DNA of 64,000 nucleotides from Hymenobacter duratus (lineage in GTDB: Bacteria > Bacteroidota > Bacteroidia > Cytophagales > Hymenobacteraceae). The notes below the pieces were generated by a model. The model was not told the DNA's origin, made no database searches, and was given only the letters and a program-made list of their open reading frames with translations. Shown one piece after another: positions 1 to 64,000 of the stretch. The translations under genes were made by a program, and so were the position numbers. The stretch covers positions 1,818,501 to 1,882,500 of the forward strand of contig NZ_JACWZZ010000001.1 of NCBI RefSeq assembly GCF_014698995.1, written 5' to 3'. Every line of letters begins with the position of its first letter. Positions within the stretch are counted from its first letter, which is position 1.

Positions 1-1299
1 GCGGCTGGAAGTGGTGGCAATGCGCCGGGCGCCGGGGCGGATGAATTTCGAGAAGTGGCCGATGTAGTAGTAGCTGTTCGTGTAGATAAGCTTGCCGCTT
101 CTCGTATCACCGATGATGGGTGCGTAGCAGAAGTTGTCGACGTGGTTGGGGCCGCCGGTTTCATCGAGCAGCACGTTCCAGTCGGTCCAGGCCACGGTGC
201 CCGCGTTGAAGTCGTTGATCATCGAGTGGCCATACCGCTCGCCCAGCCGCCAGTCGGTCACCTGCTCGTAGTTGAAATTCTCAACGCAGCCCTCCGTAAA
301 CACCAGGTTTTTGTCGGGGTAGGTTTCGTGTACGCGGCGCAGGTTCTCAAACTGCATGGTGCTGCCGGTCCAGGTTTCGTACCAGTGAAAGCCCAGGCCC
401 CAGTAGTACTTGCTGGCTTCGGGGTCGTCGAAGAGGGTAGCGGCCCGCTGAAAAATCAGGTCCCGGTTATGGTCCCAGCCGATGAGCTTCTTGTCGCTGA
501 GGCCGTTTTTTTTGAGCGTGGGCCCGAGGTATCCCTTCACAAAGTCGCGCTCCTCTTCTGCCGTAAAAATGCACGACTCCCACTTCTGCTTGGCCATGGG
601 CTCGTTCTGCACCGTGAGGCCCCAGATGGGAATGCCCTGCTTCTCATACGCCTTGATAAAAGCCACGTAGTAGTCGGCCCAAGTCTGGCGGAATTCCGGT
701 AAGAGCTTGCCTCCCTGCAGCATGCTTTTGTTGTCCTTCATCCAGGCCGGCGGGCTCCAGGGGCTCACATACATTGTGAGTTTGCCACCCGCTGCCGCCT
801 GTGCCTGCTTGATAAACGGAATCCGGTACTGCTCATCGTGCTTGAGGCTGAAGGTTTTCAGCGACTTATCGCCGTCCGCTACATAGGTGTAGCTGCCGCT
901 CGAGAAGTCGGAGCTATGGATGGTAGTTCGGGCCAGCGTGTAGCCAATGCCGCCAGTGGGGCTGTAGTAGGCCTGCAGAAACTCCTGCTGCTGGGGTTTT
1001 GGGAGTTTGGCAAAGGTTTCGGCAGCGGCGTCCGTCATGGCTCCGCCAATGCCAAGCAGCGTCTGGAAGGTGTGCGTTGGGTCTACAAAAACGGTCGGCT
1101 GCGTTTCGAGAGGTTGCGGCTGCGGCTGAAACGTGAGCTTATCCGTGGCGGCCATGCGCAGCTGCGTGTTGGCCGCCGTGGTATATACCTGCACCTGCCG
1201 GCCCGCTGCCGAATAGGATGTAGTGGGAGCTGCTGGCTGAGCCAAGGCGGCCGTACCGATGCAGGACGCCAGCACCAGGGGAATGAGGGAATTTTGCAT
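1..1299 (-). CDS. GH30 family glycosidase (glucosylceramidase/beta-glucanase type), 3' end cut by window edge
   Basis: Reading the minus strand from the ATG at 1299 gives 433 codons with no stop before the window edge, so the C-terminus is missing. Residues 1-20 form a Sec signal peptide ending ALA-Q, so the enzyme is exported. The (beta/alpha)8 core shows the GH30 signatures: SPWSPPAWMKDN near 179-190, the acid/base Glu233 in LTVQNEP, and the nucleophile Glu336 in LVFTEGC. GH30 members are retaining enzymes acting on beta-linked glucans, glucosylceramide or xylan; the QNEP/FTEG motifs suit the glucosylceramidase / beta-1,6-glucanase side, but the substrate cannot be fixed from sequence. The start lies 51 nt downstream of another GH30 gene and the sugar permease precedes both, so the three are probably one operon. 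Identity as GH30 is firm; substrate is inference. Confidence 0.93.
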   Translation of the reverse strand, partial: MQNSLIPLVLASCIGTAALAQPAAPTTSYSAAGRQVQVYTTAANTQLRMAATDKLTFQPQPQPLETQPTVFVDPTHTFQTLLGIGGAMTDAAAETFAKLPKPQQQEFLQAYYSPTGGIGYTLARTTIHSSDFSSGSYTYVADGDKSLKTFSLKHDEQYRIPFIKQAQAAAGGKLTMYVSPWSPPAWMKDNKSMLQGGKLLPEFRQTWADYYVAFIKAYEKQGIPIWGLTVQNEPMAKQKWESCIFTAEEERDFVKGYLGPTLKKNGLSDKKLIGWDHNRDLIFQRAATLFDDPEASKYYWGLGFHWYETWTGSTMQFENLRRVHETYPDKNLVFTEGCVENFNYEQVTDWRLGERYGHSMINDFNAGTVAWTDWNVLLDETGGPNHVDNFCYAPIIGDTRSGKLIYTNSYYYIGHFSKFIRPGARRIATTSSR

Positions 1300-1350
1300 G
1301 CGAGAGGAGGAACAGGAAGTGGGAGAGAGGAACCGTTGCAAAGTCGTGCA

Positions 1351-2793
1351 TCACCAGACGTAGGTCCCGACGGACCCGGCCCCGAGCGTGGCGGTAAAAA
1401 CTTGCCCGTGGTAGCGCACGTGAAAGGATTGGGGCGTGCGGGCGTCATTCTGAACTAGCAGTACCTGCTGGCCGGCCGGCGTTTTGAAGGCCACATTGGG
1501 CAGCGTCGGCGCCAGCGTGGATGCTATACGCACGGAGCCGGGCCGCACAAACTTGCTGGCATGCGCCACGATGTAGTAGGCATCTTCGCGGGTTACGGAG
1601 CTGCCCGCAATAGTAAGCGCGCCCCGGCACTCGGTGCAGCCGCCCGGCGTATGCGGATTCTGCTGCGGATCGGCGGCCAGGTTCCACTCCAGCACGGTGC
1701 GGGCCCAGTTTCGCGTCGCCCCAATAAGGAGCGTCCGTACGTGCCAGGGTACATTTTCAGCAAACAGACTCTTCGAGCCAACCCACTGTTCCGTGAAGTA
1801 GATGTGCTTGTCGGGGTGGGCATTGTGCACGGTGCTCAGCGCCTCTATAGGGCCGGCGTAGAGGTGAAACGCCGAGCCGTCGATATACTGGCGTGCCTCC
1901 GGGTCGTTGAGGATGGTCAGCGGGTAGTCGGGCCGGTCGGCGTTGTGGTCGTAGATGATGATTTTCGTATCGAGGCCTGCTGTCCGAAAAGCCGGGCCCA
2001 GGTGCAGCTTCACAAACTCTGCCTGCTGCTCGGCCAGCATGAGCAGGCTGGGGTTGTTGCCAGGGTGCAGCGGCTCATTCTGCACCGTAATGGCATCAAT
2101 GCGTACGCCTTGGGCCTTCATTCCCTGGATATACTTCACGAAGTAGCGGGCGTAGGCGTCGTAAAACTCCGGTTTCAGGCTGCCACCTTTCGAGCTGTTG
2201 TTGGTTTTCATCCAGGCCGGTGGCGACCAGGGTGAGCCAAGTAATTTGATGTCGGGGTTGATGGCCAGAATTTCCTTTAGCACCGGCACCAGATGCACCA
2301 GGTCGGGGGCGAGGCTGAACCGGGCCAGCGTGGGGTCCGTCTGGCCCGCCGGCAAATCGTCGTAGCTGAACACGGCGGCGTCGAGGTCGGAAGCCCCGAT
2401 GCTGAGGCGCAGGTAGCTCACCCCAATATTGGCGGCGTCGGTGGCAAACAGTTCCCTTAGGATGGCGTGGCGGGCTGCGGGCGCCATGGCATGCAGCAAT
2501 TGCGCACTGCCGCCGGTCAGGCTGTAGCCGAACCCGTCGATGGTCTGGTAGGTTTGCTGCTCATCCACCTCAATAACCGCACTGCTACTAGCCGTTGCAG
2601 CCGTGCCCCAGGCCAACCCCGCCTGCTGCCGGAACAGCACCGACTTATCCGGATTCGTGAGCCAAAAGGCCACAGTGCTGCCGGCCGTTGCGGGCGGGGC
2701 AGCCGGAACGACGGGTGTCAGCCGCTGGCAGCCGACGCCCAGCCCGAGGGAGAAGAGCACCGCGCAAATAGCAGAAACACAAGAGCGGACCAT
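1351..2793 (-). CDS. GH30 family glycosidase, lipoprotein
   Basis: The 480-residue protein starts at the ATG at 2793; a TTG further upstream would only add residues before the signal peptide. The N-terminus is a lipoprotein signal ending at GVGC (Cys22), so the enzyme is probably anchored in a membrane, possibly at the surface. GH30 motifs are SPWSPPAWMKTNNSS, acid/base Glu240 in ITVQNEP and nucleophile Glu335 in YFTEQW. A CTECRG segment in the C-terminal part is typical of the subfamily with a glucosylceramidase-like fold. It sits between the permease and a second, clearly different GH30, suggesting two steps or two linkages in the same beta-glucan or glycoside. A 22-bp inverted repeat lies just upstream (2831-2852). 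The substrate is not determinable here. Confidence 0.93.
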   Translation of the reverse strand: MVRSCVSAICAVLFSLGLGVGCQRLTPVVPAAPPATAGSTVAFWLTNPDKSVLFRQQAGLAWGTAATASSSAVIEVDEQQTYQTIDGFGYSLTGGSAQLLHAMAPAARHAILRELFATDAANIGVSYLRLSIGASDLDAAVFSYDDLPAGQTDPTLARFSLAPDLVHLVPVLKEILAINPDIKLLGSPWSPPAWMKTNNSSKGGSLKPEFYDAYARYFVKYIQGMKAQGVRIDAITVQNEPLHPGNNPSLLMLAEQQAEFVKLHLGPAFRTAGLDTKIIIYDHNADRPDYPLTILNDPEARQYIDGSAFHLYAGPIEALSTVHNAHPDKHIYFTEQWVGSKSLFAENVPWHVRTLLIGATRNWARTVLEWNLAADPQQNPHTPGGCTECRGALTIAGSSVTREDAYYIVAHASKFVRPGSVRIASTLAPTLPNVAFKTPAGQQVLLVQNDARTPQSFHVRYHGQVFTATLGAGSVGTYVW

Positions 2794-2830
2794 AGAAACC
2801 GGGAGAAAATACAAGGCAATGCAGTAGCCG

Positions 2831-2852
2831 GCAACAGGCTGGAACCTGTTGC
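2831..2852. promoter_or_regulatory. Inverted repeat, operator-like or weak hairpin
   Basis: GCAACAGG, six bases, then CCTGTTGC, lying between the permease stop and 38 bases upstream of the lipoprotein GH30 ATG. There is no T-run on either strand, so an operator or RNA processing hairpin is as likely as a terminator. Confidence 0.4.
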
Positions 2853-2909
2853 GGGGCTTTGGGAATCAGGGCGTTGAGTGAAGGTAGGTGGGGCGGACGC
2901 GCCGAGGCG

Positions 2910-4208
2910 CTAGGTAGTAGCGGGAGCGGGCTTATGGCCTTTCAGGCCGTACCAGAGAATGTAGAGGTAGCAGAGCACGGGCAGCACAAACGCCCAGCGC
3001 AGGGCATGAATACCGCCGCCGCTGATGGTGCTGTCCGCAATAAGTCCGAACAAAGGCGGGATGATGGCGCCGCCTACAATCGAAGCTGAGAGCAGGCCGG
3101 ACGCATCTTCGGTATGGCGGCCCAGACCCGCAACGGCCAAGGTGAAAATCACCGGGAACATGATGGAGTTCATCAGGCCCACCGCCAGCAGGCTGTACAT
3201 AGCCGTCTGGCCAGTCGTGTTGATAGAAATCAGGATCAGAAGAACAGCTCCGATGGAATTCACGGCGAGTACTTTGCCCGGGCTCACTTTCCGCAGCACG
3301 TAAATGCCCAGGAAACGGCCCACCATAGCGCCGCCCCAGTACAGCATCACCATGATGCCTGCCGTTTTGGCGGCCATGTCCATCACCTCGGGCTGGTTTA
3401 AGTAGCTGACAATGTGCGAGCCAATAGCCACTTCGGCCCCTACATACGTGAAAATGCCCACCAGCCCGAGCAGCAGGTGCCGGTAATTCCAGGCCCGGCG
3501 CGTGTCGTGAGCCTCGGCCGGCGCGTGCGGGATATGCGGCAACTGTAGGAAGTTCAGAAGCAGGCTGATTACCACCAAAACGGCTCCAATAGCTAGGTAG
3601 AGATACTGCACCGATGTGACGTCCAGCGAGGCCGTTTGGGCGGCCGACAGCTTGGTCAGATCGGGGAGGTGCGACAGGATGAGCAGCGCGCCCAGTGGTG
3701 GCGCGATGGTAGTAGCCAGCGAGTTGAAGGCCTGCGTGAGTGTAAGCCGCGACGAAGCCGTTTCGGGCGGACCCAGAATAGCCACGTAGGGGTTGCCGGC
3801 TACCTGGAGCTGCACGATGCCGGTGGCCAGCACAAACAGCGCCCCCAGAAACAGCGGAAACGTACGGCCTGCTGCGGCCGGATAGAACAGGAAGCAGCCC
3901 AGAGCTGCCACCAGAAAACCAACCAGCATGCCACGCTTGTACCCGATACGCTTTACGAGCAGACCGGCCGGTACGCCCATAATCAGGTAAGCCCCGAAAA
4001 AGCAGAAGTTGACCAGATTTACCTTAGCGTAGCTGAGCGTAAAAACGGCTTTCAGGTACGGAATCAGAATGTCGTTGAGGCAGGTAATAAACCCCATCAT
4101 AAAAAAAAGCACCGTCAGAGAGGCCAGCGCGGAGGTATAGCGCGGCGTTTCCTGGCCCGGCAGGGTGCTGACGGAAGGCGGAAGTGGAGAGGTAATGGGA
4201 GCGGCCAT
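2910..4208 (-). CDS. MFS sugar permease, FucP/GluP (glucose/galactose/fucose:H+) family
   Basis: A 432-residue integral inner-membrane protein with about twelve hydrophobic segments. The first transmembrane helix carries MGFITCLNDILIPYLK, close to the signature of the FucP/GluP branch of the major facilitator superfamily, and the loop after helix 2-3 has the MFS-like KRIGYKRGM. Family members import fucose, glucose or galactose with protons. It is the first gene of a minus-strand group with two GH30 enzymes, so import of glucose released from beta-glucosides is the simplest role. The upstream region holds a TATTTTTC -7-like box at 4273-4280 and a palindrome at 4347-4366 whose right half recurs upstream of the cytoplasmic amylase gene. 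Family is confident; exact sugar is inference. Confidence 0.92.
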   Translation of the reverse strand: MAAPITSPLPPSVSTLPGQETPRYTSALASLTVLFFMMGFITCLNDILIPYLKAVFTLSYAKVNLVNFCFFGAYLIMGVPAGLLVKRIGYKRGMLVGFLVAALGCFLFYPAAAGRTFPLFLGALFVLATGIVQLQVAGNPYVAILGPPETASSRLTLTQAFNSLATTIAPPLGALLILSHLPDLTKLSAAQTASLDVTSVQYLYLAIGAVLVVISLLLNFLQLPHIPHAPAEAHDTRRAWNYRHLLLGLVGIFTYVGAEVAIGSHIVSYLNQPEVMDMAAKTAGIMVMLYWGGAMVGRFLGIYVLRKVSPGKVLAVNSIGAVLLILISINTTGQTAMYSLLAVGLMNSIMFPVIFTLAVAGLGRHTEDASGLLSASIVGGAIIPPLFGLIADSTISGGGIHALRWAFVLPVLCYLYILWYGLKGHKPAPATT

Positions 4209-4272
4209 GCAAAAAGGAGAGAAAGATGGTATCAGACGGCAGTAAAAAGCCTGACCAAGGAGGTGGAGGAAC

Positions 4273-4280
4273 GAAAAATA
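4273..4280 (-). promoter_or_regulatory. Putative -7 box (TATTTTTC) of the permease-GH30 operon
   Basis: Minus-strand TATTTTTC differs from the Bacteroidota TAnnTTTG consensus at one base, about 65 nt upstream of the permease start. No convincing -33 TTG at normal spacing. Confidence 0.35.
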
Positions 4281-4346
4281 GCTAATCCGGCGCTACAATC
4301 GATGAAAGTTGCCGGTCGTGGGCCCTCGGATGGCAATATTTTGGAA

Positions 4347-4366
4347 GGAGTTTGTTCATAAACTCC
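4347..4366. promoter_or_regulatory. Perfect 7-6-7 inverted repeat upstream of the sugar permease
   Basis: GGAGTTT, six bases, AAACTCC. The 12 bases ATAAACTCCGCA at 4358-4369 recur exactly at 9200-9211, upstream of the GH13 gene, and GGAAGGA precedes both copies. This arrangement suggests a binding site for a shared sugar regulator. Confidence 0.4.
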
Positions 4367-4373
4367 GCAAACA

Positions 4374-4410
4374 ATGGCGCCCACTGCACAAAAACGGCAA
4401 CGGGCGCCAT
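4374..4410. terminator. Weak hairpin after the aldo/keto reductase
   Basis: Nine-bp arms ATGGCGCCC and GGGCGCCAT separated by 19 bases, just downstream of the minus-strand reductase stop. There is no T-tract, so termination is uncertain. Confidence 0.35.
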
Positions 4411-4419
4411 AGCGGCAAC

Positions 4420-5373
4420 TCAGGCGCTGGCCTGGTTTAAATGGGCTACCTCGTCGGGGCCCAGGTGCAGAGTGGTGGCGCCCAGCAGCTCCTGTAGCTG
4501 GCCGGGGGTGGTGGCGCTGGCAATGGGCGCCGTGAGGCCGGGCTGGGCCAGTATCCAGGCCAGGGCCACCTGGGCCGGCGTGCTGCCGGCGTGGCCGGCT
4601 ACCACGGCATCAAGCGCGGCCAGAATGCCCCGGCCCCGGTCGTTAAGGTATTTGGGGCCGATGCTGCTGCCGCGGATGCTCTGGCTCAGGTCGGCTTCGG
4701 TGCGGTACTTGCCCGTCAGAAAGCCTGAGGCGAGCCCGAAATAGGGAATCACGCCGAGGCCTTGTTCCAGAACCAGAGGCTGCAGCTCCTGCTCGAAGGC
4801 GGCGCGGTTGTAGAGGTTGTACTCGGGCTGCAGGCTCTCGTAGCGGGGCAGGCCGTGCTGCTCGCTGGCTGCCAGCGCTTCGCGCAAGCGGCTGGCCGAG
4901 TAGTTGGACGCCCCGATGGCGCGCACCTTGCCTTCTTTGATCAGCTCGGCGTAGGCTTCCAGCGGCTCCGTTACGGGCAGCGTCTCGTCATCTTTGTGGC
5001 TCTGGTATAGGTCGATGTAGTCGGTTTGAAGGCGCCGAAGTGAGTCTTCTACGGAGCGCCGGATATAGTCTTTGGCGAGACCCTTGCTGCCGTCACCCAT
5101 TTCCATGCCTACTTTGGTCAGGATGAGCACGTCGTCGCGGCGGCCGCGCTGCTTCAGCCACTTGCCCAGCACCGTTTCCGACTCGCCGCCCTGGTGGCCC
5201 GGCGCCCACGCCGAATACACGTTGGCCGTATCGATGGCATTGCCGCCACCGGCCACAAACGCGTCGAGGACGCGGAACGAAGCCGCCTGATCGGCTGTCC
5301 AGCCGAAGACGTTGCCGCCCAGCACAAGCGGGGCGAGGTGCAGGCCGGAGCGGCCCAGTTCACGGTGTTGCAT
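4420..5373 (-). CDS. Aldo/keto reductase
   Basis: The start is taken at the ATG at 5373 (MQHRELGRSGL), since the usual family N-terminus begins there; the 20 codons upstream look untranslated. At 317 residues it has the normal length of the NADP-dependent aldo/keto reductase barrel. The catalytic tetrad can be seen: Asp in IDTANVY, Tyr in the same motif, Lys in LTKVG and His in LYQSHKDD. The nucleotide-binding end has IPYFGLASGFLTGKY and IASATTPGQL. The GESETVLGKWLKQRGRRDDV segment matches the yeast-like/YajO-Tas branch acting on aldehydes or sugars. Cytoplasmic, with no obvious partner; it sits alone on the minus strand between the permease operon and a divergent YdeI-like gene. Confidence 0.93.
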   Translation of the reverse strand: MQHRELGRSGLHLAPLVLGGNVFGWTADQAASFRVLDAFVAGGGNAIDTANVYSAWAPGHQGGESETVLGKWLKQRGRRDDVLILTKVGMEMGDGSKGLAKDYIRRSVEDSLRRLQTDYIDLYQSHKDDETLPVTEPLEAYAELIKEGKVRAIGASNYSASRLREALAASEQHGLPRYESLQPEYNLYNRAAFEQELQPLVLEQGLGVIPYFGLASGFLTGKYRTEADLSQSIRGSSIGPKYLNDRGRGILAALDAVVAGHAGSTPAQVALAWILAQPGLTAPIASATTPGQLQELLGATTLHLGPDEVAHLNQASA

Positions 5374-5474
5374 AAAATAGGTCAGGGGAAAAAAAACAGA
5401 AACGTACAGTTCGTTTAGTGCCTCGTCCGGCACTGTGCAGAACGAGGTACATAACCGGATGCCGTCGGCCGGGG

Positions 5475-5505
5475 TTGCACCGGCAATAGAAACGCGGTAT
5501 TTTAC
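5475..5505 (+). promoter_or_regulatory. Promoter: TTG-N20-TATTTTAC, 3 nt before the ATG
   Basis: A -33 TTG at 5475-5477 is spaced 20 nt from a TATTTTAC box at 5498-5505, fitting the Bacteroidota pattern except for the last two bases. The ATG at 5509 follows after three bases, implying a leaderless or nearly leaderless mRNA. Confidence 0.5.
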
Positions 5506-5508
5506 GAC

Positions 5509-6084
5509 ATGGCCCGCAAGCTAGACTCTTTGGAAATACTGGACGCTCCCAACCGCTCCGTGTGGCGCGACTGGCTGGCGGCTCATCATTCGCAACCCGA
5601 CGGTATCTGGCTCATCCTCTACAAGAAAGCCAGCGGCCAGCGCCAAATGACGTATGCCGACGCGGTGGAAGAAGCACTTTGCTTCGGCTGGATCGACTCG
5701 GCGCCCCGCAAAGTAGATGAGGCCACGTTCCAGCTCTATTTTTCGCCCCGGAAAAAGGGCAGTGTGTGGTCGGCCGTCAATAAAAAGCGGGTGGCGGAGC
5801 TGCTGGCCGCAGGCCTGATGCAGCCGGCCGGGCAGGCCAAAATAGCGGCGGCCCAGCTCGACGGCAGCTGGGCCGCCCTGGAGGCGGTAGATGCCCTGGA
5901 AATTCCGGCCGACCTGGCGGCGGCGCTGGCCGCCAACGAAACGGCCCGGAGGCACTTCGACGCCTTTCCGCCCAGTGCGCGCAAGCAGATTCTGCAGCAG
6001 CTGGCCGCTGCCAAGCGCCCCGAAACGCGCCGGCAGCGCATCGAGCGGCTTGTGGAAAAGGCAGCGCAGAATCAGCGGTTGTAA
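5509..6084 (+). CDS. YdeI/OmpD-associated (OmdA) family protein
   Basis: A 191-residue soluble protein with the layout of the YdeI/OmdA family: an N-terminal WLAAHHSQPDGIWLILYKKASG segment, the conserved ALCFGWIDS core at about residues 56-64, YFSPRKKGSVWSAVNKKRV, and a helical C-terminus rich in R and K with SARKQILQQLAAAKRPETRRQRIERLVE. Family members are linked in the literature to bacteriocin or antimicrobial-peptide protection in enterobacteria, but no biochemical activity is established. No signal peptide. It is followed 31 nt later by the amidohydrolase, which has its own promoter-like box. Two DUF1905 proteins at 21.4-22.4 kb share the same C-terminal type. Confidence 0.9.
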   Translation: MARKLDSLEILDAPNRSVWRDWLAAHHSQPDGIWLILYKKASGQRQMTYADAVEEALCFGWIDSAPRKVDEATFQLYFSPRKKGSVWSAVNKKRVAELLAAGLMQPAGQAKIAAAQLDGSWAALEAVDALEIPADLAAALAANETARRHFDAFPPSARKQILQQLAAAKRPETRRQRIERLVEKAAQNQRL

Positions 6085-6110
6085 TGCCGGCGCCGCCGCC
6101 GCTACCTTTA
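6079..6110 (+). promoter_or_regulatory. Promoter: TTG-N21-TACCTTTA, 5 nt before the ATG
   Basis: TTG at 6079-6081, TACCTTTA at 6103-6110 and ATG at 6116. The spacing fits a Bacteroidota -33/-7 pair and again predicts an extremely short leader. The -33 overlaps the last codons of the preceding gene. Confidence 0.5.
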
Positions 6111-6115
6111 CTCTT

Positions 6116-7711
6116 ATGCCCCGGACTTGTCTGCTTGCCTGCTTATGGCTGTTTTTGTTGCTACCCCGGCTGCTTGCGGCCCAAACGCCGCTGCGGGCTG
6201 ATATTCTTATCCGCAACGGCCGCCTCTACGACGGCACCGGCAACACCTGGACGCTCGGCGACGTGGCCGTTCGGGGCGGCCGAATCGTGGCGGTAGGCCG
6301 GCTGCCCGCCGATTATCCTGCCGACACCGTGCTGGATGCGCAGGGCCTGGCTGTAGCGCCGGGCTTTATCGACGTGCACACCCACATCGAAGACGACGAA
6401 GTGCGCCAGCCTACGGCCGATAATTTCCTCTACGACGGTGTCACGACGGTCGTAACCGGCAACTGCGGCTCCTCGCGGCCCGATTTGCGGCGCTATTTCC
6501 GCCAGCTCGATTCAGTGCGGCTGTCGGTGAACGTGGCCTCGCTGGTGGGGCACGGCACGGTGCGCAAGGCCGTGATGGGCCGGGCCCGCCGCGCGCCTTC
6601 AGAAATGGAGCTGCAGCGCATGGAAGCCTTGGTAGACAGCGCCATGCAAGCTGGCGCAGTGGGCTTGTCGTCGGGCCTGATTTACGTGCCCGGCACCTAT
6701 TCCCGCACGCCCGAGCTGGTGCGGCTGGCGCGCACAGCGGGGCGCTACCACGGCCTCTACGCTACCCACATGCGCAACGAAAGCGACAGTGTGACCTTTG
6801 CCATTCAGGAGGCGCTGCGCGTGGGCCGCGAGGCGGGGCTGCCGCTGCAGATTTCGCACCTCAAGCTGGGCGGCCAGCAGAACTGGGGCCGTACCGCCGC
6901 CCTGCTGCGCCTGATTGAAGACGCCCGCCAGGCCGGCCAGCCCGTCACCATCGACCAGTACCCGTACACGGCCAGCTCCACCTCGCTCAGCACCTTGCTG
7001 CCCGACGCCGTGCAGGCCGACGGCCGCGACTCGCTGCGCGCCCGGCTGGCACGACCGGCCGTGCGCAAAGCCGTGGAAGCGGACATGATGGCCCGCCTGA
7101 AACGCCGCCAGCTCAGGCATTTCAGCTACGCCGTAGTAGCCAGCTTCCCACCCGAACCCAGCTACAACGGCCTTAGCATCGAGGAAATAAACCGTCTGCG
7201 CGGCCGCCGGCACTCGGCTCGCGCCGAAGCCGCCACTGTGCTGGATCTGGTGCTGCAGTACGACGCGGGCATGGTGTTTCACGGCATGAGCGAGGACGAC
7301 GTGCAGAACATTATGCGCTATCCGCAAAACATGGTGGCTTCCGATGCCAGCATCCGGGTGTGGCAGCAGGGCGTGCCACATCCGCGCGGCTACGGCTCCA
7401 ATGCCCGCGTGCTGGGCCGCTACGTGCGCGAGCTGCGCGTCATCACGCTGGAAGAAGCCATCCGGCGCATGACCAGCCTGCCCGCCCAGACCTTCGGCTT
7501 CGCGGACCGCGGCCTGCTCCGCCCCGGTTTCGCCGCCGATATTGTTGTTTTTGACCCCGCTACCGTGCAGGACCGTTCCACCTTCGAGCAGCCGCATCAG
7601 TACTCAGTGGGCATGAAATACGTGCTGGTGAATGGCCGCCTTACGGTGCGCAACGGCCGCCACACCGGCCAGCGCGCCGGCCAGGTACTGCATGGTGCCG
7701 GCCGGAAATAG
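6116..7711 (+). CDS. Secreted N-acyl-D-amino-acid deacylase-like amidohydrolase
   Basis: The ATG at 6116 begins a clear signal peptide (hydrophobic core, then LLAAQ), so upstream in-frame codons that overlap the YdeI-like gene were rejected. The 531-residue mature region follows the D-aminoacylase branch of the amidohydrolase superfamily: DILIRNGRLYDGTG, metal ligands His88 and His90 in GFIDVHTH, TTVVTGNCGSS, then THMRNESD, ISHLKLGG, FHGMSEDDV and a C-terminal ADIVVFDP strand. The family hydrolyses N-acyl-D-amino acids or related D-containing dipeptides at a zinc centre. Export to the periplasm would suit peptidoglycan-derived or environmental D-amino acids. The gene ends before a dispersed inverted repeat and converges on the amylase gene. 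Confidence 0.92.
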   Translation: MPRTCLLACLWLFLLLPRLLAAQTPLRADILIRNGRLYDGTGNTWTLGDVAVRGGRIVAVGRLPADYPADTVLDAQGLAVAPGFIDVHTHIEDDEVRQPTADNFLYDGVTTVVTGNCGSSRPDLRRYFRQLDSVRLSVNVASLVGHGTVRKAVMGRARRAPSEMELQRMEALVDSAMQAGAVGLSSGLIYVPGTYSRTPELVRLARTAGRYHGLYATHMRNESDSVTFAIQEALRVGREAGLPLQISHLKLGGQQNWGRTAALLRLIEDARQAGQPVTIDQYPYTASSTSLSTLLPDAVQADGRDSLRARLARPAVRKAVEADMMARLKRRQLRHFSYAVVASFPPEPSYNGLSIEEINRLRGRRHSARAEAATVLDLVLQYDAGMVFHGMSEDDVQNIMRYPQNMVASDASIRVWQQGVPHPRGYGSNARVLGRYVRELRVITLEEAIRRMTSLPAQTFGFADRGLLRPGFAADIVVFDPATVQDRSTFEQPHQYSVGMKYVLVNGRLTVRNGRHTGQRAGQVLHGAGRK

Positions 7712-7734
7712 CGCACGGCAAGGTAAGCAAAGTG

Positions 7735-7819
7735 GTCATCCTGAGCGAAGCGAAGGACCTTTTCACGTCAGCACGATTTTTTTCAATGTGAGAAGGTCCT
7801 TCGCTCCGCTCAGGATGAC
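7735..7819. repeat. Dispersed inverted repeat between convergent genes, copy 1
   Basis: Two 32-bp arms beginning GTCATCCTGAGCG and running through AGCGAAGGACCTT to TCAC, two mismatches, 21-bp spacer. The same arm sequence forms the repeat at 56387-56498. Both copies lie between genes that point at each other, so the RNA hairpin can end both transcripts. It also creates spurious peptides of the ERSEGPF and FAPLRMT type. Confidence 0.9.
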
Positions 7820-7826
7820 AGCCTGC

Positions 7827-9182
7827 TTATATCCGTTCCAGCACGCGCCAGCCATGGGCTGGTACGGGTAGCTGGTCGCCTTCCCGAATGGCTAGCGGCG
7901 TGTCGTCGAAAATATCCTGCCAGGAGCCAACGGTTTCGGGCGGCAGCGGCAGCATCTGGGGCGTGGCGGCGGTGTTAATGACGCAGAGCACGGCGGCGTC
8001 TTGCTTGTGGCGCAGGAAGCCGTAGAGGTCTTCGTTGGGGCTGGGGAGGCGCTGGAAGCGGCTGGTTGTGTCGCCGTTGCGCAGGGCCGGATGGCGGCGC
8101 TTGAGTTGCAGCAGCCGCGTATAGAAATCCTGCAGCGGATAGTCCTGCCAGTCAATCGGGTCTTTGTCGAAAAAGGCCAGCCGCCGGTTCAGGGCTGCCT
8201 CCTGGCCGGTATACACCAACGGCATGCCGGGCAGCAGCACCGTCAGAACGGCGAAGGGGAGGACCAGCGGGCCCAGCCGCTCGTATTCGGTGCCGTCCCA
8301 GCTGTTCACGTCGTGGTTGCTGGTGAAGTGCATCAGGTACACCGAAGGCGGATATTTAGCCCGCTCGGCCGCCAAGTAAATGTCGATGTCCTGGAGCGGC
8401 TGCTTGTCCTCGGCAATGTGGTCGAGGAGGTAGTGCAGGCGCAGCCCGAAGGTCATGTTGAAGGCCTTTTCCAGCAGCCTGGTATCGGAGTTGAACTGTT
8501 CCCAGCTCAGGCCGCCGCTCGGGTACAGCTCGTCCCATTCGGCTAGCATAAACAGCGGCTTCACTTCGTCCAGCTCCAGGCGGGCTTCGTCCCAAAAATC
8601 GGTAGGCACGAGGCCGGCCACGTCACAGCGGTACCCGTCGATGTCGGCTTCGCGCACCCAGTAAAGCAGCGCGTCGGTCATGTAGCGGCGCAACTCAGGG
8701 TGGCTATAATCGAAGGCTACCACGTCGGTCCAGTCGGGTATGGGCGGCACCAAGTGGCCGGCAGCATCGTGCTGGTACCAGTCGGGATGCTGCTGCACCA
8801 GGGCATTGTCCCAGCTGGTGTGGTTGGCTACCCAGTCGAGCAGCACACGCAAACCCAGCGCGTGGGCCGCCTGCACGAGGTGGCGCAGGTCGTCGAGCGT
8901 TCCGAACTCCGGATTCACCCCAAAATAGTCGCGCACCGCATACTGGCTGCCCAGGCTGCCCTTGCGCTCTACTTCCCCAATCGGATGAATCGGCATCAGC
9001 CACACAATACTGACGCCCATAGACGCCAGCCGCGGCAAGTGTGCCTCAAATGCCCGAAAGGTGCCCTCCGGCGTATAGTTGCGCAGGTTTACCTCGTAGA
9101 TAGTAGCGGTGGCGGCCCATTCCGGGTGGCGGACTTGAAACAGATGGGCATCGGGGTGAACAGCGGAATCGGACACAGGCAT
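7827..9182 (-). CDS. Cytoplasmic GH13 alpha-amylase family enzyme
   Basis: A 451-residue (beta/alpha)8 enzyme with no signal peptide. GH13 regions are intact: DWVANHT (116-122), the nucleophile Asp187 in GYRCDVAG, the acid/base Glu215 in LAEWDE, and Asp291 in TSNHDVNSWDG. The N-terminus starts with the barrel (IYEVNLRNYTPEGTF), so there is no N-terminal carbohydrate-binding domain; the C-terminus is a short beta domain. The LAEWDE motif and small size fit maltogenic or oligo-alpha-glucoside-active members. The tandem upstream paralogue is a lipoprotein of the same architecture, so this copy likely handles maltodextrins after uptake. It shares a 12-bp upstream motif with the sugar permease. 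Retaining alpha-glucosidic activity is well supported; product specificity is not. Confidence 0.93.
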   Translation of the reverse strand: MPVSDSAVHPDAHLFQVRHPEWAATATIYEVNLRNYTPEGTFRAFEAHLPRLASMGVSIVWLMPIHPIGEVERKGSLGSQYAVRDYFGVNPEFGTLDDLRHLVQAAHALGLRVLLDWVANHTSWDNALVQQHPDWYQHDAAGHLVPPIPDWTDVVAFDYSHPELRRYMTDALLYWVREADIDGYRCDVAGLVPTDFWDEARLELDEVKPLFMLAEWDELYPSGGLSWEQFNSDTRLLEKAFNMTFGLRLHYLLDHIAEDKQPLQDIDIYLAAERAKYPPSVYLMHFTSNHDVNSWDGTEYERLGPLVLPFAVLTVLLPGMPLVYTGQEAALNRRLAFFDKDPIDWQDYPLQDFYTRLLQLKRRHPALRNGDTTSRFQRLPSPNEDLYGFLRHKQDAAVLCVINTAATPQMLPLPPETVGSWQDIFDDTPLAIREGDQLPVPAHGWRVLERI

Positions 9183-9199
9183 GTAGGCTTATGGAAGGA

Positions 9200-9211
9200 A
9201 TAAACTCCGCA
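9200..9211. promoter_or_regulatory. 12-bp motif shared with the permease promoter
   Basis: ATAAACTCCGCA, identical to 4358-4369 and also preceded by GGAAGGA. It lies 18-29 nt upstream of the amylase ATG. Here the left half of the palindrome is missing. Confidence 0.35.
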
Positions 9212-9296
9212 GTGTACGACAAACCAGCCCGCTAGGGCGGAAACTAAGGTGGCTGCACCTAGTGTTTCGTGCTGTCTTGATTGTATCAGCCTCTTG

Positions 9297-10748
9297 CTAC
9301 CAGAGGCCGTTGCGGGGCGGGGGCGGTACCTGCTCGTAGACGCGGTAGCTGTGGCCCGGCAGCAGCACTTTTGAGCCGGAGCCTAGCCGCAGCACCTGTC
9401 CGCTGAACAGTTCCCGGTAGTTGCCCGGACCCAACGTGCGCAGTACCAGCTGGTGCGGCTGCCGGCCCAGGTTGATGACCGTCAGCACAGCCTTGTCGTC
9501 GCGGCGGCGCACAAAGCTGTAGACTTCGCTGCTGCTGCTGGCGGGCAGAGCCTCGAACTCCGCGCAGGCGTCGCCATTGAGCAGGGCCGGGTGGCGCTTT
9601 TTCAACTGCAGCAGCTTGGTGTAGAAGTCCTGCAGCGGGTAGTCGTTCCACGGAATGGTATCCTTGTCGAAGAAACGGAGACGCTTTTTCAGGGCCGCTT
9701 CCTGGCCGTTGTACACCATGGGTATGCCGGGCAGCATGGCGGCCAGCACGGCCAGCGGCAGCGCGTTTTTGCCCAGCCGCTCATATTCCGAGCCGTCCCA
9801 GCTGTTCACGTCGTGCGAAGACGTGAAGTTCATGAGGTACACTGAGCCGGGGTAGCGCTGGCTTTCGGCGGTGCGGTATTTGTCGAGGGCGGAGGTAGGG
9901 GCTTTGCCGGTGGCCAGGCTGTCCAGGAGGCCGTGCAGACGCAGGGCGTAGGCCATATCAAAGGCTTTTTCCAGCAGCTTCGTGTCGGGGCTGAACTGCT
10001 CGGGCTTAAGGAAAGTGGGTGGAAACAGCTCGTCCCACTCGGCCAGCATAAACACGGGCTTCACCTTTTCCAGCTCTTGGCGCGTGTCGTTCCAGAAGTC
10101 GGTGGGCACGAGGCCGGCCACGTCGCAGCGGAAACCGTCGAAATCGGCTTCGCGCAACCAGAACGCCATGCTTTCCTGCATGTAGCGGCGTAGCTCGGGT
10201 TTGCTGTAGTCTAGGTCAATAACGTCCTGCCAGTCCGAAACGGGTGGCTGAAACCCGCCGGCTTTGGTGCGCGTGAACCACTCCGGATGCTGCTGGCTGA
10301 GTTGGCTGTCCCAGCTGGTATGGTTGGCCACCCAGTCCAGAATAACGTGCATCCCCAGCTTGTGCGCTTCCTGGTTGAGGTGGCGCATGTCTTCCATCGT
10401 CCCAAATTCTGGGTTCACAGCCCGATAGTCCTGGATGGAGTACTGGCTGCCCAGCGTGCCCTTGCGGTTGAGCTTGCCGATGGGCTGCACCGGCATCAGC
10501 CACAGAATGCCCACGCCCATCTTCTGCAGCCGCGGCAGGTGTGCTTCGAAAGCCCGAAACGTGCCCTCGGGCGTGTACTGCCGGATATTGACCTCATAGA
10601 TACTGGCCGAATCGGCCCAGGCCGGGTGGCGAATGGTGTATTCGGCCGGTGGGGTTTTGTCGCAGTCGGCAACGGTTCTGACGGGTTGATTGGGCTGGCA
10701 GGCGGCCAGCAGGAGCAGGCCGCTGAGCAGGGAGAAAGGACGGAGCAT
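9297..10748 (-). CDS. GH13 alpha-amylase family lipoprotein
   Basis: The start is the ATG at 10748; a GTG five codons upstream is possible. The N-terminus is a lipoprotein signal with LLAAC (Cys17), so this paralogue is membrane-anchored outside the cytoplasm. The 483-residue protein parallels its neighbour from IYEVNIRQYTPEGTF to the end. It has the same catalytic set: Asp209 in GFRCDVAG, Glu237 in LAEWDE and Asp313 in TSSHDVNSWDG. The shared RLxxMG, LLxLKxRHPAL and YPLQDFYT blocks show recent duplication. A reasonable reading is extracytoplasmic cutting of maltodextrins followed by cytoplasmic cutting by the downstream copy 114 nt away. Which membrane and side it faces cannot be decided. 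Confidence 0.93.
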   Translation of the reverse strand: MLRPFSLLSGLLLLAACQPNQPVRTVADCDKTPPAEYTIRHPAWADSASIYEVNIRQYTPEGTFRAFEAHLPRLQKMGVGILWLMPVQPIGKLNRKGTLGSQYSIQDYRAVNPEFGTMEDMRHLNQEAHKLGMHVILDWVANHTSWDSQLSQQHPEWFTRTKAGGFQPPVSDWQDVIDLDYSKPELRRYMQESMAFWLREADFDGFRCDVAGLVPTDFWNDTRQELEKVKPVFMLAEWDELFPPTFLKPEQFSPDTKLLEKAFDMAYALRLHGLLDSLATGKAPTSALDKYRTAESQRYPGSVYLMNFTSSHDVNSWDGSEYERLGKNALPLAVLAAMLPGIPMVYNGQEAALKKRLRFFDKDTIPWNDYPLQDFYTKLLQLKKRHPALLNGDACAEFEALPASSSSEVYSFVRRRDDKAVLTVINLGRQPHQLVLRTLGPGNYRELFSGQVLRLGSGSKVLLPGHSYRVYEQVPPPPRNGLW

Positions 10749-10811
10749 GCACCAACATAGCACATTTCGGGCAACTCGTCCGGCCTTGGCTGCCGGCGCC
10801 GGATGCCGCCG

Positions 10812-11273
10812 TCAGGGCTTATCGAAGCGGCGGAGGCGGTTTTTGCTGAGTTCGTAGCTGATGATGGCCGGGATGTAGAACGTGACATCGGCCAGCAGCT
10901 TGGCTACCAGAATTCCCGCCGCAAAATTGCCCAGCCAGCGCGGCAGATAATACATCAGCGCGGGCCGGATGAGGAAACTGTCGGCTACTTCGGCCAGGCC
11001 AAACTCTACGGCCAGCGCCCGCAGGTTGCGCCCCAACGTACGTAGAGTGTACCGGCGGCCCAGGGCCCGCAACGTGCGGCGGGCCAGCAGCATATCCTGA
11101 CCCAGCAGCCACCCGAAATAGGCCACATTGCCGGCCCAGGTGCCCGCCAGCGCCGCCTGTAGGCCGCTGTGCGTGGCCTGTAGCGCCAAGGTAGCGGCGG
11201 CCAGCGTAGCCACCACCGACAGCAGTTCGGCGGGCAGGTAGCGGCGCAGCCATTCGCGGAGCTTCTGTTTCAT
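10812..11273 (-). CDS. Conserved small membrane protein, function unknown
   Basis: A 153-residue protein with three to four hydrophobic segments: LSVVATLAAATLAL near 19-32, an AGTWAGNVAYFGWLLG stretch near 44-60, and AAGILVAKLLADVTFYIPAI near 118-137. A long arginine-rich amphipathic region (RRTLRALGRRYTLRTLGRNLR) lies between the second and third, probably on the cytoplasmic face. I do not recognise a named family. A perfect TATCTTTG -7 box lies upstream, so it is its own transcription unit, divergent from the AraC-type regulator. No function is proposed. Confidence 0.75.
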   Translation of the reverse strand: MKQKLREWLRRYLPAELLSVVATLAAATLALQATHSGLQAALAGTWAGNVAYFGWLLGQDMLLARRTLRALGRRYTLRTLGRNLRALAVEFGLAEVADSFLIRPALMYYLPRWLGNFAAGILVAKLLADVTFYIPAIISYELSKNRLRRFDKP

Positions 11274-11312
11274 GCAGGAACCGGAAAGAAACGGCTATTT
11301 TTCAGGGCCGGC

Positions 11313-11320
11313 CAAAGATA
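11313..11320 (-). promoter_or_regulatory. -7 box TATCTTTG of the small membrane protein gene
   Basis: A perfect TAnnTTTG match on the minus strand, about 40 nt upstream of the ATG at 11273. No -33 TTG at standard spacing. Confidence 0.5.
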
Positions 11321-11342
11321 CCGGCTTCCCACGTCCTGCCTT

Positions 11343-12524
11343 ATGCAGATACCTTTTACGCCGCTGGTTGTCGTGTTGCTGGCCGTGGTGGCGCAGGCCG
11401 TATTTGCGGCCGGACTGCTGTGGCTTGCTCCGGCCAACCGACTCCCGAACCGCTTTCTGGCGCTGCTCATGCTGGCCATTGCGCTGTGGCTGCTCGATGG
11501 CTTTTTCCGCGTGTCCGGCATCTATGGGCAGAATGCCAACTGGTATTTCGCCCCTATCTACTACTCGTTTGCCTTCGGGCCGCTGCTGTACTTCTATGTG
11601 CGCAGCCTCATCAACCACGACTTCCGGTTCCGGGCCCGGCACCTGTGGCACTTTCTGCCGGTGCTGCTGCAGGCCGCGCTGTACTGGGGGCTTCGGCTGC
11701 AGCCCTATGCCACCCGCTACTGGTTCTGGGAGCAGGTGCACCGGCCCTATACCTACCGCGTGGAATTCATCGGCACGTGGCTGTCTTTAACCCTGTATCT
11801 GGGCCTGAGCCTGCAGCTGCTGCGGCACTACCAGCGCTGGCTGCCCGATAATTTTTCGGAAGTATCGAAGCTGCGGCTGCAGTGGCTGCGGGTGTTGCTG
11901 GTGCTGGTGGCCGTGGTGAGCGTGCAGTGGCTGGCGGAAGTGGTGCTGCGGGAGTTTTTCGATAAGTATTATCAGTACGACTATTCCACAGAAGTGCTGG
12001 GGGTGGTTGTGTTTCTGATTGGGGTAGTGGGGCTGCGGCAGGCCGATATGCAGGCCGTGCGCTTTGTGCCGGAAGAAGCCGAAACGGCCCCGGCTGCCGC
12101 TCCTCTGGAAGACCTTTCGGCTGGCAGCCGGCCCGGCATAGCGGTAGCCGAATCAGTGGCTGTAGCGGCCACCCCACCAGCCGCCGATGTGGCGGTGGTG
12201 GCCCGCATCCGCAAGGCGCTGGAAGAAGACCAGCTGTATCTAAATCCCACGCTCACGCTGGCCGAGTTGTCGGCACATACCGGCCTGGCCCCGCGCCTGA
12301 TTTCGTTCACCGTCAATAACGGTTTCGGTCAGAGCTTCAACGATGTGGTGAATGGCTACCGGGTGGCGGAGGTGAAGCGCCGCTTGGCCACTTCCGACGC
12401 GCAGCGTTTGACGCTACTTGGCATTGCCTTCGAGAGTGGCTTCAACTCCAAAACCACTTTCAACCGCATCTTCAAGCAGTTCACGGGCGTGGCCCCGCGC
12501 GACTACCGGGTAACGCCGAAATAG
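11343..12524 (+). CDS. Membrane-anchored AraC-family transcriptional regulator
   Basis: The 393-residue protein has two parts. Residues 1-230 hold about seven hydrophobic helices (for example TPLVVVLLAVVAQAVFAAGLL, LALLMLAIALWLLDGFF and LGVVVFLIGVVGL). After a loose Ala/Pro linker, residues 285-393 form an AraC-type double helix-turn-helix, with LYLNPTLTLAELSAHTGL and the C-terminal GIAFESGFNSKTTFNRIFKQFTGVAPRDYR. This architecture is common in Bacteroidota and is assumed to sense a signal in the membrane and bind DNA while membrane-bound. The target is unknown; the neighbouring amylase genes and the divergent small membrane protein are the nearest candidates. Confidence 0.93.
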   Translation: MQIPFTPLVVVLLAVVAQAVFAAGLLWLAPANRLPNRFLALLMLAIALWLLDGFFRVSGIYGQNANWYFAPIYYSFAFGPLLYFYVRSLINHDFRFRARHLWHFLPVLLQAALYWGLRLQPYATRYWFWEQVHRPYTYRVEFIGTWLSLTLYLGLSLQLLRHYQRWLPDNFSEVSKLRLQWLRVLLVLVAVVSVQWLAEVVLREFFDKYYQYDYSTEVLGVVVFLIGVVGLRQADMQAVRFVPEEAETAPAAAPLEDLSAGSRPGIAVAESVAVAATPPAADVAVVARIRKALEEDQLYLNPTLTLAELSAHTGLAPRLISFTVNNGFGQSFNDVVNGYRVAEVKRRLATSDAQRLTLLGIAFESGFNSKTTFNRIFKQFTGVAPRDYRVTPK

Positions 12525-12666
12525 AGTAGGGCTGTCTTGAATACTTGCCTGAGAAGCGTCAAATAAGACCCACATCATGATGCAGGGCGTCCCGATACCA
12601 GATTCGGGGCGTTTGGCAGAGCTGTGGCGGGCACCTTTGGGTCATTCATCAACCCCTGAGTGCCTC

Positions 12667-13188
12667 ATGAAAACCCTGTTGCTTCTGGCGGGTCTAGCCG
12701 CCGCTCCGGCTGCCCCGCTGCTGGCCCAAACGCCAGCCCCCACTGCCTGGGCCGACCATACCCGTGTGCTGCCCGATAAGCTCCGGCAGGTGCCGGTGGG
12801 CCTCACGCTCTGGCATACGCCCAACCCGAACTACCCGGAGCCCAACCCGGAAAAGCCCGGCGGCTACGTGTGGAAACACAGCACCATGATTCGGTCGGAA
12901 GTAGGCGAGCTGGAAGTGGTGGAGTGCGGCAGCTTTATCTGGTACAGCGCCGCTGGGTGGCAGGCCAACATGCGCGAAACTCCTGCCGAATTTGCCGAGC
13001 TGTTTCAGTGCCCCGATAGCCGACTGCTGCCCGGCCGCACCTACACGTTTGCCAAAAACTACCGCTTCGCCGACAATGCCCAGCGCCTCTATGGTGGCGA
13101 CGCCCTGTGGTACATTCTGGCCAAAGACAAAACCGGCAAACTCTACAAAGGCATGGGCCTGATTGAAACGGAATCGACGGTCCGCTAA
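12667..13188 (+). CDS. Secreted protein of unknown function
   Basis: The ATG at 12667 starts a signal peptide (MKTLLLLAGLAAAPAAPLLAQ); the 30 codons upstream have no coding character. The 173-residue product is mostly polar and aromatic, with HTPNPNYPEPNPEKPGGYVW and repeated W/Y positions that suggest a beta-rich periplasmic or surface domain. The final part reads GGDALWYILAKDKTGKLYKGMG. No family is recognised. It is 33 nt before the YceI-like gene on the same strand, so the two may be cotranscribed. Confidence 0.75.
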   Translation: MKTLLLLAGLAAAPAAPLLAQTPAPTAWADHTRVLPDKLRQVPVGLTLWHTPNPNYPEPNPEKPGGYVWKHSTMIRSEVGELEVVECGSFIWYSAAGWQANMRETPAEFAELFQCPDSRLLPGRTYTFAKNYRFADNAQRLYGGDALWYILAKDKTGKLYKGMGLIETESTVR

Positions 13189-13221
13189 CCAGCCTCCTCA
13201 CCTCTTTTGACTGACAACACA

Positions 13222-13788
13222 ATGAAACTTCTCCTTTCTATCCTGCTGCTTTTCTGCACGCTGGCAGCCACGCCACCAACTGCTACCAGCTACTCAGTAA
13301 ACCTGGAGGCCAGCCGCATCAGCTGGACCGGCTATGCCGAGGTAGGCACCTACGCGCCTACTGGCTCCATACAGTTCCAGCGCGGCCGCTTCAACTACGA
13401 TGGCAGCTTACTGCGCAATGGCCGCTTTGAGGTGGATATGCGCACCATCCGGCAGGAGCAGGACCAGCTGGCCGAACATCTGCGTGGGCCGGATTTTTTC
13501 GATGTGGAGAAATATCCGGTGGCCGTTTTTGTGCTGAGCGAAGTACGGCAGGGCATAGCCAGCGGCCAGCTCACGGTGCGCGGTGTCACGCAGCCTGTCC
13601 GGTTTCCGCTCACTGTGGAGCGTCAGGCAAACGGCCGCCTGCGCATCCAAGGCACTGCCACCCTCGACCGAACCAAGTTCGGGATAAACCACAATTCCTC
13701 CAGCTTCTTTCAGAATCTGGGTTCCTACGCCATTCGCAACGATTTTAAGCTGACGTTTGATGTAGTAGCGGAAGTGGAGCGGCAGTAA
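13222..13788 (+). CDS. YceI family periplasmic lipid-binding protein
   Basis: The ATG at 13222 gives a 188-residue protein with an N-terminal signal peptide (MKLLLSILLLFCTLAATPP). The rest follows the YceI lipocalin-like barrel: ISWTGYAEVGTYAPTGSI, FEVDMRTIRQ, LRGPDFFDVEKYPVAVF, a VRGVTQPVRFPLTV strand pair, TATLDRTKFGINH and a final DFKLTFDVVAEV strand. YceI proteins bind isoprenoid or other lipids in a barrel cavity. In Bacteroidota they are common secreted proteins of unclear role. Family assignment is firm. Confidence 0.93.
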   Translation: MKLLLSILLLFCTLAATPPTATSYSVNLEASRISWTGYAEVGTYAPTGSIQFQRGRFNYDGSLLRNGRFEVDMRTIRQEQDQLAEHLRGPDFFDVEKYPVAVFVLSEVRQGIASGQLTVRGVTQPVRFPLTVERQANGRLRIQGTATLDRTKFGINHNSSSFFQNLGSYAIRNDFKLTFDVVAEVERQ

Positions 13789-13825
13789 GAGACTAGCATG
13801 CGAAGCGGCGCCTGCGGTACACGGA

Positions 13826-16800
13826 TTAGCGTTGCACCACTACCAACCGCTGCCGCTGGCCGGCCAGCTCGGCCCAGTACACGCCACCTGCTACAGGGCG
13901 GCCCTGCGCATCAGCAGCATCCCAGACAACCGTGTGGGAGCCTGCTTCCGTAGTCGGCAGCGTGAGGGTGCGCACTACGCGGCCGGTAGCATCCAGAATG
14001 CGCAACGGGCCGGGCTGGCTGGCCGCGTGAAGCGTGTAGGGCAACGCTACCCGGCCGCTGAAAATGCGGTTGTCAGGGGCTTCCAGGGTCAGGAGTTCTG
14101 GTCGGGCGGCGGCGGGGCTAGTGTTCAGGCGCAGGCCGCGCACCGATACCGTGACGGGCTTGCGCTCCAACAGAAAACGCAGGCGCAGGGTGGCAGTGGC
14201 CGCGTCGAATTGCCACTCCGTAGCCGGCACGGTTTCGTTGTTGATCAGTACGGCGGCCGGCGCTGCTGCCACACGCGGAATCAGGAGCTCTACGCTACGC
14301 CAGAGCGGGGCGCCTTCGTAGCCCTGGCCCCCGGGTACAATGCGAATATCGGCCTGAGTACGGGTAGTGGTGCCGCTGAATGCCACCAACTCAAATGCTC
14401 CAGTCCGTTGCGTGAGGGCCGATTTGCCGTCGTCGTCATACAAGGTGAAGCTGGTGCGGCCGGCGGCGGGGTCGGCGTAGTAGCGCAGGCGCAGGCTGTC
14501 AGAATGGTACTGGGTGGTTGTGGGCACGTAGGGCGTCATCGGCAGAAAGGCCCCCGCCCGCACCAGCAGTGGCAACCGGGCCAGCGGTGCTGCTATTCCA
14601 ACGGTCTGAGAGCCGGCATACGTCTGGTTGGTATCAAAATCAATCCAGTTTCCGGCGGGCAGCACCACGTTGCGGCGGCGTTGGCCTGGCTGCAGTACCG
14701 GTGCTACCAGCAGGCTCGGCCCCAGCAGGTACTGGTCATTGACGTTAGCCAGCGCTGGGGCCCGCTCGGCGGCAAATTCGCGCTGCTTGCGGGCCAGCAG
14801 CTTCTCGCTGCCCCAATGGCTGGAAGCGGTGGTGTTCCAGTTCCAGGGCAAAGCAGCGGCACCCCAGCCCATGTCAGATTTAGGGAAGCCGGCTGCCTGC
14901 TCTTCGGCAGTCAAGGGCCATACTTCCACGGCTTCGGGCAGCACATAGGTGTTGCCGAAGTTCATCGGGCGGGCCAGCGGCGCGCCGGTCTGGTTGTTTT
15001 CCCAGGCCAGCGAATACAGGTAGGGGAGCAACTCGTAGCGCAAGTGGGTGTAGCGGCGCACAATGCTTTTATAAGGCTCCGGCCACCAATACGGTTCGGG
15101 GGGCACCCCTTCGCCGTGGGGGCGAAGAATAGGACTGAGACTGGCCATCTGCAGCCAACGCGTGTATAGTTCCGGGTCGGTGGGGCCTACGCAGAAACCG
15201 CCGGCATCGGAGTGCATGTAGCCAATACCGCCCATAGCCATGCCCAGCATCACGGGTACTTGCGCCCGGTAGCCCGACCACGAGCGGTTAATGTCGCCGG
15301 ACCACGGAAATACTGAGTTGCGCTGCATGCCGGCCCAGCCCGAGCGGGCCAGGTTAAACAGCCGCTCTTCTGGAAATTCTTTGGTGTAGTTTTCCTGCAG
15401 AATGCCGGCCCAGGCCTGGCCCAGGCCATTGTGCACTTGCCGGGTGCCGCCCAACACATGGCGCATATCATCTGGGTGGTTTTCGGGCTCGCCCAGGTCG
15501 CTCCACCAGCCGCCCACGCCTTCGGCTTTGCGGCGGCGGTAGTAGCTCCAGAGCCAGTCGCGGGTGGAAGGCTTGTACATATCTAAAATAGTGGCCGGCC
15601 CGGCCCAGAACGACTCCACGGTGTAGGCAGAGCCATCCAGATGCGTCCCAACGTACTGCTGGGCGCGCACTTCGGTATCGTTGCGGGAGGTGCGCATCAC
15701 ATAGGGCTCCGAAATCAGAATGGTTTTTACCCCCACCGAATCGAGCCGCCGCATCATCCGCACCGGCTGTTTGAACTTGGTGTAGTCCCAGTCAAGGTCG
15801 CCCTGCTGCCGGGTGCCGCCAAACCAGTACAGGTCCAGCACCAGCGCATCGAGCGGGAAATTCTCGCGGCGCATGCGGGCCGCTACCTGCTCCATCTCCG
15901 TATCCGACTTGTAGCCGAAACGGCTCTGAATCAGGCCCAGACCCCAGCGCGGCGGCAGCGGCTGCCGGCCGGTGAGGGCCGTGTAGCGGCTCAGGATTTC
16001 GGCGTAGGAGTCACCCGCAATCAGGAAATAGCCCAGGTTGAGCAGGTCTTCGTTGCTGTATTCCAGCAGGTCAGGTTTGGCCGCGCCTAGGTCGAGAGTA
16101 GCGGCGGCCATATGGTCGAAGAACAGCATATAGCCCCGGCTGCTGACCACGGTGGGCAGGCTCACGTTCAGGGTGGGGTCACCGTTCTGGTAGCCGTAGT
16201 GCGCTTCGTTGTAGAGGGTCAGGCGCCGACCGCGCCGGTCGAGCGGCAGGGCGCGGGAGCCGGTGCCATACAGGTGCTCATCGGGCTGCAGCCGAAACGA
16301 TACGCCGGTGCCGCCGGGTCCGCTGTTTTCGTTGGTGAGCCGTTGGAATACGCCTTCCTCTTCAGCCAGCAGGGTTTCGGGGCCGCGCCGGTAGCTTACC
16401 CGCAACGGATTTTTCTGTACCACAACGCTGAGGCTGCCCATGGCAGGATAGGGCTGCCACTCCAGCGCTCCATCGGTTTCGAGCGGCTTGCCGGCTTTTG
16501 CGGCCGCCGGAAAGGCCGGCGCCTGCACGACACTGATGGACGGAATATCCTGCACTGCCGTGCCGGCCGGAAAGTATTCTACCCGCACCACGCCCTCGGC
16601 CCAGGGCCGAATGCGCAGGGTGCCACCCTCATTGCTTTTGATAGTGAGGATGCCACTCTGGTAGCTATGCGACTCATAGGTACCAATGCTTACCGGCACC
16701 GCCTCGGGCCGGCGAAATGGGTCCTGCGTGGGCGGCCCATTGGTAGCGCGCTGCCCATACAAGGGTGCAGTAAACAGCGGCAACAGCAGCAACGGGAGCA

Positions 16801-16831
16801 GAGGCAGGGCGCGGCGGAAAGAGGTGGGCAT
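13826..16831 (-). CDS. Secreted GH31 alpha-glucosidase with T9SS C-terminal sorting domain
   Basis: The start is the ATG at 16831 (signal peptide with LPLLLLPLFTAPLYG); the upstream extension lacks one. The 1001-residue protein has an N-terminal beta domain, a GH31 barrel with nucleophile Asp445 in GGWWSDLGEPEN and acid/base Asp513 in FPWSGDINRSW, and a distal beta domain. The last 60 residues (RILDATGRVVRTLTLP to QRLVVVQR) have the FlgD-like/T9SS type A form, so it is probably exported by the type IX system and displayed at the cell surface. GH31 enzymes release glucose or xylose from alpha-glycosides. Together with the amylases and branching enzyme this implies alpha-glucan digestion outside the cell. 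Specificity within GH31 is open. Confidence 0.94.
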   Translation of the reverse strand: MPTSFRRALPLLPLLLLPLFTAPLYGQRATNGPPTQDPFRRPEAVPVSIGTYESHSYQSGILTIKSNEGGTLRIRPWAEGVVRVEYFPAGTAVQDIPSISVVQAPAFPAAAKAGKPLETDGALEWQPYPAMGSLSVVVQKNPLRVSYRRGPETLLAEEEGVFQRLTNENSGPGGTGVSFRLQPDEHLYGTGSRALPLDRRGRRLTLYNEAHYGYQNGDPTLNVSLPTVVSSRGYMLFFDHMAAATLDLGAAKPDLLEYSNEDLLNLGYFLIAGDSYAEILSRYTALTGRQPLPPRWGLGLIQSRFGYKSDTEMEQVAARMRRENFPLDALVLDLYWFGGTRQQGDLDWDYTKFKQPVRMMRRLDSVGVKTILISEPYVMRTSRNDTEVRAQQYVGTHLDGSAYTVESFWAGPATILDMYKPSTRDWLWSYYRRRKAEGVGGWWSDLGEPENHPDDMRHVLGGTRQVHNGLGQAWAGILQENYTKEFPEERLFNLARSGWAGMQRNSVFPWSGDINRSWSGYRAQVPVMLGMAMGGIGYMHSDAGGFCVGPTDPELYTRWLQMASLSPILRPHGEGVPPEPYWWPEPYKSIVRRYTHLRYELLPYLYSLAWENNQTGAPLARPMNFGNTYVLPEAVEVWPLTAEEQAAGFPKSDMGWGAAALPWNWNTTASSHWGSEKLLARKQREFAAERAPALANVNDQYLLGPSLLVAPVLQPGQRRRNVVLPAGNWIDFDTNQTYAGSQTVGIAAPLARLPLLVRAGAFLPMTPYVPTTTQYHSDSLRLRYYADPAAGRTSFTLYDDDGKSALTQRTGAFELVAFSGTTTRTQADIRIVPGGQGYEGAPLWRSVELLIPRVAAAPAAVLINNETVPATEWQFDAATATLRLRFLLERKPVTVSVRGLRLNTSPAAARPELLTLEAPDNRIFSGRVALPYTLHAASQPGPLRILDATGRVVRTLTLPTTEAGSHTVVWDAADAQGRPVAGGVYWAELAGQRQRLVVVQR

Positions 16832-16858
16832 AGGGCGGGTGGTGATGCATTCAGGCGG

Positions 16859-16866
16859 GCAAGATA
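16859..16866 (-). promoter_or_regulatory. -7-like box TATCTTGC of the secreted GH31 gene
   Basis: TAnnTTGC type on the minus strand, 28 nt upstream of the ATG. The same variant occurs upstream of ggt, the GHL10 gene and the FkbM gene. Confidence 0.35.
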
Positions 16867-16992
16867 CAGCCCTGCCACAGCCTGGCAGTGCGTCATCCTC
16901 AAAATGCCCGGCCGCCGCCACGCGCAACGCCCGCGGGCCGGGCGGCGTAAAGCCGGAGTAGCAGTTTCTTCCACTCCCTAATCCTTCCTTTT

Positions 16993-17334
16993 ATGAACCA
17001 CGCAGCCCGCATCGAAGACACCATTCAAGGTATTTACGACGCCTTCAATCATCCCGAAAAGCACCCGGCTGATGCTGGAATTGCGTCGATTGATAACTGG
17101 ATTCAGGCGCTGGATGGCCTGGGCGGCTCGGCCCTGACCGGTATTCAGAATGAGCTGCGTGAGCTGCGCAACTTCGTGGAAAACGACGACCGCGCCAATA
17201 TTGCGGCCTCCCTGCAGCGCCTTGGCGAGCATACGTCCCTCACGGCCCGCAACCTCCACGACGGCACCGGCGACCAGCTGCGCCACCTCGGCCAGACCCT
17301 GATTACAGCCGCCGGCAACCTGAAAATGTCATAG
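16993..17334 (+). CDS. Small helical protein of unknown function
   Basis: A 113-residue acidic, soluble protein, predicted almost entirely alpha-helical: ARIEDTIQGIYDAF, SIDNWIQALDGL, LTGIQNELRELRNFVEND and NIAASLQRLGEHTSLTARNL, then a C-terminal helix with QLRHLGQTLITAAG. The heptad-like spacing of hydrophobics suggests a helical bundle or coiled-coil pair. No signal peptide and no recognised family. It stands alone between a divergent GH31 gene and a convergent ggt. Coding potential is good (codon use like its neighbours, Met start close to a pyrimidine-rich leader). Confidence 0.7.
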   Translation: MNHAARIEDTIQGIYDAFNHPEKHPADAGIASIDNWIQALDGLGGSALTGIQNELRELRNFVENDDRANIAASLQRLGEHTSLTARNLHDGTGDQLRHLGQTLITAAGNLKMS

Positions 17335-17415
17335 CAAATCGGCGGGAGCGGGGTAGTGAGCCGGAAAGGAACAGCAACTGTCGCCCCGGTTTACCGCCCC
17401 GCTCCCGCCGCTTTA

Positions 17416-19140
17416 CTAATACCCACCAGCGGTGTCGTCGCCGCGTGGGTCGGCGCCGCCTTCCAGCCTGCCGTCGGGCAGCACCCGAATTACCTCTATC
17501 CGGCCCCAGGGGCTGCGCGGTTTCAGCACGTAGCCACGGGCCCGCAGGGTGTCTTCGGCGGCCGGTAGCAAGGCGCCAGCCTCCACATCAATCTGGTCGG
17601 GAAGCCACTGGTGGTGCAGGCGCGGGGCCGCCACGGCCTGTTGGGCGTTCATTCCATAGTCGAGGATATTGAGGCTGGCCTGCAGCACGCTCGTGATGAT
17701 GGTGGAGCCGCCCGGTGTGCCGACTACCAGCACCAGCTTGCCATGTTTGGTGAAGATGGTGGGCGTCATCGAGGAGAGCATGCGCTTGCCGGGCGCAATG
17801 GCATTGGCCGTGCCGCCCACCAGCCCATAGGCATTGGGTGTACCGGGCTTGCTGCTGAAGTCGTCCATTTCGTTGTTGAGAATGAAGCCTGCTCCGGCTA
17901 CCACCACCTTGCTGCCGTAGGCGCCATTAAGCGTGGTGGTGCAGCTCACGGCGTTGCCGGCCGCATCCACGATGTTGTAGTGCGTGGTCTGGTCCGACTC
18001 GTAGGTTGGCAGGCCCGCGCCGGATGTTACCTGGGCGCTGGCTGTGGCGCGGTAGGGCAGGGTAGACGTCATCCGCTGCTGATTGTACTTGTTGTCGAGG
18101 AGCCGCGCCACGGGTACTTGTCCGAAGTCCGGGTCGCCGAGGTAGGTGGCACGGTCGGCATACACGCGGCGCTGGGCTTCCGTAATCCAGTGCACGGCCT
18201 GCGGCGAGTGCCAGCCGGCCTTGCGCAGGTCGTAGGGCTCCAGCATCTGCAGCATTTGGAGCAGCGCCACGCCGCCGGAGCTGGGCGGCGGAAAAGCCAG
18301 TACGTCGTGGCCGCGGTAGCTGCCGTGCAGCGGCGTGCGCCATTTGGGCTGGTAGCTTTTCAGGTCGGCTCTGCTGATGAGGCCCCGGCCGCGCTGCATC
18401 TCCGTCAGGATAAAGTCGGCGGTCTGCCCCTCGTAGAAGCCGGTGCGGCCAAGGTCCCGGACCCGGCCGAGAGTGGCAGCCAGCTCCGGTAGCTGCATCA
18501 CGTCGCCGGCCTTCCAGATGGCCGGTTTGAGGTACGCGTTGTAAGGATTGACTTTGGCAAAGGCATCCCGCTGGCTGTTCAGGCCAGCTGCTTCCTTTTC
18601 CGTCAGCTTCACGCCGTTAGCGGCCAGCTCCACGGCCGGCTGCACCACTTCACGCCATGGCAGCTTGCCCAGCTTGCGGTGCAGCTCCACCATGCCCGCT
18701 ACAGTGCCCGGCACGCCGGCGGCGCGGTGGCCCAGCGTGCTCAGGTTCGGAATAATGTTACCCTGCGCATTCAGGTACATGTCGCGGGTGGCGGCGGCCG
18801 GGGCAGTTTCGCGGAAATCCAGCGCGCCTTCCGAGCCATCGGCGCCGCGGTAGAGCACGAAGCCGCCGCCGCCGATGTTGCCGGCCGCCGGCAGCACCAC
18901 GGCCAGCGCAAACTGCACCGCTACGGCCGCATCGTAGGCGTTGCCTCCTTTTCGCAGGATTTCAACGCCTACCCGCGTAGCTTCAGGGTGCGCGGCTACC
19001 ACCATGGCCTTCTCCGTCACGAGGGGCGTGGCCGCGGGTATGGGTGCTGCCAGGCTCGTGCCTGCAGGGGTTGATGGGGGCGGAGTGGCGGTGCAGGCAA
19101 CCAGTGAAACCAGCGCCAACGAATAAAAATAACTTCTCAT
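17416..19140 (-). CDS. ggt: Gamma-glutamyltranspeptidase, lipoprotein precursor
   Basis: The ATG at 19140 gives a 574-residue precursor whose lipoprotein signal ends in LVAC (Cys16); a longer start at 19179 is rejected. The autocleaved nucleophile is Thr385 in SDQTTHYNIVD, and the gamma-glutamyl-binding loops GGGGFV, FRETAP and GTPGGSTIITSVLQ are in place. The conserved ANAIAPGKRMLSSMTPTI segment is present. The enzyme takes gamma-glutamyl groups from glutathione and similar compounds outside the cytoplasm. It is a single-gene unit; a TACCTTGC box is only five bases before the ATG, again implying a very short leader. Divergent from glgB. Confidence 0.95.
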   Translation of the reverse strand: MRSYFYSLALVSLVACTATPPPSTPAGTSLAAPIPAATPLVTEKAMVVAAHPEATRVGVEILRKGGNAYDAAVAVQFALAVVLPAAGNIGGGGFVLYRGADGSEGALDFRETAPAAATRDMYLNAQGNIIPNLSTLGHRAAGVPGTVAGMVELHRKLGKLPWREVVQPAVELAANGVKLTEKEAAGLNSQRDAFAKVNPYNAYLKPAIWKAGDVMQLPELAATLGRVRDLGRTGFYEGQTADFILTEMQRGRGLISRADLKSYQPKWRTPLHGSYRGHDVLAFPPPSSGGVALLQMLQMLEPYDLRKAGWHSPQAVHWITEAQRRVYADRATYLGDPDFGQVPVARLLDNKYNQQRMTSTLPYRATASAQVTSGAGLPTYESDQTTHYNIVDAAGNAVSCTTTLNGAYGSKVVVAGAGFILNNEMDDFSSKPGTPNAYGLVGGTANAIAPGKRMLSSMTPTIFTKHGKLVLVVGTPGGSTIITSVLQASLNILDYGMNAQQAVAAPRLHHQWLPDQIDVEAGALLPAAEDTLRARGYVLKPRSPWGRIEVIRVLPDGRLEGGADPRGDDTAGGY

Positions 19141-19145
19141 AACTG

Positions 19146-19153
19146 GCAAGGTA
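19146..19153 (-). promoter_or_regulatory. -7-like box TACCTTGC of ggt
   Basis: Minus-strand TAnnTTGC match with five bases between it and the ggt ATG. Confidence 0.4.
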
Positions 19154-19229
19154 ATACAACATCTGCCTACCCTTGCCACGCTACTTCGCGTTACATCTGT
19201 AGTTTTAGCCTGAAAACAACGCCCGCGCT

Positions 19230-21278
19230 ATGCCTCCTGAAAAGCTCATTCCTGCTCTGAAAACGCCTCATTTGCCTTTAGTGCAGCAAGACCCCTGGCT
19301 GACGCCCTACGAACCCGTGCTTCGCCGCCGGCTGATGCGGCTGGAAGAGCGGCTCGCCGAAATTGAGGCGCAGCATGGCTCACTGCTCAAGTTTGCCACT
19401 GCCCATCAGTATCTGGGCCTCAACTACGACGCCCGCCGCCGCGGCTTCTGGTACCGCGAGTGGGCACCCGCCGCCGAAGGCCTGTACCTCGTGGGCGACT
19501 TCAACGGCTGGGACCGGCATGCTACGCCGCTGCAGCGCCGGCACGATGGAGTGTGGGAAGTGTTTCTGTCCGACAGGGAGTATGGGCAGCGCCTCACGCA
19601 CGGCAGCCGCTACAAAGTGCATGTGCGCACCCAGCACGGAGCCAAGGACCGGCTGCCGGCCACGCTGCGCCGCGCTATCCAGGACGAACAGACCCACGAT
19701 TTTGCCGGTCAGGTGTGGCGCCCCGAAACGCCGTTCGTCTGGACTGACCAGAAGTTCCGGATGCACAACTACGTGAAGGAGCCACTGATTTATGAGGCGC
19801 ACGTAGGCATGGCTACCGAGGAAGGCCGCGTCGGCTCCTACCGCGAGTTTGCCGACCAGATTTTGCCCCGCATCCAGGCTGGTGGCTACAACTGCGTGCA
19901 GCTGATGGCCGTGATGGAGCACCCGTATTACGGCTCGTTTGGTTACCACGTGGCCAATTTCTTTGCCGTCAGCTCGCGCTTTGGCACGCCCGAAGACCTG
20001 AAATATCTGGTGAACGAAGCCCACCTACGCGGGCTGGCCGTGCTCCTCGATGTGGTGCACTCGCACGCCGTCAAGAACGAAGCCGAAGGACTGGCAGACT
20101 TTGATGGTTCCGGCCACCAGTACTTCCACGCGGGGCCCCGTGGCAACCACCCGGGCTGGGATTCCAAGCTCTTCGACTACGGCAAGCCCGAGGTGCAGCG
20201 CTTTTTGCTCAGCAACCTGCGCTACTGGCTGGAGGAGTTTCACTTCGATGGGTTCCGCTTTGATGGCGTCACGAGCATGCTCTACCATCATCATGGCGAG
20301 GGAGTGGCGTTCAGCTCCTACGACCAGTATTTTGGCCCCGAGGCCGATGATGCCGCCATTCTGTATCTGCAGCTGGCCACCATGCTGGTGCATGAGCTGA
20401 AGAAAGGTGCCCTGGTAATTGCGGAAGATATGAGCGGCCTGCCGGGCCTGTGCCGCCCGATTCGGGAGGGCGGTATCGGCTTCGATTACCGGCTGGGCAT
20501 GGGCATTCCCGACTACTGGATTAAGCTGCTCAAGCACACGCGCGACGAAAACTGGAATCTGCACGAGCTGTGGCACACGCTCACTAACCGCCGGGTAGGC
20601 GAGAATACCGTGGCCTATGCCGAAAGCCACGACCAGGCGCTGGTAGGCGACAAAACCCTTGCCCACTGGCTGCTCGACAAAGCCATTTATGAACACATGC
20701 ACCGCAACGACCCCGATGCCATTACCGACCGGGGTATCGCGCTGCACAAAATGATTCGGCTCCTGACCCTGAGCCTGGGCGGCGAGGCGTATCTGAACTT
20801 TATCGGCAACGAGTTCGGGCACCCGGAGTGGGTGGATTTTCCACGGGAGGGCAACGGGTGGAGCTACCATTTCGCCCGCCGCCAGTGGAGCCTCGCCGAC
20901 AACCCCGACCTGAAGTTTCAGCAACTGGCTGCCTTCGACCACGCGCAGCTGCACCTGGCCCGCAAGCAGCATCTACTGGCGCATCCCGCCGCGCATCAGC
21001 TCAATATTGATGCTGATAATCAGGTGCTGGTATTTGAGCGGGGCCCGCTGCTGTTCGTGTTCAACTTCCACGTCAGCCACAGCATTCCCAACTACCACTT
21101 TTTCGTGCCGCACTCTGGCCGCTACCGCATTCTGCTCAGCACCGATGCGCCCGAGTTTGGGGGCCACAACCGCGTAGACACGTCCCTGACCTATGAAACG
21201 TTTGTGGAAGAAGGCATCGACAAGCTGAGTCTATACGTCACGAGCCGCACGGCGCTGGTTCTGATGCGTATCGGATAA
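19230..21278 (+). CDS. glgB: 1,4-alpha-glucan (glycogen) branching enzyme
   Basis: A 682-residue GH13 enzyme. Residues about 60-165 form an N-terminal CBM48-type domain (FWYREWAPAAEGLYLVGDFN). The barrel carries Asp345 in GFRFDGVTSM as nucleophile, Glu399 in VIAEDMSG as acid/base and Asp468 in AESHDQALVGDK. The HHHGEG loop and GSFGYHVANFF correspond to the eukaryote-like GH13_8 branching enzymes. Branching enzymes move alpha-1,4 chains to the 6-position during glycogen synthesis in the cytoplasm; there is no signal peptide. A TAGTTTTA box at 19200-19207 is a possible -7 element. Its neighbours downstream on the other strand include a glycogen-synthase-like fragment and a GH31, so a storage-glycan locus is likely. 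Confidence 0.95.
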   Translation: MPPEKLIPALKTPHLPLVQQDPWLTPYEPVLRRRLMRLEERLAEIEAQHGSLLKFATAHQYLGLNYDARRRGFWYREWAPAAEGLYLVGDFNGWDRHATPLQRRHDGVWEVFLSDREYGQRLTHGSRYKVHVRTQHGAKDRLPATLRRAIQDEQTHDFAGQVWRPETPFVWTDQKFRMHNYVKEPLIYEAHVGMATEEGRVGSYREFADQILPRIQAGGYNCVQLMAVMEHPYYGSFGYHVANFFAVSSRFGTPEDLKYLVNEAHLRGLAVLLDVVHSHAVKNEAEGLADFDGSGHQYFHAGPRGNHPGWDSKLFDYGKPEVQRFLLSNLRYWLEEFHFDGFRFDGVTSMLYHHHGEGVAFSSYDQYFGPEADDAAILYLQLATMLVHELKKGALVIAEDMSGLPGLCRPIREGGIGFDYRLGMGIPDYWIKLLKHTRDENWNLHELWHTLTNRRVGENTVAYAESHDQALVGDKTLAHWLLDKAIYEHMHRNDPDAITDRGIALHKMIRLLTLSLGGEAYLNFIGNEFGHPEWVDFPREGNGWSYHFARRQWSLADNPDLKFQQLAAFDHAQLHLARKQHLLAHPAAHQLNIDADNQVLVFERGPLLFVFNFHVSHSIPNYHFFVPHSGRYRILLSTDAPEFGGHNRVDTSLTYETFVEEGIDKLSLYVTSRTALVLMRIG

Positions 21279-21293
21279 CACCCGGCCGTCAGA

Positions 21294-21356
21294 AACGCTA
21301 AGAAAGAGCCCGTTAGCCTGCGCTTTATGCGCGCTGACGGGCTCTTTCTTAGCGTT
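21294..21356. terminator. Bidirectional terminator after glgB
   Basis: Arms AACGCTAAGAAAGAGCCCGT and the matching complement enclose a TGCGC/GCGCG centre. The AAGAAA/TTTCTT parts supply a U-tract in both directions, fitting the convergent genes on either side. Confidence 0.85.
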
Positions 21357-21365
21357 TTGTCTTTT

Positions 21366-21839
21366 CTACTTCAGCTTGTGACCTGCCTGAGCACCATCCA
21401 GCACGTCGTTGATGCGGCGCTGGCGGGCCTCCGGCTTTTTGGCGCGTTCCACCCACTGCACGTACTCGCGGCGGTGGGGGTAGGCTAGGTGGTCGAATTT
21501 GGCGCGCAGTCCGGTCCGGTCAAGGGCGCGGGCTAGGTCCTCCGGGAGCGTGAAGCCGGGCTCGTCGGTATCGGGCATCATGGTTACATGCACGGGCATG
21601 CCCCAGGTCTTGCCGATGGTGTTGCGCAGCTGCTTGTTCACGGCCAGAATGTGGTGGCCATCTTCATCGAGCGTAAGCGGAAGGCGGAAGGGAAACCCAT
21701 CAAGCGTGCCGCGCACATGTACTTGGCCGCGCTGGCCAAATACTTCTGGCACGCTGAAAGGCACGAAAAGAAATACGCCGCCATCGGAGGGATGCAGCTC
21801 TAGGTCAGCGTCAAAAACCTGTTCCTGAGAATCAGACAT
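21366..21839 (-). CDS. DUF1905 plus YdeI/OmdA-like protein
   Basis: A 157-residue cytoplasmic protein. The N-terminal half follows the DUF1905 beta-barrel pattern (FDADLELHPSDGGVFLFVPFSVPEVFGQRGQVHVRGTLDG split by short loops). The C-terminal part has the OmdA-like helices: EDLARALDRTGLRAKFDHL, AYPHRREYVQWVERAKKPEARQRRI and the ending DGAQAGHKLK. The same architecture is repeated in the gene 43 nt upstream, and the two end alike (AGHK). No catalytic residue is evident; the family has no proven activity. Probably the third gene in an operon with a half-glycosyltransferase. Confidence 0.85.
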   Translation of the reverse strand: MSDSQEQVFDADLELHPSDGGVFLFVPFSVPEVFGQRGQVHVRGTLDGFPFRLPLTLDEDGHHILAVNKQLRNTIGKTWGMPVHVTMMPDTDEPGFTLPEDLARALDRTGLRAKFDHLAYPHRREYVQWVERAKKPEARQRRINDVLDGAQAGHKLK

Positions 21840-21881
21840 ACGAAAAAGGGTAAAGGCCGGGCCGCTCCGGTAGTGGAAGCC

Positions 21882-22352
21882 TCAGCTGATTTTGTGGCCG
21901 GCCAGTAGCATTTCTACGGCTTTTGCTACCCGGCGGGCGCGGGTTTCGGGGCGCTTGGCTTCCGCAACCCAGGTTGCATATTCCTTGCGGTGCGTATAAG
22001 CCAGGGCTGCAAAGGTAGCCTCTGCGGCGGGAGTGCCCACCAAGGCCACTGCCAAGTCATGCGGAACTTCTACAACTCGCTCGGTGGTGTCTCGCGCAAA
22101 AACGATGTGCACCGCATCACCAGGTATCAGCCTCAGCGTTTCGCGCGTGGCTTTATGCACGAGTAGAGCGTGTTGCCCACCGCCCATAGGAGCCATGCTG
22201 GAGGCAAAAGCGTAGCCATTCAGAGTGCCCTGCACCCGTAGTTGCGCACGAGTGCCTAGCGCCGCCGTAATGGCTGCGGGAACCAGGCAGAAGCACCCGC
22301 CTCGCCCATGTGCCTGCAATTTGGAGTCAAACGTAAACTGTTCGGACTTCAT
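21882..22352 (-). CDS. DUF1905 plus YdeI/OmdA-like protein (paralogue)
   Basis: A 156-residue paralogue of its downstream neighbour. DUF1905-like strands: FTFDSKLQAHGRGGCFCLVP, then LGTRAQLRVQGTLNGYAF; helical end: LAYTHRKEYATWVAEAKRPETRARRVAKAVEMLLAGHKIS. Only four bases separate its ATG from the stop of the glycosyltransferase-like gene, so translational coupling is likely. Retention of two diverged copies next to a carbohydrate enzyme suggests a role with that protein, but this is inference. Confidence 0.85.
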   Translation of the reverse strand: MKSEQFTFDSKLQAHGRGGCFCLVPAAITAALGTRAQLRVQGTLNGYAFASSMAPMGGGQHALLVHKATRETLRLIPGDAVHIVFARDTTERVVEVPHDLAVALVGTPAAEATFAALAYTHRKEYATWVAEAKRPETRARRVAKAVEMLLAGHKIS

Positions 22353-22356
22353 TTGC

Positions 22357-23424
22357 TCAGGCTAATCCGGGTGCTACCTCCCGCAAAGCAACCAGAATCG
22401 CCTCGGCCAGACGGTCAGGATTTTGGGCATCAGAGGAGGAAAGCCGCCGCACGCGTTGGGGTGGTAGCTCGTGCAGCTCCAGTACCCGCATGGCTAGGCT
22501 GGAAGAAGACGTTAGCACCAGGTCGGCGCGGCGCAGGGCCATGCGTTCCAGTTCTACAATCCAGCCCCGGTCGGCGGCGGTGCGGTCTTGGGCTAGGCTG
22601 TGCACATGCAGCACCAGCGGCTTGCCTGTCAGCTGCCGGATTTCCATCCCTGCCAGCCACGACTGCCAGTCGGAGGCATAAATAACGGCGAAATCCTGAC
22701 TGGCCGCCAGCCGCGTGGCGAAGCGCGCATACTGAATGACTTTGAAGTTTAGCCCGGCTTCGTCGGTGGGTTCCGTCCGCAAGGCCGTCAGGGCCACGTC
22801 CAGCACCGATTGCCGGATGGCCGGCACCGGAAAGCCGTCAGTCGGTGCCGATGCAGCTGGTTCGGCCGGAGCTACTTCCAGAACATCGTCGGGCTGTAAG
22901 TCGTCGGCTGGCTGGCTCAGGTCCTGCGCTTCCTGCGCCGCAGGTTCCGCTGCCTCAGCCGCAAACTCGTCGGGGTTTTGCAGCAGGCTGGGTTCCCCAG
23001 TGGCGGGCTTTTCCTGTGTGGTTGCTTCTATTGGCGTTGTTTCCGAATGGTATTGCGGCACTGGAGCAGAGCTGCCCGCGTACGGTGCGGCCGGAGCCGC
23101 GCCGAAAGTGTCCCCCGCGCCGCCCGGTACCGAAGCACCCAGATACGGCGCCACCGGCGACTGCCAGGTTTCTAGGCGCAGCGCGTTTCGCTCAGTACCA
23201 GTCAGCGCCAGGTCAGCGGCCGTCAGGTCGCCGAGGCCGGTGGCACGGATCAGCGCAGACAGTTGCATGGGCTCCGAGAGGTGCGGCAGCAGCAGCGTGA
23301 GGTCGGCGTGGGGGGCCAGCGCCGCCACTAGGGCAGGCGAAGTGACTGGAACAGCAGATGCCTCCGAGGAAGGCGCCGGGGCGTCCCAGCTTAGCAGCAG
23401 CACCTTAAGCGGAGCAATAGTCAT
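22357..23424 (-). CDS. Glycosyltransferase-like protein with only the N-terminal (acceptor) domain
   Basis: A 355-residue cytoplasmic protein. Residues 1-85 begin a Rossmann-like fold (PLKVLLLSWDAPAP, then LTLLLPHLSEPM). A low-complexity Ala/Pro/Glu insert occupies about 95-200. Residues 205-320 match the first domain of GT4/GT5 glycogen or starch synthases: FAVIYASDWQSWLAGMEIRQ, GKPLVLHVHSLAQDR, and MALRRADLVLTSSSSLAMRVL. It stops soon after, so the second domain that binds the nucleotide sugar, with its conserved Glu, is absent. It cannot be a complete transferase alone. First of three minus-strand genes, and divergent from a cytoplasmic GH31; a regulatory or scaffold role in glycogen metabolism is inference. 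Sequence beyond the stop does not continue the fold. Confidence 0.75.
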   Translation of the reverse strand: MTIAPLKVLLLSWDAPAPSSEASAVPVTSPALVAALAPHADLTLLLPHLSEPMQLSALIRATGLGDLTAADLALTGTERNALRLETWQSPVAPYLGASVPGGAGDTFGAAPAAPYAGSSAPVPQYHSETTPIEATTQEKPATGEPSLLQNPDEFAAEAAEPAAQEAQDLSQPADDLQPDDVLEVAPAEPAASAPTDGFPVPAIRQSVLDVALTALRTEPTDEAGLNFKVIQYARFATRLAASQDFAVIYASDWQSWLAGMEIRQLTGKPLVLHVHSLAQDRTAADRGWIVELERMALRRADLVLTSSSSLAMRVLELHELPPQRVRRLSSSDAQNPDRLAEAILVALREVAPGLA

Positions 23425-23532
23425 AAGCAGAGGGGAAAAGCAGAACAGTAATAAAACCGCATTATTACATGCCTGGAGGCGGTTTTGGCTAATCTATGGT
23501 CAATGTTAGGCAAAATTCGCGGGATTCGTTTT

Positions 23533-23540
23533 TACCTTCG
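23533..23540 (+). promoter_or_regulatory. -7-like box TACCTTCG upstream of GH31
   Basis: One mismatch to TAnnTTTG, 77 nt before the GH31 ATG, in the 193-nt divergent region shared with the half-glycosyltransferase operon. Confidence 0.35.
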
Positions 23541-23617
23541 CAGGCTTAACGCAGGCTTTTTCCGGCCCCGCCGGACTTTTTTTTGTTCGCCTCGTTTGGC
23601 CCACACCGACGCCCTCC

Positions 23618-26053
23618 ATGAACGACGCTACTATTCAGGAAAACAACTATATGGTGAACGACCTGGCCGCGAAAGCGAGGCAGGAGTTCTTCCCCGGTAA
23701 GATAGTGGCCGGCCAGCAGGAAGGCCACGATTTCGTTTTTCTGTGCGACAACGGCGCTCAGCTGCGCGTGGAGGTCATCACCGACAAAGTGCTGCGCTTC
23801 CGCTATGCCACCGAAACCGGGTTTGGTCCCGATTTCAGCTATGCCTTCCCTGGTGGCGTGCCGGCCCGCACCGCGCCGGAGTTTCTGGAGTTCCGGGAGC
23901 GGCCCGACCACTACCGCATCACCACCGACCGCCTGATCTGTACCGTCAGCAAAGACGGCCTGAAAACCCGGGTGCTCGACCGGTCCGGCAACACGCTGCT
24001 ACAGGACGAAAAGGGCTTCCATTGGGAGTACGACTACGATTCCGGCAACGACATCGTGAAGATGAGCAAGGGCGTGCAGGGCGGCGTATGCTACTACGGC
24101 CTCGGCGACAAGCCCGACAACATGAACCTGCGGGGCAAGCGCTTCACCAACTGGGGCTCCGATACCTACGGCTACGTGAAGGGCACCGACCCGCTCTACA
24201 AGAACATTCCGTTCTATCTGGAGCTTCAGCAGCGCATTGCCCACGGCGTGTTCTTCGACAACACCTTCAAGGCTTCCTTCGACTTTGCGGCTGAGCGGGC
24301 CGACGTCACCAGCTTCTGGGCGCAGGGCGGCGAGATGAACTACTACTTCATCTACGGGCCTTCGTTGCTGGAAGTCACGCAGGAATACACGCGCCTCACG
24401 AGCCCCCCCGAGCTGCCGCCCCTGTGGGCGCTGGGCTACCACCAGTGCAAGTGGAGCTACTTCCCCGAAAGCAACGTTAAGGAAATAGCCAAAGGCTTCC
24501 GCGACCGGCAGATTCCCTGCGACGCCCTGTACCTCGACATCGACTACATGGACGGCTACCGCTGCTTTACCTGGAGTCCCACGCACTTTCCGGAGCCCAA
24601 GCGCATGGTGCAGGAGCTGGCCCAGGATGGCTTCAAAACCATCGTCATCATCGACCCTGGCATCAAGATAGACCCCAATTACAGCGTCTTCACCGAAGGG
24701 CTGGAGAAGGACTATTTCTGCCGCCGCGGCGACGGACCCCTGATGAAGGGCTCGGTGTGGCCCGGCCTCTGCAACTTCCCCGACTACACCCGCCCCGACG
24801 TGCGCGACTGGTGGGCCGGTCTGTTTAAGGAACTGATTGAGGACATTGGCGTGAAGGGCGTCTGGAACGACATGAACGAGCCGGCAGTGTTCGAGAAAGG
24901 CACGTTCCCGGATGATGTGCGCTTCGGCTATGATGGCCACCCGACCTCGCACCGCAAGGCCCACAACATCTACGGTATGCAGATGGCGCGCGCTACCAAC
25001 GAGGGCGTGAAGCGCTTTGCCTACCCCAACCGGCCCTTCACCATCACGCGCAGCACCTACGCCGGTGGCCAGCGCTACTCCTCCGCCTGGACCGGCGACA
25101 ACATTGCCTCTTGGGAGCACCTGTGGCTGGCCAACATTCAGTGCCAGCGCCTGAGCATCTCGGGTTTCAGCTTTGTGGGCTCCGATATCGGCGGCTTTAT
25201 CGATACGCCCGATGCCGAGCTGTACGTGCGCTGGGTAGCCTTGGGCGCGTTCCATCCGTTCTTCCGCACGCACTCTTCCGGCGACCATGGCGACCAGGAG
25301 CCCTGGAGCTTTGGCGAGCCCGCTGCCGAGCTGGCCAAGCGCTTCATTGAGCTGCGCTACCAGCTGCTGCCCTACATGTACACCACGTTCTGGCAGTACA
25401 CCACGCATGGCACGCCCATGCTGCGCCCACTCACCTTCCTCGACCAGACCGACACGGAAACCTACCTGCGCATGGCCGAGTTCGGGCTCGGCGACCATCT
25501 GCTGGTGTGCCCCATCACGCAGGCCGGCGCCGATGGCCGCTGGATGTACCTGCCCCGCGGCGACTGGTTCTACTACTGGACCGATGAGCCCCGCTCGGGT
25601 GCCGCCGAAGTGTGGGCCGCCGCCGGCCTCGACCGGATTCCGCTGTTCGTGCGGGCCGGAGCGGTTATCCCGATGTATCCGGTGCAGCAGTATGTGGGAG
25701 AGAAGGTGATTGACGAAGTGACGCTGCACGTGTACTACAAAGCCGGCCAGGAAAGCAGCGTGCTCTACGACGATGGCGGCGAAGGCTACGGCTACCAGAG
25801 CGGCCAGCAAACGACCCGCCGCTTCACCGTGACGGGCACCGAAAAGGGCCTGTTGCTGCAGCAGACCACCGAAGGCGACTACGAGCCCACCTTCCAGCGC
25901 TACCGCGTGGTGCTGCACGGCCTGCCCTTCGCGGCCACGGCCTACAGCACCGACGGCCAGCCCGCCGAAGCCCTGGAGGTTACGCTCGAAACCGGCCTGA
26001 CGCTTCCAGCCGTCGACATCAGTGCCACGTTTACGGAACTGGTAGTGGGCTGA
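23618..26053 (+). CDS. Cytoplasmic GH31 alpha-glucosidase
   Basis: The 811-residue protein lacks a signal peptide and starts at the ATG at 23618. Order: N-terminal beta-sandwich (residues 30-260, with CYYGLGDKPDNMNLRGKRF), GH31 barrel with nucleophile Asp418 in GVWNDMNEPAVF and acid/base Asp494 in AWTGDNIASW, then two C-terminal beta domains. WNDMNEP and SGFSFVGSDIGGF are characteristic of alpha-1,4-glucosidases rather than xylosidases. It would hydrolyse maltodextrins or glycogen fragments in the cytoplasm and complements the surface GH31 at 13.8 kb. The gene ends 23 bases before a compact terminator. Confidence 0.95.
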   Translation: MNDATIQENNYMVNDLAAKARQEFFPGKIVAGQQEGHDFVFLCDNGAQLRVEVITDKVLRFRYATETGFGPDFSYAFPGGVPARTAPEFLEFRERPDHYRITTDRLICTVSKDGLKTRVLDRSGNTLLQDEKGFHWEYDYDSGNDIVKMSKGVQGGVCYYGLGDKPDNMNLRGKRFTNWGSDTYGYVKGTDPLYKNIPFYLELQQRIAHGVFFDNTFKASFDFAAERADVTSFWAQGGEMNYYFIYGPSLLEVTQEYTRLTSPPELPPLWALGYHQCKWSYFPESNVKEIAKGFRDRQIPCDALYLDIDYMDGYRCFTWSPTHFPEPKRMVQELAQDGFKTIVIIDPGIKIDPNYSVFTEGLEKDYFCRRGDGPLMKGSVWPGLCNFPDYTRPDVRDWWAGLFKELIEDIGVKGVWNDMNEPAVFEKGTFPDDVRFGYDGHPTSHRKAHNIYGMQMARATNEGVKRFAYPNRPFTITRSTYAGGQRYSSAWTGDNIASWEHLWLANIQCQRLSISGFSFVGSDIGGFIDTPDAELYVRWVALGAFHPFFRTHSSGDHGDQEPWSFGEPAAELAKRFIELRYQLLPYMYTTFWQYTTHGTPMLRPLTFLDQTDTETYLRMAEFGLGDHLLVCPITQAGADGRWMYLPRGDWFYYWTDEPRSGAAEVWAAAGLDRIPLFVRAGAVIPMYPVQQYVGEKVIDEVTLHVYYKAGQESSVLYDDGGEGYGYQSGQQTTRRFTVTGTEKGLLLQQTTEGDYEPTFQRYRVVLHGLPFAATAYSTDGQPAEALEVTLETGLTLPAVDISATFTELVVG

Positions 26054-26076
26054 TACGTGGTGCTAGATATATTGTG

Positions 26077-26111
26077 AAAAAGCCCGGCAGCATTGCGCTG
26101 TCGGGCTTTTT
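26077..26111. terminator. Intrinsic terminator, GH31 end
   Basis: AAAAAGCCCG-CAGC stem with a six-base loop and a matching TTTTT tail. It is symmetrical, so it serves both convergent genes. Confidence 0.9.
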
Positions 26112-26132
26112 CGTGCCGTCTGAGGCGGCGAC

Positions 26133-27023
26133 TTAGAAGTTGTAGGCCACCCCGCCCGACAGACCTGTGGATTTGCCCAGGTTGCGGCCTGCTACATACG
26201 TAGTGGCGCCCACCGTCAGGCCAAACCCCTTGGCCAGCGGCCGGAACGCGCTGACGCCCAGACGCACATAGTCGACGCGGGTGGCGGGAAAGAAACCGGT
26301 GAAGCCGGGCTGCAGAATGTCGGTGCCGCTTTTGTCTGACTTCTGGAAGGAGGCCAGCGCATCAACGTAGAGCCGGGGGCCGGCATAGCCGATTTTGGTT
26401 TCGGCCACAAAGGCATTGGGGGCGCTGTTGTCGCGGAGGCTGTAGCCGGCCTGGCCGGTTAGAAACACGCCGGACAGCGTTTTCAGGTGCACGACTCCCT
26501 GGCCGGAGAGCTTGCTGGAGCCGTTGCCGATAGCAATAATGTAGCCTAGGCCCGTGTTCGATTTGTAGTCGCTGATGGGGGTGCTACCGCTCACTACGCC
26601 CAGCACGTCCAGCACGTTGGTCCCGATTTCCTTGGAGAAGATTTTCGCTTTCAGCAGCAGGGTAATGTCCTGCAGGCCAGCACGTTTATTCACGTAGTTC
26701 TGGTCGCGCAACACCTGCTCGTCGGCGAAACCCCGCGACTGAATATAGGGCAGGCTGACAACGGCTTCCAGCCTGTCGGTGAGGCCGTAGCTGCCATACA
26801 GGTTAAGAGAAGTAACTTCTACCCGGTCGAAAATAGGAACCCGGTCAATTTTTTCCGGAGCCAGATACACGCTTTGGTAGCGTTCTGCGGTACCGGACAC
26901 TACAAAGGAGCCGTGGCCTTTGCCCGGCAGAAAGCCGCTTACCAGACTTTGGGCGCGGCCAATTTGGGACCCAGCCAGGCTTAGCAATGAGAAGGCAAGG
27001 AGAAAACGGTAGGTGTGTTGCAT
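26133..27023 (-). CDS. Outer-membrane beta-barrel protein, function unknown
   Basis: From the ATG at 27023 the 296-residue product has a signal peptide (LLAFSLLSLAGSQIGRAQS) and then alternating amphipathic strands throughout. It includes LNLYGSYGLTDRLEAVVSLPY and a final aromatic beta-signal, GGVAYNF. This fits a roughly 12-strand barrel related to transporter-like or DUF3187-type outer-membrane proteins. No catalytic motif. The divergent neighbour is a fasciclin lipoprotein; the shared 230-nt region holds a 9-bp palindrome. Confidence 0.8.
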   Translation of the reverse strand: MQHTYRFLLAFSLLSLAGSQIGRAQSLVSGFLPGKGHGSFVVSGTAERYQSVYLAPEKIDRVPIFDRVEVTSLNLYGSYGLTDRLEAVVSLPYIQSRGFADEQVLRDQNYVNKRAGLQDITLLLKAKIFSKEIGTNVLDVLGVVSGSTPISDYKSNTGLGYIIAIGNGSSKLSGQGVVHLKTLSGVFLTGQAGYSLRDNSAPNAFVAETKIGYAGPRLYVDALASFQKSDKSGTDILQPGFTGFFPATRVDYVRLGVSAFRPLAKGFGLTVGATTYVAGRNLGKSTGLSGGVAYNF

Positions 27024-27151
27024 AAAGGAGCAGTGGTAGAGGGAACAGGTAGACAGGCTCATCGGGAAATTGTTCAAGAAACAATCCAGGCGCGCCGGTG
27101 TTCGGATATGGGAATCCGTCTGGGCGCTAACTACGAACTACTCAGTCGCAT

Positions 27152-27175
27152 CGGATTTACTACGGGGTAAATCCG
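27152..27175. promoter_or_regulatory. 9-6-9 palindrome in a divergent promoter region
   Basis: CGGATTTAC, six bases, GTAAATCCG. It sits just upstream of a TATTTTCG box (27185-27192), where a repressor would block the -33 region of the fasciclin gene. Confidence 0.4.
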
Positions 27176-27252
27176 GATTGAATTTATTTTCGTTTCTACG
27201 CCGGAACTGTTCCGAAAACCTGCTCTTATACTGCCTCACACACCGTTTGCAC

Positions 27253-28236
27253 ATGAAAAAATCCTTACCCGGCTGGCTTTGCGGCCTTGCGTTGAGCACC
27301 CTTTTTTTGGTGGGCTGCCAGAAAAACGAAGAACTTGATCCGACCATTGCCGGCATTGCCGTCGCGAATCCGGATTTCCAGATTTTGGAAGATGCGGCTA
27401 TCCGGGGAGAGGTGGTGGACATTCTGTCCAATAAAAATCCTAACGACCCCGAAGGCAACTACACGGTATTCGCCCCAACTAACACGGCATTCGGCCGGTT
27501 GGGCCTCAACTCAGCCGCCGACCTGCTAACCCTGCAGAAGCCCTTCCTGACCAGCACCCTGTTCTACCACGTCACGGGCGGCACACTGTCGGGGAATAAC
27601 CTGCAGGCGGGGCTGGCGTCGCCTTCCGCTCTGGGCCCGAACCGCCGGATCATCAGCCGCAATGGCAGCACCTATGTAAACGGCTCGAAGATTCTGGCTA
27701 CCGACGTAAAAGCATCCAATGGCACGGTGCACGTGATAGATAAAGTGCTGCTGGCCACCGGCGCCGATATTGTGCAGTCGGCGGTAGCGCTGAAGGATGC
27801 GCAGGTATTCACCAAGCCTGAGTTGGGCTTTCTGGTGGAGGCCGTGCTGTATTGCAACCTGGCCGGCGTTCTGACGGCCTCGCCCGGCAGCCCGCAGTTC
27901 ACGGTATTTGCCCCCACCGATCAGGCATTCCGAAACCTGGGTACCGACCTGGGCGTGGTGCTGGATGTGCCGGCCGATATCCGCAAGCTGCCCCAGGCCA
28001 CCGTCACGGCCGTGCTACTGAACCATGTAGTGCCCGGCGGCCAGTTTACCTCGGAGCTGCCCGAGAGTTCCCGCGTCACCACCGCTGGCGGCGGCCAGCT
28101 CACGCTCGGCGCGTTTACGGATGGCATCCTGACCGTGAAAGGAAACAGCAACGCCACGGCAGCCGGCATGGTGATTCCGGATGTGCAGTGCACCAATGGC
28201 GTGGTGCACGTCATCGACCGGGTGTTGCTTCCATAA
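27253..28236 (+). CDS. Fasciclin (FAS1) repeat lipoprotein
   Basis: The ATG at 27253 starts a 327-residue lipoprotein (LFLVGC, Cys22). Two FAS1 domains follow, about residues 40-170 and 185-325. Each has the YTVFAPTNTAF / FTVFAPTDQAF motif and the closing VHVIDKVLL / VHVIDRVLL motif. FAS1 domains mediate adhesion or polymer interaction; bacterial double-FAS1 lipoproteins are surface or periplasmic. No enzymatic function is expected. Divergent from the barrel protein. Confidence 0.94.
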   Translation: MKKSLPGWLCGLALSTLFLVGCQKNEELDPTIAGIAVANPDFQILEDAAIRGEVVDILSNKNPNDPEGNYTVFAPTNTAFGRLGLNSAADLLTLQKPFLTSTLFYHVTGGTLSGNNLQAGLASPSALGPNRRIISRNGSTYVNGSKILATDVKASNGTVHVIDKVLLATGADIVQSAVALKDAQVFTKPELGFLVEAVLYCNLAGVLTASPGSPQFTVFAPTDQAFRNLGTDLGVVLDVPADIRKLPQATVTAVLLNHVVPGGQFTSELPESSRVTTAGGGQLTLGAFTDGILTVKGNSNATAAGMVIPDVQCTNGVVHVIDRVLLP

Positions 28237-28400
28237 GCGAATAGCTTGAGCGAGTAGAACAGGGAGTTTGGCGGCCGTTTCCGGCTGCCCGGCCAATTGT
28301 TCGGTGGCGCTGCCCGGTAGCGGGCGTACTTGCCGCCTGATTCCCGCCGTTGCTGCCTGCTCAGCTGGGCTGCCGCGCACTCTGTCCATCTGCTTTCACT

Positions 28401-29960
28401 ATGAATAAGTTAAACTCTGCCTTCGTCTGGAGAGGCTTGTTGGGGCTGTTGCTGCTGCTCAGCGGCGCGGCAGCCCGTGCCCAGGCGCCGGCTGGTGGCC
28501 GCTACTCGCTGGAAGGCCAGTGGAGAGGTGCCCTGACAGTGCCCGGCGGCAGCCTGCCGCTCATGATTACGATAACGGAGCTGGCCGACGGCAACCGTTT
28601 CGCGGTGCTGGATGTGCCCATGCAGCGTGTAAACCGGGAACCCATGACCGTGACGCCCCGTGGCGATACGCTCATTTTCGAGGCGGAGCAGGCTGGCTGC
28701 CGCTTTGTGGGCCGCCGCACTCCCGATGGGCAGCAGCTGCTGGGTATCTGGCAGCAACCCGGCTACGCTACGCCGCTCACGCTGCTGTTTGTGCCACCTG
28801 CCGCGGCAGCCGCCCCCAAGGCCTTTAAGTTTCCGCCGCCCTACCGCGTCGAGGAAGTGACGGTGCCCAGCGTTACGGACCACCTGCGGCTGGCCGGCAC
28901 GCTCACGGTACCAGCCGGCGAAGGGCCTTTCCCGGCCGTCGTGCTGCTTTCTGACCAGGATGCCCAGACGCGGGATGCTCTCTACGGCGACTTTGCCCTA
29001 TTCGGCAATCTGGCCGACTACCTCACCCGCCGGGGCGTGGCGGTGCTGCGGCTCGATGACCGGGGAACGGGCAAATCCGGCGGCGACTCGACGAAGGCGA
29101 CCACCGAAGACCGGGTGCGGGATGCCCAGGCGGCGCTGGCGTTTCTTCGCTCCCGGCCGCTGCTCGATATTGCCCACATCGGCCTGATCGGGCACGGGGA
29201 GGGCGGTAATGTGGCGCTGCTGGCTGCCGCGCAGCCGCTGCCGCCCAGCTTTGTGGTGACGCTGGCCGCCGCCGGCCTGCCCGGCAACGAGCTGCTGACC
29301 CAGCAGCGCCCCTCGCTGCTGCTGCGTGCCGGCACACCCGATACGGCGCTGCTGAGTCTGGCGCGGCGGCAGGAGCAGGCCCTCGCGGAAGCACAGCAGA
29401 AAGCCGAAAAGCTGCGGGCTTCAGGCTCCAATGCTGCCCAGGTAGCTACCTATCTGGAGCAGCAGCGCATGCGGCAGCGGGTAGAAGAAAAAAAGCGCCT
29501 CGATGCCCAGCGCAAGCGCCGCCGTGCCATGCTTGATATCATTGCCAATACCGCCGACAACGCCCAGGCGCAGGCCATTGTGGCCAACATGGTGCGGCAG
29601 GATGCCCCGGCGCTGCCGCCGGAGGCCGTACTGACGGCCACCGCCCGCCTCACCTCGCCCTGGTACCGTTACTACCTTCGGTTTGATCCGCGCGATGAAC
29701 TGGACAAAACCAAAACCGCCATACTGCTGCTGCACGGTACCGCCGACGATATGGTGGAAGGCCAGACCAACATGGACATCCTCGTGAAGGCCCTGAAAGG
29801 CAATTCGCGCGTGACGGCCCAGAAGATTGAAGGTGCCAACCACCTGTTCCAGGCTCCCACCACCGAGTGGCCCCTCCTGAACGGCCAGCCCCGCCCCATC
29901 ATTTCGCCCGCTGCTCTGGAGGCCATGCACTCCTGGATAATGGCCCATGTGAAGGAGTAG
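28401..29960 (+). CDS. Secreted alpha/beta hydrolase-fold protein lacking the nucleophile Ser
   Basis: The ATG at 28401 gives a 519-residue protein with a signal peptide (LLGLLLLLSGAAARAQ). Residues 30-135 form a beta-rich N-terminal domain; an alpha/beta hydrolase fold follows. In relatives the nucleophile elbow is GHSEGG; here it is GHGEGG, Gly266 (codon GGG at 29196-29198). The usual oxyanion loop (GSGPQ type) is replaced by LLSDQDAQTRD. The catalytic Asp (LLHGTADD) and His (GANHLFQ) remain. A highly charged helical insertion occupies about 345-385 (EAQQKAEKLR to RKRRRAM). It is therefore probably a pseudoenzyme or a binding protein, unless another residue acts. A 37-bp palindrome ends the gene. 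Confidence 0.88.
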   Translation: MNKLNSAFVWRGLLGLLLLLSGAAARAQAPAGGRYSLEGQWRGALTVPGGSLPLMITITELADGNRFAVLDVPMQRVNREPMTVTPRGDTLIFEAEQAGCRFVGRRTPDGQQLLGIWQQPGYATPLTLLFVPPAAAAAPKAFKFPPPYRVEEVTVPSVTDHLRLAGTLTVPAGEGPFPAVVLLSDQDAQTRDALYGDFALFGNLADYLTRRGVAVLRLDDRGTGKSGGDSTKATTEDRVRDAQAALAFLRSRPLLDIAHIGLIGHGEGGNVALLAAAQPLPPSFVVTLAAAGLPGNELLTQQRPSLLLRAGTPDTALLSLARRQEQALAEAQQKAEKLRASGSNAAQVATYLEQQRMRQRVEEKKRLDAQRKRRRAMLDIIANTADNAQAQAIVANMVRQDAPALPPEAVLTATARLTSPWYRYYLRFDPRDELDKTKTAILLLHGTADDMVEGQTNMDILVKALKGNSRVTAQKIEGANHLFQAPTTEWPLLNGQPRPIISPAALEAMHSWIMAHVKE

Positions 29961-29980
29961 AATATGCCGTACAAGTAAAC

Positions 29981-30055
29981 TAGCCAGAAACTCCTAACAG
30001 GCAACGGCCATCTACCCAGGGTAGATGGCCGTTGCCTGTTAGGAGTTTCTGGCTA
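29981..30055. terminator. Perfect 37-bp inverted repeat, bidirectional terminator
   Basis: Every base of the left arm (29981-30017) pairs with the right arm (30019-30055), with a single A at the centre. It includes the stop codon of the lipase-like gene on the minus strand. The length far exceeds an ordinary terminator. Confidence 0.9.
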
Positions 30056-31177
30056 AATATGGTCGCGCAGGTACTGGTATACTTCTGGGTTGGAAAGGAG
30101 TGTGCCATGATGCAGCTTCGGAAACACGCGGGTGCTGATGAGTTGCTCCGGCGGCAGGCCCGGGTCGCCGAAGACGCGGCCCAGGGCGCTGCCCGCACCC
30201 ACCAGCCCGTCGCCGAAGTAGTCGTGCAGGGCGGAATTGGCGGTTTTCAGCAACGAGCCCACCAGCACGTGGTAGCTCACCCCAGGTAGCGGTGGCACCA
30301 GCGTGCGGGGCGGAAACAGGTCGTCGGCGTGCGGGTCCTGCCAGTCCTCATCCACCAGAATGGCGTGGCGCAGGTCTTTGATGCCGTTGCTGCGCTTGTC
30401 GATCAGGCCACTGATGAAGCGGGTGGGCCGCAGATTGATTTTGCGCAGGACCACGGACGTGAAATGGCTGTTTTGTTCCAGAAACGACCCATCGTTGGGG
30501 ACGCCCAGCAGAAACACATCCTGGAGATGCGTCAGCCAGTGCGCTGGAACTGCTTGTTCCGGCTTACTTGCTGAGGCCACGGACCCCTGCTGTGTCTCCA
30601 GAGAAGCATAGTAGCCCGCGCTTCGGATAACGAGGCCGCCCATACTGTGGCCCACCAGGGTCAGCGGCCCAACTGCATCGGGATAGGTGCTAAGGAGTTC
30701 CGTGAGCAGATTGCTGAGCAGCTGGCCGTTCTGGGAGATGTGCAGGCCGCTGTTGTAGCGCACGTAGAGGCAGATGGCGCCGGTGTCCTGCTGCAGCCGG
30801 GGGCCGTAGCGCAACCCGTCCGGCGAGCCGGCCTGCCAGATTACCTCGTCGCCCATCAGGCCGTGCAGAAACACCACTACTTTGCGAGGGCCGGTGGCGG
30901 CAGGTTCCAGGCGGAGCGCTGCCACTGGCACATCGGTGCTGTGGCGGCGGAAACTCATCTGGATGGCGCGTCGGTCCTGCCGCTCGGCCAGCTGGTCGCC
31001 GAAAGCGCCGTTGAGAACCGGTAGCGTGAAGTGCCGGTTTTCCTGCCCCGTCCGATAGAGGTAGCCGGCCGTGTTGAACGGCAGTAGCGCCGCGCGGCCC
31101 ATGGCCTGGGTGGCACGCCGCCAGCGCGAAGGCTGTTTTTCGGGTTGTGAATCGGGAGAAGGCAGGTCTTCGGTCAC
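30053..31177 (-). CDS. Alpha/beta hydrolase, PGAP1/lipase-like
   Basis: A 374-residue protein starting with GTG at 31177, which overlaps the stop of the preceding T9SS gene by four bases. The core is VVFLHGLMGDEVIW (oxyanion region), LTLVGHSMGGLVIRSAG (nucleophile Ser, intact) and late His/Asp positions near SYHVLVG and FPKLHHGTLL. This is the GHSxGG lipase layout seen in PGAP1-like and triacylglycerol lipases. No signal peptide is evident, so it is probably cytoplasmic or peripheral. Coupling to a secreted surface protein is unusual. The substrate is likely an ester or lipid. Confidence 0.88.
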   Translation of the reverse strand: MTEDLPSPDSQPEKQPSRWRRATQAMGRAALLPFNTAGYLYRTGQENRHFTLPVLNGAFGDQLAERQDRRAIQMSFRRHSTDVPVAALRLEPAATGPRKVVVFLHGLMGDEVIWQAGSPDGLRYGPRLQQDTGAICLYVRYNSGLHISQNGQLLSNLLTELLSTYPDAVGPLTLVGHSMGGLVIRSAGYYASLETQQGSVASASKPEQAVPAHWLTHLQDVFLLGVPNDGSFLEQNSHFTSVVLRKINLRPTRFISGLIDKRSNGIKDLRHAILVDEDWQDPHADDLFPPRTLVPPLPGVSYHVLVGSLLKTANSALHDYFGDGLVGAGSALGRVFGDPGLPPEQLISTRVFPKLHHGTLLSNPEVYQYLRDHI

Positions 31178-32085
31178 GGAATGAGGAGTTTGCGCGTCAG
31201 CAGGCCATCGGGCGTGCTGAGGTGCAACAGATACACGCCGGCCCGCAGCCCACGTAAATCTACGGTCCGGCCGCTTGCCGCGTTGAGCGGGGCCGCTTGC
31301 TGCTGGAACACAAGCCGGCCCATGCTGTCATAAACCCGGCAGGGAGCCGTAGCGAGCATCGGGTGCGACAAAGAAGCCAGAAAAAATTCGCCGCTACTGC
31401 TGGGGTTTGGGTAAACGCTGAGCGCCGCGGCTACTGCCGCCGGTGCTACTGCGGCCACGCTGCCGGTCAGGGCTACCTCATCTATCCACAGCGCCGAGCT
31501 GGCCGCCACACCTCCCGTGCCACAGAGGAAGAACAGCCGGAGCGAGTCCGGGGCCTGACCGAGGGCATAGGAAATCGGGACGGAAATCTGGCCGTAGGCG
31601 GCGCGGGCGGGCAAAATAGTGGCGCCGGCTCCGATTATCTGCGCGGCCTGGCCGCCACCGCGGGTCAGGGCCACGTACACGCCCGCTGAGTCGTTGGCGG
31701 CCAGTGTGAGCTTGTACCAGAACTGCAGCGTGGCCGGCCGGCTCGTGTACGGAATGCCGCCAACGCCAAACGTGCTGGACGTAAGAAAGCGCGAACCCAG
31801 GATCAGAAATGCCGGGAAAGGCAATCCAAACAGGGTTTTGCTTTCCATTTTGGCCGCGAAGCTGCCCGCATAGCTCTCCGTGCTTTTCGTGACGGTTCCC
31901 AGCGAAATCGGAATGCCCTGGCCACCATAAATGGCATCGGTGGTGAGCCAGCTGGCCGGGTACTCGGTGCCCGCCTGCGTGGTCCAGGTTTCGAAGCCGG
32001 CATTGGGCACACTTTGGGCCACGGCAGGACGGACCATCCATCCACCGAAACACAGTACTACAGCGAGAAGTAGCAGGTTTTTCAT
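31174..32085 (-). CDS. T9SS-sorted surface protein, jelly-roll type
   Basis: A 303-residue secreted protein (signal LLLAVVLCFGGWMVRPAVAQS). Residues 25-215 are beta-rich, with PNAGFETWTTQ and LQFWYKLTLAANDSAGVYVAL, resembling carbohydrate-binding jelly rolls of the PCMD/DUF4493-like group. The last 75 residues are a type A T9SS tail (YPNPSSSGEFFLASL, VYDSMGRLVFQQ, VYLLHLSTPDGLLTRKLLIP). It is exported across the outer membrane by T9SS. A paralogue lies directly upstream. Its stop overlaps the lipase start, so the two are cotranscribed. Confidence 0.88.
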   Translation of the reverse strand: MKNLLLLAVVLCFGGWMVRPAVAQSVPNAGFETWTTQAGTEYPASWLTTDAIYGGQGIPISLGTVTKSTESYAGSFAAKMESKTLFGLPFPAFLILGSRFLTSSTFGVGGIPYTSRPATLQFWYKLTLAANDSAGVYVALTRGGGQAAQIIGAGATILPARAAYGQISVPISYALGQAPDSLRLFFLCGTGGVAASSALWIDEVALTGSVAAVAPAAVAAALSVYPNPSSSGEFFLASLSHPMLATAPCRVYDSMGRLVFQQQAAPLNAASGRTVDLRGLRAGVYLLHLSTPDGLLTRKLLIP

Positions 32086-32220
32086 AGCAGTAGGGCTTAG
32101 GCAAAACAGTGTTCCGGCAACTGTTCACCGGAATACTATAAATATAATGCTTGTGCTATGTGTTTTTTATCACATAATCGGGTGATTGAGAGGCAGTATT
32201 CGGGGGTGTCGCAAAGAAGA

Positions 32221-32262
32221 AAGCGCCCCGGTGGCTGGTTGTCACCAGCCACCGGGGCGCTT
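32221..32262. terminator. Terminator between the two T9SS genes
   Basis: 19-bp arms AAGCGCCCCGGTGGCTGGT with a four-base loop. It lies after the minus-strand paralogue at 32285 and separates it from the downstream pair. Confidence 0.85.
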
Positions 32263-32284
32263 GTACTGCCTGTTCTCCCCGTGG

Positions 32285-33250
32285 TTACTGCGTCATCAGT
32301 TTCTGCACCGCAAAGCCGTCAGGCGTATCCAGGCGCAGCGTATAGAGGCCGGCGGGCTGGGCCTGAAGGTCCAGCGTACGCGGGCCGGAAGTGCGGGCCG
32401 CCGGCTGCTGCAGAACTACGCGGCCCAGGGCGTCCAGTACGGTTAGTGAGGCCGTGGCCAGCACATTATCGTGGCCCACGGCGGCCAGCGTAAACAGTCC
32501 TGACGCGCTGGGATTGGGGTAGGCCTGAAGCGAAGCCGTAAGCTGGGTGTTGCGGGTGGCGGCCACGGTGCCACTCATCACCACGTCATCCACTACCAGC
32601 ACCGTCCCGACTGTAGGGGCCACCGAAAATCCGGAGGCGAAAGCAATATGAATAGAGTCGGGGGCCAGGGAAGACGCATATTGCAGCGGAATAGTACCCA
32701 AGCTGTAGCTGGCCTCCGGCAGCAGGCGCAGGCTGCCGGAGGCAATGGTCTGCACGTTGCCGCCCACCGTGCGGGTCAGCGAAACCAGCGCATACGCCGA
32801 ATCGGCCAGGGCATTGGCACCCGTGAGCTTGTAGTAAAACTGCATGCTGGCCGCACGCGTGGTGAAGGGCAGGCCGCCTACCGCGCTTACGTCGCGGCTG
32901 CCCGCAATGTCAATGGCCGTTGCATCGACGCTGCCCAGCACAATACCGCCGGGAACCGGCCCGATCAACGAGCCCAGAAACGGGTCGAGCTTGGTTTCCA
33001 TGCGCGCCGCAAAAGCCCCCGTGCGGCTACCCGCATCCTTGGCCGTCGTGACGCTGGTGTAGAGGCCGCCAAAGACGGGCACCGTTTTGATAGCCTCATC
33101 GATGGTGCTCCAGCTCTGCGGAACTTCCAGCGTGCTGCGCGTAATCCAGGTATCGAGCGTGCCATTGGGCACGGTGGTAGTCTGGGCAGAAACGGTGGTT
33201 GCCGTGAGCAGGCTCAAGGCGGCAGCCAGGTTGCGTAGGCTTGTTTTCAT
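32285..33250 (-). CDS. T9SS-sorted surface protein, jelly-roll type (paralogue)
   Basis: The ATG at 33250 starts a 321-residue paralogue of the protein at 31174. It has the same plan: signal peptide, PNGTLDTWITR near the mature N-terminus, FYYKLTGANALADSAYALVSL in the jelly roll, then YPNPSASGLFTLAAV and VYTLRLDTPDGFAVQKLMTQ-like T9SS tail. It has its own terminator downstream. Recent duplication followed by divergence in the body suggests different ligands. Ligand unknown. Confidence 0.88.
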   Translation of the reverse strand: MKTSLRNLAAALSLLTATTVSAQTTTVPNGTLDTWITRSTLEVPQSWSTIDEAIKTVPVFGGLYTSVTTAKDAGSRTGAFAARMETKLDPFLGSLIGPVPGGIVLGSVDATAIDIAGSRDVSAVGGLPFTTRAASMQFYYKLTGANALADSAYALVSLTRTVGGNVQTIASGSLRLLPEASYSLGTIPLQYASSLAPDSIHIAFASGFSVAPTVGTVLVVDDVVMSGTVAATRNTQLTASLQAYPNPSASGLFTLAAVGHDNVLATASLTVLDALGRVVLQQPAARTSGPRTLDLQAQPAGLYTLRLDTPDGFAVQKLMTQ

Positions 33251-33376
33251 TAGAATAAAGAAGAAGTGAAAGACAATGCGTTGTGTTTCCAAGGATGCAG
33301 CTGGCTGGCAGCTGGTTGCTTTCCGGGATGCAAAATACTTGATTATTCTATGTTGAATATGGATGTAAACGAGTGG

Positions 33377-34210
33377 TTATTTGGGACGCCAGACAAAAAT
33401 AGAGGCCAGACCCGCCACAAGTCCGGTGAGGAGCCCCCCGATATGAGCGGCATTGTCGGTGCCGGCCGGGCCTTCGAGGCCGCCCACCAGACTGCTGAGC
33501 GCGAAATACAGCAGCAGTCCCAGCATACCGGCGCGTTCCTGCCGGCTTAGCGCGGTCCGTTGGGTCAGCAGCAAGGCCAGCAGCAGCCCGTAGAGGCCGA
33601 ATATTGCGCCGGATGCTCCCACTGAGTTTACGCCCTGCGTGTGCCACCAAAGGCTGGTCAGGCTGCCCCCGATGCCGCTCAGCAAATAAATCAGCAGCCA
33701 GCGCCAATGCCCCGCTTTGCCTTCAGCCATCAGGCCCAGCAGCAGCAGCGCGCTCATATTAAGGAGCAGATGTGCCGGGCCGCCGTGCAGAAAAATGCTG
33801 GTCAGGAGCCGCCAGGGCTGCTGGGGCGTCAGGGAGGAAACGTTGGAGCCCCAGGCCACCAGAGCGGCTCCCGCTGGCGCCAGCATATTAACTCCGCTTA
33901 ACCCCATCAGCAGGAACACCGCCAGATTGGCATTCAGCAGCCAGGGCGTAACGCGGTAGCCTGACCGCGGCCAGAGCATGGCCCGGACTACCTGCGCGCC
34001 CTGCTCCAGCCAATGTGTGTCCGGTACAGGAACTGCCGGTGGGCGGGGCGGGGCAGCTTCTGGCAGCTCATCCGGAATCAGGCCTCTGCGCTGCAGCTCC
34101 TGCACGGCTGCCGTACCGATGGCCGCCGGGTAGCGGGCCGCGTGCTGTGCGAGGTAGAGCAGCTCCGCATCGGTTTTGTCGGCGAGCGGACCGGGGGGAG
34201 GAGTTTCCAT
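33377..34210 (-). CDS. Rhomboid family intramembrane serine protease with N-terminal KTDAELL domain
   Basis: A 277-residue membrane protein with six to seven transmembrane helices. Rhomboid signatures: loop 1 residues, HGGPAHLLLNM (142-152), catalytic Ser200 in SVGASGAIFG and His256 in NAAHIGGLLTG. Rhomboids cut transmembrane proteins within the membrane. Residues 10-44 (ADKTDAELLYLAQHAARYP to ELQRRGL) precede the membrane part and are shared with the protein at 35393-36247. The substrate is not known. Confidence 0.94.
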   Translation of the reverse strand: METPPPGPLADKTDAELLYLAQHAARYPAAIGTAAVQELQRRGLIPDELPEAAPPRPPAVPVPDTHWLEQGAQVVRAMLWPRSGYRVTPWLLNANLAVFLLMGLSGVNMLAPAGAALVAWGSNVSSLTPQQPWRLLTSIFLHGGPAHLLLNMSALLLLGLMAEGKAGHWRWLLIYLLSGIGGSLTSLWWHTQGVNSVGASGAIFGLYGLLLALLLTQRTALSRQERAGMLGLLLYFALSSLVGGLEGPAGTDNAAHIGGLLTGLVAGLASIFVWRPK

Positions 34211-34416
34211 GCGGCGGGAGTGCCCAAACTAGGCTTCCGGCAGCTCACAAGAACCGTCCCATGCTCGCGCCAGACCAGCACAGTCTGCCAGAATAGCCAC
34301 CCCCAGTATGCTATTCCTCTTTGGCAGCTACGCAGGCAAAACCGGATTCAGCCTCTGCTGCTACCCGGCAGAAAGTAAAAGCGGGGAACAGGGGACAGAT
34401 TCAACCGGTATTTACT

Positions 34417-34424
34417 TATTTTGC
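34417..34424 (+). promoter_or_regulatory. -7-like box TATTTTGC upstream of the FkbM gene
   Basis: TAnnTTGC type, inside an AT-rich stretch (34400-34460) that contrasts with the GC-rich surroundings. 34 nt before the first in-frame ATG. Confidence 0.35.
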
Positions 34425-34457
34425 TAATATTCTTAATAATAACGTGGTATATTGTTG

Positions 34458-35372
34458 ATGTTTTATAGTACTCCTGGCGGGCTGGTTGTGCGCCTTTTTG
34501 TCATTGACATGTTTCCATCTTTCGCAGTTGCCGCACGTGCGCAAGCACAACGGTACCTGGCGTATCCTCTCTATCAGAGTGCCCGCTCGCGGGCTTCCTT
34601 CACACAATCGGGCCTGGCACTGAAAGAAGTGCGGATGAGCTTCCGGCAGTTCTTTACTTGGTCCAGTCCGGTCGTTTCGGCATTGCGGAGCCTGAAATAC
34701 GTGCTGGTAGGGCTCGTGCGCCTACCCCTGGGCCGCAGCGTGCGGCTGAGCTACGGCTACACCGGCGAAGATCGGCTCATAGAATCACTGTTGAAGCCGT
34801 TGGTTACGCACAACGGCTACTATGTGGAGGTCGGCTGCAACGAGCCCCGGTTCATTTCCAACACGTTTCTGCTGTATCGGCGCGGCTGGCGCGGCATCTG
34901 CATTGATGCCAACGAGCAGCTGATCCGAAAATACCAACGGATTCGCCCCCGCGACCAGGCGGTTTGCGCTTTTGTGGCGCACAGCACGCAGGCGCTGAGC
35001 TACATGGAGTTTGCCAACAACGTGCTGTCTACCGCCGACCTGCAGTATGTGCCGCAGTATCTGGCGGAAGGGCAGCAGATATCCCGCACCCGGCAGGTGC
35101 AGCCCTATTCGCTCACCGCCATTCTGGCCGCCCGCAACGCTCCGGCCCGCTTCGACCTGCTGGCTATTGATGCGGAGGAGTTCGACCTGTCGGTGCTGCA
35201 GTCGTTGGATTTTGGGCGGTACCGGCCGCGGCTGGTGGTTGTTGAGGCCGAGGATTTCGACCCGATTCAGCCGCTGGCGCACCCCATCTGCGCTTTTCTG
35301 CTGCCGCTGGGCTACAGGCTGAAAGGCAGCCTGCTGAAGAACCTATACTTCATGGACGTATCCGTCAGCTAA
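34458..35372 (+). CDS. FkbM-family SAM-dependent methyltransferase
   Basis: A 304-residue protein from the ATG at 34458; ATG codons at 34509 and 34635 are alternatives, and the segment before 34635 has weak coding character. The SAM-binding core is YYVEVGCNEPRFISNTFLLYRRGW followed by CIDANEQLIRKYQRI, then IDAEEFDLSVLQSLDFG and PRLVVVEAEDF, matching FkbM methyltransferases. These methylate sugar or polyketide hydroxyls, often on surface glycans. It stands alone, divergent from the rhomboid, so the acceptor is unknown. The start is the only real uncertainty. Confidence 0.85.
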   Translation: MFYSTPGGLVVRLFVIDMFPSFAVAARAQAQRYLAYPLYQSARSRASFTQSGLALKEVRMSFRQFFTWSSPVVSALRSLKYVLVGLVRLPLGRSVRLSYGYTGEDRLIESLLKPLVTHNGYYVEVGCNEPRFISNTFLLYRRGWRGICIDANEQLIRKYQRIRPRDQAVCAFVAHSTQALSYMEFANNVLSTADLQYVPQYLAEGQQISRTRQVQPYSLTAILAARNAPARFDLLAIDAEEFDLSVLQSLDFGRYRPRLVVVEAEDFDPIQPLAHPICAFLLPLGYRLKGSLLKNLYFMDVSVS

Positions 35373-35392
35373 GCAGCCTGCCCGTCGAAACA

Positions 35393-36247
35393 TTACAGGG
35401 AAGTACCGCGGCGGAGGCCGGCAGCCCACTTTTCGCGGCTCAGCAGTGCCTCATGCATTGTGGTGGCCGAGTCGCGCAGGGTCGTCAGATACTCATTGTA
35501 AACCGGCTGGCCGTCCTCAAACCGCCCCTTTATGCTTTGCAGCAGCTCAATGCGCAGATAGGCGCCGCGGCGCATCACATCCATCCGTTTGGCCAGTACC
35601 GGCGTCAGCCCGTGGTCGTAGACGAGGGCTTTGGTAAGGCGGCGCCATTCTTCCACCACCGTCACCGTCTGGCCGGGCAGCGCAGAGTCGGGGGCCGTTT
35701 GGCGCACCCGGTCCAGCAGGTACAGGGTCTGGTTTTCGGCCTTCCAGTAGCGTTCGGCCAGCAGCCGGTATTTGCGGGTAGCCGTGGTATCGAGGGTGCG
35801 CTCGGAGGCGGGTAGCTGGCGCATTTCCTGCGCAATCTGGGTGCGGGTGAGCGAGTCGAAGGACGGAATTAGATGGGTTTCCACGGTTTTCAGCACTGCG
35901 GGCGCATCCTTGGCCTGTTGGGCCAGTTCGTCCTGCCGGGTCTTGTTGCCGCGCAGGCTTTTCCAGTACAGGCCGCTGCCCAGCAGCAGCACGGCCAGCA
36001 CGGTAACCCACACGCCCGGCCGCTGCCACCACATCGGCTCCTCCGAATCGTCGTAGGGCGGCAGGTGCGCGCCCATGGGCTGAGGCTCGACTTCCGGATC
36101 GGGGTTGAGGCCCCGGCGACGCAACTCCCGGCGGGCCGTGCTGACCAGGTCGGGGTGATACAGCTCGGGGTGCTGCGCGAGAAACAGCAGCTCCGCATCG
36201 GTTTTCTGGGTGAAAAACTCGGATTCGGGAGAAGAGGAAGCGGCCAT
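35393..36247 (-). CDS. Single-pass membrane protein with KTDAELL domain, function unknown
   Basis: From the ATG at 36247 the product has 284 residues. Residues 13-47 (TQKTDAELLFLAQHPELY to ELRRRGL) nearly match the N-terminus of the rhomboid 1.2 kb away. A Pro/acid linker leads to one transmembrane helix (VWVTVLAVLLLGSGLYW, 79-95). The remaining 190 residues are helical and highly charged, with TRTQIAQEMRQLP and YLRIELLQSIKGRFEDG. It would be anchored with the shared domain on the cytoplasmic side. No family recognised. Confidence 0.75.
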   Translation of the reverse strand: MAASSSPESEFFTQKTDAELLFLAQHPELYHPDLVSTARRELRRRGLNPDPEVEPQPMGAHLPPYDDSEEPMWWQRPGVWVTVLAVLLLGSGLYWKSLRGNKTRQDELAQQAKDAPAVLKTVETHLIPSFDSLTRTQIAQEMRQLPASERTLDTTATRKYRLLAERYWKAENQTLYLLDRVRQTAPDSALPGQTVTVVEEWRRLTKALVYDHGLTPVLAKRMDVMRRGAYLRIELLQSIKGRFEDGQPVYNEYLTTLRDSATTMHEALLSREKWAAGLRRGTSL

Positions 36248-36414
36248 GCCGGGATAAAAAACGGATAGAAATCGGAAACCAACCCCCAAGTTGGCAAAAA
36301 GCCGCCGCACTACCATGCGCTGCAGGCCAACGCCGCTCCCGGCTGGTGCGTATAGCCCGGCAGACTCTCTCCCGTCACCGCAACCCAAGCACTTCCCCCT
36401 TATCCTTTCTTCCG

Positions 36415-36699
36415 ATGGCACAAGACCAGCAACAACCGCAGACCGATAACCAGAATCCTACCCAGAAAGCCGACGCGGAGCGCCAGGGCAACTCTATCAG
36501 CACGGCAGGCCGCATTCCTGGCCAAGCCGACCCGGATTCCAACGCCAACGGCAACCCCGAAGCTACTAGCACCCAGGAAAGCATGGGCGACGGCTCCGGT
36601 ATCCGTGGCGACTATGGCAACAGCAGCCAAACCAATGGCGCCGAAGGCACCTCCGAAGCCGATGCTGACGGAGCCCCCGCCAAGAAAAACGACCAATAA
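36415..36699 (+). CDS. Small disordered acidic protein
   Basis: 94 residues, starting at the ATG at 36415. The sequence is almost free of hydrophobics and rich in Q, N, D, G, S and T (QDQQQPQTDNQNPTQKADA; later GDGSGIRGDYGNSSQTNGAE), so intrinsic disorder is expected. No signal peptide, no repeats of fixed length. A terminator follows at 36735-36781. Small disordered proteins of this type are often stress- or desiccation-associated, but that is a guess. The clear stop and downstream hairpin support a real gene. Confidence 0.65.
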   Translation: MAQDQQQPQTDNQNPTQKADAERQGNSISTAGRIPGQADPDSNANGNPEATSTQESMGDGSGIRGDYGNSSQTNGAEGTSEADADGAPAKKNDQ

Positions 36700-36734
36700 G
36701 CTACATAGCCTAGCTGACCGGGTTACCCACTTTT

Positions 36735-36781
36735 GAAGCCTCATATGCCGGAAGATTCTATCTTTCGGCACATGAGGCTTC
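36735..36781. terminator. Hairpin ending one gene and covering the next start codon
   Basis: GAAGCCTCAT pairs with ATGAGGCTTC, with further pairing inside. The right arm contains the ATG (36772) of the serine hydrolase gene, so it may both end the upstream transcript and hide the downstream start. Confidence 0.6.
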
Positions 36782-38082
36782 TCTGTTTTCTGTTGCAGCG
36801 GCGGTTGTTGGGGGCATTACTATTCCTGCTGCTCGGTTTGGGCATGCCAGGTGCAGCGCAGCCGGGCCGCAACCCACTCAAGCAGCTGCTCCATGCCGAT
36901 ACTGCCCGTTTCGGGCGCATTCTGGCTAACCCGGCCGCATACCGCGTGCAGATCCTCTATACCCGCATCAACCGGGATGCGCAGGGTCGGCCGCATTTTC
37001 GCACGTTTCGGTATGGCGTTTCGGGAAACCAGTATTTCTATCCGGCCAGCACCATGAAGCTGCCGGCGGCCGCGCTGGCCCTACAGAAGGTGCGCCTCAT
37101 CCGCCAACAGGTCCCCGGCCTGACGGCCGCCGCGCCCCTGCGCATCGACTCGGCCTTTGCCGGGCAGACGCGCGTAACGCACGACACGTCGGCGGCCAGT
37201 GGCCGGGCCAGCGTGGGGCACTACATCCGCAAGATGTTGCTGGTGAGTGACAACGAGGCCTACAACCGGCTCTACGAGTTTGTGGGCCAGCAGGAGCTGA
37301 ACGAGCAGCTACACCGCCTGAACCTGCGCCGGACGCGCCTCGTGCACCGCCTGTCGGTCGGGGACCAGGAGCCCGGCTCGCGCCACACCAATCCGCTGGC
37401 GCTGTATGCCGATACGGCTCTGACGCGGCCGCTCTACCTGCAGCCGGCCGCCTACAACAGACAGCCCCTGCCGCAGCTGGCCGCCCGCGACTTCCGCATT
37501 GGCAAGGCATATATGCAGGGCGAGAAGCGGGAAGAAGGCCCGATGGATTTCAGCACCAGGAACAGCTTTCCGCTCTCCGAGCAGCAGCAGGTGCTACGGG
37601 CGTTGCTGTTTCCGGAATCGGTGCCCGCAAAGCAACGGTTTCAGCTGGAAGAGGCCGACTATCAGTTCCTGTACCGTTACCTCTCCATGCTGCCGCGCGA
37701 GAGCCAGCACCCGCGCTACGATGCCGCTCACTTCCCCGATTCGTATGCGAAGTTTCTGCTGGGCGGGGGAGGGCTGGCGCCGCTGCCGCCGGGCGTGCGG
37801 GTGTTCAATAAAATAGGGCAGGCGTACGGCTTCCTGATTGACAATGCCTACGTGACTGATGCTACGCAGCACGTGGAATTCCTGCTCAGTGCGGTCATCT
37901 ACGTCAACGCCGACGGCGTGCTCAACGACGACCAGTACGACTACGCTACCATCGGCTTCCCGTTTCTGCGCGACCTGGGCCTAGCCGTGCTGCGCTACGA
38001 GCAGCAGCGCGCCCGCCGCCACCCCGCCGACCTGCGCCGCTTCCGGCTCAATTATCAGCCAGCCGGCGAGGACGCCCCATGA
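36772..38082 (+). CDS. Secreted serine hydrolase, class A beta-lactamase-like
   Basis: 436 residues from the ATG at 36772; an ATG at 36745 would only extend a positively charged N-terminus. The signal peptide is LLGALLFLLLGLGMPGAAQ. Active-site motifs: Ser93-x-x-Lys96 in PASTMKLPA, Ser159-Asp-Asn161 in VSDNEAY, and KIG in place of KTG in VFNKIGQAYGF. This is the penicillin-binding/beta-lactamase-like fold. The 436 residues exceed a true class A beta-lactamase (about 290), so a cell-wall amidase or esterase role is more likely than drug resistance. It overlaps the VanX-like gene by four bases. Confidence 0.88.
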   Translation: MRLLCFLLQRRLLGALLFLLLGLGMPGAAQPGRNPLKQLLHADTARFGRILANPAAYRVQILYTRINRDAQGRPHFRTFRYGVSGNQYFYPASTMKLPAAALALQKVRLIRQQVPGLTAAAPLRIDSAFAGQTRVTHDTSAASGRASVGHYIRKMLLVSDNEAYNRLYEFVGQQELNEQLHRLNLRRTRLVHRLSVGDQEPGSRHTNPLALYADTALTRPLYLQPAAYNRQPLPQLAARDFRIGKAYMQGEKREEGPMDFSTRNSFPLSEQQQVLRALLFPESVPAKQRFQLEEADYQFLYRYLSMLPRESQHPRYDAAHFPDSYAKFLLGGGGLAPLPPGVRVFNKIGQAYGFLIDNAYVTDATQHVEFLLSAVIYVNADGVLNDDQYDYATIGFPFLRDLGLAVLRYEQQRARRHPADLRRFRLNYQPAGEDAP

Positions 38083-38702
38083 GCAGCCGGTATGCATTGC
38101 CGGCAGTAGTCCGGGAAGTGGGCGAGTACCGCCGGCAGGTGCAGCAGAATCCGGCAAATGAGCTGCTGAACCTGGCGGTTTTTTTGCCCGGGCTGCAGCT
38201 TGATATCCGCTACGCCACCGCCAATAATCTGCTGCGTGAGCCGCTGTATGCCGCGGCCGCGGCCTATCTGCGCCGGCCGGCCGCCGAGGCGCTGCGCGAG
38301 GTGCAGGCGGCCCTGGCTGCGCATGATGCAGGCCTGCTGGTGTTTGATGCGTATCGGCCCTATAGCGTCACGGTGCGGTTTTGGGAGCAGATTCAGGACG
38401 AAACGTATGCCGCCCCGCCGTGGCGCGGCTCCCGCCACAACCGCGGCTGCTCCGTGGATGTGGCGCTGCAGGACCTGCGCACCGGCCTGCCGCTGCCTAT
38501 GCCCACTGCCTTCGATGTGCTGACGCCGGCTGCCCACTCAACCTACGAGCCCGTGCCCGCGGCAGTGCGCCGCAACCGAACCCTGCTGCTGCGGACGATG
38601 GCGCAGTTTGGCTTCGTGAACTACCCCGGCGAGTGGTGGCACTTCGATTTCGCAGCCTGGGCCGACTTTGCGTTGCTGGACCTGCCGTTTGAGCAGCTGT
38701 AG
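38079..38702 (+). CDS. D-Ala-D-Ala dipeptidase, VanX/M15D family
   Basis: 207 residues without a signal peptide. Zinc ligands and catalytic residues match peptidase M15D: His120 and Asp127 in SRHNRGCSVDV, Glu185 and His188 in EWWHFDF, and Arg93 in AYRPYS. The family cleaves the D-Ala-D-Ala dipeptide or similar murein dipeptides. Its ATG lies within the stop overlap of the serine hydrolase, so the two are made together. No vanH or vanA is nearby, so peptidoglycan recycling rather than vancomycin resistance is the simpler reading. Confidence 0.92.
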   Translation: MSSRYALPAVVREVGEYRRQVQQNPANELLNLAVFLPGLQLDIRYATANNLLREPLYAAAAAYLRRPAAEALREVQAALAAHDAGLLVFDAYRPYSVTVRFWEQIQDETYAAPPWRGSRHNRGCSVDVALQDLRTGLPLPMPTAFDVLTPAAHSTYEPVPAAVRRNRTLLLRTMAQFGFVNYPGEWWHFDFAAWADFALLDLPFEQL

Positions 38703-38793
38703 CACCGGGTGCCGGCCCTGGGCTGAGGTGAAATTCTGACAGGAAATCAGCGGAATAGGAGTTGCCAAGCGCAACGCACTGTTGACGAAGCCC

Positions 38794-38801
38794 TAACTTG
38801 C
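38794..38801 (+). promoter_or_regulatory. -7-like box TAACTTGC of the GHL10 gene
   Basis: TAnnTTGC form, 25 nt before the ATG at 38827. Confidence 0.35.
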
Positions 38802-38826
38802 GGCCTGATACCCCCTTGTTGTGCTG

Positions 38827-40605
38827 ATGTCCCGATTGTTTGCCGCTGGCCGCCTCTTCCTGTTCTTGTTGCTCACTACCGGCCTGCTGGCCGTTTCCTG
38901 CCGCCCTGCCACCGCCGATGTACCCCCGAAGCGGGAGCTACGCGGCGTCTGGATTGCCACGGTAGAAAATATCGACTGGCCCAGCGCCCGCAACCTCACG
39001 CCGGAGCAGCAGCGCCGCGAGTATATCCGCCTGCTGGACGCCCAGCAGCGCAACGGCATCAACGCCGTGTTTGTGCAGGTGCGCCCGGCTTCCGATGCCT
39101 TCTACCAGAGCAGTCTGGAGCCCTGGAGCAAGTGGCTGACCGGCACCCAAGGCAAAGCCCCCAGCCCCGCCTACGACCCGCTGCCTTTCCTCATTGAGGA
39201 AGCCCACAACCGGGGCATGGAATTCCATGCGTGGTTCAACCCGTACCGCGCCAGCATGGATTCTGTGACGCGGCGGCTGGCACCCAACCACCCGTTTCGG
39301 CAGCACCCCGAGTGGTTTTTGCGCTACTCCGGCAAGCTGCTCTACAATCCGGGCCTGCCAGCGGTGCGCCAGTACATCAGCCGCGTAATTCTGGACGTGG
39401 TGCGCCGCTATGATATTGATGGCGTGCATTTCGATGACTATTTCTACCCGTACCCGGAAGCCGGCAAGGTAATCCACGACGAAGCGGCCTTCGCGCAGTA
39501 CAACCCCGACGGCTTGGCCCTGCCCGACTGGCGCCGTCAGAACGTGAACGTGCTCATTCGGGACCTGCACGACTCCATCCAGAGCGCCAAGCGGTGGGTG
39601 AAGTTCGGTATTTCGCCTTTCGGGGTGTGGCGCAACCAGGCCTCCGACCCCAACGGCTCGGCTACCAAAGCCTTCCAAGGCTACGACGGGCTGTATGCCG
39701 ATGCGCTGGAGTGGGTACGCCAGGGCTGGGTCGACTACATTCTGCCGCAACTGTACTGGAGCTCCAACTTCCGGCTGGCGCAGTATCCGGTGCTGGTGGA
39801 GTGGTGGGCGCGCAATGCCAACGGCCGTCACCTCTACATCGGGCACGGGGCCTACCGCATGTCGGAAAGTACCAAGGCCGATACCACCTGGCGCAACCCG
39901 AGTGAGCTGCCCCGGCAGGTGCGCCTGAACCGCACCTTCCCCACGGAAGTAGGCGGCAGCGTATTCTTCAGCGCTAAGTCGCTGCTCACGAATGCCATGC
40001 ACACCACCGATTCGCTGCGGCAGAACCTGTTCCGGTATCCGGCCCTAGTGCCTACCATGCCCTGGCTCGACGCTGTGCCGCCCCGCCCGGCCCAGAACCT
40101 AACCCTGACGGCAGCGCTGCCCACTAACACGCTTACCTGGCAGCCTGCCCTCGCTGCCCCCGACGGCGACCTGGCCGCCTATTACGTGCTGTACCGGTTC
40201 GAGCAGGAGGAAACCCCATCGCCGAACGACCCGCGCCGTATTCTGGCTGTCGTGCGGCCTCGCGCCGGTACCGGCCTCGTTTTCACGGATACCACTGCCC
40301 GGCGGGGCCAGGCCTATGCCTACTACCTGACGGCCGTGGACCGGCTGCACAACGAAAGCCGCCCCGTGAGTGTGCGCACTACGGGCCGGGCCGGCGAAAT
40401 CATACTGGCGCAGGCGCCTGCTGAATCGCCGGTAGCAGCACCAGCCACATCCCCAAGTACTACTGTGCCAGCGGTAGTGCCCGGGCCGCGCCCGGCCGCT
40501 TCACAACCGGCAGCCTCCCGCCCAACAACGACCACAACGACCAAAATCAAAACGAAGACCAAATCGAAAAAACGCGGCTTTTTCGGTCGTCTGTTTGGCG
40601 GTTGA
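38827..40605 (+). CDS. GHL10 (DUF187/YngK) glycoside hydrolase-like lipoprotein
   Basis: 592 residues from the ATG at 38827, with lipobox LAVSC. Residues 35-360 are the GHL10 barrel: RELRGVWIATVENIDWPS, GINAVFVQVRPASDAFY, MEFHAWFNPYRASMD, DGVHFDDYFYPYPE, and WVDYILPQLYWSSNF. A fibronectin type III-like domain follows (PAQNLTLTA to YAYYLTAVDRLHNESRP). The C-terminus is Pro/Thr/Ala-rich with a basic TKTKTKSKKRGFFGRLFGG end. Related YngK-type proteins act on peptidoglycan-linked or other polysaccharides, but substrates are poorly defined. Surface-exposed. Confidence 0.9.
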   Translation: MSRLFAAGRLFLFLLLTTGLLAVSCRPATADVPPKRELRGVWIATVENIDWPSARNLTPEQQRREYIRLLDAQQRNGINAVFVQVRPASDAFYQSSLEPWSKWLTGTQGKAPSPAYDPLPFLIEEAHNRGMEFHAWFNPYRASMDSVTRRLAPNHPFRQHPEWFLRYSGKLLYNPGLPAVRQYISRVILDVVRRYDIDGVHFDDYFYPYPEAGKVIHDEAAFAQYNPDGLALPDWRRQNVNVLIRDLHDSIQSAKRWVKFGISPFGVWRNQASDPNGSATKAFQGYDGLYADALEWVRQGWVDYILPQLYWSSNFRLAQYPVLVEWWARNANGRHLYIGHGAYRMSESTKADTTWRNPSELPRQVRLNRTFPTEVGGSVFFSAKSLLTNAMHTTDSLRQNLFRYPALVPTMPWLDAVPPRPAQNLTLTAALPTNTLTWQPALAAPDGDLAAYYVLYRFEQEETPSPNDPRRILAVVRPRAGTGLVFTDTTARRGQAYAYYLTAVDRLHNESRPVSVRTTGRAGEIILAQAPAESPVAAPATSPSTTVPAVVPGPRPAASQPAASRPTTTTTTKIKTKTKSKKRGFFGRLFGG

Positions 40606-40630
40606 TTCTTTGGACGCTCGTTACTTATTC

Positions 40631-40680
40631 CAACAACGCAAAACGCCCGACCTAGCTAGGTCGGGCGTTTTGCGTTGTTG
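40631..40680. terminator. Perfect 50-bp palindrome, no loop
   Basis: Two 25-bp arms from CAACAACGC to GTTGTTG meet at CCTAG/CTAGG. It lies between convergent genes. As RNA it forms a long hairpin with internal A/U tracts, a bidirectional terminator. Confidence 0.85.
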
Positions 40681-40691
40681 AGTCTTGTAGT

Positions 40692-41183
40692 CTACTTAGT
40701 TGTTTTGGGAAGGCGCATGTAAAGAATCTGCTCGAACACCTGTAGCTCGGGTGCCAGAATTGGGCTTTGCAGCAGCAGCTTGCGGCGGGTAAGCTGCACA
40801 ACGCTTTGGCCATCGAACAGCGGGCTGTCTTTGGTAGCTGCCTGGCTGTAAAGTTTGCCCTGCCGCAGCCCATACGTGCCTTGTTCACTATGCACAGTCC
40901 GGCCCCTGCGGGAGGTAGTATAGGTGTAGGTGCTGTCAGCCTTGAACTCGACAATCAGCGTCAGTTCGCCATTGGTTATGCCGATGTTGGTGTCGGCGGC
41001 CGGGCTATGAAACAGTTGCTCCTGCAGCGAGTCGGGGAGGGTGGCCGGGGCCTCAAAGGCAATCTGCTGCAACGACCACCGGCCAACCAACCCTGTTTGT
41101 GCCTGTGCGCCACCTGCCGAAGCTACCACTAAGCCGCCGCAGAGCAACAGCCGATACAGAGAGCGGGAAGAAAGAGTAAGCAT
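40692..41183 (-). CDS. Lipocalin-like secreted protein
   Basis: A 163-residue secreted protein (signal peptide to GGAQAQTG). LVGRWSLQQIAFEAP and FKADSTYTYTTSRRGRTVHSEQGTYGL show the W-x-L and repeated strands of the lipocalin-like domain common in Bacteroidota. C-terminus: VVQLTRRKLLLQSPI. A ligand cannot be predicted. It lies 33 nt downstream of the Fur-family gene on the same strand and could be its cotranscribed target. Confidence 0.75.
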   Translation of the reverse strand: MLTLSSRSLYRLLLCGGLVVASAGGAQAQTGLVGRWSLQQIAFEAPATLPDSLQEQLFHSPAADTNIGITNGELTLIVEFKADSTYTYTTSRRGRTVHSEQGTYGLRQGKLYSQAATKDSPLFDGQSVVQLTRRKLLLQSPILAPELQVFEQILYMRLPKTTK

Positions 41184-41216
41184 GAGAGCTAAGTATACTG
41201 CACGCGCCGAAAACCG

Positions 41217-41654
41217 CTACGCCGCTGCCGTGCGGCACTTGTTGCAGACGCCCGACATCAGATAGTCGCTGCGCTCAGCCTGAAACTGGCCCGGCAACAC
41301 TACCGGCGGAATAGAAACCTGATTGAGGCAGTAGGTGTGCTGGCAGGCGTTGCATTTGAAATGCACATGGTTGTCGTAGTGCGCGTGTTCGGTGCAGCCT
41401 ACAGTGCAGGAAGCATAGCGGATAATATCCGTCGCATCGATGACGCGGTGAATGACGCCCTGCTGCTCGAAGGTGCGCAGCGTACGGTAGAGCGTAATCC
41501 GGTCGATGCCCTCGGCGCCCAGTTCCTGCTCAATATCGTTGCTGGACAGCGCGTAGGACTTGCTCAGCAATACCTGCAACACCTGCCGCCGGATGGGCGT
41601 AGCGCGCAAGCCGTGCCGGGCCAGGGTTTCGTTGATGCGGATGGTAAGTGGCAT
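41217..41654 (-). CDS. Fur-family metal-responsive repressor
   Basis: 145 residues. Winged-helix part: RATPIRRQVLQVLL and DRITLYRTLRTFEQQGVIH. Metal-binding part: HAHYDNHVHFKCNACQHTYCL and the second Cys pair CNKC, which usually hold structural zinc. Fur, Zur and PerR cannot be separated from sequence; the missing HHHDH motif near CTVGCTEHAHYDNH is more like the Zur/Fur-like group. It represses in response to iron or zinc. A perfect TAATTTTG -7 box stands four bases before the ATG. Confidence 0.93.
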   Translation of the reverse strand: MPLTIRINETLARHGLRATPIRRQVLQVLLSKSYALSSNDIEQELGAEGIDRITLYRTLRTFEQQGVIHRVIDATDIIRYASCTVGCTEHAHYDNHVHFKCNACQHTYCLNQVSIPPVVLPGQFQAERSDYLMSGVCNKCRTAAA

Positions 41655-41658
41655 ATCT

Positions 41659-41666
41659 CAAAATTA
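41659..41666 (-). promoter_or_regulatory. -7 box TAATTTTG of the Fur-family gene
   Basis: A perfect TAnnTTTG match with only AGAT between it and the ATG, so the mRNA is expected to be leaderless or nearly so. Confidence 0.55.
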
Positions 41667-41757
41667 CGGATTCAGCCAGACTTGGGCTGCTTAACAATCA
41701 CAGTTGATGGCCGTGCCAACGGCCATCACGCTCAGAATCGGCGTCATTCATAACGCA

Positions 41758-41788
41758 AACAGCCCGCCGGAAGTACCAGCGGGCTGTT
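41758..41788. terminator. Terminator of the SusC/SusD/lipoprotein operon
   Basis: AACAGCCCGC, eleven bases, GCGGGCTGTT, 24 nt after the last gene on the minus strand. Confidence 0.8.
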
Positions 41789-41811
41789 CAGGGAGAGGTA
41801 AAGAGGTAGCG

Positions 41812-43101
41812 CTAGAACGCGCGATACTCAAATACAACGCGGGCCGTAGAACCCGCCGTGCTGGGCTTCACGCCCGTAACGCGCAACAGCATGGGCTCGG
41901 CACCGCGCACGCGCACGGCGAACAGGTCGCCGGCGGCCACCGCACCAGGTAGTGCCGTGATGCCCGTCAGCGAGGCCGCATTCTGATACAGCAGCGTACC
42001 TACGGCGTTGGCTGAAGCCGTAGTGTAATAGCCCGTAGCGGCTGTGGCTACCGGAATCCGGTAATACACGGTGGTATTAGCCGACGAAAGGTTGACCGTG
42101 GTGCCGAGCACGCCGCTGGCAAACAGGTCTTTGGTGGTGGCCGGCGCACTGCTGAGCACGTTGGCGCCCAGGCGCAGGTCGTAGGCTACCGAATCCTGCG
42201 GGGCGCTGGGGCCCGCCGTTACGCGGCCGGTGCGCACCCGGCTCAGGGCCGTGGGCGCTACCACGTTGAGCGGCGCAGAAGTTACCACGGCCGAATCGGG
42301 GCCGGAAAAGGCTTTGAATACGAACGTCACGGCCTGGCCCTGGGCACCGACTGGCACCCGTACGTCTACGGTGCGGGCGTTGGCCGCGCCGGTGCTGGGG
42401 TTGAGGATAGAGCTAAACCGCACCCGCCGGCCCGTGCCGATGCGGTAATAGGTCGTCAGGCTATCCACATTCTTGAACAACGTGGCCGTGGAAGGTGTAG
42501 CCGGGGCCGTCGCAATACCCCCTTCATTAAGCACCAGATTGTACCCAATGATGTCGTTTTCGGTTTGCGCCGTGGCGGCTAGGTTGTTGCGGAAGGTGGT
42601 GATGGTGGTCGGCGAGGCCGTGGTGCCAAAGCGCAGGATTGGCCGGGCCGCCACGTTGTAGGTGAAGCGCTGGCGGCGGGTAGCCCCGTTCTCAAAGGTC
42701 GTCGTCACGTCCACCCGCACGGCCGTCTGGTTGGGTAGGTTCGGAACGGTGTAGGCAATCGGCTGAGCCGTAATGCCGGCCCGCGTGTCGAAAACCGGAT
42801 TGGTGGGCGGCAGGGTAGCTACCACGGCGGAGTCTGTCCGGCCAATCACCTGAAACACGGTAAAGTCCCGGACATTGTCGGCGGCGTTGAAGCCAACCAG
42901 CAGGTTCACCACCTCGCCAGGAGCGTACTTGTTGCGCAAGCCCGCCGGCGCGGCCCCAATCGTGGAGAAGCCCCCATCGCCGGTTAGCGCATAGGGCGGC
43001 TCGAATTCATCGTCGCAGGCGGTGATGGCCAGGCCGGACAGGGCCAGCAACAGGGGCCAGGGGCGCCGCACCAGCGCCCGTATGTTAGAAAGTAGGTTCA
43101 T
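41812..43101 (-). CDS. Surface lipoprotein of a SusCD operon (SusE/F position)
   Basis: 429 residues, lipobox AITAC then DDE, an export-like acidic stretch after Cys that is typical of surface lipoproteins in this phylum. The body is a chain of Ig-like beta repeats with AGLRNKYAPGEVVNLLVGFN, TVRVDVTTTFE-like strands and Val/Thr/Ala-rich sheets. It comes last after susC and susD (gap 38 nt), the place of SusE/SusF or another glycan-binding lipoprotein. There is no enzymatic motif and no close family was recognised. Confidence 0.8.
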   Translation of the reverse strand: MNLLSNIRALVRRPWPLLLALSGLAITACDDEFEPPYALTGDGGFSTIGAAPAGLRNKYAPGEVVNLLVGFNAADNVRDFTVFQVIGRTDSAVVATLPPTNPVFDTRAGITAQPIAYTVPNLPNQTAVRVDVTTTFENGATRRQRFTYNVAARPILRFGTTASPTTITTFRNNLAATAQTENDIIGYNLVLNEGGIATAPATPSTATLFKNVDSLTTYYRIGTGRRVRFSSILNPSTGAANARTVDVRVPVGAQGQAVTFVFKAFSGPDSAVVTSAPLNVVAPTALSRVRTGRVTAGPSAPQDSVAYDLRLGANVLSSAPATTKDLFASGVLGTTVNLSSANTTVYYRIPVATAATGYYTTASANAVGTLLYQNAASLTGITALPGAVAAGDLFAVRVRGAEPMLLRVTGVKPSTAGSTARVVFEYRAF

Positions 43102-43139
43102 AGTGGGAGTACATCAGAAGAAGAGAAAACACACAGTGC

Positions 43140-44699
43140 CTAGCGCTGGTCCCACCACACGGGGCGGGTGGCGTAGTCCGGCTCGAGGCCCCCGATGGCC
43201 TGCACGTTTTGCGGGTTGTACTGGGTTTCGGTGAGAGCCGGCAACAGGCGGCGCGGAAACTTGCGCTGCGTGGGGTCGGCCGGAACCGGGTTGAAGACGG
43301 GATTCACGCCCGTCGGGTACGCCAGGTTCACGTAGATATCGGAGCGGAAATCGTAGCGCCGCATATCCGACCACGCCTCCGGGTTCAGGAATAGCGCAAT
43401 GTATTTCTGCTCCATGATACGCTTCAGATCCAGCTGGGCTTCGTTCTGGGCCACGGCGGCGCTGCTGAGGTAGCCGTCAATCTGCTGCTGGGTGAGGATG
43501 GGAAACGTGACGGTGAGGCCCTGCGAGGCGAACGTGCCGCCGCCCCCAATCTTGCGGATGTGCGCCTCGATGCCCTGCCGGTAAGCCCGCAACGCACGGT
43601 TCCGGTCGCCAGCCAGAAAGGCCGCTTCGGCCTCAATGAACTTCAGCTCGTGGTAGGTGATGATTTCGTGGTAGCCTAGGTCGCGGGCATACCAGCCGGA
43701 GTAGAAGTCGGAGGCATTCTGCGTCTGGGCAATGGGCGTGCCGCCCGACACGCCGGGATTGGTGCCCACGCTTACGGGGGTAGCCATCACGGCAAAGCGC
43801 GGGTCCGTCACGCCGGGGTAGGTGGCGTTGGCGGCGCTGCCGTTGAGGTAGCGCAGCAGATTCACCGAGAACGTAGCCCCGGCGAAGTTGGCGCGTGCCG
43901 TGCCGAAGATGCTGGTGCTGCCCGTCACGGGCGGTACGGGCACTTCCATCTGCAGCTGCGCATCATCGGCCGAGGAGGTAAAGCCCTTATCGACGGCAGC
44001 CAGCACGGCCTGGGCGCTGTAGCTGCCTTTTTTGGTAAGGTGCTGCAACTGGCGGGCGCGCAGCGAGTACGCTAGTTTCACCCACCTGGTAACGTCGCCG
44101 CGGTACAGGATGTCGCCGCTGGGGCTGGGCACGGTTACGTAGAGCGGACGCACGTTGGCCGAGGCCGGCTTCAGCATTTCCTGCTCGCCCTCATCCAGCA
44201 GTCGGAAAATCGTGGCGTAGATCTGCTCCTGCGGGTCGTACTTGGGCGAGAAGTTGCCAGCCCCCTGAAAGGCTTCCGTAAACGGCACGTCGCCCATCAT
44301 GTCGGTGAGGTGGGCCAGCGACATGGCCTGCGTGATTTTGGCCGCGCCTACGTAGTGGGGCGAGCCTTCTGCCTCGGCGGCGCTGATGGCGGCGCGCAGG
44401 TTTCCGGAAGCGTAAAAGTAGAAGTAGTTGAACGTGTTGTTGCCGTTGCCGGTAGCAAAGTAGTACTGGTCGGTGCTGGAGGCCGGCGCCCGGCGCACGA
44501 TATGCTGCGTGATATAAGGCGTCACCAGCGACGTGAACATTTGCTGTTGGAAGGCCTGGGAAATGCCGCCGGGTAGCAGGAAGTTGGGCGTCGAGCTAAT
44601 AGGGTTGTTGGGGTCGGTGTTCACGTCGAGGAAACTCTCGCACGAGCTCAGTGCCCCGCCACCTACCAGCAGACCCAGAAGAAGAAGGTATTTTTTCAT
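43140..44699 (-). CDS. SusD/RagB-like outer-membrane lipoprotein (SusD-like group 2)
   Basis: 519 residues with lipobox ALSSC and the opening ESFLDVNTDPNNPISS, the signature of the SusD-like_2 branch. Helical TPR-like body (YATIFRLLDEGEQEML; ITQAMSLAHLTDMMGD), then ELKFIEAEAAFLAGD and the C-terminal YNPQNVQAIGG. SusD lids a SusC transporter and captures the ligand. Next to a SusC 126 nt upstream. The group is often tied to oligosaccharides or peptides; the ligand is unknown. Confidence 0.95.
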   Translation of the reverse strand: MKKYLLLLGLLVGGGALSSCESFLDVNTDPNNPISSTPNFLLPGGISQAFQQQMFTSLVTPYITQHIVRRAPASSTDQYYFATGNGNNTFNYFYFYASGNLRAAISAAEAEGSPHYVGAAKITQAMSLAHLTDMMGDVPFTEAFQGAGNFSPKYDPQEQIYATIFRLLDEGEQEMLKPASANVRPLYVTVPSPSGDILYRGDVTRWVKLAYSLRARQLQHLTKKGSYSAQAVLAAVDKGFTSSADDAQLQMEVPVPPVTGSTSIFGTARANFAGATFSVNLLRYLNGSAANATYPGVTDPRFAVMATPVSVGTNPGVSGGTPIAQTQNASDFYSGWYARDLGYHEIITYHELKFIEAEAAFLAGDRNRALRAYRQGIEAHIRKIGGGGTFASQGLTVTFPILTQQQIDGYLSSAAVAQNEAQLDLKRIMEQKYIALFLNPEAWSDMRRYDFRSDIYVNLAYPTGVNPVFNPVPADPTQRKFPRRLLPALTETQYNPQNVQAIGGLEPDYATRPVWWDQR

Positions 44700-44825
44700 G
44701 GAATGTTGAAGAGTTGATAGTTGCTGGTTGATTGATAAGAGGCTGCCAGCCAGGAAGGCTGCCAGCCGCTGGAAAGTGTAGCCGGCCTAAGTTCCGGCAT
44801 GCTTTCCACAATCAACAGAACGGAG

Positions 44826-47800
44826 TTAGAAATTCACGCGGATGGCCATGTCTACACCGCGGGTGGCGGGCGTACTGCCGTAGTCGAATCCACCCGAGCC
44901 ACCGCCGCGCACGCCGGCACCAGCCGCGGCTGTTTCGGGGTCGGCGCCGGAGTAGTTGGTCAGCAGCAGTAGGTTGCGGCCCGTCACGCTCAGCTCCGCC
45001 CCTTTCACGAAGCTCTTGCCCAGCCACGCAGCCGGCAGTCGGTAGGCCAGCGTGGCGTAGCGCAGGCGCGTCCAGGAGCCGTCTTCCACGAAGGCCCATC
45101 CGGTACCGCCCACCTGGTTGATGAAGTAGCCCTGCGTCAGCTCCACGGGGCGCGTGTTCGGCGAGTACGAGCCGTCGGAGTTGCGCACTACACCTTCAAT
45201 AACGGCGGTTTTGTTGCGGTCCAGGGTTTTTTCGCTCAGGCCCGAGCGCACCGCCACCCATTCGTTGCCGTTCACTACGTCGCCGCCCTTGCGGAAGTCC
45301 AGCATGAAGGCCAGCGAGAGGCCTTTGTAGGCCAGCGTGTTGGTAATCTGGGTGGTGAACTGCGGGGCCCGGTCGCCGGCGTACACGTAGGTGCCCGCTA
45401 CCACCGACGGATAGCCGGTAGTGGGGCTGATAATTATCTGCCCGAAAGCCGGCGAGTTGGGGTCGGTGACGCGGGCGTAGTCCTGCACGCCGATGGAGGT
45501 GATGGGCCGGTTGGGGAAAGCGCTGCCCCGGGCCACGTCAATCACCCAGGAGTCCGACTGGTTTACCTCGGTCAGGAAGCTAGGCAGATTTTTGGCGCGG
45601 TTCTGATTGTGGAAGAAGTTGGCCAGTACGTCCCAGGTAAAGCCGGAGGTCGTTTGCACGGGCCGGCCATTCAGGGCAATTTCTACGCCCTTATTGGTCA
45701 CCGTGCCGCCGTTGATGTACTGCAGAATGTAGCCAGAAGCCTGGCTGACGCGGGGGGCAATCAGCTGGTCGCGGGTTTCGGAGTAATACACGCCGGCATC
45801 CAGGCCCAGGCGGCCCTTCAGGAACTGGAAGTCCAGTCCGGCCTCATAGGAGCGGGTGCGCTCCGGCTTCAGCAGCGAGTTCGAGCCAAAGAAGCCCTGC
45901 CGGAAGCCCTGCCCGATGTAGGTGCTCTGCGCCAGCGGCGACTCCACGCGGTAGGGCCCGGTATCCTTGCCCACCTCGGCCACAGCCAGCCGCAGCTTGC
46001 CGTAGTTCAGGATGGAGTTGTTGTCGAGGCCCAGCGTGCGCGAAAACTCGTAGCCCAGCGTAGCCGAGCCGTAGAGGAAGCCCTGTCCGTAGTTCTTGCC
46101 TTTGCTAGGACGGGGAAGCGTCGACGACATATCGTAGCGCGCACTTACTTCCATGGTCACCTGCTTGAACAGGTCCAGGTTGACGCGGGCGAAGTTTCCC
46201 ACCAGTCGGCGTGTCGAGTTGGTGGTCAGCGCACCCCGGTTCACGGTGTTGTTGATGGAGTTGAAGTTGGGCGAGCGGAACACCAGGCCGATGATGTCGG
46301 TGGTTTCGCGCTGGCCCTGTTCCACGGAGTTGCCCAGCAGCAGCGAGCCGCTGATGTTCTCCGAAAACGAGTGCGACAAAACCGCCGTCAGGTTGGAGTT
46401 GAGCAGGCGGTTCTGGGTGGTCGTTTCGGAAATGCCGCCGTCCTGGTTGCCGGGCTGCGAGGTGCCCACTGCCCGGATGGAGCGTACTTTTTCGGTGTAG
46501 TAGTCCGTGCCCAGGTTGTAGTTCAGTGTGAGCCATTTGGTGGGCTCATACGTTACCTGCGCGTTGCCGATGACGCGGTTGGTGCGGTCCGTAATCGGGT
46601 TGCGCTCCACCGTGAAATAGGGGTTGTCGGCGTCGGAGCTGCCGATGCCGCCAATCAGGCGGCGGCGGGTGCCGTCGGGATTGAGGTAGTTGCGGGCGTC
46701 GTCGTTGCGGGGCCAGGTCAGCAAGCTCACCATGTAGCCGCCCGAGCCTCCAAACAGGCCCGGACCCTGCAGCGGCCGGCGGCCGCCCGAGTTCAGGTAC
46801 TGCGCCGAGCCCTGAGCCCGGATTTTCGGCGACACCTGCAGCGTGCCCGAGAGGCGCACCGTGCTCTTGTCGAACTCCGAGTTGCGGGCCACGCCGGTCT
46901 GGTCGAGGTGCGAGGCCGAAAGCAGGAATGAGCCCTTGTCAGTGCCGCCCGTCACGGTCAGGTAGTTCTGGAAGTTATAGGCCGTCTTGTAGAAGTCGCC
47001 CAGGTTGTCGTACACGGTTTCGCCGGGCGCAAACTGCGGCCCCCACGAGCTGCGCGTATTCGCATCGAAAACGCCAAGCGCGCCCTGCTTGTATACGCCC
47101 TGCAGCTTGGGCAGGCGGTTCACTTGGTCCACTGAAACCTGCGTGCGGTAGTCCACCGTTACCACGCCCGACTTGCCTTTCTTGGTGGTGATGATAACGG
47201 CGCCGTTGGCGGCCCGCAGCCCGTAGAGCGCTGCGGCGGCCGGGCCTTTCAGCACGGTCATGGTTTCCACGTCCTCGGGGTTGATGTCGGCGGCGCGGTT
47301 CTGCGACGATACCGAGCGGCCCAGCAAGCCGTTGAAGGCCGAGCCCCCGCCCGGCGCCGTCGACTCCACGAACGACGTGTTGTCCATGATGATGCCGTCG
47401 ATGACGAACAGCGGCTGGTTGTCGCCGTCCAGCGAGTTGCCGCCCCGGATAACGATGGAAGCGCCTTCGCCGGCCCCACCACCCGAGCTGGTCACCTGCA
47501 CGCCCGCCACCTTGCCCTGCAGGGCATTCACGATGTTGGGCTGGCGCGACTCGATGATGTCCTTGCTGGTGACTTCCTGCGCGCCATAGTTCACCTGGCG
47601 GCGCTCCTGTTTGATGCCGAAGGCCGTGACGATGACATCGTTCAGGGCGGTAGTATTCTCCTTCAGGCTGATATCAATGCTGGTATCGTCGCCGATGGCG
47701 CGCTCCTGCGTGGTGTAGCCGATGAAGCTGAACGTGAGCGTGCTGCCGGGGGCAGCCTGGAGGGTATAGCGGCCGTCGGTGCCGGTGCTGGCCCCGGTGG

Positions 47801-47951
47801 TGGTGCCCTTCACGAGCACCGTCACGCCGGGCAGCGGCGTACGGTTGGCGTCGATTACGGTGCCCGAGATGGTGCGCAGGTTCTGCTGGGCGTGGCCCGG
47901 CAGGGCCGCCACCACGCTGAGCGCCGGCGCTAACAGGTAGAGTCTGTTCAT
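44826..47951 (-). CDS. SusC/RagA-type TonB-dependent outer-membrane transporter
   Basis: 1041 residues. Signal peptide, CarboxypepD-reg-like domain (ISGTVIDANRTPLPGVTVLVKGT), TonB-dependent plug (NVITAFGIKQERR-like box; VNALQGKVAGVQVTSSGGG; PLFVIDGIIMDN), and a 22-strand barrel ending DMAIRVNF. With its SusD and lipoprotein this forms an import complex for a glycan or peptide ligand. Its leader (about 140 nt) contains a 12-bp-arm hairpin at 47999-48039. Transcribed away from nagB. Confidence 0.96.
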   Translation of the reverse strand: MNRLYLLAPALSVVAALPGHAQQNLRTISGTVIDANRTPLPGVTVLVKGTTTGASTGTDGRYTLQAAPGSTLTFSFIGYTTQERAIGDDTSIDISLKENTTALNDVIVTAFGIKQERRQVNYGAQEVTSKDIIESRQPNIVNALQGKVAGVQVTSSGGGAGEGASIVIRGGNSLDGDNQPLFVIDGIIMDNTSFVESTAPGGGSAFNGLLGRSVSSQNRAADINPEDVETMTVLKGPAAAALYGLRAANGAVIITTKKGKSGVVTVDYRTQVSVDQVNRLPKLQGVYKQGALGVFDANTRSSWGPQFAPGETVYDNLGDFYKTAYNFQNYLTVTGGTDKGSFLLSASHLDQTGVARNSEFDKSTVRLSGTLQVSPKIRAQGSAQYLNSGGRRPLQGPGLFGGSGGYMVSLLTWPRNDDARNYLNPDGTRRRLIGGIGSSDADNPYFTVERNPITDRTNRVIGNAQVTYEPTKWLTLNYNLGTDYYTEKVRSIRAVGTSQPGNQDGGISETTTQNRLLNSNLTAVLSHSFSENISGSLLLGNSVEQGQRETTDIIGLVFRSPNFNSINNTVNRGALTTNSTRRLVGNFARVNLDLFKQVTMEVSARYDMSSTLPRPSKGKNYGQGFLYGSATLGYEFSRTLGLDNNSILNYGKLRLAVAEVGKDTGPYRVESPLAQSTYIGQGFRQGFFGSNSLLKPERTRSYEAGLDFQFLKGRLGLDAGVYYSETRDQLIAPRVSQASGYILQYINGGTVTNKGVEIALNGRPVQTTSGFTWDVLANFFHNQNRAKNLPSFLTEVNQSDSWVIDVARGSAFPNRPITSIGVQDYARVTDPNSPAFGQIIISPTTGYPSVVAGTYVYAGDRAPQFTTQITNTLAYKGLSLAFMLDFRKGGDVVNGNEWVAVRSGLSEKTLDRNKTAVIEGVVRNSDGSYSPNTRPVELTQGYFINQVGGTGWAFVEDGSWTRLRYATLAYRLPAAWLGKSFVKGAELSVTGRNLLLLTNYSGADPETAAAGAGVRGGGSGGFDYGSTPATRGVDMAIRVNF

Positions 47952-48303
47952 AATGAGAGAGTGGGATTGGGGGTGAGGGAAAAGGCAGGAAATGCGTACG
48001 GCCGAAATCCGGCTGCTAGTAGCAGTTGGATTTCGGCCGGAGAAACGTCTGTTTTGATGCGGGCCCGAAACAACAGGAAGGAAAGACGTTCATAAGGAAA
48101 AATAAGGCGGAAAGACATTAAAACCAACACTGTCCTCCGGGTAGTGGCGAATTGCTGATCAAAAGGGCGGCAAAGATGCGGATAAAGCTAGAAGTCCCAC
48201 AAAGCGAAATCAACTATATATGGTATTTTATTTAGTGGAAATTATGTTTTGATTGCTCCTGTGAAAGCACCAATTTCCTCCCGTTCCACCAACTGCCAGA
48301 GCC
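47952..48303. other. 352-bp divergent intergenic region, susC / nagB
   Basis: It holds the susC leader hairpin (47999-48039), a TATTTTTC -7-like box for susC at 48097-48104, and an AT-rich stretch at 48205-48255. A TATGTTTTG sequence at 48243-48251 there may be the nagB -7 box. No gene was found in it. Confidence 0.7.
47999..48039 (-). promoter_or_regulatory. Hairpin in the susC leader
   Basis: CGGCCGAAATCC and its perfect complement, 17-base loop, 48 nt upstream of the susC ATG and well downstream of the likely -7 box. No T-run; a position suited to mRNA stability or antisense control. Confidence 0.5.
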
Positions 48304-50223
48304 ATGTCATCCATCAGCCCACCCGCTGCCCGCATTCCGGTCCGAATCTTCTCCGATTCTGAGCACGCCTCCGTAGCAATTGCCCGCGAGCTGGCCGACT
48401 TTATCCGGCACCGGACCCGCGAAGGACGCCTGGCCGTGCTGGGCCTGGCCACGGGCTCGTCGCCGACGCGCGTATACGAGGAGCTGGTGCGCCTGCACCG
48501 GGAAGAAGGGCTGAGTTTTCAGAACGTCGTGACGTTCAACCTGGACGAGTATTTTCCGATGCAGCCCGACTCGCTGCAAAGCTATGTGCGCTTTATGCGG
48601 GAGTACCTTTTCGACCACATCGACATTCTGCCCGAGAACGTGCACATCCCCGACGGCACCGTGCCCGCCGACCAGGTAGGCGGTTTCTGCCGCCACTACG
48701 AGGAGCAGATTCGGGCCGTAGGCGGCATCGACTGGCAGCTGCTGGGTATCGGGCGCACGGGCCACATTGGCTTCAACGAGCCCGGCTCCGGCGCCGCCTC
48801 CCGCACCCGCCTCATCACCCTCGACCATATCACGCGCACTGATGCTGCCTCCGATTTTTATGGTGAGGAAAATGTGCCGCGCCGCGCCATTACGATGGGC
48901 GTGGGCACTATTCTGGAGGCCCGCAACATAGTGCTGCTGGCCTGGGGCGAGGGCAAAGCGGCCGTGGTGAAGCGCATGGTAGAAGGCGAGCCCACCGATA
49001 CCGTACCGGCCACGTATCTGCAGCACCACCCGGCCGTGCAGGTGATACTGGACGAAGCCGCCGCCGCCGAGCTGAGCCCCCGCAAAACGCCCTGGCTGGC
49101 CGACGAAGCCTGCAACTGGCACGACGCGGCCCTGGTGCGCAAGGCCCTGACGTGGCTGGCGCGCCGCCTCGAAAAGCCTATTCTGAAGCTCACCGACGAA
49201 GACTACAACGAAAATGGGCTGTCCGGGCTGCTGGCCGAATCGGGGCAGGCGTATGCCATCAACATCCGGGTCTTCAACGAACTGCAGCACACCATTACGG
49301 GCTGGCCCGGCGGCAAGCCCGATGCCGACGACACGTACCGCCCTGAGCGCGCCGCGCCTTTTCCCAAACGCGTGCTCATCTTCAGCCCGCACCCCGATGA
49401 CGACGTTATTTCGATGGGCGGCACGCTGCTCCGGCTCGTAGACCAGGGCCACGAGGTGCACGTGGCGTACCAGACGTCTGGCAACATTGCCGTATTTGAT
49501 GACGAGGCCATCCGGTTTGCCGAGTTCGTGGCCGATTATGACGGCGCGTTCCGCTTCGACGACCAGCCCGCCGAAACGCTCTACCAGCGCGTGGCCGACT
49601 TTCTAAAAAACAAGCAGCCCGGCCAGGTAGATTCCGATGAGGTGCAGCAGATAAAAGGTCTCATCCGACGCGGCGAAGCCAAAAGCGCCTGCCGCTATGC
49701 CGGTCTCGACCCCGACAAACAGGCGCATTTCCAGGACCTGCCGTTCTACGAAACCGGCCGCGTCCGCAAAAAACCGCTCGGCGACGAGGACATTCGCCTG
49801 ACCATGGAGCTGCTCAACCGCATCCAGCCCCAGCAGATTTATGCCGCCGGCGACCTTTCTGACCCGCACGGCACACACCGCGTATGTCTGGCCGCCATTA
49901 TGCAGGCCGTGCAGCGCCTGAAGGCGGCCGGCACGCCCTGGCTCGATGACTGCTGGGTATGGCTCTACCGCGGGGCCTGGCAGGAGTGGGACATCGACCG
50001 GATTGAAATGGCCGTGCCACTCTCGCCTGAAGAACTCACGCGCAAGCGCCGGGCCATCTTCAAGCACCAGTCGCAGAAAGACCGTCCACTCTTCCCTGGG
50101 GCCGACCAGCGTGAGTTCTGGCAGCGTTCTGAGGAGCGCAACCGCACCACCGCCCGCATCTACGACCAGCTAGGTTTGCCGGAGTATGAGGGAATTGAGG
50201 CGTTTGTACGGTGGAAGTTCTGA
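48304..50223 (+). CDS. nagB: Glucosamine-6-phosphate deaminase fused to a LmbE/PIG-L domain
   Basis: 639 residues in two domains. Residues 1-290 are NagB: GLATGSSPTRVYEELV, FNLDEYFP (Asp81, proton shuttle), LLGIGRTGHIGFNEPGSG (His154, Glu159). Thr152 replaces the Asp usual in E. coli NagB, a form I believe is common in Bacteroidota. Residues 355-639 are LmbE/PIG-L-like, with zinc-type SPHPDDDVISMGGT (363-367). The first part turns glucosamine-6-phosphate into fructose-6-phosphate and ammonia; the second is the de-N-acetylase fold, possibly acting on N-acetyl sugars. First gene of a plus-strand cluster with a SusCD pair and an HGSNAT-like acyltransferase. Confidence 0.93.
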   Translation: MSSISPPAARIPVRIFSDSEHASVAIARELADFIRHRTREGRLAVLGLATGSSPTRVYEELVRLHREEGLSFQNVVTFNLDEYFPMQPDSLQSYVRFMREYLFDHIDILPENVHIPDGTVPADQVGGFCRHYEEQIRAVGGIDWQLLGIGRTGHIGFNEPGSGAASRTRLITLDHITRTDAASDFYGEENVPRRAITMGVGTILEARNIVLLAWGEGKAAVVKRMVEGEPTDTVPATYLQHHPAVQVILDEAAAAELSPRKTPWLADEACNWHDAALVRKALTWLARRLEKPILKLTDEDYNENGLSGLLAESGQAYAINIRVFNELQHTITGWPGGKPDADDTYRPERAAPFPKRVLIFSPHPDDDVISMGGTLLRLVDQGHEVHVAYQTSGNIAVFDDEAIRFAEFVADYDGAFRFDDQPAETLYQRVADFLKNKQPGQVDSDEVQQIKGLIRRGEAKSACRYAGLDPDKQAHFQDLPFYETGRVRKKPLGDEDIRLTMELLNRIQPQQIYAAGDLSDPHGTHRVCLAAIMQAVQRLKAAGTPWLDDCWVWLYRGAWQEWDIDRIEMAVPLSPEELTRKRRAIFKHQSQKDRPLFPGADQREFWQRSEERNRTTARIYDQLGLPEYEGIEAFVRWKF

Positions 50224-50529
50224 CAGAATCTGATAATTAGATTGTAGCAGGAAATAAGCCTTGTGAAAACGGCTGTCTGATTTACCAGGATAATTTATTC
50301 TGGTAAGCCAGACAGCCGTTTCTATTCAGAACGGGCAGCGCTGGCGGAGCAACAGGCGCTATTGGACTTTCAGAAGGAAAGACATCCAGGCGCTGTTGGG
50401 CTAGCAGTGTGCCAGACGGGAGGTACAGCAGAAGAATATCGGAAGTAATAACTGGTACTATTTGAATTATAAATATTCTATATTAACGAGGTATTGCCTC
50501 TGTTTCCCACACCTTTTTCCATTTCTGCT
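50224..50529. other. 306-bp region between nagB and the second susC
   Basis: Contains the terminator at 50267-50321 and an AT-rich stretch at 50445-50500 (TACTATTTG and several TAT runs) that probably carries the susC promoter. No gene seen. Confidence 0.7.
50267..50321. terminator. Terminator after nagB
   Basis: AAACGGCTGTCTG and TTACCAG pair with CTGGTAA and CAGACAGCCGTTT around a short AT loop, ending in T residues. Confidence 0.85.
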
Positions 50530-53500
50530 ATGCGGAACACCTACTTCTTTTCGAGGCTGGCTCTGGTATTGAGTTGGCTTTTGGTCTGCGTGCTGCCTGG
50601 GGGCACGGCGTTGGCCCAGCCGACTGATGGCACGCGGCAACTGTACACTCTGCAGGGCCGCGTCACGGACGAGCGGGGGCAGGGCATACCCGGCACAACC
50701 GTGCTGCTGGGAGGTACTACCCTCGGCACGGCTACCAACACCGATGGCAACTACACGCTGCCCGTGCAAATGGCACCCGGCAGCTACACGCTCACCTTCT
50801 CTACTATTGGCTACCGCACCCAGACGCGGCCCCTCACGCTGGGCAGCAGCACGGCCGTCACTACGGATGTGGCCCTGACCGAGGCCCGGATGAACCTCGA
50901 TGATGTGGTGATTATCGGCTCCACCATCAGCGTAAACAAGCGTGAGCTGGGCAACTCCATCAGCACTGTAACGGCCCGCGACCTGGAGCAGACCGGCACG
51001 GGTGGCGCGCTCAATGCGCTGCAGGGTAAGCTGCCCGGCGCCCAGATTGTGCAGAACTCCGGCGACCCTTCTGGCTCCATGTCGGTGCGGCTGCGGGGTA
51101 TCCACTCGCTGCGCGGCTCCTCCGACCCGCTGTACGTCATCGACGGGGTGATTGTGAGCAACAACAGCACGAACGTGTCGCAGCTGGCAGCCGGGCCGGA
51201 TATCGGGTCGGCCAACGCCGGCCAGAACCGGCTGGCCGACCTCAACCCCAACGACATTGCCAGCATCAACGTCATCAACGGGGCCGCCGCCGCCGCGCAA
51301 TATGGCTCGCGGGCCAGCAACGGCGTGGTGCTCATCACCACGAAGCGTGGCACGGCGGGGGCGGCGCGGGTATCCGTGTACACCAGCTTCAACGTGAATG
51401 AGCTGCGCAAATCGGTGCCGGTGAACACTTACGGCAAGCAGTTCGGCTTTCCGGGCCTGCGCCTGTACACCATTGGCGCGCCCACTGCTCAGGAGTTGGC
51501 CAACAACCCCGGCACGACTACCACCGGCATCACGCGGGCCGGCGCTACGGCGCAGCTGGCCACCAACCTCGTGGACGTGACGCGCTACAACTATTTCGAT
51601 GAGATTTTCCGGACCGGCTACGGCACCGACAACGGCGCGTCTATTGCCGGCGGAGCCGAGCGGACGCAGTACTTAGTATCGGTGGGGTACCTGAAGAACC
51701 AAGGCATCATCGACGGCACGGACTTCACGCGCTACAACGTGCGGGCCCGGGTAGACCAGCGCCTGACGAACTGGGCGCGGGCCTCGGTGGGTGTGGCCTA
51801 CAACAACAGCTTCTCCAATGAGAAAGCCAACGGCAACGTGTTCTACAGCCCCATCAACTCCGTCAACATCACCAACAACATCTACGACATCACGCGGCGC
51901 GACGCCAGCGGCAACCTGCTGGCTGTGGAGCCCACCCGCGTCAACCCGCTGTCTACGGTAGAGGACATGAAGTTCACGCAGCGCATCAACCGCACCATCA
52001 GCGACCTGCAGGTGAATCTGACCCCGTTTAAAGGAGTGTCGCTCGACTACATTCTGGGCGTGGATACCTACTCGCAGGCGGGCCAAAACTACATTCGGCC
52101 CTACCCATACCAGGCCACGGCCGGCCTGCCGCTGCAGCGCTACCCCAACGGCTTCGCGGCCAACGCCAACAACAACGTGCTGCAGCTGAACTCCGACGTG
52201 AACCTGGGCTACGAGCGGCAGTTCACCGAGAACATCAAAATGACCCTGCTGGCCGGCTACAGCTACCAGTATCTGCGCGGCGAGTTGGTGCGTACGCAGG
52301 GCCAGGGGCAGGCTCCGTTTATATCTACCGTAAGTGGCTCCTCCAGTACCACGGTGGCTTCCGGCTACGACCTGGACCAGTTTGATTTGAGCGGGATTTT
52401 CGCGCAGGCCACGTTCGGCTTCCGCAACCTGGCCTTCCTGACGGGCGCCATCCGCCGCGACCGGTCCTCGAAGTTCTCTGACTCCGAAACCAACCAGTAC
52501 TATCCTAAAGTGAGCGGCTCACTGGTGCTCTCGGACCTGGATTTCTGGAAGAATGCGGGTTACGCCAAAGCCTTCAACTCGCTGAAGCTGCGGGCCAGCT
52601 ACGGCGAGGCCGGCGGGCTGACGGCTATTAATTCGTATGACCGGTTTTATCAGTTTACGCCGGTGGCCTTCCAGGGGCGCGCTACCTTTTTGCCGGGTGC
52701 CCGCCTGGCCAACCCGCGGGTACGGCCTGAACGCGTAGCCGAGCTGGAAGTAGGAGCCGACCTGGGTTTCCTGAACGACCGGATTGGGCTGGGCGTCACG
52801 TTCTACGACCAGAACACCAAAGACCTGGTAGTAGACCGGCAGATTGCCCCGTCGCGCGGCGGCTCGTCGATTGTGGAAAACGTGGCCCGGCTCACCAACA
52901 AAGGCGTGGAGGTACAGCTGAGCGTGGTGCCGGTCCGCACGGCCAGCTTTAGCTGGGATTTCACTGCCATTTTCAGCCGCAACCGCAACAAGATTGTGGA
53001 TCTGGTAGGCTCGTCGGCCGCCCTGATTGACAACGTGACCGGGGCGCCCGTGTACCTGATCAACGGGCAGCCGGCGGGCGTGTTCTACGGCTCGGCCTAC
53101 GCCCGCAACCCCGACGGCTCTTTGCTGCTCACGCCGCAGGGCTTCCCGCAGGATGAGCGCACCACCGGGCAGAGCACCGGCGCCGTAAACTTCACGCCCG
53201 CCCGCAACGCCGACGGCCAGCCCAGCTACGCCCAAGGCACCAGCATTGCCAACGTGGTTATCGGCAACCCCAACCCCGACTGGACCGGCTCGTTCACGAC
53301 CAGCTTCACCTACAAAAGACTTTCGCTACGGGTACTGCTGGATGCCGTGCAGGGCGTGGACGTGTTCAATGCTGACTACCGCACCCGCCAAGGCGTAGGC
53401 CTCGGCGACCTGGCGGAGAAAGAGTTGAAAGGCGAGCTGCCGCGCGGCTACATCTTTGCCGTGTACAACACCCAGGAGTTTCGGGTAGATGATGGCTCGT

Positions 53501-53730
53501 TCGTGAAGCTGCGCGAAACGGCCCTGAGCTACACGCTGCCCACGTTCAGCAAGTTCATCAGCAACCTGAACGTGTCATTGATTGGGCGCAACCTGTATTC
53601 GTGGGACGACTACAAGGGCTTCGACCCGGAAACCAGCGCGGGCGGCTCTTCCGACCTGCTGCGCGCCATCGACTTCGGCAACGTGCCGATTCCGCGCACC
53701 TACCAGGTTCGGCTGGCGGCCACCTTCTAG
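50530..53730 (+). CDS. SusC/RagA-type TonB-dependent outer-membrane transporter (second)
   Basis: 1066 residues from the ATG at 50530, with signal peptide ending GTALAQ. CarboxypepD-reg-like domain (LQGRVTDERGQGIPGTTVLLGG), plug (LDDVVIIGSTIS; LNALQGKLPGAQIVQNSGDP; PLYVIDGVIV), 22-strand barrel ending RTYQVRLAATF. Differs from the first SusC in plug loops, so the ligand differs. Its SusD is 34 nt downstream. It lies between nagB-LmbE and the HGSNAT-like gene, so N-acetylated amino sugars are the leading guess for the ligand. Confidence 0.96.
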   Translation: MRNTYFFSRLALVLSWLLVCVLPGGTALAQPTDGTRQLYTLQGRVTDERGQGIPGTTVLLGGTTLGTATNTDGNYTLPVQMAPGSYTLTFSTIGYRTQTRPLTLGSSTAVTTDVALTEARMNLDDVVIIGSTISVNKRELGNSISTVTARDLEQTGTGGALNALQGKLPGAQIVQNSGDPSGSMSVRLRGIHSLRGSSDPLYVIDGVIVSNNSTNVSQLAAGPDIGSANAGQNRLADLNPNDIASINVINGAAAAAQYGSRASNGVVLITTKRGTAGAARVSVYTSFNVNELRKSVPVNTYGKQFGFPGLRLYTIGAPTAQELANNPGTTTTGITRAGATAQLATNLVDVTRYNYFDEIFRTGYGTDNGASIAGGAERTQYLVSVGYLKNQGIIDGTDFTRYNVRARVDQRLTNWARASVGVAYNNSFSNEKANGNVFYSPINSVNITNNIYDITRRDASGNLLAVEPTRVNPLSTVEDMKFTQRINRTISDLQVNLTPFKGVSLDYILGVDTYSQAGQNYIRPYPYQATAGLPLQRYPNGFAANANNNVLQLNSDVNLGYERQFTENIKMTLLAGYSYQYLRGELVRTQGQGQAPFISTVSGSSSTTVASGYDLDQFDLSGIFAQATFGFRNLAFLTGAIRRDRSSKFSDSETNQYYPKVSGSLVLSDLDFWKNAGYAKAFNSLKLRASYGEAGGLTAINSYDRFYQFTPVAFQGRATFLPGARLANPRVRPERVAELEVGADLGFLNDRIGLGVTFYDQNTKDLVVDRQIAPSRGGSSIVENVARLTNKGVEVQLSVVPVRTASFSWDFTAIFSRNRNKIVDLVGSSAALIDNVTGAPVYLINGQPAGVFYGSAYARNPDGSLLLTPQGFPQDERTTGQSTGAVNFTPARNADGQPSYAQGTSIANVVIGNPNPDWTGSFTTSFTYKRLSLRVLLDAVQGVDVFNADYRTRQGVGLGDLAEKELKGELPRGYIFAVYNTQEFRVDDGSFVKLRETALSYTLPTFSKFISNLNVSLIGRNLYSWDDYKGFDPETSAGGSSDLLRAIDFGNVPIPRTYQVRLAATF

Positions 53731-53764
53731 CCGCCTGGGTTTCCACTTTACTTCGCTTTTCGCC

Positions 53765-55081
53765 ATGAAAAAGATACTGCTATTACTGGCTGCTCTGTCG
53801 CTCACGATGGGCAGCTGCGACAAGGAATACCTCAACCCCAGCACCGCCAGCGACGTGCAGGTGCTCACCAATTCCGACGGCCTGATTACGGTGTGCAACG
53901 GCCTGCAGTCCCGCTTCACTACGGGCGGCGCGCTGAGCCCGCTCTACAACACGGTGGCGGCCGGGGGCCTGAGCACCCGCGAGCTGACGGTGATTAACGT
54001 CGGCAACATTGAGGAGTTCAACATCAGCCTCGGGGCCGGCAACGTCACGAACCTCAACGGGGTGGTTCGCAACCTCTGGACCCAATGCCAGCTGGTGCGC
54101 GCCAACGCCGACCTGGTGCTGGCCAACGCCGGCAACGCCGCCGACCCAGGCACCCGCAGCGGGATCATAGCCTACGCCAGCATCTTCCGGGCCTTGGCGC
54201 TGGGCACGCTGGCGCAATATTTCCAGCAGGTCCCGATTGCCACCCAAACCAACGCCCCATTCGTGGACCGCATACAAGTGTTGCAGTCGGCCGTGACGCA
54301 GCTGGAAGCCGCTGCCACGCAGCTGGCGTCCGCGCCCGTTTCGGCTGACTTCAACAGCAAGATTATTGGCGGCATCAACCTGCCCAACACGGTGCAGGCC
54401 CTGATTGCGCGCTATAGCCTGATGGCCGGCGACTATGACAAGGCAATTGCGGCGGCCGGCCGTGTGGACCTGGCCAGCCGGTCGGTTTTGGTGTTTGACG
54501 ATCTGGCGCGCAATCCGCTGTTTGAAGTGGCGTTCGGCAACCGCAACGTGTTTGAGCCTACCGACGTGAACCTGGGCCTGACCGGCGCACTGGCCCCCGA
54601 AGCCGGCGACCGGCGCATTCCGTTCTACACCCGCGCCAACCCGACGGCTACCCAGAACCGCGGCACCGGTTTCTATACGGCCAGTGCCGCGCCCATTCCG
54701 GTGTATGTAGCCGGCGAAATGCTGCTGATCCGGGCTGAGGCTTACGCCCGTAAAAGCGACCTGCCCAACGCCGTAACGGAGCTGAACCGGGTGCGCACGA
54801 GTACGACAACGGCCGTGCTGGCCAACAACTTGCCTGTCGCGCCTCCCGGCGCTGGCCTGGCCCCTTACAGTGGGGCTCTTACCCAGGATGCTATTCTGCT
54901 CGACATTTACCGCAACCGCCAAGTGGAGCTGGCCTTCCAAGGGTTCCGGCTTGCTGACAGCCGCCGGTTCAACCGGCCCGGGCCCGGGGGCGCCGGCGCG
55001 GAGCGCAACCGCAATTTCTATCCGTATCCGCGGGTGGAACGCGAAAACAACACGGCTACGCCCGAAGACCCGGTGATTTAG
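53765..55081 (+). CDS. SusD/RagB-like outer-membrane lipoprotein (second)
   Basis: 438 residues from the ATG at 53765; lipobox TMGSC. RagB/SusD features: helical repeats (LWTQCQLVRANADLVL; YASIFRALALGTLAQYFQQVP), AEMLLIRAEAYARKSDL with the TPR-like helix, LNRVR, then DIYRNRQVELAFQGFRLADSRRF near the end. Shorter than the first SusD. Forms the ligand-binding lid with the adjacent SusC. A terminator follows. Confidence 0.95.
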   Translation: MKKILLLLAALSLTMGSCDKEYLNPSTASDVQVLTNSDGLITVCNGLQSRFTTGGALSPLYNTVAAGGLSTRELTVINVGNIEEFNISLGAGNVTNLNGVVRNLWTQCQLVRANADLVLANAGNAADPGTRSGIIAYASIFRALALGTLAQYFQQVPIATQTNAPFVDRIQVLQSAVTQLEAAATQLASAPVSADFNSKIIGGINLPNTVQALIARYSLMAGDYDKAIAAAGRVDLASRSVLVFDDLARNPLFEVAFGNRNVFEPTDVNLGLTGALAPEAGDRRIPFYTRANPTATQNRGTGFYTASAAPIPVYVAGEMLLIRAEAYARKSDLPNAVTELNRVRTSTTTAVLANNLPVAPPGAGLAPYSGALTQDAILLDIYRNRQVELAFQGFRLADSRRFNRPGPGGAGAERNRNFYPYPRVERENNTATPEDPVI

Positions 55082-55096
55082 AAGCAACGGCCGAAT

Positions 55097-55139
55097 AACA
55101 GAACTTCCTCTTCCCGTTTCGGGGAGAGGAAGTTCTGTT
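55097..55139. terminator. Terminator of the second SusCD unit
   Basis: 20-bp stem from AACAGAACTTCC, three-base loop, T-rich end. It precedes the acyltransferase ATG, which therefore probably has its own promoter. Confidence 0.88.
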
Positions 55140-55212
55140 TATGGGTGCCCGCGTGGGGGAGAAATGTAGTAAGTTGCCAGTCCCAGTTGCTCGTTTTTCC
55201 ACTGGTTCCGCC

Positions 55213-56379
55213 ATGCAAACCACTACCCAAGCTGCCATAGAAACCACCGGTGCCGTGCCGCTGGCCGAGGCGTCGCAGCCAGCCCGCCTGATTTCGCTCG
55301 ACGTATTCCGGGGCCTCACCGTCATGGCCATGATTCTGGTGAACAACCCCGGCGACTGGGGCCACATCTACGCGCCGCTGGAGCACGCGCACTGGCACGG
55401 CTGCACGCCCACTGACCTGATTTTCCCGTTTTTCCTATTCATTGTGGGCGTGAGCATCGTGTATGCGCTGGACGGCGCGCGGCGGCAGCCCGAAACCCAC
55501 GGCCGCACGATGGTGCGAATCCTGAAACGGTCGGCCATCCTGTTTGGGTTGGGGTTGCTGGGGGCGCTGTATCCGAAGTTCGAGTTCGAAACGGTGCGGA
55601 TTCCGGGGGTTCTGGCGCGTATTTCATGGGTGTTTCTAGTGTGCGGGGTGCTGTTTCTGAAAACCACGCGGCGGCAGCAGATCGGGCTGCTGGCCTTTAT
55701 TCTGATACTCTACAACGTGCTGTTGCAAGTGGTGCCGGTGCCTGGCTACGGCCCCGCCAACCTGGAGGCCGCCACCAACCTCGGCGCCTGGCTGGATCGG
55801 CTGGTGTTCACCGAAAACCACCTCTGGAAAAGCAGCCGTACCTGGGACCCCGAAGGTCTGCTCGGCACGCTGCCCGCCGTCGGCACCGGTTTGCTCGGGA
55901 TGCTGACGGGCCAGTGGCTACGCCGCAAAGACATGGAGCCAGCCACCCGCGTGGCGTGGCTGTTTGTGGCGGGCGGCGCGGCCGTGCTGCTGGGCCTGAT
56001 CTGGAACGGCTGGTTTCCCATCAACAAAAGCCTCTGGACCAGCTCCTACGTGCTCTACACCGGCGGCCTGGCCATGATGGCCCTGGCGGCCCTCTACTGG
56101 CTCTGCGACGTGCAGAACTACCGCGGCTGGTGGACCAAGCCGGCCCTGGCTTACGGCGTGAATGCCATCACCGTGTTCTTCCTGTCGGCCATCGTCTCCA
56201 AAACCCTCAATCTGATCAAAGTCGGCGACGTGACGTTGCGCGCCTGGCTTTACAACACGTTTTTCACGCCCTACTTCAGCCCCGTCAACGCCTCGCTGGC
56301 CGGCGCGCTGGTGTGCGTGCTGATTTGGCTGGGCGTGCTGTGGGTGATGTACAAAAAGGGCGTAATTATTAAGGTATGA
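55213..56379 (+). CDS. HGSNAT/DUF5009-like membrane acyltransferase
   Basis: 388 residues from the ATG at 55213. After a soluble start, LISLDVFRGLTVMAMILVNNPG and HAHWHGCTPTDLIFPFFLFIVGVSIVYAL match the heparan-alpha-glucosaminide N-acetyltransferase and DUF5009 family. About ten transmembrane helices follow, ending VCVLIWLGVLWVMYKKG. In the eukaryotic enzyme acetyl groups cross the membrane to glucosamine ends. In bacteria the role is unproven; nearby NagB-LmbE, GH3 and SusCD support an amino-sugar substrate. The gene faces a dispersed repeat at 56387. Confidence 0.9.
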   Translation: MQTTTQAAIETTGAVPLAEASQPARLISLDVFRGLTVMAMILVNNPGDWGHIYAPLEHAHWHGCTPTDLIFPFFLFIVGVSIVYALDGARRQPETHGRTMVRILKRSAILFGLGLLGALYPKFEFETVRIPGVLARISWVFLVCGVLFLKTTRRQQIGLLAFILILYNVLLQVVPVPGYGPANLEAATNLGAWLDRLVFTENHLWKSSRTWDPEGLLGTLPAVGTGLLGMLTGQWLRRKDMEPATRVAWLFVAGGAAVLLGLIWNGWFPINKSLWTSSYVLYTGGLAMMALAALYWLCDVQNYRGWWTKPALAYGVNAITVFFLSAIVSKTLNLIKVGDVTLRAWLYNTFFTPYFSPVNASLAGALVCVLIWLGVLWVMYKKGVIIKV

Positions 56380-56386
56380 TAAAAAA

Positions 56387-56498
56387 AAGTCTGTCATCCT
56401 GAGCGGAGCGAAGGACCTTGTCACGTTAGAACGATCGATGCTACAACGACTCGTTCAGACGTGATAAGGTCCTTCGCTCCGCTCAGGATGACAGACTT
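56387..56498. repeat. Dispersed inverted repeat between convergent genes, copy 2
   Basis: 40-bp arms with one mismatch and a 32-bp spacer. The arm has GTCATCCTGAGCGGAGCG and AAGGACCTT, as in copy 1 at 7735-7819, extended by AAGTCT outside. It lies between the converging acyltransferase and acyl-CoA synthetase genes. Confidence 0.92.
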
Positions 56499-56510
56499 TG
56501 CGGGCAGCTC

Positions 56511-58139
56511 CTATCCTGGAAACGAATACCCCGCGAAGTCTTGGCGGAGCTTGGTTTTGAGGAGCTTGCCGGTGGCGGTGTGTGGGAGTTCGGTCACGAA
56601 TTCCACAGCTTCCGGAATCCACCAGCGGGCCACTTTGCCGTCGTAGAAGGCCAGTAGTTCCTGGGCTGTGATGGTGGCTTCGGGCTTGCGTACTACTACC
56701 AGTAACGGCCGCTCGCTCCATTTGGGGTGGGGCACGCCGATGACGGCCGCCTCGGCAATGTGCGGGTGCCCGATGGCCAGGTTCTCCAGCTCGATACTCG
56801 AAATCCACTCGCCGCCCGACTTGATGACGTCCTTGCTGCGGTCGGTGATTTGCATGAAGCCGTTGGGGTCGATGGTGGCCACGTCGCCGGTGCGGAACCA
56901 GCCGCTGGCGGTCAGCTCGCCGGGGTGCGCGGCGCGGAAGTACTCGGCCACGATGAACGGGCCGCGCACCAGCAAGTCGCCGAATGCCACGCCGTCGTGG
57001 GGGAGGGGCTGGCCGGCATCGTCCACAATCTTCATATCGACGCCGAAAATGGCGCGGCCTTGCTTGGTCTGGATGGCAAACTGCTCATCGGGGCTGAGGA
57101 TGAGTTGCTGGGTTTTGAGAGTGCAGACCGTGCCCAGCGGCGAGGTTTCGCTCATGCCCCAGGCATGCCGGATTTCCACGCCCAACTCTTCATCAAACGC
57201 CTTGAGCAGGGCCGGCGGGCAGGACGCGCCACCTACAATCATGCGCCGCAGCGTGGTGAACTGTAGGTTTTTCTCGCGCATAAACGTCAGCAGGCCGAAC
57301 CAGATGGTAGGCACGCCGGCCGTGAAGGTCACGCCTTCCGTCTCGTAGAGTTCGTAGAGGCTGGCCGCGTCGAGGCCGGGGCCGGGTAGCACCAGCTTGC
57401 AGCCGTTGAGCGGCGCCACGTACGGAATGCCCCAGGCGTTGACGTGGAACATGGGCACCACCGGCAGCACCGTGTCGCGGGCCGAGCAGTTGAAGCAGTC
57501 AGGCAGGGAGGCGGCGTAGCTGTGCAGCAGCGTGGAGCGGTGCGAGTAAAGCACGCCCTTGGGCTGGTCGGTGGTGCCGGAAGTGTAGCACAGCGAAGAA
57601 GCCGTATTCTCGTCGAAATAAGGCCACGCGTACTCGTCGTTTTCGGTGGCCAGCAGGTCTTCGTAGCAGCGCAGGTCGGGGAGGCTGGTGGCTTCGGGCA
57701 TGTGGGCCCGGTCGGTCAGCAGCACCCAGCTTTCCACTTTCGGGCAGTTGATGGCCAACTTTTCTACCAGCGGCAGGAAGGTGAGGTCGAAGAACATCAG
57801 CCGGTCTTCGGCGTGGTTGATGATGTAGACCAGCTGCTCGAAAAACAGGCGCGGGTTGATGGTGTGGCACACGGCGGCGCTGCCCGACACGGCGTAGTAC
57901 AGCTCCAGGTGGCGGTGCGTGTTCCAGGCCAGCGTGCCCACCCGGTCGCCGCGCTGGATGCCCAGGCGGGCCAGCGCGTGGGCCAGCTGCCGGCTGCGCG
58001 TGCCCAGGCCGGCGTAGGTGTAGCGGTGCATGCCGCCCTCGGCCAGCCGGCTCACGATTTCGGTGTCAGCGTGCCACTTTTCGGCGTGTTCGAGGAGGCC
58101 AGCGATACGCAGCGGCTCCTGCATCATGAGTCCTAGCAT
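56511..58139 (-). CDS. Fatty-acyl-CoA synthetase (AMP-binding, FadD type)
   Basis: 542 residues. AMP-binding signatures: [55 protein letters not shown], and the C-terminal Lys motif [12 protein letters not shown]. The TTDQPKG variation of TTGxPKG is conservative. This group activates fatty acids to acyl-CoA in the cytoplasm. The substrate chain length is not clear. Start at the ATG at 58139; an internal Met four codons later is equally possible. No operon partner; a GxxExxY unit lies 16 nt upstream. Confidence 0.94.
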
Positions 58140-58154
58140 ACTTCAAGCTACGGG

Positions 58155-58636
58155 TTTTCTCGCAGAGGTCCGCAGAGGCATGCGCAGAGGTAAAAGGGAG
58201 GACGTTCTTACAGGGTGTTGGCTATACGAATGATGCCGTCTTTAACGTGGGGGGTATTGAAGTTGATGAGCAGGCCCAGCTTGCGCTTTGAGAGCCGCAG
58301 ATAGGTTAGCAGTTGCTTATGATGCACATCGAGAAGTGCATCAACAGATTTGATTTCAACAATTACCTTGTCCTCCACCAACAAATCGAGGCGGAAGCCT
58401 ACCTCCAGCTTTACGCTGTCGTAATAAGCGGGCAAACCAACCTGCGTAGCAACCAGCAAGCCATTCTTGCGCAGCTCATGTGCCATAGCTGCCTCATACA
58501 CCGACTCCAAAAGTCCCGGTCCCAGCGCCGTGTGCACCTTAAAGGCCGCACCCCGCACCGCATATGAAACATCATTCTCGCTCATCTTTCCTCCTTTTAA
58601 CCTCTGCGCATCCCTCTGCGGACCTCTGCGAGAAAA
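58155..58636. mobile_element. Inverted-repeat unit carrying a GxxExxY gene
   Basis: Left arm from 58155 to about 58200 and right arm 58591-58636 are near-perfect complements: TTTTCTCGCAGAGG, TCCGCAGAGG and GCGCAGAGG in the same order, differing by about one substitution and one indel. They enclose one gene and nothing else, and the right arm ends two bases before the GH3 stop codon. The shape suggests a discrete 480-bp unit that inserted here. No transposase is present, so mobilisation would be in trans. Confidence 0.6.
58208..58585 (-). CDS. GxxExxY protein, PD-(D/E)XK-like
   Basis: 125 residues. The GxxExxY motif is at GLLESVYE (near 25-32). FRLDLLVEDKVIVEIKSVDALLDVHHKQLLTYLRLSK contains an Asp...Glu-x-Lys core typical of the PD-(D/E)XK nuclease-like family. 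C-terminus LGLLINFNTPHVKDGIIRIAN. Family members are small and widespread, with no proven activity known to me. The gene is enclosed by inverted repeats only 6-7 bp from its ends. Codon use is more AT-rich than neighbours, consistent with separate origin. Confidence 0.93.
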   Translation of the reverse strand: MSENDVSYAVRGAAFKVHTALGPGLLESVYEAAMAHELRKNGLLVATQVGLPAYYDSVKLEVGFRLDLLVEDKVIVEIKSVDALLDVHHKQLLTYLRLSKRKLGLLINFNTPHVKDGIIRIANTL

Positions 58637-58638
58637 CT

Positions 58639-61600
58639 TTATTCCTCCACTGTTGTCTCCACCGCCTGCTTAACTGGCTGCCGCACGCTTTCCAGCGCCA
58701 CTTGCAGCACGCCGGAGCGCACACTTAGCTCAGACAGCTTGTTGTTGCGGCGCGAGGGGTTCACGCGGTTGGTCAGCACAATGCAAGTCAGCTCCTCCTT
58801 GGGGTCGACCCAGAAATAGGTGCCCGTGAAGCCAGTGTGCCCGTAGCTCTGCTGCGACACACTTTTGGCCGAATTTACCGTGGGGTTGGCGGCGGGACGG
58901 TCGAAGCCGAGGGCACGGCGGTTATCGGGACAGAACTGGCACTTGGTGTACTCCTGCACGGTTTCGGCCTTCAGCAACTGCTGGCCGCCATACTTGCCGT
59001 TCCAGGCGTAGAGCTGCACCACTTTGGCCAGGTCGTTGGCGTTGCCAAACAGGCCGGCGTGGCCCGAGAGGCCGCCGAGCAAAGCCGCACCTTCGTCATC
59101 GACGGTGCCGTGCAGCAGCTGCTTGCGGAACAGCGAATCGTACTCGGTGGGCGTGATGCGGGCCAGTGGGAAGCGGCGTGTGGGGTTGTAGCCCAGCGAG
59201 GTGGCGCCCAGGGGCCGGTAGATTTCGTCGGTGATGAACTGATTGAGGGGCTTGCCGCTGGCGGCCTGCACGAAGCGTGGGTACAGAATAAACGACAAAT
59301 CGGAGTAGACGTAGCCGGGCTTCTCGTTCAGCGGCGACTCGGCAATGGCTTTCGTTATCAGCTCCGGGAAATCCTGGCGGGCCCACAGACCGGTGGCGGC
59401 CCGCAGCGGGAAGCGCGCCGATGAGTCGGGGCGGAAGTAGCGGCGGCTAAGCTCCGAAGGCTTCGTGAGCGACACTTCCTTGGGCTCCGGGCTTTTGCCG
59501 AGCAGCGAATTGAACAGGCCGCGCGGCTTGGTATAGTCTTTCCAGAACGGAATCCAGGCTTTCAGGCGGGCCTGGTGCGTCAGCACGTCGCGCAGCTTCA
59601 GGTCCTGCTTGTTGGTGCCCACCAGCTCCGGAAATAGCTGGCCCATGGTCATGTCGGGGTTGAACTTGCCCTGGTCCTGCAGGCGCATCAGGGCCGGCAG
59701 CGCCGCCGACACTTTGGTCAGCGAGGCCAGGTCGTAGAGGTCGGTGTTGCGGACGGCGCGGCTGGGCTTGCCGGCTTGGCTGGGCGCATCAGCAAAGGAG
59801 TGGGTGCCGTAGCTTTTGCGCAGTACCACCACGCCCCGCCGGGCAATGACCACCTCGCCGCCAGGGAAGGCTTTGGCCGCCACCGCGCCGTTCATAATCG
59901 AGTCCACGCGGGCTTCGAGGTTGTTGTTCATGCCCACTGCCTCCGGGAAGCTGTAGCGCAGACGGGTGCCGCCCTGCGTGGTGAGGCCGGCGCCGTAGCT
60001 GTACTTGTCGCTCACGGTCACGGGCAGCTTGCCGCTGGCCGATACGCCCCCGAAAATCACCTCGGCGGCCACGTCCTGGGCGTTTTTGCTTTCCTGGTAG
60101 GCCAGCACCACGGCATCGGCGCGGTCCAGGTCCCGGATTTTGGCCACAGCGTAGGCATTGCCGAACACCGACACGATGAGCTTCTGGCCTTGGCTGCCCA
60201 GCTCGTGCAGCAGCACGTTGGTTTCCGAGGTTACGCCGAAATTGGTGGCAGGCAGGCGGCCCAGGTTGTTCACGCCAATGAGCACCGTGTTAAAGCCCTT
60301 CAGCGTTTCGCGCATTTGCGTCAGCTCATCCAGGCTCGGCGTGGCCGAAATCCAGAAGTGGCGGGCCGGGGCGTAGTCAGCCACCATGCGCTGGAAGTCG
60401 GTGGTGTCTTTGGTGCCGATGGTGAGCGTGGCCAGGCGCAGCGTATCGAGGCGCTGCAGGGGCAGCAGGTTGCGCTGGTTGCGCAGCACGGTCACGCTCA
60501 GCTCGGTGAGATGCTGGCTCAAGTACTGAGCGTGCGGCGTGTTGAGGTCGGCGGTGATATTCTTCAGGTCGATGGGCTTGTACTTGTCGAGGCCGGCCCA
60601 CTGCTTCAAAGCCAGCATCTTGCGGCAGCGCGCATCAATGGATTCCTGCGTCAGCTGGCCGGCATTGATGGCGTCGCGCACCATGCGGATGGCCAGCGGA
60701 ATGTTCTTGCTGAACTCCAGAATGTCGTTGCCGGCCTGCAGGGCACGCACGTCGGCGTCGCCGGGCGGATACTTTGAAATCACGCCCTTCATGTTCATAG
60801 CATCCGTGAACACCACGCCCTCGAAACCCATTTTCTGCTTCAGCAAACCTGTGGTAATTGGCTTGGAAAGCGTACTGGGCATGCCGGTCGTGTCAAGCGC
60901 CGGAATATTGAGGTGGGCCACCATCATGCCGCCGAGGCCGCGGGCCATCAGGCTGCGGAACGGAAAAAGCTCCAGCGTGTCAATGCGCTTGCGGTCGATG
61001 CGCAGCAGCGGTAGGGCCAGGTGCGAGTCGGTATCGGTGTCGCCGTGGCCGGGGAAGTGCTTGGCGACGGCCAGGATGTTGGCATCCTGCATGCCCTTCA
61101 TGTAGAGGTAGCTTTTCTCGGTCACGCTCTGCCGGTCTTCGCCCCAGCTGCGGTAGCCGATGACGGGGTTGGCGGCGTTGTTATTCACGTCCACTACCGG
61201 CGCGAAGTTGACGTGCATGCCCAGGCGCTTAAACTGCGCAGCTACCTCGGTGCCCATGTCATACATCAGCTGGTTGTCGCGGATGCCGCCCATGCTCATC
61301 TGGAACGGGAAGCGCTGCACGCTGTCGAGGCGCATGCCAACGCCCCATTCGGCGTCCATAGCCACCAGCAGCGGCACTTTGCTCTGCGCCTGGTAGCGGT
61401 TCAGCAGGCGCGACTGCCGGACTGGCCCACCCTGGAAAAACACGATACCCCCGATGCCATACTGCTGAATCAGGGCTGTGATGGAGTCTTCGTCGATGCG
61501 CTTGCGGTTGGAGTAGGCGGCCACCATGAACAACTGCGCCACCCGCTGGTCGGGCGTGAGCGTCTTCATGACCGAATCAACCCACCGCGAACTGGCCAGC

Positions 61601-61836
61601 TGGGCCGCAAAGGGCACGGGCTGGTTACGGCTTTTAGACGCTGGTTTGGCAGTGGCTTTGGCTGCTGCAGGCTGGGCAGGCGCTTTAGCGGTAGGTTTGG
61701 GAGCCGGCGTCCGGGTTACGGTGCGGCTGGTTTTCTTCTTGGCGGCTGGTTTCCGGCGGCGCTGGGCTGAAGCATCAGGAAGGCTCAACAATACCAGCAG
61801 CAGCCACAGGAACGGGAGGAAGCGGGGAAAAGACAA
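58639..61836 (-). CDS. GH3 beta-N-acetylglucosaminidase fused to a serine beta-lactamase-like domain
   Basis: 1065 residues if the TTG at 61836 is the start; this gives the cleanest signal peptide (LPFLWLLLVLLSLPDASAQ). A GTG at 61890 is possible, but a TAAATTCG box lies between the two. A basic Lys/Ala/Pro linker comes first. The GH3 part has VAMDAEWGVGMR, KHFPGHGDTDTDSH (NagZ-like His dyad) and VVFTDAMNM (nucleophile Asp). The C-terminal third is a serine hydrolase: DLASLTKVSAALPAL (Ser-x-x-Lys), VYSDLSFILYPRF and YGHTGFTGTYFW (HTG). It probably removes GlcNAc from murein or chitin fragments while the second domain acts on an attached ester or peptide. Exported to the periplasm. Confidence 0.92.
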   Translation of the reverse strand: MSFPRFLPFLWLLLVLLSLPDASAQRRRKPAAKKKTSRTVTRTPAPKPTAKAPAQPAAAKATAKPASKSRNQPVPFAAQLASSRWVDSVMKTLTPDQRVAQLFMVAAYSNRKRIDEDSITALIQQYGIGGIVFFQGGPVRQSRLLNRYQAQSKVPLLVAMDAEWGVGMRLDSVQRFPFQMSMGGIRDNQLMYDMGTEVAAQFKRLGMHVNFAPVVDVNNNAANPVIGYRSWGEDRQSVTEKSYLYMKGMQDANILAVAKHFPGHGDTDTDSHLALPLLRIDRKRIDTLELFPFRSLMARGLGGMMVAHLNIPALDTTGMPSTLSKPITTGLLKQKMGFEGVVFTDAMNMKGVISKYPPGDADVRALQAGNDILEFSKNIPLAIRMVRDAINAGQLTQESIDARCRKMLALKQWAGLDKYKPIDLKNITADLNTPHAQYLSQHLTELSVTVLRNQRNLLPLQRLDTLRLATLTIGTKDTTDFQRMVADYAPARHFWISATPSLDELTQMRETLKGFNTVLIGVNNLGRLPATNFGVTSETNVLLHELGSQGQKLIVSVFGNAYAVAKIRDLDRADAVVLAYQESKNAQDVAAEVIFGGVSASGKLPVTVSDKYSYGAGLTTQGGTRLRYSFPEAVGMNNNLEARVDSIMNGAVAAKAFPGGEVVIARRGVVVLRKSYGTHSFADAPSQAGKPSRAVRNTDLYDLASLTKVSAALPALMRLQDQGKFNPDMTMGQLFPELVGTNKQDLKLRDVLTHQARLKAWIPFWKDYTKPRGLFNSLLGKSPEPKEVSLTKPSELSRRYFRPDSSARFPLRAATGLWARQDFPELITKAIAESPLNEKPGYVYSDLSFILYPRFVQAASGKPLNQFITDEIYRPLGATSLGYNPTRRFPLARITPTEYDSLFRKQLLHGTVDDEGAALLGGLSGHAGLFGNANDLAKVVQLYAWNGKYGGQQLLKAETVQEYTKCQFCPDNRRALGFDRPAANPTVNSAKSVSQQSYGHTGFTGTYFWVDPKEELTCIVLTNRVNPSRRNNKLSELSVRSGVLQVALESVRQPVKQAVETTVEE

Positions 61837-61862
61837 GATAGATACGGTGGTTAGTGGGGATG

Positions 61863-61870
61863 CGAATTTA
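61863..61870 (-). promoter_or_regulatory. -7-like box TAAATTCG of the GH3 fusion gene
   Basis: One mismatch to TAnnTTTG, 26 nt upstream of the TTG at 61836; it supports that start over the upstream GTG. Confidence 0.35.
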
Positions 61871-62027
61871 CGGTAATTGACAGGATGCACGGGCGGAGTG
61901 CTGCATGGATGCTGCAGGAAGCAGAAAAATCTGTTTAGGCCAACCTGTTGGTGGCGTTGCCGGCTGGCCGCTGCCTAATCCGATTCTTTCGCCTAACTAG
62001 GACCTTCACACTTCTACTACCGTAGCA

Positions 62028-62648
62028 ATGCTTCTACTGGACGCCGGACCCCTCGACCTGGCTTACGGGCTTTTCAAACTGGCACAGGCGCTTGGCGTGC
62101 TGCTACTGCTGGCGCTGGCTTTTTTTGGTGCCCGGATGCTGATTCGCCTGCGCCGGAAACCGGCCAACTCGGGGAACTGGCTGCGAACTGTTGGCGGAGT
62201 GCTGTTGCTGCTGCCGGCCGGCAGTTGGTTGTCTGGAGTCGTCTATTCGTTTAGTACGCAGGCCTATCAGGAGTGGCAGGAGGATGCTGAGGACGCCCGG
62301 GGCACGCAGCAATGCGTGGGTTGGTATCAGGCGACTACTACGGATACGCTGTCTGCTGGAACCGGCTATAGCTTCGACCTGCAACTTGGGGCCGACGGAC
62401 GGTACACGTGGAAAACCACGCTGCCAACTCTCGATTCGGCTTCTTCCGGAAACTGGAGTATAGAAATGCGGGATTTTTCGAAACCCTACGTCGCCCTGAT
62501 TTCCAGCAGCAACCCCAATTCGCACGTATTGATTTTGAATTCCTGCGACACACTGATAGGAAGCTGCTGGCAAGGCCAGACGCGCGGCAGCGGCTACGGC
62601 ACTCCCGCCGAACAGCGCCCACTGCCGATTCTTCTGAAACGGCAGTAA
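62028..62648 (+). CDS. Membrane protein with beta-rich extracytoplasmic part, unknown
   Basis: 206 residues. Two transmembrane helices: ALGVLLLLALAFFGARML (about 24-41) and VGGVLLLLPAGSWLSGVVYSF (about 55-75). A basic loop lies between them. The remaining 130 residues are beta-rich and resemble a lipocalin-like fold: GYSFDLQLGADGRYTWKTTLP, GNWSIEMRD, ALISSSNPNSHVLIL. Two Cys pairs. No named family. Stands alone. Confidence 0.7.
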   Translation: MLLLDAGPLDLAYGLFKLAQALGVLLLLALAFFGARMLIRLRRKPANSGNWLRTVGGVLLLLPAGSWLSGVVYSFSTQAYQEWQEDAEDARGTQQCVGWYQATTTDTLSAGTGYSFDLQLGADGRYTWKTTLPTLDSASSGNWSIEMRDFSKPYVALISSSNPNSHVLILNSCDTLIGSCWQGQTRGSGYGTPAEQRPLPILLKRQ

Positions 62649-62736
62649 CCTGCCCCAACCGCTGATTTCATTGCCACAAAGCAGACGGCAGATGGCAGCG
62701 CAAGTGAAAATCTGGCGGCGTTGAGCAGAGTGGGCC

Positions 62737-62744
62737 TACTTTTG
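62737..62744 (+). promoter_or_regulatory. -7 box TACTTTTG
   Basis: A perfect TAnnTTTG match about 77 nt before the TTG start of the last gene. A TTG at 62721-62723 is too near for the normal -33 spacing. Confidence 0.5.
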
Positions 62745-62820
62745 CGGTGTGGTATATGCCTGCGGGCCGTGGCGGCGTTATGGCTGTCCGGTTTATCGTT
62801 TCACCTCAACCCCGGCCATT

Positions 62821-64000
62821 TTGATTCTGCGCTCCTTCTTCTCCCTCGCCCTTTCCCTCCGCCGTCTGAGCCGGCCAGTAGGCCTGCTTACGGCCGCGCT
62901 GTTGCTCGTGCAGGTAGCACAAGCCCAGATACAGCTGCGCGGCACCGTCATCGATAAGGACACCCGCGAGACGCTGCCCTTCTCCAGCGTGGTAGTGCGC
63001 AACACCACACTTGGCACCACCACCAACGTCGATGGCGAATTCACGCTAAACGTGCCCAAACTGCCGGTTACGCTGCTGGTATCAGAGTTAGGCCACTTGA
63101 AGGATACAATTCGGGTGACCAGCGCCTCGGAGCCGCTGAAGCTGCCCCTGGCTACGGCCGCCGTAGCACTGCCGGAAGTGAAAGTGGGCAGCTACCCGTT
63201 CCAGCTCGTAGACCGTGCCTACCGCCAGATGCAGGCCCACTACGACCAGAAATTCTACGGTAAGGCCTTCTACCGCCAGCTTACCCGCATCGACAAGCAG
63301 CCCACGGAACTGCAGGAAGTGGTCTGGAACGTGAAGTCCAGCAACGCCCGCATCGAGGGCACGGCCATTGCGCAGGGGCGCTACGCGGCGGTTCCGAGCA
63401 TGACCAACTTCAGCAACTTCTCGCTCTACACCAAGTCCTACGGCCTCTACGATGCCAATGCTGATACTACCAAATCGTTGGCGCTGCTCAGCCCCAACGT
63501 GGTGAAAAACTACCTGCTGGAGCTGAAAGGCATTGTGTCGGGCGCCGACAGCACCAAGGGCGGCATTGCGGAAATCGACTTCGAAACCCGCCCCGAACTG
63601 ACTAAATACCGCTCTGAGGGCACCATCTGGATTGATATTGACTCCTATAAAGTGGTGCGCTATCATATGAAGTCGCCCAATTTCACGGGCTCCACGTCGA
63701 ACCCCAACCAGAAATTCCGCAACACGCAGCTGGAAATCGAAATGGCTTTCCGCAACGACGACCCGGCCGTGGCAGTGGCGCCGCTGGAATACATGAAGGT
63801 GAATCTGGCCGCCGATCTGGTCAGTGGCAAGCAGGCGACTCCGCTTACGGTCTCGTCGTTTACCTTTTTTTACGACACCACCACCAAGCCTACTACCATT
63901 CCCTATGCCCGCGTGAGTGTGCAGGACCGGGACCTAGCCGCCATCAAAGCCATCAAGTACGACCCCGAATTCTGGGCCAACAACCCCGTTGTGCAGCGCA
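62821..64000 (+). CDS. Carboxypeptidase-regulatory-like domain outer-membrane protein, cut by window edge
   Basis: At least 393 codons; the 3' end lies outside the window. No ATG is in frame near the start, and TTG at 62821 begins a signal peptide (LLTAALLLVQVAQAQ). A CarboxypepD-reg-like domain follows: IQLRGTVIDKDTRETLPFSS and LGTTTNVDGEFTLNVP. A DUF5686-like body is then suggested: YRQMQAHYDQKFYGKAFYRQL and GGIAEIDFETRP. Such proteins are surface- or outer-membrane-associated. No TonB box is seen in the visible part. Function unknown. Confidence 0.8.
   Translation, partial: MILRSFFSLALSLRRLSRPVGLLTAALLLVQVAQAQIQLRGTVIDKDTRETLPFSSVVVRNTTLGTTTNVDGEFTLNVPKLPVTLLVSELGHLKDTIRVTSASEPLKLPLATAAVALPEVKVGSYPFQLVDRAYRQMQAHYDQKFYGKAFYRQLTRIDKQPTELQEVVWNVKSSNARIEGTAIAQGRYAAVPSMTNFSNFSLYTKSYGLYDANADTTKSLALLSPNVVKNYLLELKGIVSGADSTKGGIAEIDFETRPELTKYRSEGTIWIDIDSYKVVRYHMKSPNFTGSTSNPNQKFRNTQLEIEMAFRNDDPAVAVAPLEYMKVNLAADLVSGKQATPLTVSSFTFFYDTTTKPTTIPYARVSVQDRDLAAIKAIKYDPEFWANNPVVQR

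Follow-up and report, generated by a model that had tools for sequence, protein, structure and literature searches.

A Hymenobacteraceae family of alpha/beta-hydrolase-fold proteins with glycine in place of the nucleophile serine and an acidic residue in the oxyanion loop

Members of the alpha/beta-hydrolase fold that lack a nucleophile are already known. The hydroxynitrile lyases HbHNL and AtHNL are thought to be descended from serine hydrolases; according to the passages of the source available to us, an oxyanion-loop residue is replaced in them and His serves as the general base (PMC3444685). The loop residue, Thr11 in HbHNL and Asn12 in AtHNL, binds the substrate hydroxyl, Thr11 of HbHNL also blocks the oxyanion hole, and the change of Gly12 to Thr in SABP2 is one of two substitutions that give this esterase weak lyase activity; the lyases still need their Ser, the Ser81Ala variant of AtHNL having under 2% activity (same passages of PMC3444685). 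In the HOD-type dioxygenases HOD and AqdC, as far as the accessible text of the source goes, the role of the base falls to a His-Asp dyad, and the enzymes can do without the elbow Ser, with Ala in its place in some natural members (PMC10548524). Plant cyclases and HIDs represent other routes away from esterase chemistry, as outlined in part of a further paper (PMC10873640).

The gene studied here lies in a window of 64,000 nucleotides (the whole stretch of Hymenobacter duratus DNA that was analyzed) and occupies positions 28401..29960 of the forward strand, the stop codon at 29958-29960 included; all of its features given below are on the same strand. It encodes a protein of 519 aa from the ATG at 28401, and the list of open reading frames puts an alternative, earlier start of the frame at the TTG at 28350. 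The product is a member of the alpha/beta-hydrolase fold superfamily, as it matches Pfam Hydrolase_4 above the cut-off (E 1.1e-12; 48.3 bits, cut-off 27) and its structural model aligns with established members at Z 28. The alpha/beta-hydrolase matches in Pfam lie within residues 147-483, Hydrolase_4 being the best of them, and Peptidase_S15 is also above its cut-off, in both cases despite the absent nucleophile. The best NCBIfam match is EstD (NF041096), with 64.9 bits against a curated cut-off of 600; the Ser-bearing paralogue from the same genome scores 100.6 bits with this profile and also fails the cut-off.

The protein is probably secreted: a likely signal peptide (residues 1-28; 28401..28484) has been read by eye, and the model has a low-confidence helix at residues 9-21. 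An all-beta domain with eight strands in the model follows at residues 36-131 (28506..28793). Pfam gives no match to it up to E 0.1, and it is found in 140 of the 144 relatives with Gly at the nucleophile elbow and in 37 of the 40 with Ser (hereafter, Gly-type and Ser-type proteins). Four Gly-type proteins of 365-394 aa (L039, L041, L043, and L044) are devoid of this domain, and two of them, L043 and L044, have Glu at position 185.

The elbow reads G264-H265-G266-E267-G268-G269 (GHGEGG), with Gly266 encoded by GGG at 29196..29198. The oxyanion loop LLSDQDAQTRD (residues 182-192) contains Asp185 (28953..28955), at which all 40 Ser-type relatives have Gly. In the helix after the elbow, Asn270 (29208..29210) is Asn in 142 of the 144 Gly-type proteins, and in 71 of 71 when the motif-seeded rows introduced below are removed, and is variable in the Ser type. 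The triad acid, Asp449 (29745..29747), and the triad base, His481 (29841..29843), are both retained, and each is invariant in 144/144 Gly-type proteins. The initial annotation had described Gly instead of the nucleophile Ser, an oxyanion loop altered along with the elbow, and the preservation of Asp and His, and all of this is borne out.

Structural modeling, which the same annotation had proposed, has yielded an AlphaFold2 model of the window protein with mean pLDDT 89.0 (54-row alignment) and helices at the charged insert discussed below, and a model of a Ser-type protein of Hymenobacter sp. BT190 with mean pLDDT 89.2 (35 rows). The closest solved folds of both models are nearly identical and comprise the lipase TTL, feruloyl esterases, PET46, and the thioesterase DcsB, with Z approximately 27-28. 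Among them, TTL (7q4j), the feruloyl esterases 7z2v and 7wwh, and DcsB (7d78) match the window protein with Z 27-28 and rmsd 2.6-3.1 over 242-252 residues, and differ from it in sequence, being only 18-24% identical, and in that they are titled ester or thioester hydrolases. Plant hydroxynitrile lyases are absent from the best 50 fold-search matches listed, which is no argument against kinship. In a phmmer alignment to 9pid, Asp185 stands opposite the Gly of the CHGFTG loop, with no gap. The residue following the loop Gly is the usual oxyanion-hole donor, and in the plant lyases Thr11 (HbHNL) or Asn12 (AtHNL) directly precedes this donor. We take the position of Asp185 to be that of Gly12 in SABP2, Thr11 in HbHNL, and Asn12 in AtHNL.

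Relatives of the window protein have been matched in at least 81 of the 99 genomes searched. Among the matches listed, the best 30 loci, all of them in the genus and the window's own included, encode proteins 47-100% identical to it; the Gly elbow is present in 30/30, and no internal stops interrupt their frames. The stretches fetched for comparison were chosen from the top of the match list. From 243 matching frames, omitting those that were cut at a locus end, shorter than 320 aa, or identical, we have collected 184 distinct full-length family proteins, with some species overlap between the two genome collections pooled for this set. They include 144 proteins with the Gly elbow and 40 with the Ser elbow, identity to the window protein being 43-79% for the other Gly-type and 25-43% for the Ser-type ones. 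The share of Gly in this set is biased upward, as 73 of the 144 Gly rows stem from a motif-seeded scan, in which one seed contained the Gly motif and Asn270 and the best 80 of 453 relatives were kept. When these rows are set aside, 99 relatives remain, constituting 71 Gly-type and 28 Ser-type proteins.

Among loci in which the elbow has been read, those of the Gly type come from the genus of the window (g1), a single sister genus (g38), and named genomes of Hymenobacter. The best loci from seven genomes of another Hymenobacteraceae genus (g37), with E from 1e-54 to 1e-60, have Ser in 7/7. As a probe for the motif elsewhere in the phylum, the DNA pattern for G-H-G-[EQ]-G-[GA]-N, a strict one that would miss diverged forms, is matched in 4/4 genomes of the genus and in 5/391 others in a sample of 395 genomes, none of them from the sister genus. 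By eye, none of the five outside matches falls in a hydrolase-like frame, and the reversed control pattern was matched four times, so these five look like chance. Three orthologues from the sister genus (L119, L120, and L122) have the elbow GVGTGA, with a further change just ahead of the lost nucleophile, and keep Asp185, Asp449, and His481. In one genome of the same order (G083), a Ser-type relative is split at the elbow motif into frames of 264 and 245 codons (L055 and L064), which may reflect a frameshift or an assembly error.

The initial annotation had viewed the gene as a single oddity, and here it has to be corrected: at least three genes in this genome are Gly copies, namely that of the window, one from C1:540544 onward, and one at C1:619000-620322, and the window gene belongs to a paralogous family of Hymenobacter and one sister genus. 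One Ser copy in the same genome, C1:617421-618788, adjoins the third Gly copy; the window gene itself has no adjoining Ser copy of its own family. Among the loci listed that have two full family members, at least 22 in number (a lower bound, with identical proteins counted once), 11 combine a Ser with a Gly copy and the other 11 have two Gly copies, both members always being on one strand.

The residue at the elbow is tightly coupled with the residue at position 185. The combinations observed in the 184 proteins are Gly/Asp (140), Gly/Glu (2), Gly/Asn (1), Gly/Gly (1), and Ser/Gly (40), that is, Asp or Glu accompanies the Gly elbow in 142/144 cases, and Gly accompanies the Ser elbow in 40/40, with an acid in 0/40. 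Without the motif-seeded rows, the coupling is complete (71/71 and 28/28, respectively). The two Gly-type exceptions are L164 from H. mucosus, with Asn, and L172 from H. psychrotolerans, with Gly, and hence the acid at 185 can be lost.

We have considered a position discriminating if at least 93% of one group share a residue that is present in at most 25% of the other. Positions 185, 266, 270, 273, 274, and 461 discriminate through conservation in the Gly group, and positions 141, 143, 185, 186, 266, 489, and 493 through conservation in the Ser group, making eleven positions in total, of which 185 and 266 are the cleanest. At least five of the eleven fall in the elbow, the helix behind it, or the oxyanion loop, to which 185, 186, 266, 270, 273, and 274 are assigned. 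Without the motif-seeded rows, the lists become 48, 50, 185, 266, 270, 273, 282, and 461 for the Gly group and 185, 186, 266, and 493 for the Ser group. Asp449 and His481 are among the 20 invariant positions out of 324 in the domain in the Gly group; the chance for two given positions to be both invariant is about 0.004, a rough value that treats positions as independent.

For the reconstruction of the family history, the 184 proteins were thinned at 78% identity, with some chosen rows exempt, and nine trait columns were removed. In the resulting tree of 108 proteins, 77 rows make up a single Gly-type clade, supported at SH-aLRT 100, that is nested with Ser-type proteins of Hymenobacteraceae, and the elbow changes once, within that bacterial family. 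The core-column tree of 104 proteins, from which four long-branch Ser rows were dropped, has one elbow change, one cap change, and four changes at residue 185. Both trees were built by a quick method, with SH-aLRT rather than bootstrap support. We have also considered that the Gly elbow arose more than once, and reject this, as both trees need one change. Since the changes at the elbow and at 185 trace to one branch, their coupling reflects inheritance and retention, not repeated co-evolution.

The Gly clade is under purifying selection: dN/dS is 0.18 for the window gene against L002 (dS 0.74), 0.13 for the window gene against L148 (dS 1.08), 0.13 for L119 against L120 (dS 0.20), and 0.04 for L004 against L006 (dS 1.10). 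The values were calculated by the Nei-Gojobori method, and these four pairs are those in which dS does not exceed about 1.1; the remaining pairs are near saturation. Codon 266 in the Gly clade is GGC in 116 cases, GGG in 14, GGT in 8, and GGA in 6.

A sequencing error, a pseudogene, or a recent loss in the window strain can therefore be set aside as extremely improbable. Nothing has been found in favor of an error or a pseudogene, and we reject both, as Gly is present in all 30 best loci of the genus with frames free of stops, is encoded by four different codons, and goes with low dN/dS and with a fasciclin-domain neighbor in 13/13 loci. The initial annotation had argued against one sequencing error and had suggested a comparison with orthologues, in which Ser would have pointed to a recent loss or an error; the comparison upholds its view, Gly being present in all of the 30 best genus loci and Ser in none of them. 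As judged from the comparison of sequences, the Gly elbow is an evolved redesign across a gene family.

The conserved neighbor is the gene directly upstream (27253..28236, forward strand), encoding a protein with a fasciclin domain (Pfam Fasciclin, E 2.1e-45); its presence upstream of the orthologue has been confirmed in all of 13 named loci, which are the closest and the first of the 79 from the motif-seeded scan. A counterpart of the gene at 26133-27077 on the reverse strand, for which neither Pfam nor NCBIfam gives a match at the thresholds applied, stands beside the fasciclin gene in 12 of the 13 loci, and in the thirteenth the contig starts too close. Downstream, a perfect inverted repeat with 37-nt arms and 1 nt between them (29981-30055) separates the gene from a convergent one, and is perhaps a two-way terminator, though long and exact. 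The convergent gene (30053-31177, reverse strand) encodes a hydrolase-fold-like protein of another family, with 22.8 bits to Abhydrolase_6 (below the cut-off of 26.3) and a GHSMGG elbow with Ser. Also on the reverse strand, at higher coordinates, are two adjacent genes, 31174-32085 and 32285-33292, for look-alike predicted secreted proteins, whose ends by eye resemble the tail for type IX secretion.

The initial annotation had also pointed to a charged helical insert near residues 345-385. The insert is real and slightly larger, comprising extended charged cap helices at approximately residues 307-385 (29319..29555), with model helices at 315-340 and 345-383; it is not a part of the Gly change, of which we had considered it a companion. 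The stretch 295-390 has 96 residues in the window protein vs. 46 in 36 of the 40 Ser-type relatives, and in the Gly type the cap is 45-46 residues long in 86 of 144 proteins and 90-96 residues long in 58 (46-47 in 37 of the 40 Ser-type ones). On the core-column tree, the long cap arises once, separately, in a group of 35 rows (support 97) within the Gly type, and was hence added later, in a single Gly subclade. The cap lengths and the tree together reject the companionship, and the insert may have a binding role in its own right. As the trees have a single elbow change and the long cap as a separate change inside the Gly type, the likely order of events is the replacement of Ser by Gly with the loop change, the expansion of paralogues, and then the extension of the cap in the branch of the window gene.

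At the level of sequence, the residues themselves, the paired changes at 185 and 266, the single change at the elbow, and the retention of His and Asp are established; what we infer is that esterase activity is lost, where the side chain of Asp185 lies, and that catalysis takes place. We consider it about an even chance (probability roughly 0.5) that the window protein is a non-esterase enzyme of the alpha/beta-hydrolase fold with non-covalent acid/base catalysis by His481-Asp449, in which Asp185 would be a binding or proton-shuttling group. Serine-esterase chemistry would have been given up in one founding event in a Hymenobacteraceae clade, by replacement of the nucleophile Ser with Gly and of the conserved oxyanion-loop Gly with Asp, in either order. 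With no nucleophile and with a carboxylate near the former site of the ester oxygen, the acyl-enzyme route would be removed. His481, polarized by Asp449, would then deprotonate a substrate OH or CH group or a water molecule, and the substrate would be bound or protonated in the former oxyanion site by Asp185, which Asn270 may keep in place. Such chemistry would resemble that of two groups of enzymes sharing this fold, the hydroxynitrile lyases and the cofactor-free dioxygenases. His481 and Asp449 could also be retained for structure alone, which counts against catalysis, as do the two Gly-type proteins with no acid at 185 and the four changes of this residue on the core-column tree.

The main rival is a pseudoenzyme that holds a ligand or a partner, e.g., an active Ser paralogue or a polysaccharide, and catalyzes nothing, the loss of Ser and the filled oxyanion hole having turned an esterase into a stable binder. 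We regard this as a serious possibility, if a doubtful one. The nucleophile is missing across the whole clade of 144 proteins, half of the two-member loci (11 of at least 22) pair a Gly copy with an adjacent Ser copy in the same orientation, the genome of the window also has a Gly copy next to its Ser copy, and non-enzymatic members of the fold exist, e.g., NDRG3 (PMC7022630) and GID1 (PMC10873640), as described in the available parts of these papers. However, the window gene has no Ser copy of its family next door, and neither His481 nor Asp449 varies among the 144 proteins, which, apart from the window protein, are 43-79% identical to it. In NDRG3, by the same partial source, the whole triad is replaced (PMC7022630).

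The strict association of D/E185 with the Gly elbow (142/144 vs. 0/40) would also fit a hydrolase with a relocated carboxylate, in which Asp185 fills the space of Ser and acts as a nucleophile or a base with His481 and Asp449. This seems unlikely, as two natural members have no acid at 185, and Asp185 in this role would presumably occupy the oxyanion hole and leave little to stabilize charge. Asp is the nucleophile in other alpha/beta-hydrolase-fold enzymes, but at the elbow. A bolder version, with Asp185-His481-Asp449 as a new catalytic center moved to the oxyanion loop, providing chemistry not known in the fold and founding a radiated Hymenobacter enzyme family, is likewise improbable.

Whatever the function, a single loss of the nucleophile stands at the origin of a family that comprises several groups of paralogues, and genomes with the Gly type in some cases still carry the Ser-bearing type, at times adjoining. 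As eleven positions separate the Gly and Ser types, with the active-site pair 185/266 the cleanest, the family is a good natural experiment on the conversion of an esterase into a different kind of protein, and may be a source of new enzyme chemistry. It is also a warning for annotation, since the labels Peptidase_S15 or Hydrolase_4 pass their cut-offs here with the nucleophile missing.

The closest known proteins are the Ser-type paralogues of Hymenobacteraceae, EstD-like two-domain esterases, which share with the window protein the fold, Asp and His, and the N-terminal beta domain (37/40), and differ in the Ser elbow, Gly185, and the shorter cap; their esterase activity is assumed. Among the serine-esterase features, the window protein has the acid and His, and lacks the Ser of G-x-S-x-G and the loop Gly. 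As these two esterase features and the Ser of the lyases are missing, it is filed neither under serine esterases nor under plant lyases. Replacement of the oxyanion-loop Gly is common to the hydroxynitrile lyases and the window protein (Asp185, presumably equivalent to Gly12 of SABP2). Yet HbHNL and AtHNL, as portrayed in the passages available, keep and need Ser and have Thr or Asn in the loop (PMC3444685), in contrast to the Gly elbow and loop Asp here, and the need of AtHNL for Ser weakens the analogy. HOD and AqdC differ in that the substitution found in their kind is Ala rather than Gly and that the oxyanion site takes O2, and a loop Asp is not mentioned in the accessible text (PMC10548524). 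NDRG3 is also a hydrolase fold without a working triad, but the entire triad is substituted there, according to the part of the paper available (PMC7022630), and the nucleophile alone here. Among the papers listed in a literature search over titles, beginnings of abstracts, and passages, mostly outside subscription journals, no Gly/Asp pairing and no Gly-for-Ser family was found. Judging by its sequence, the window protein appears to join both types of change, that of the elbow as in the HOD kind and that of the loop as in the hydroxynitrile lyase kind, in the form of Gly and Asp.
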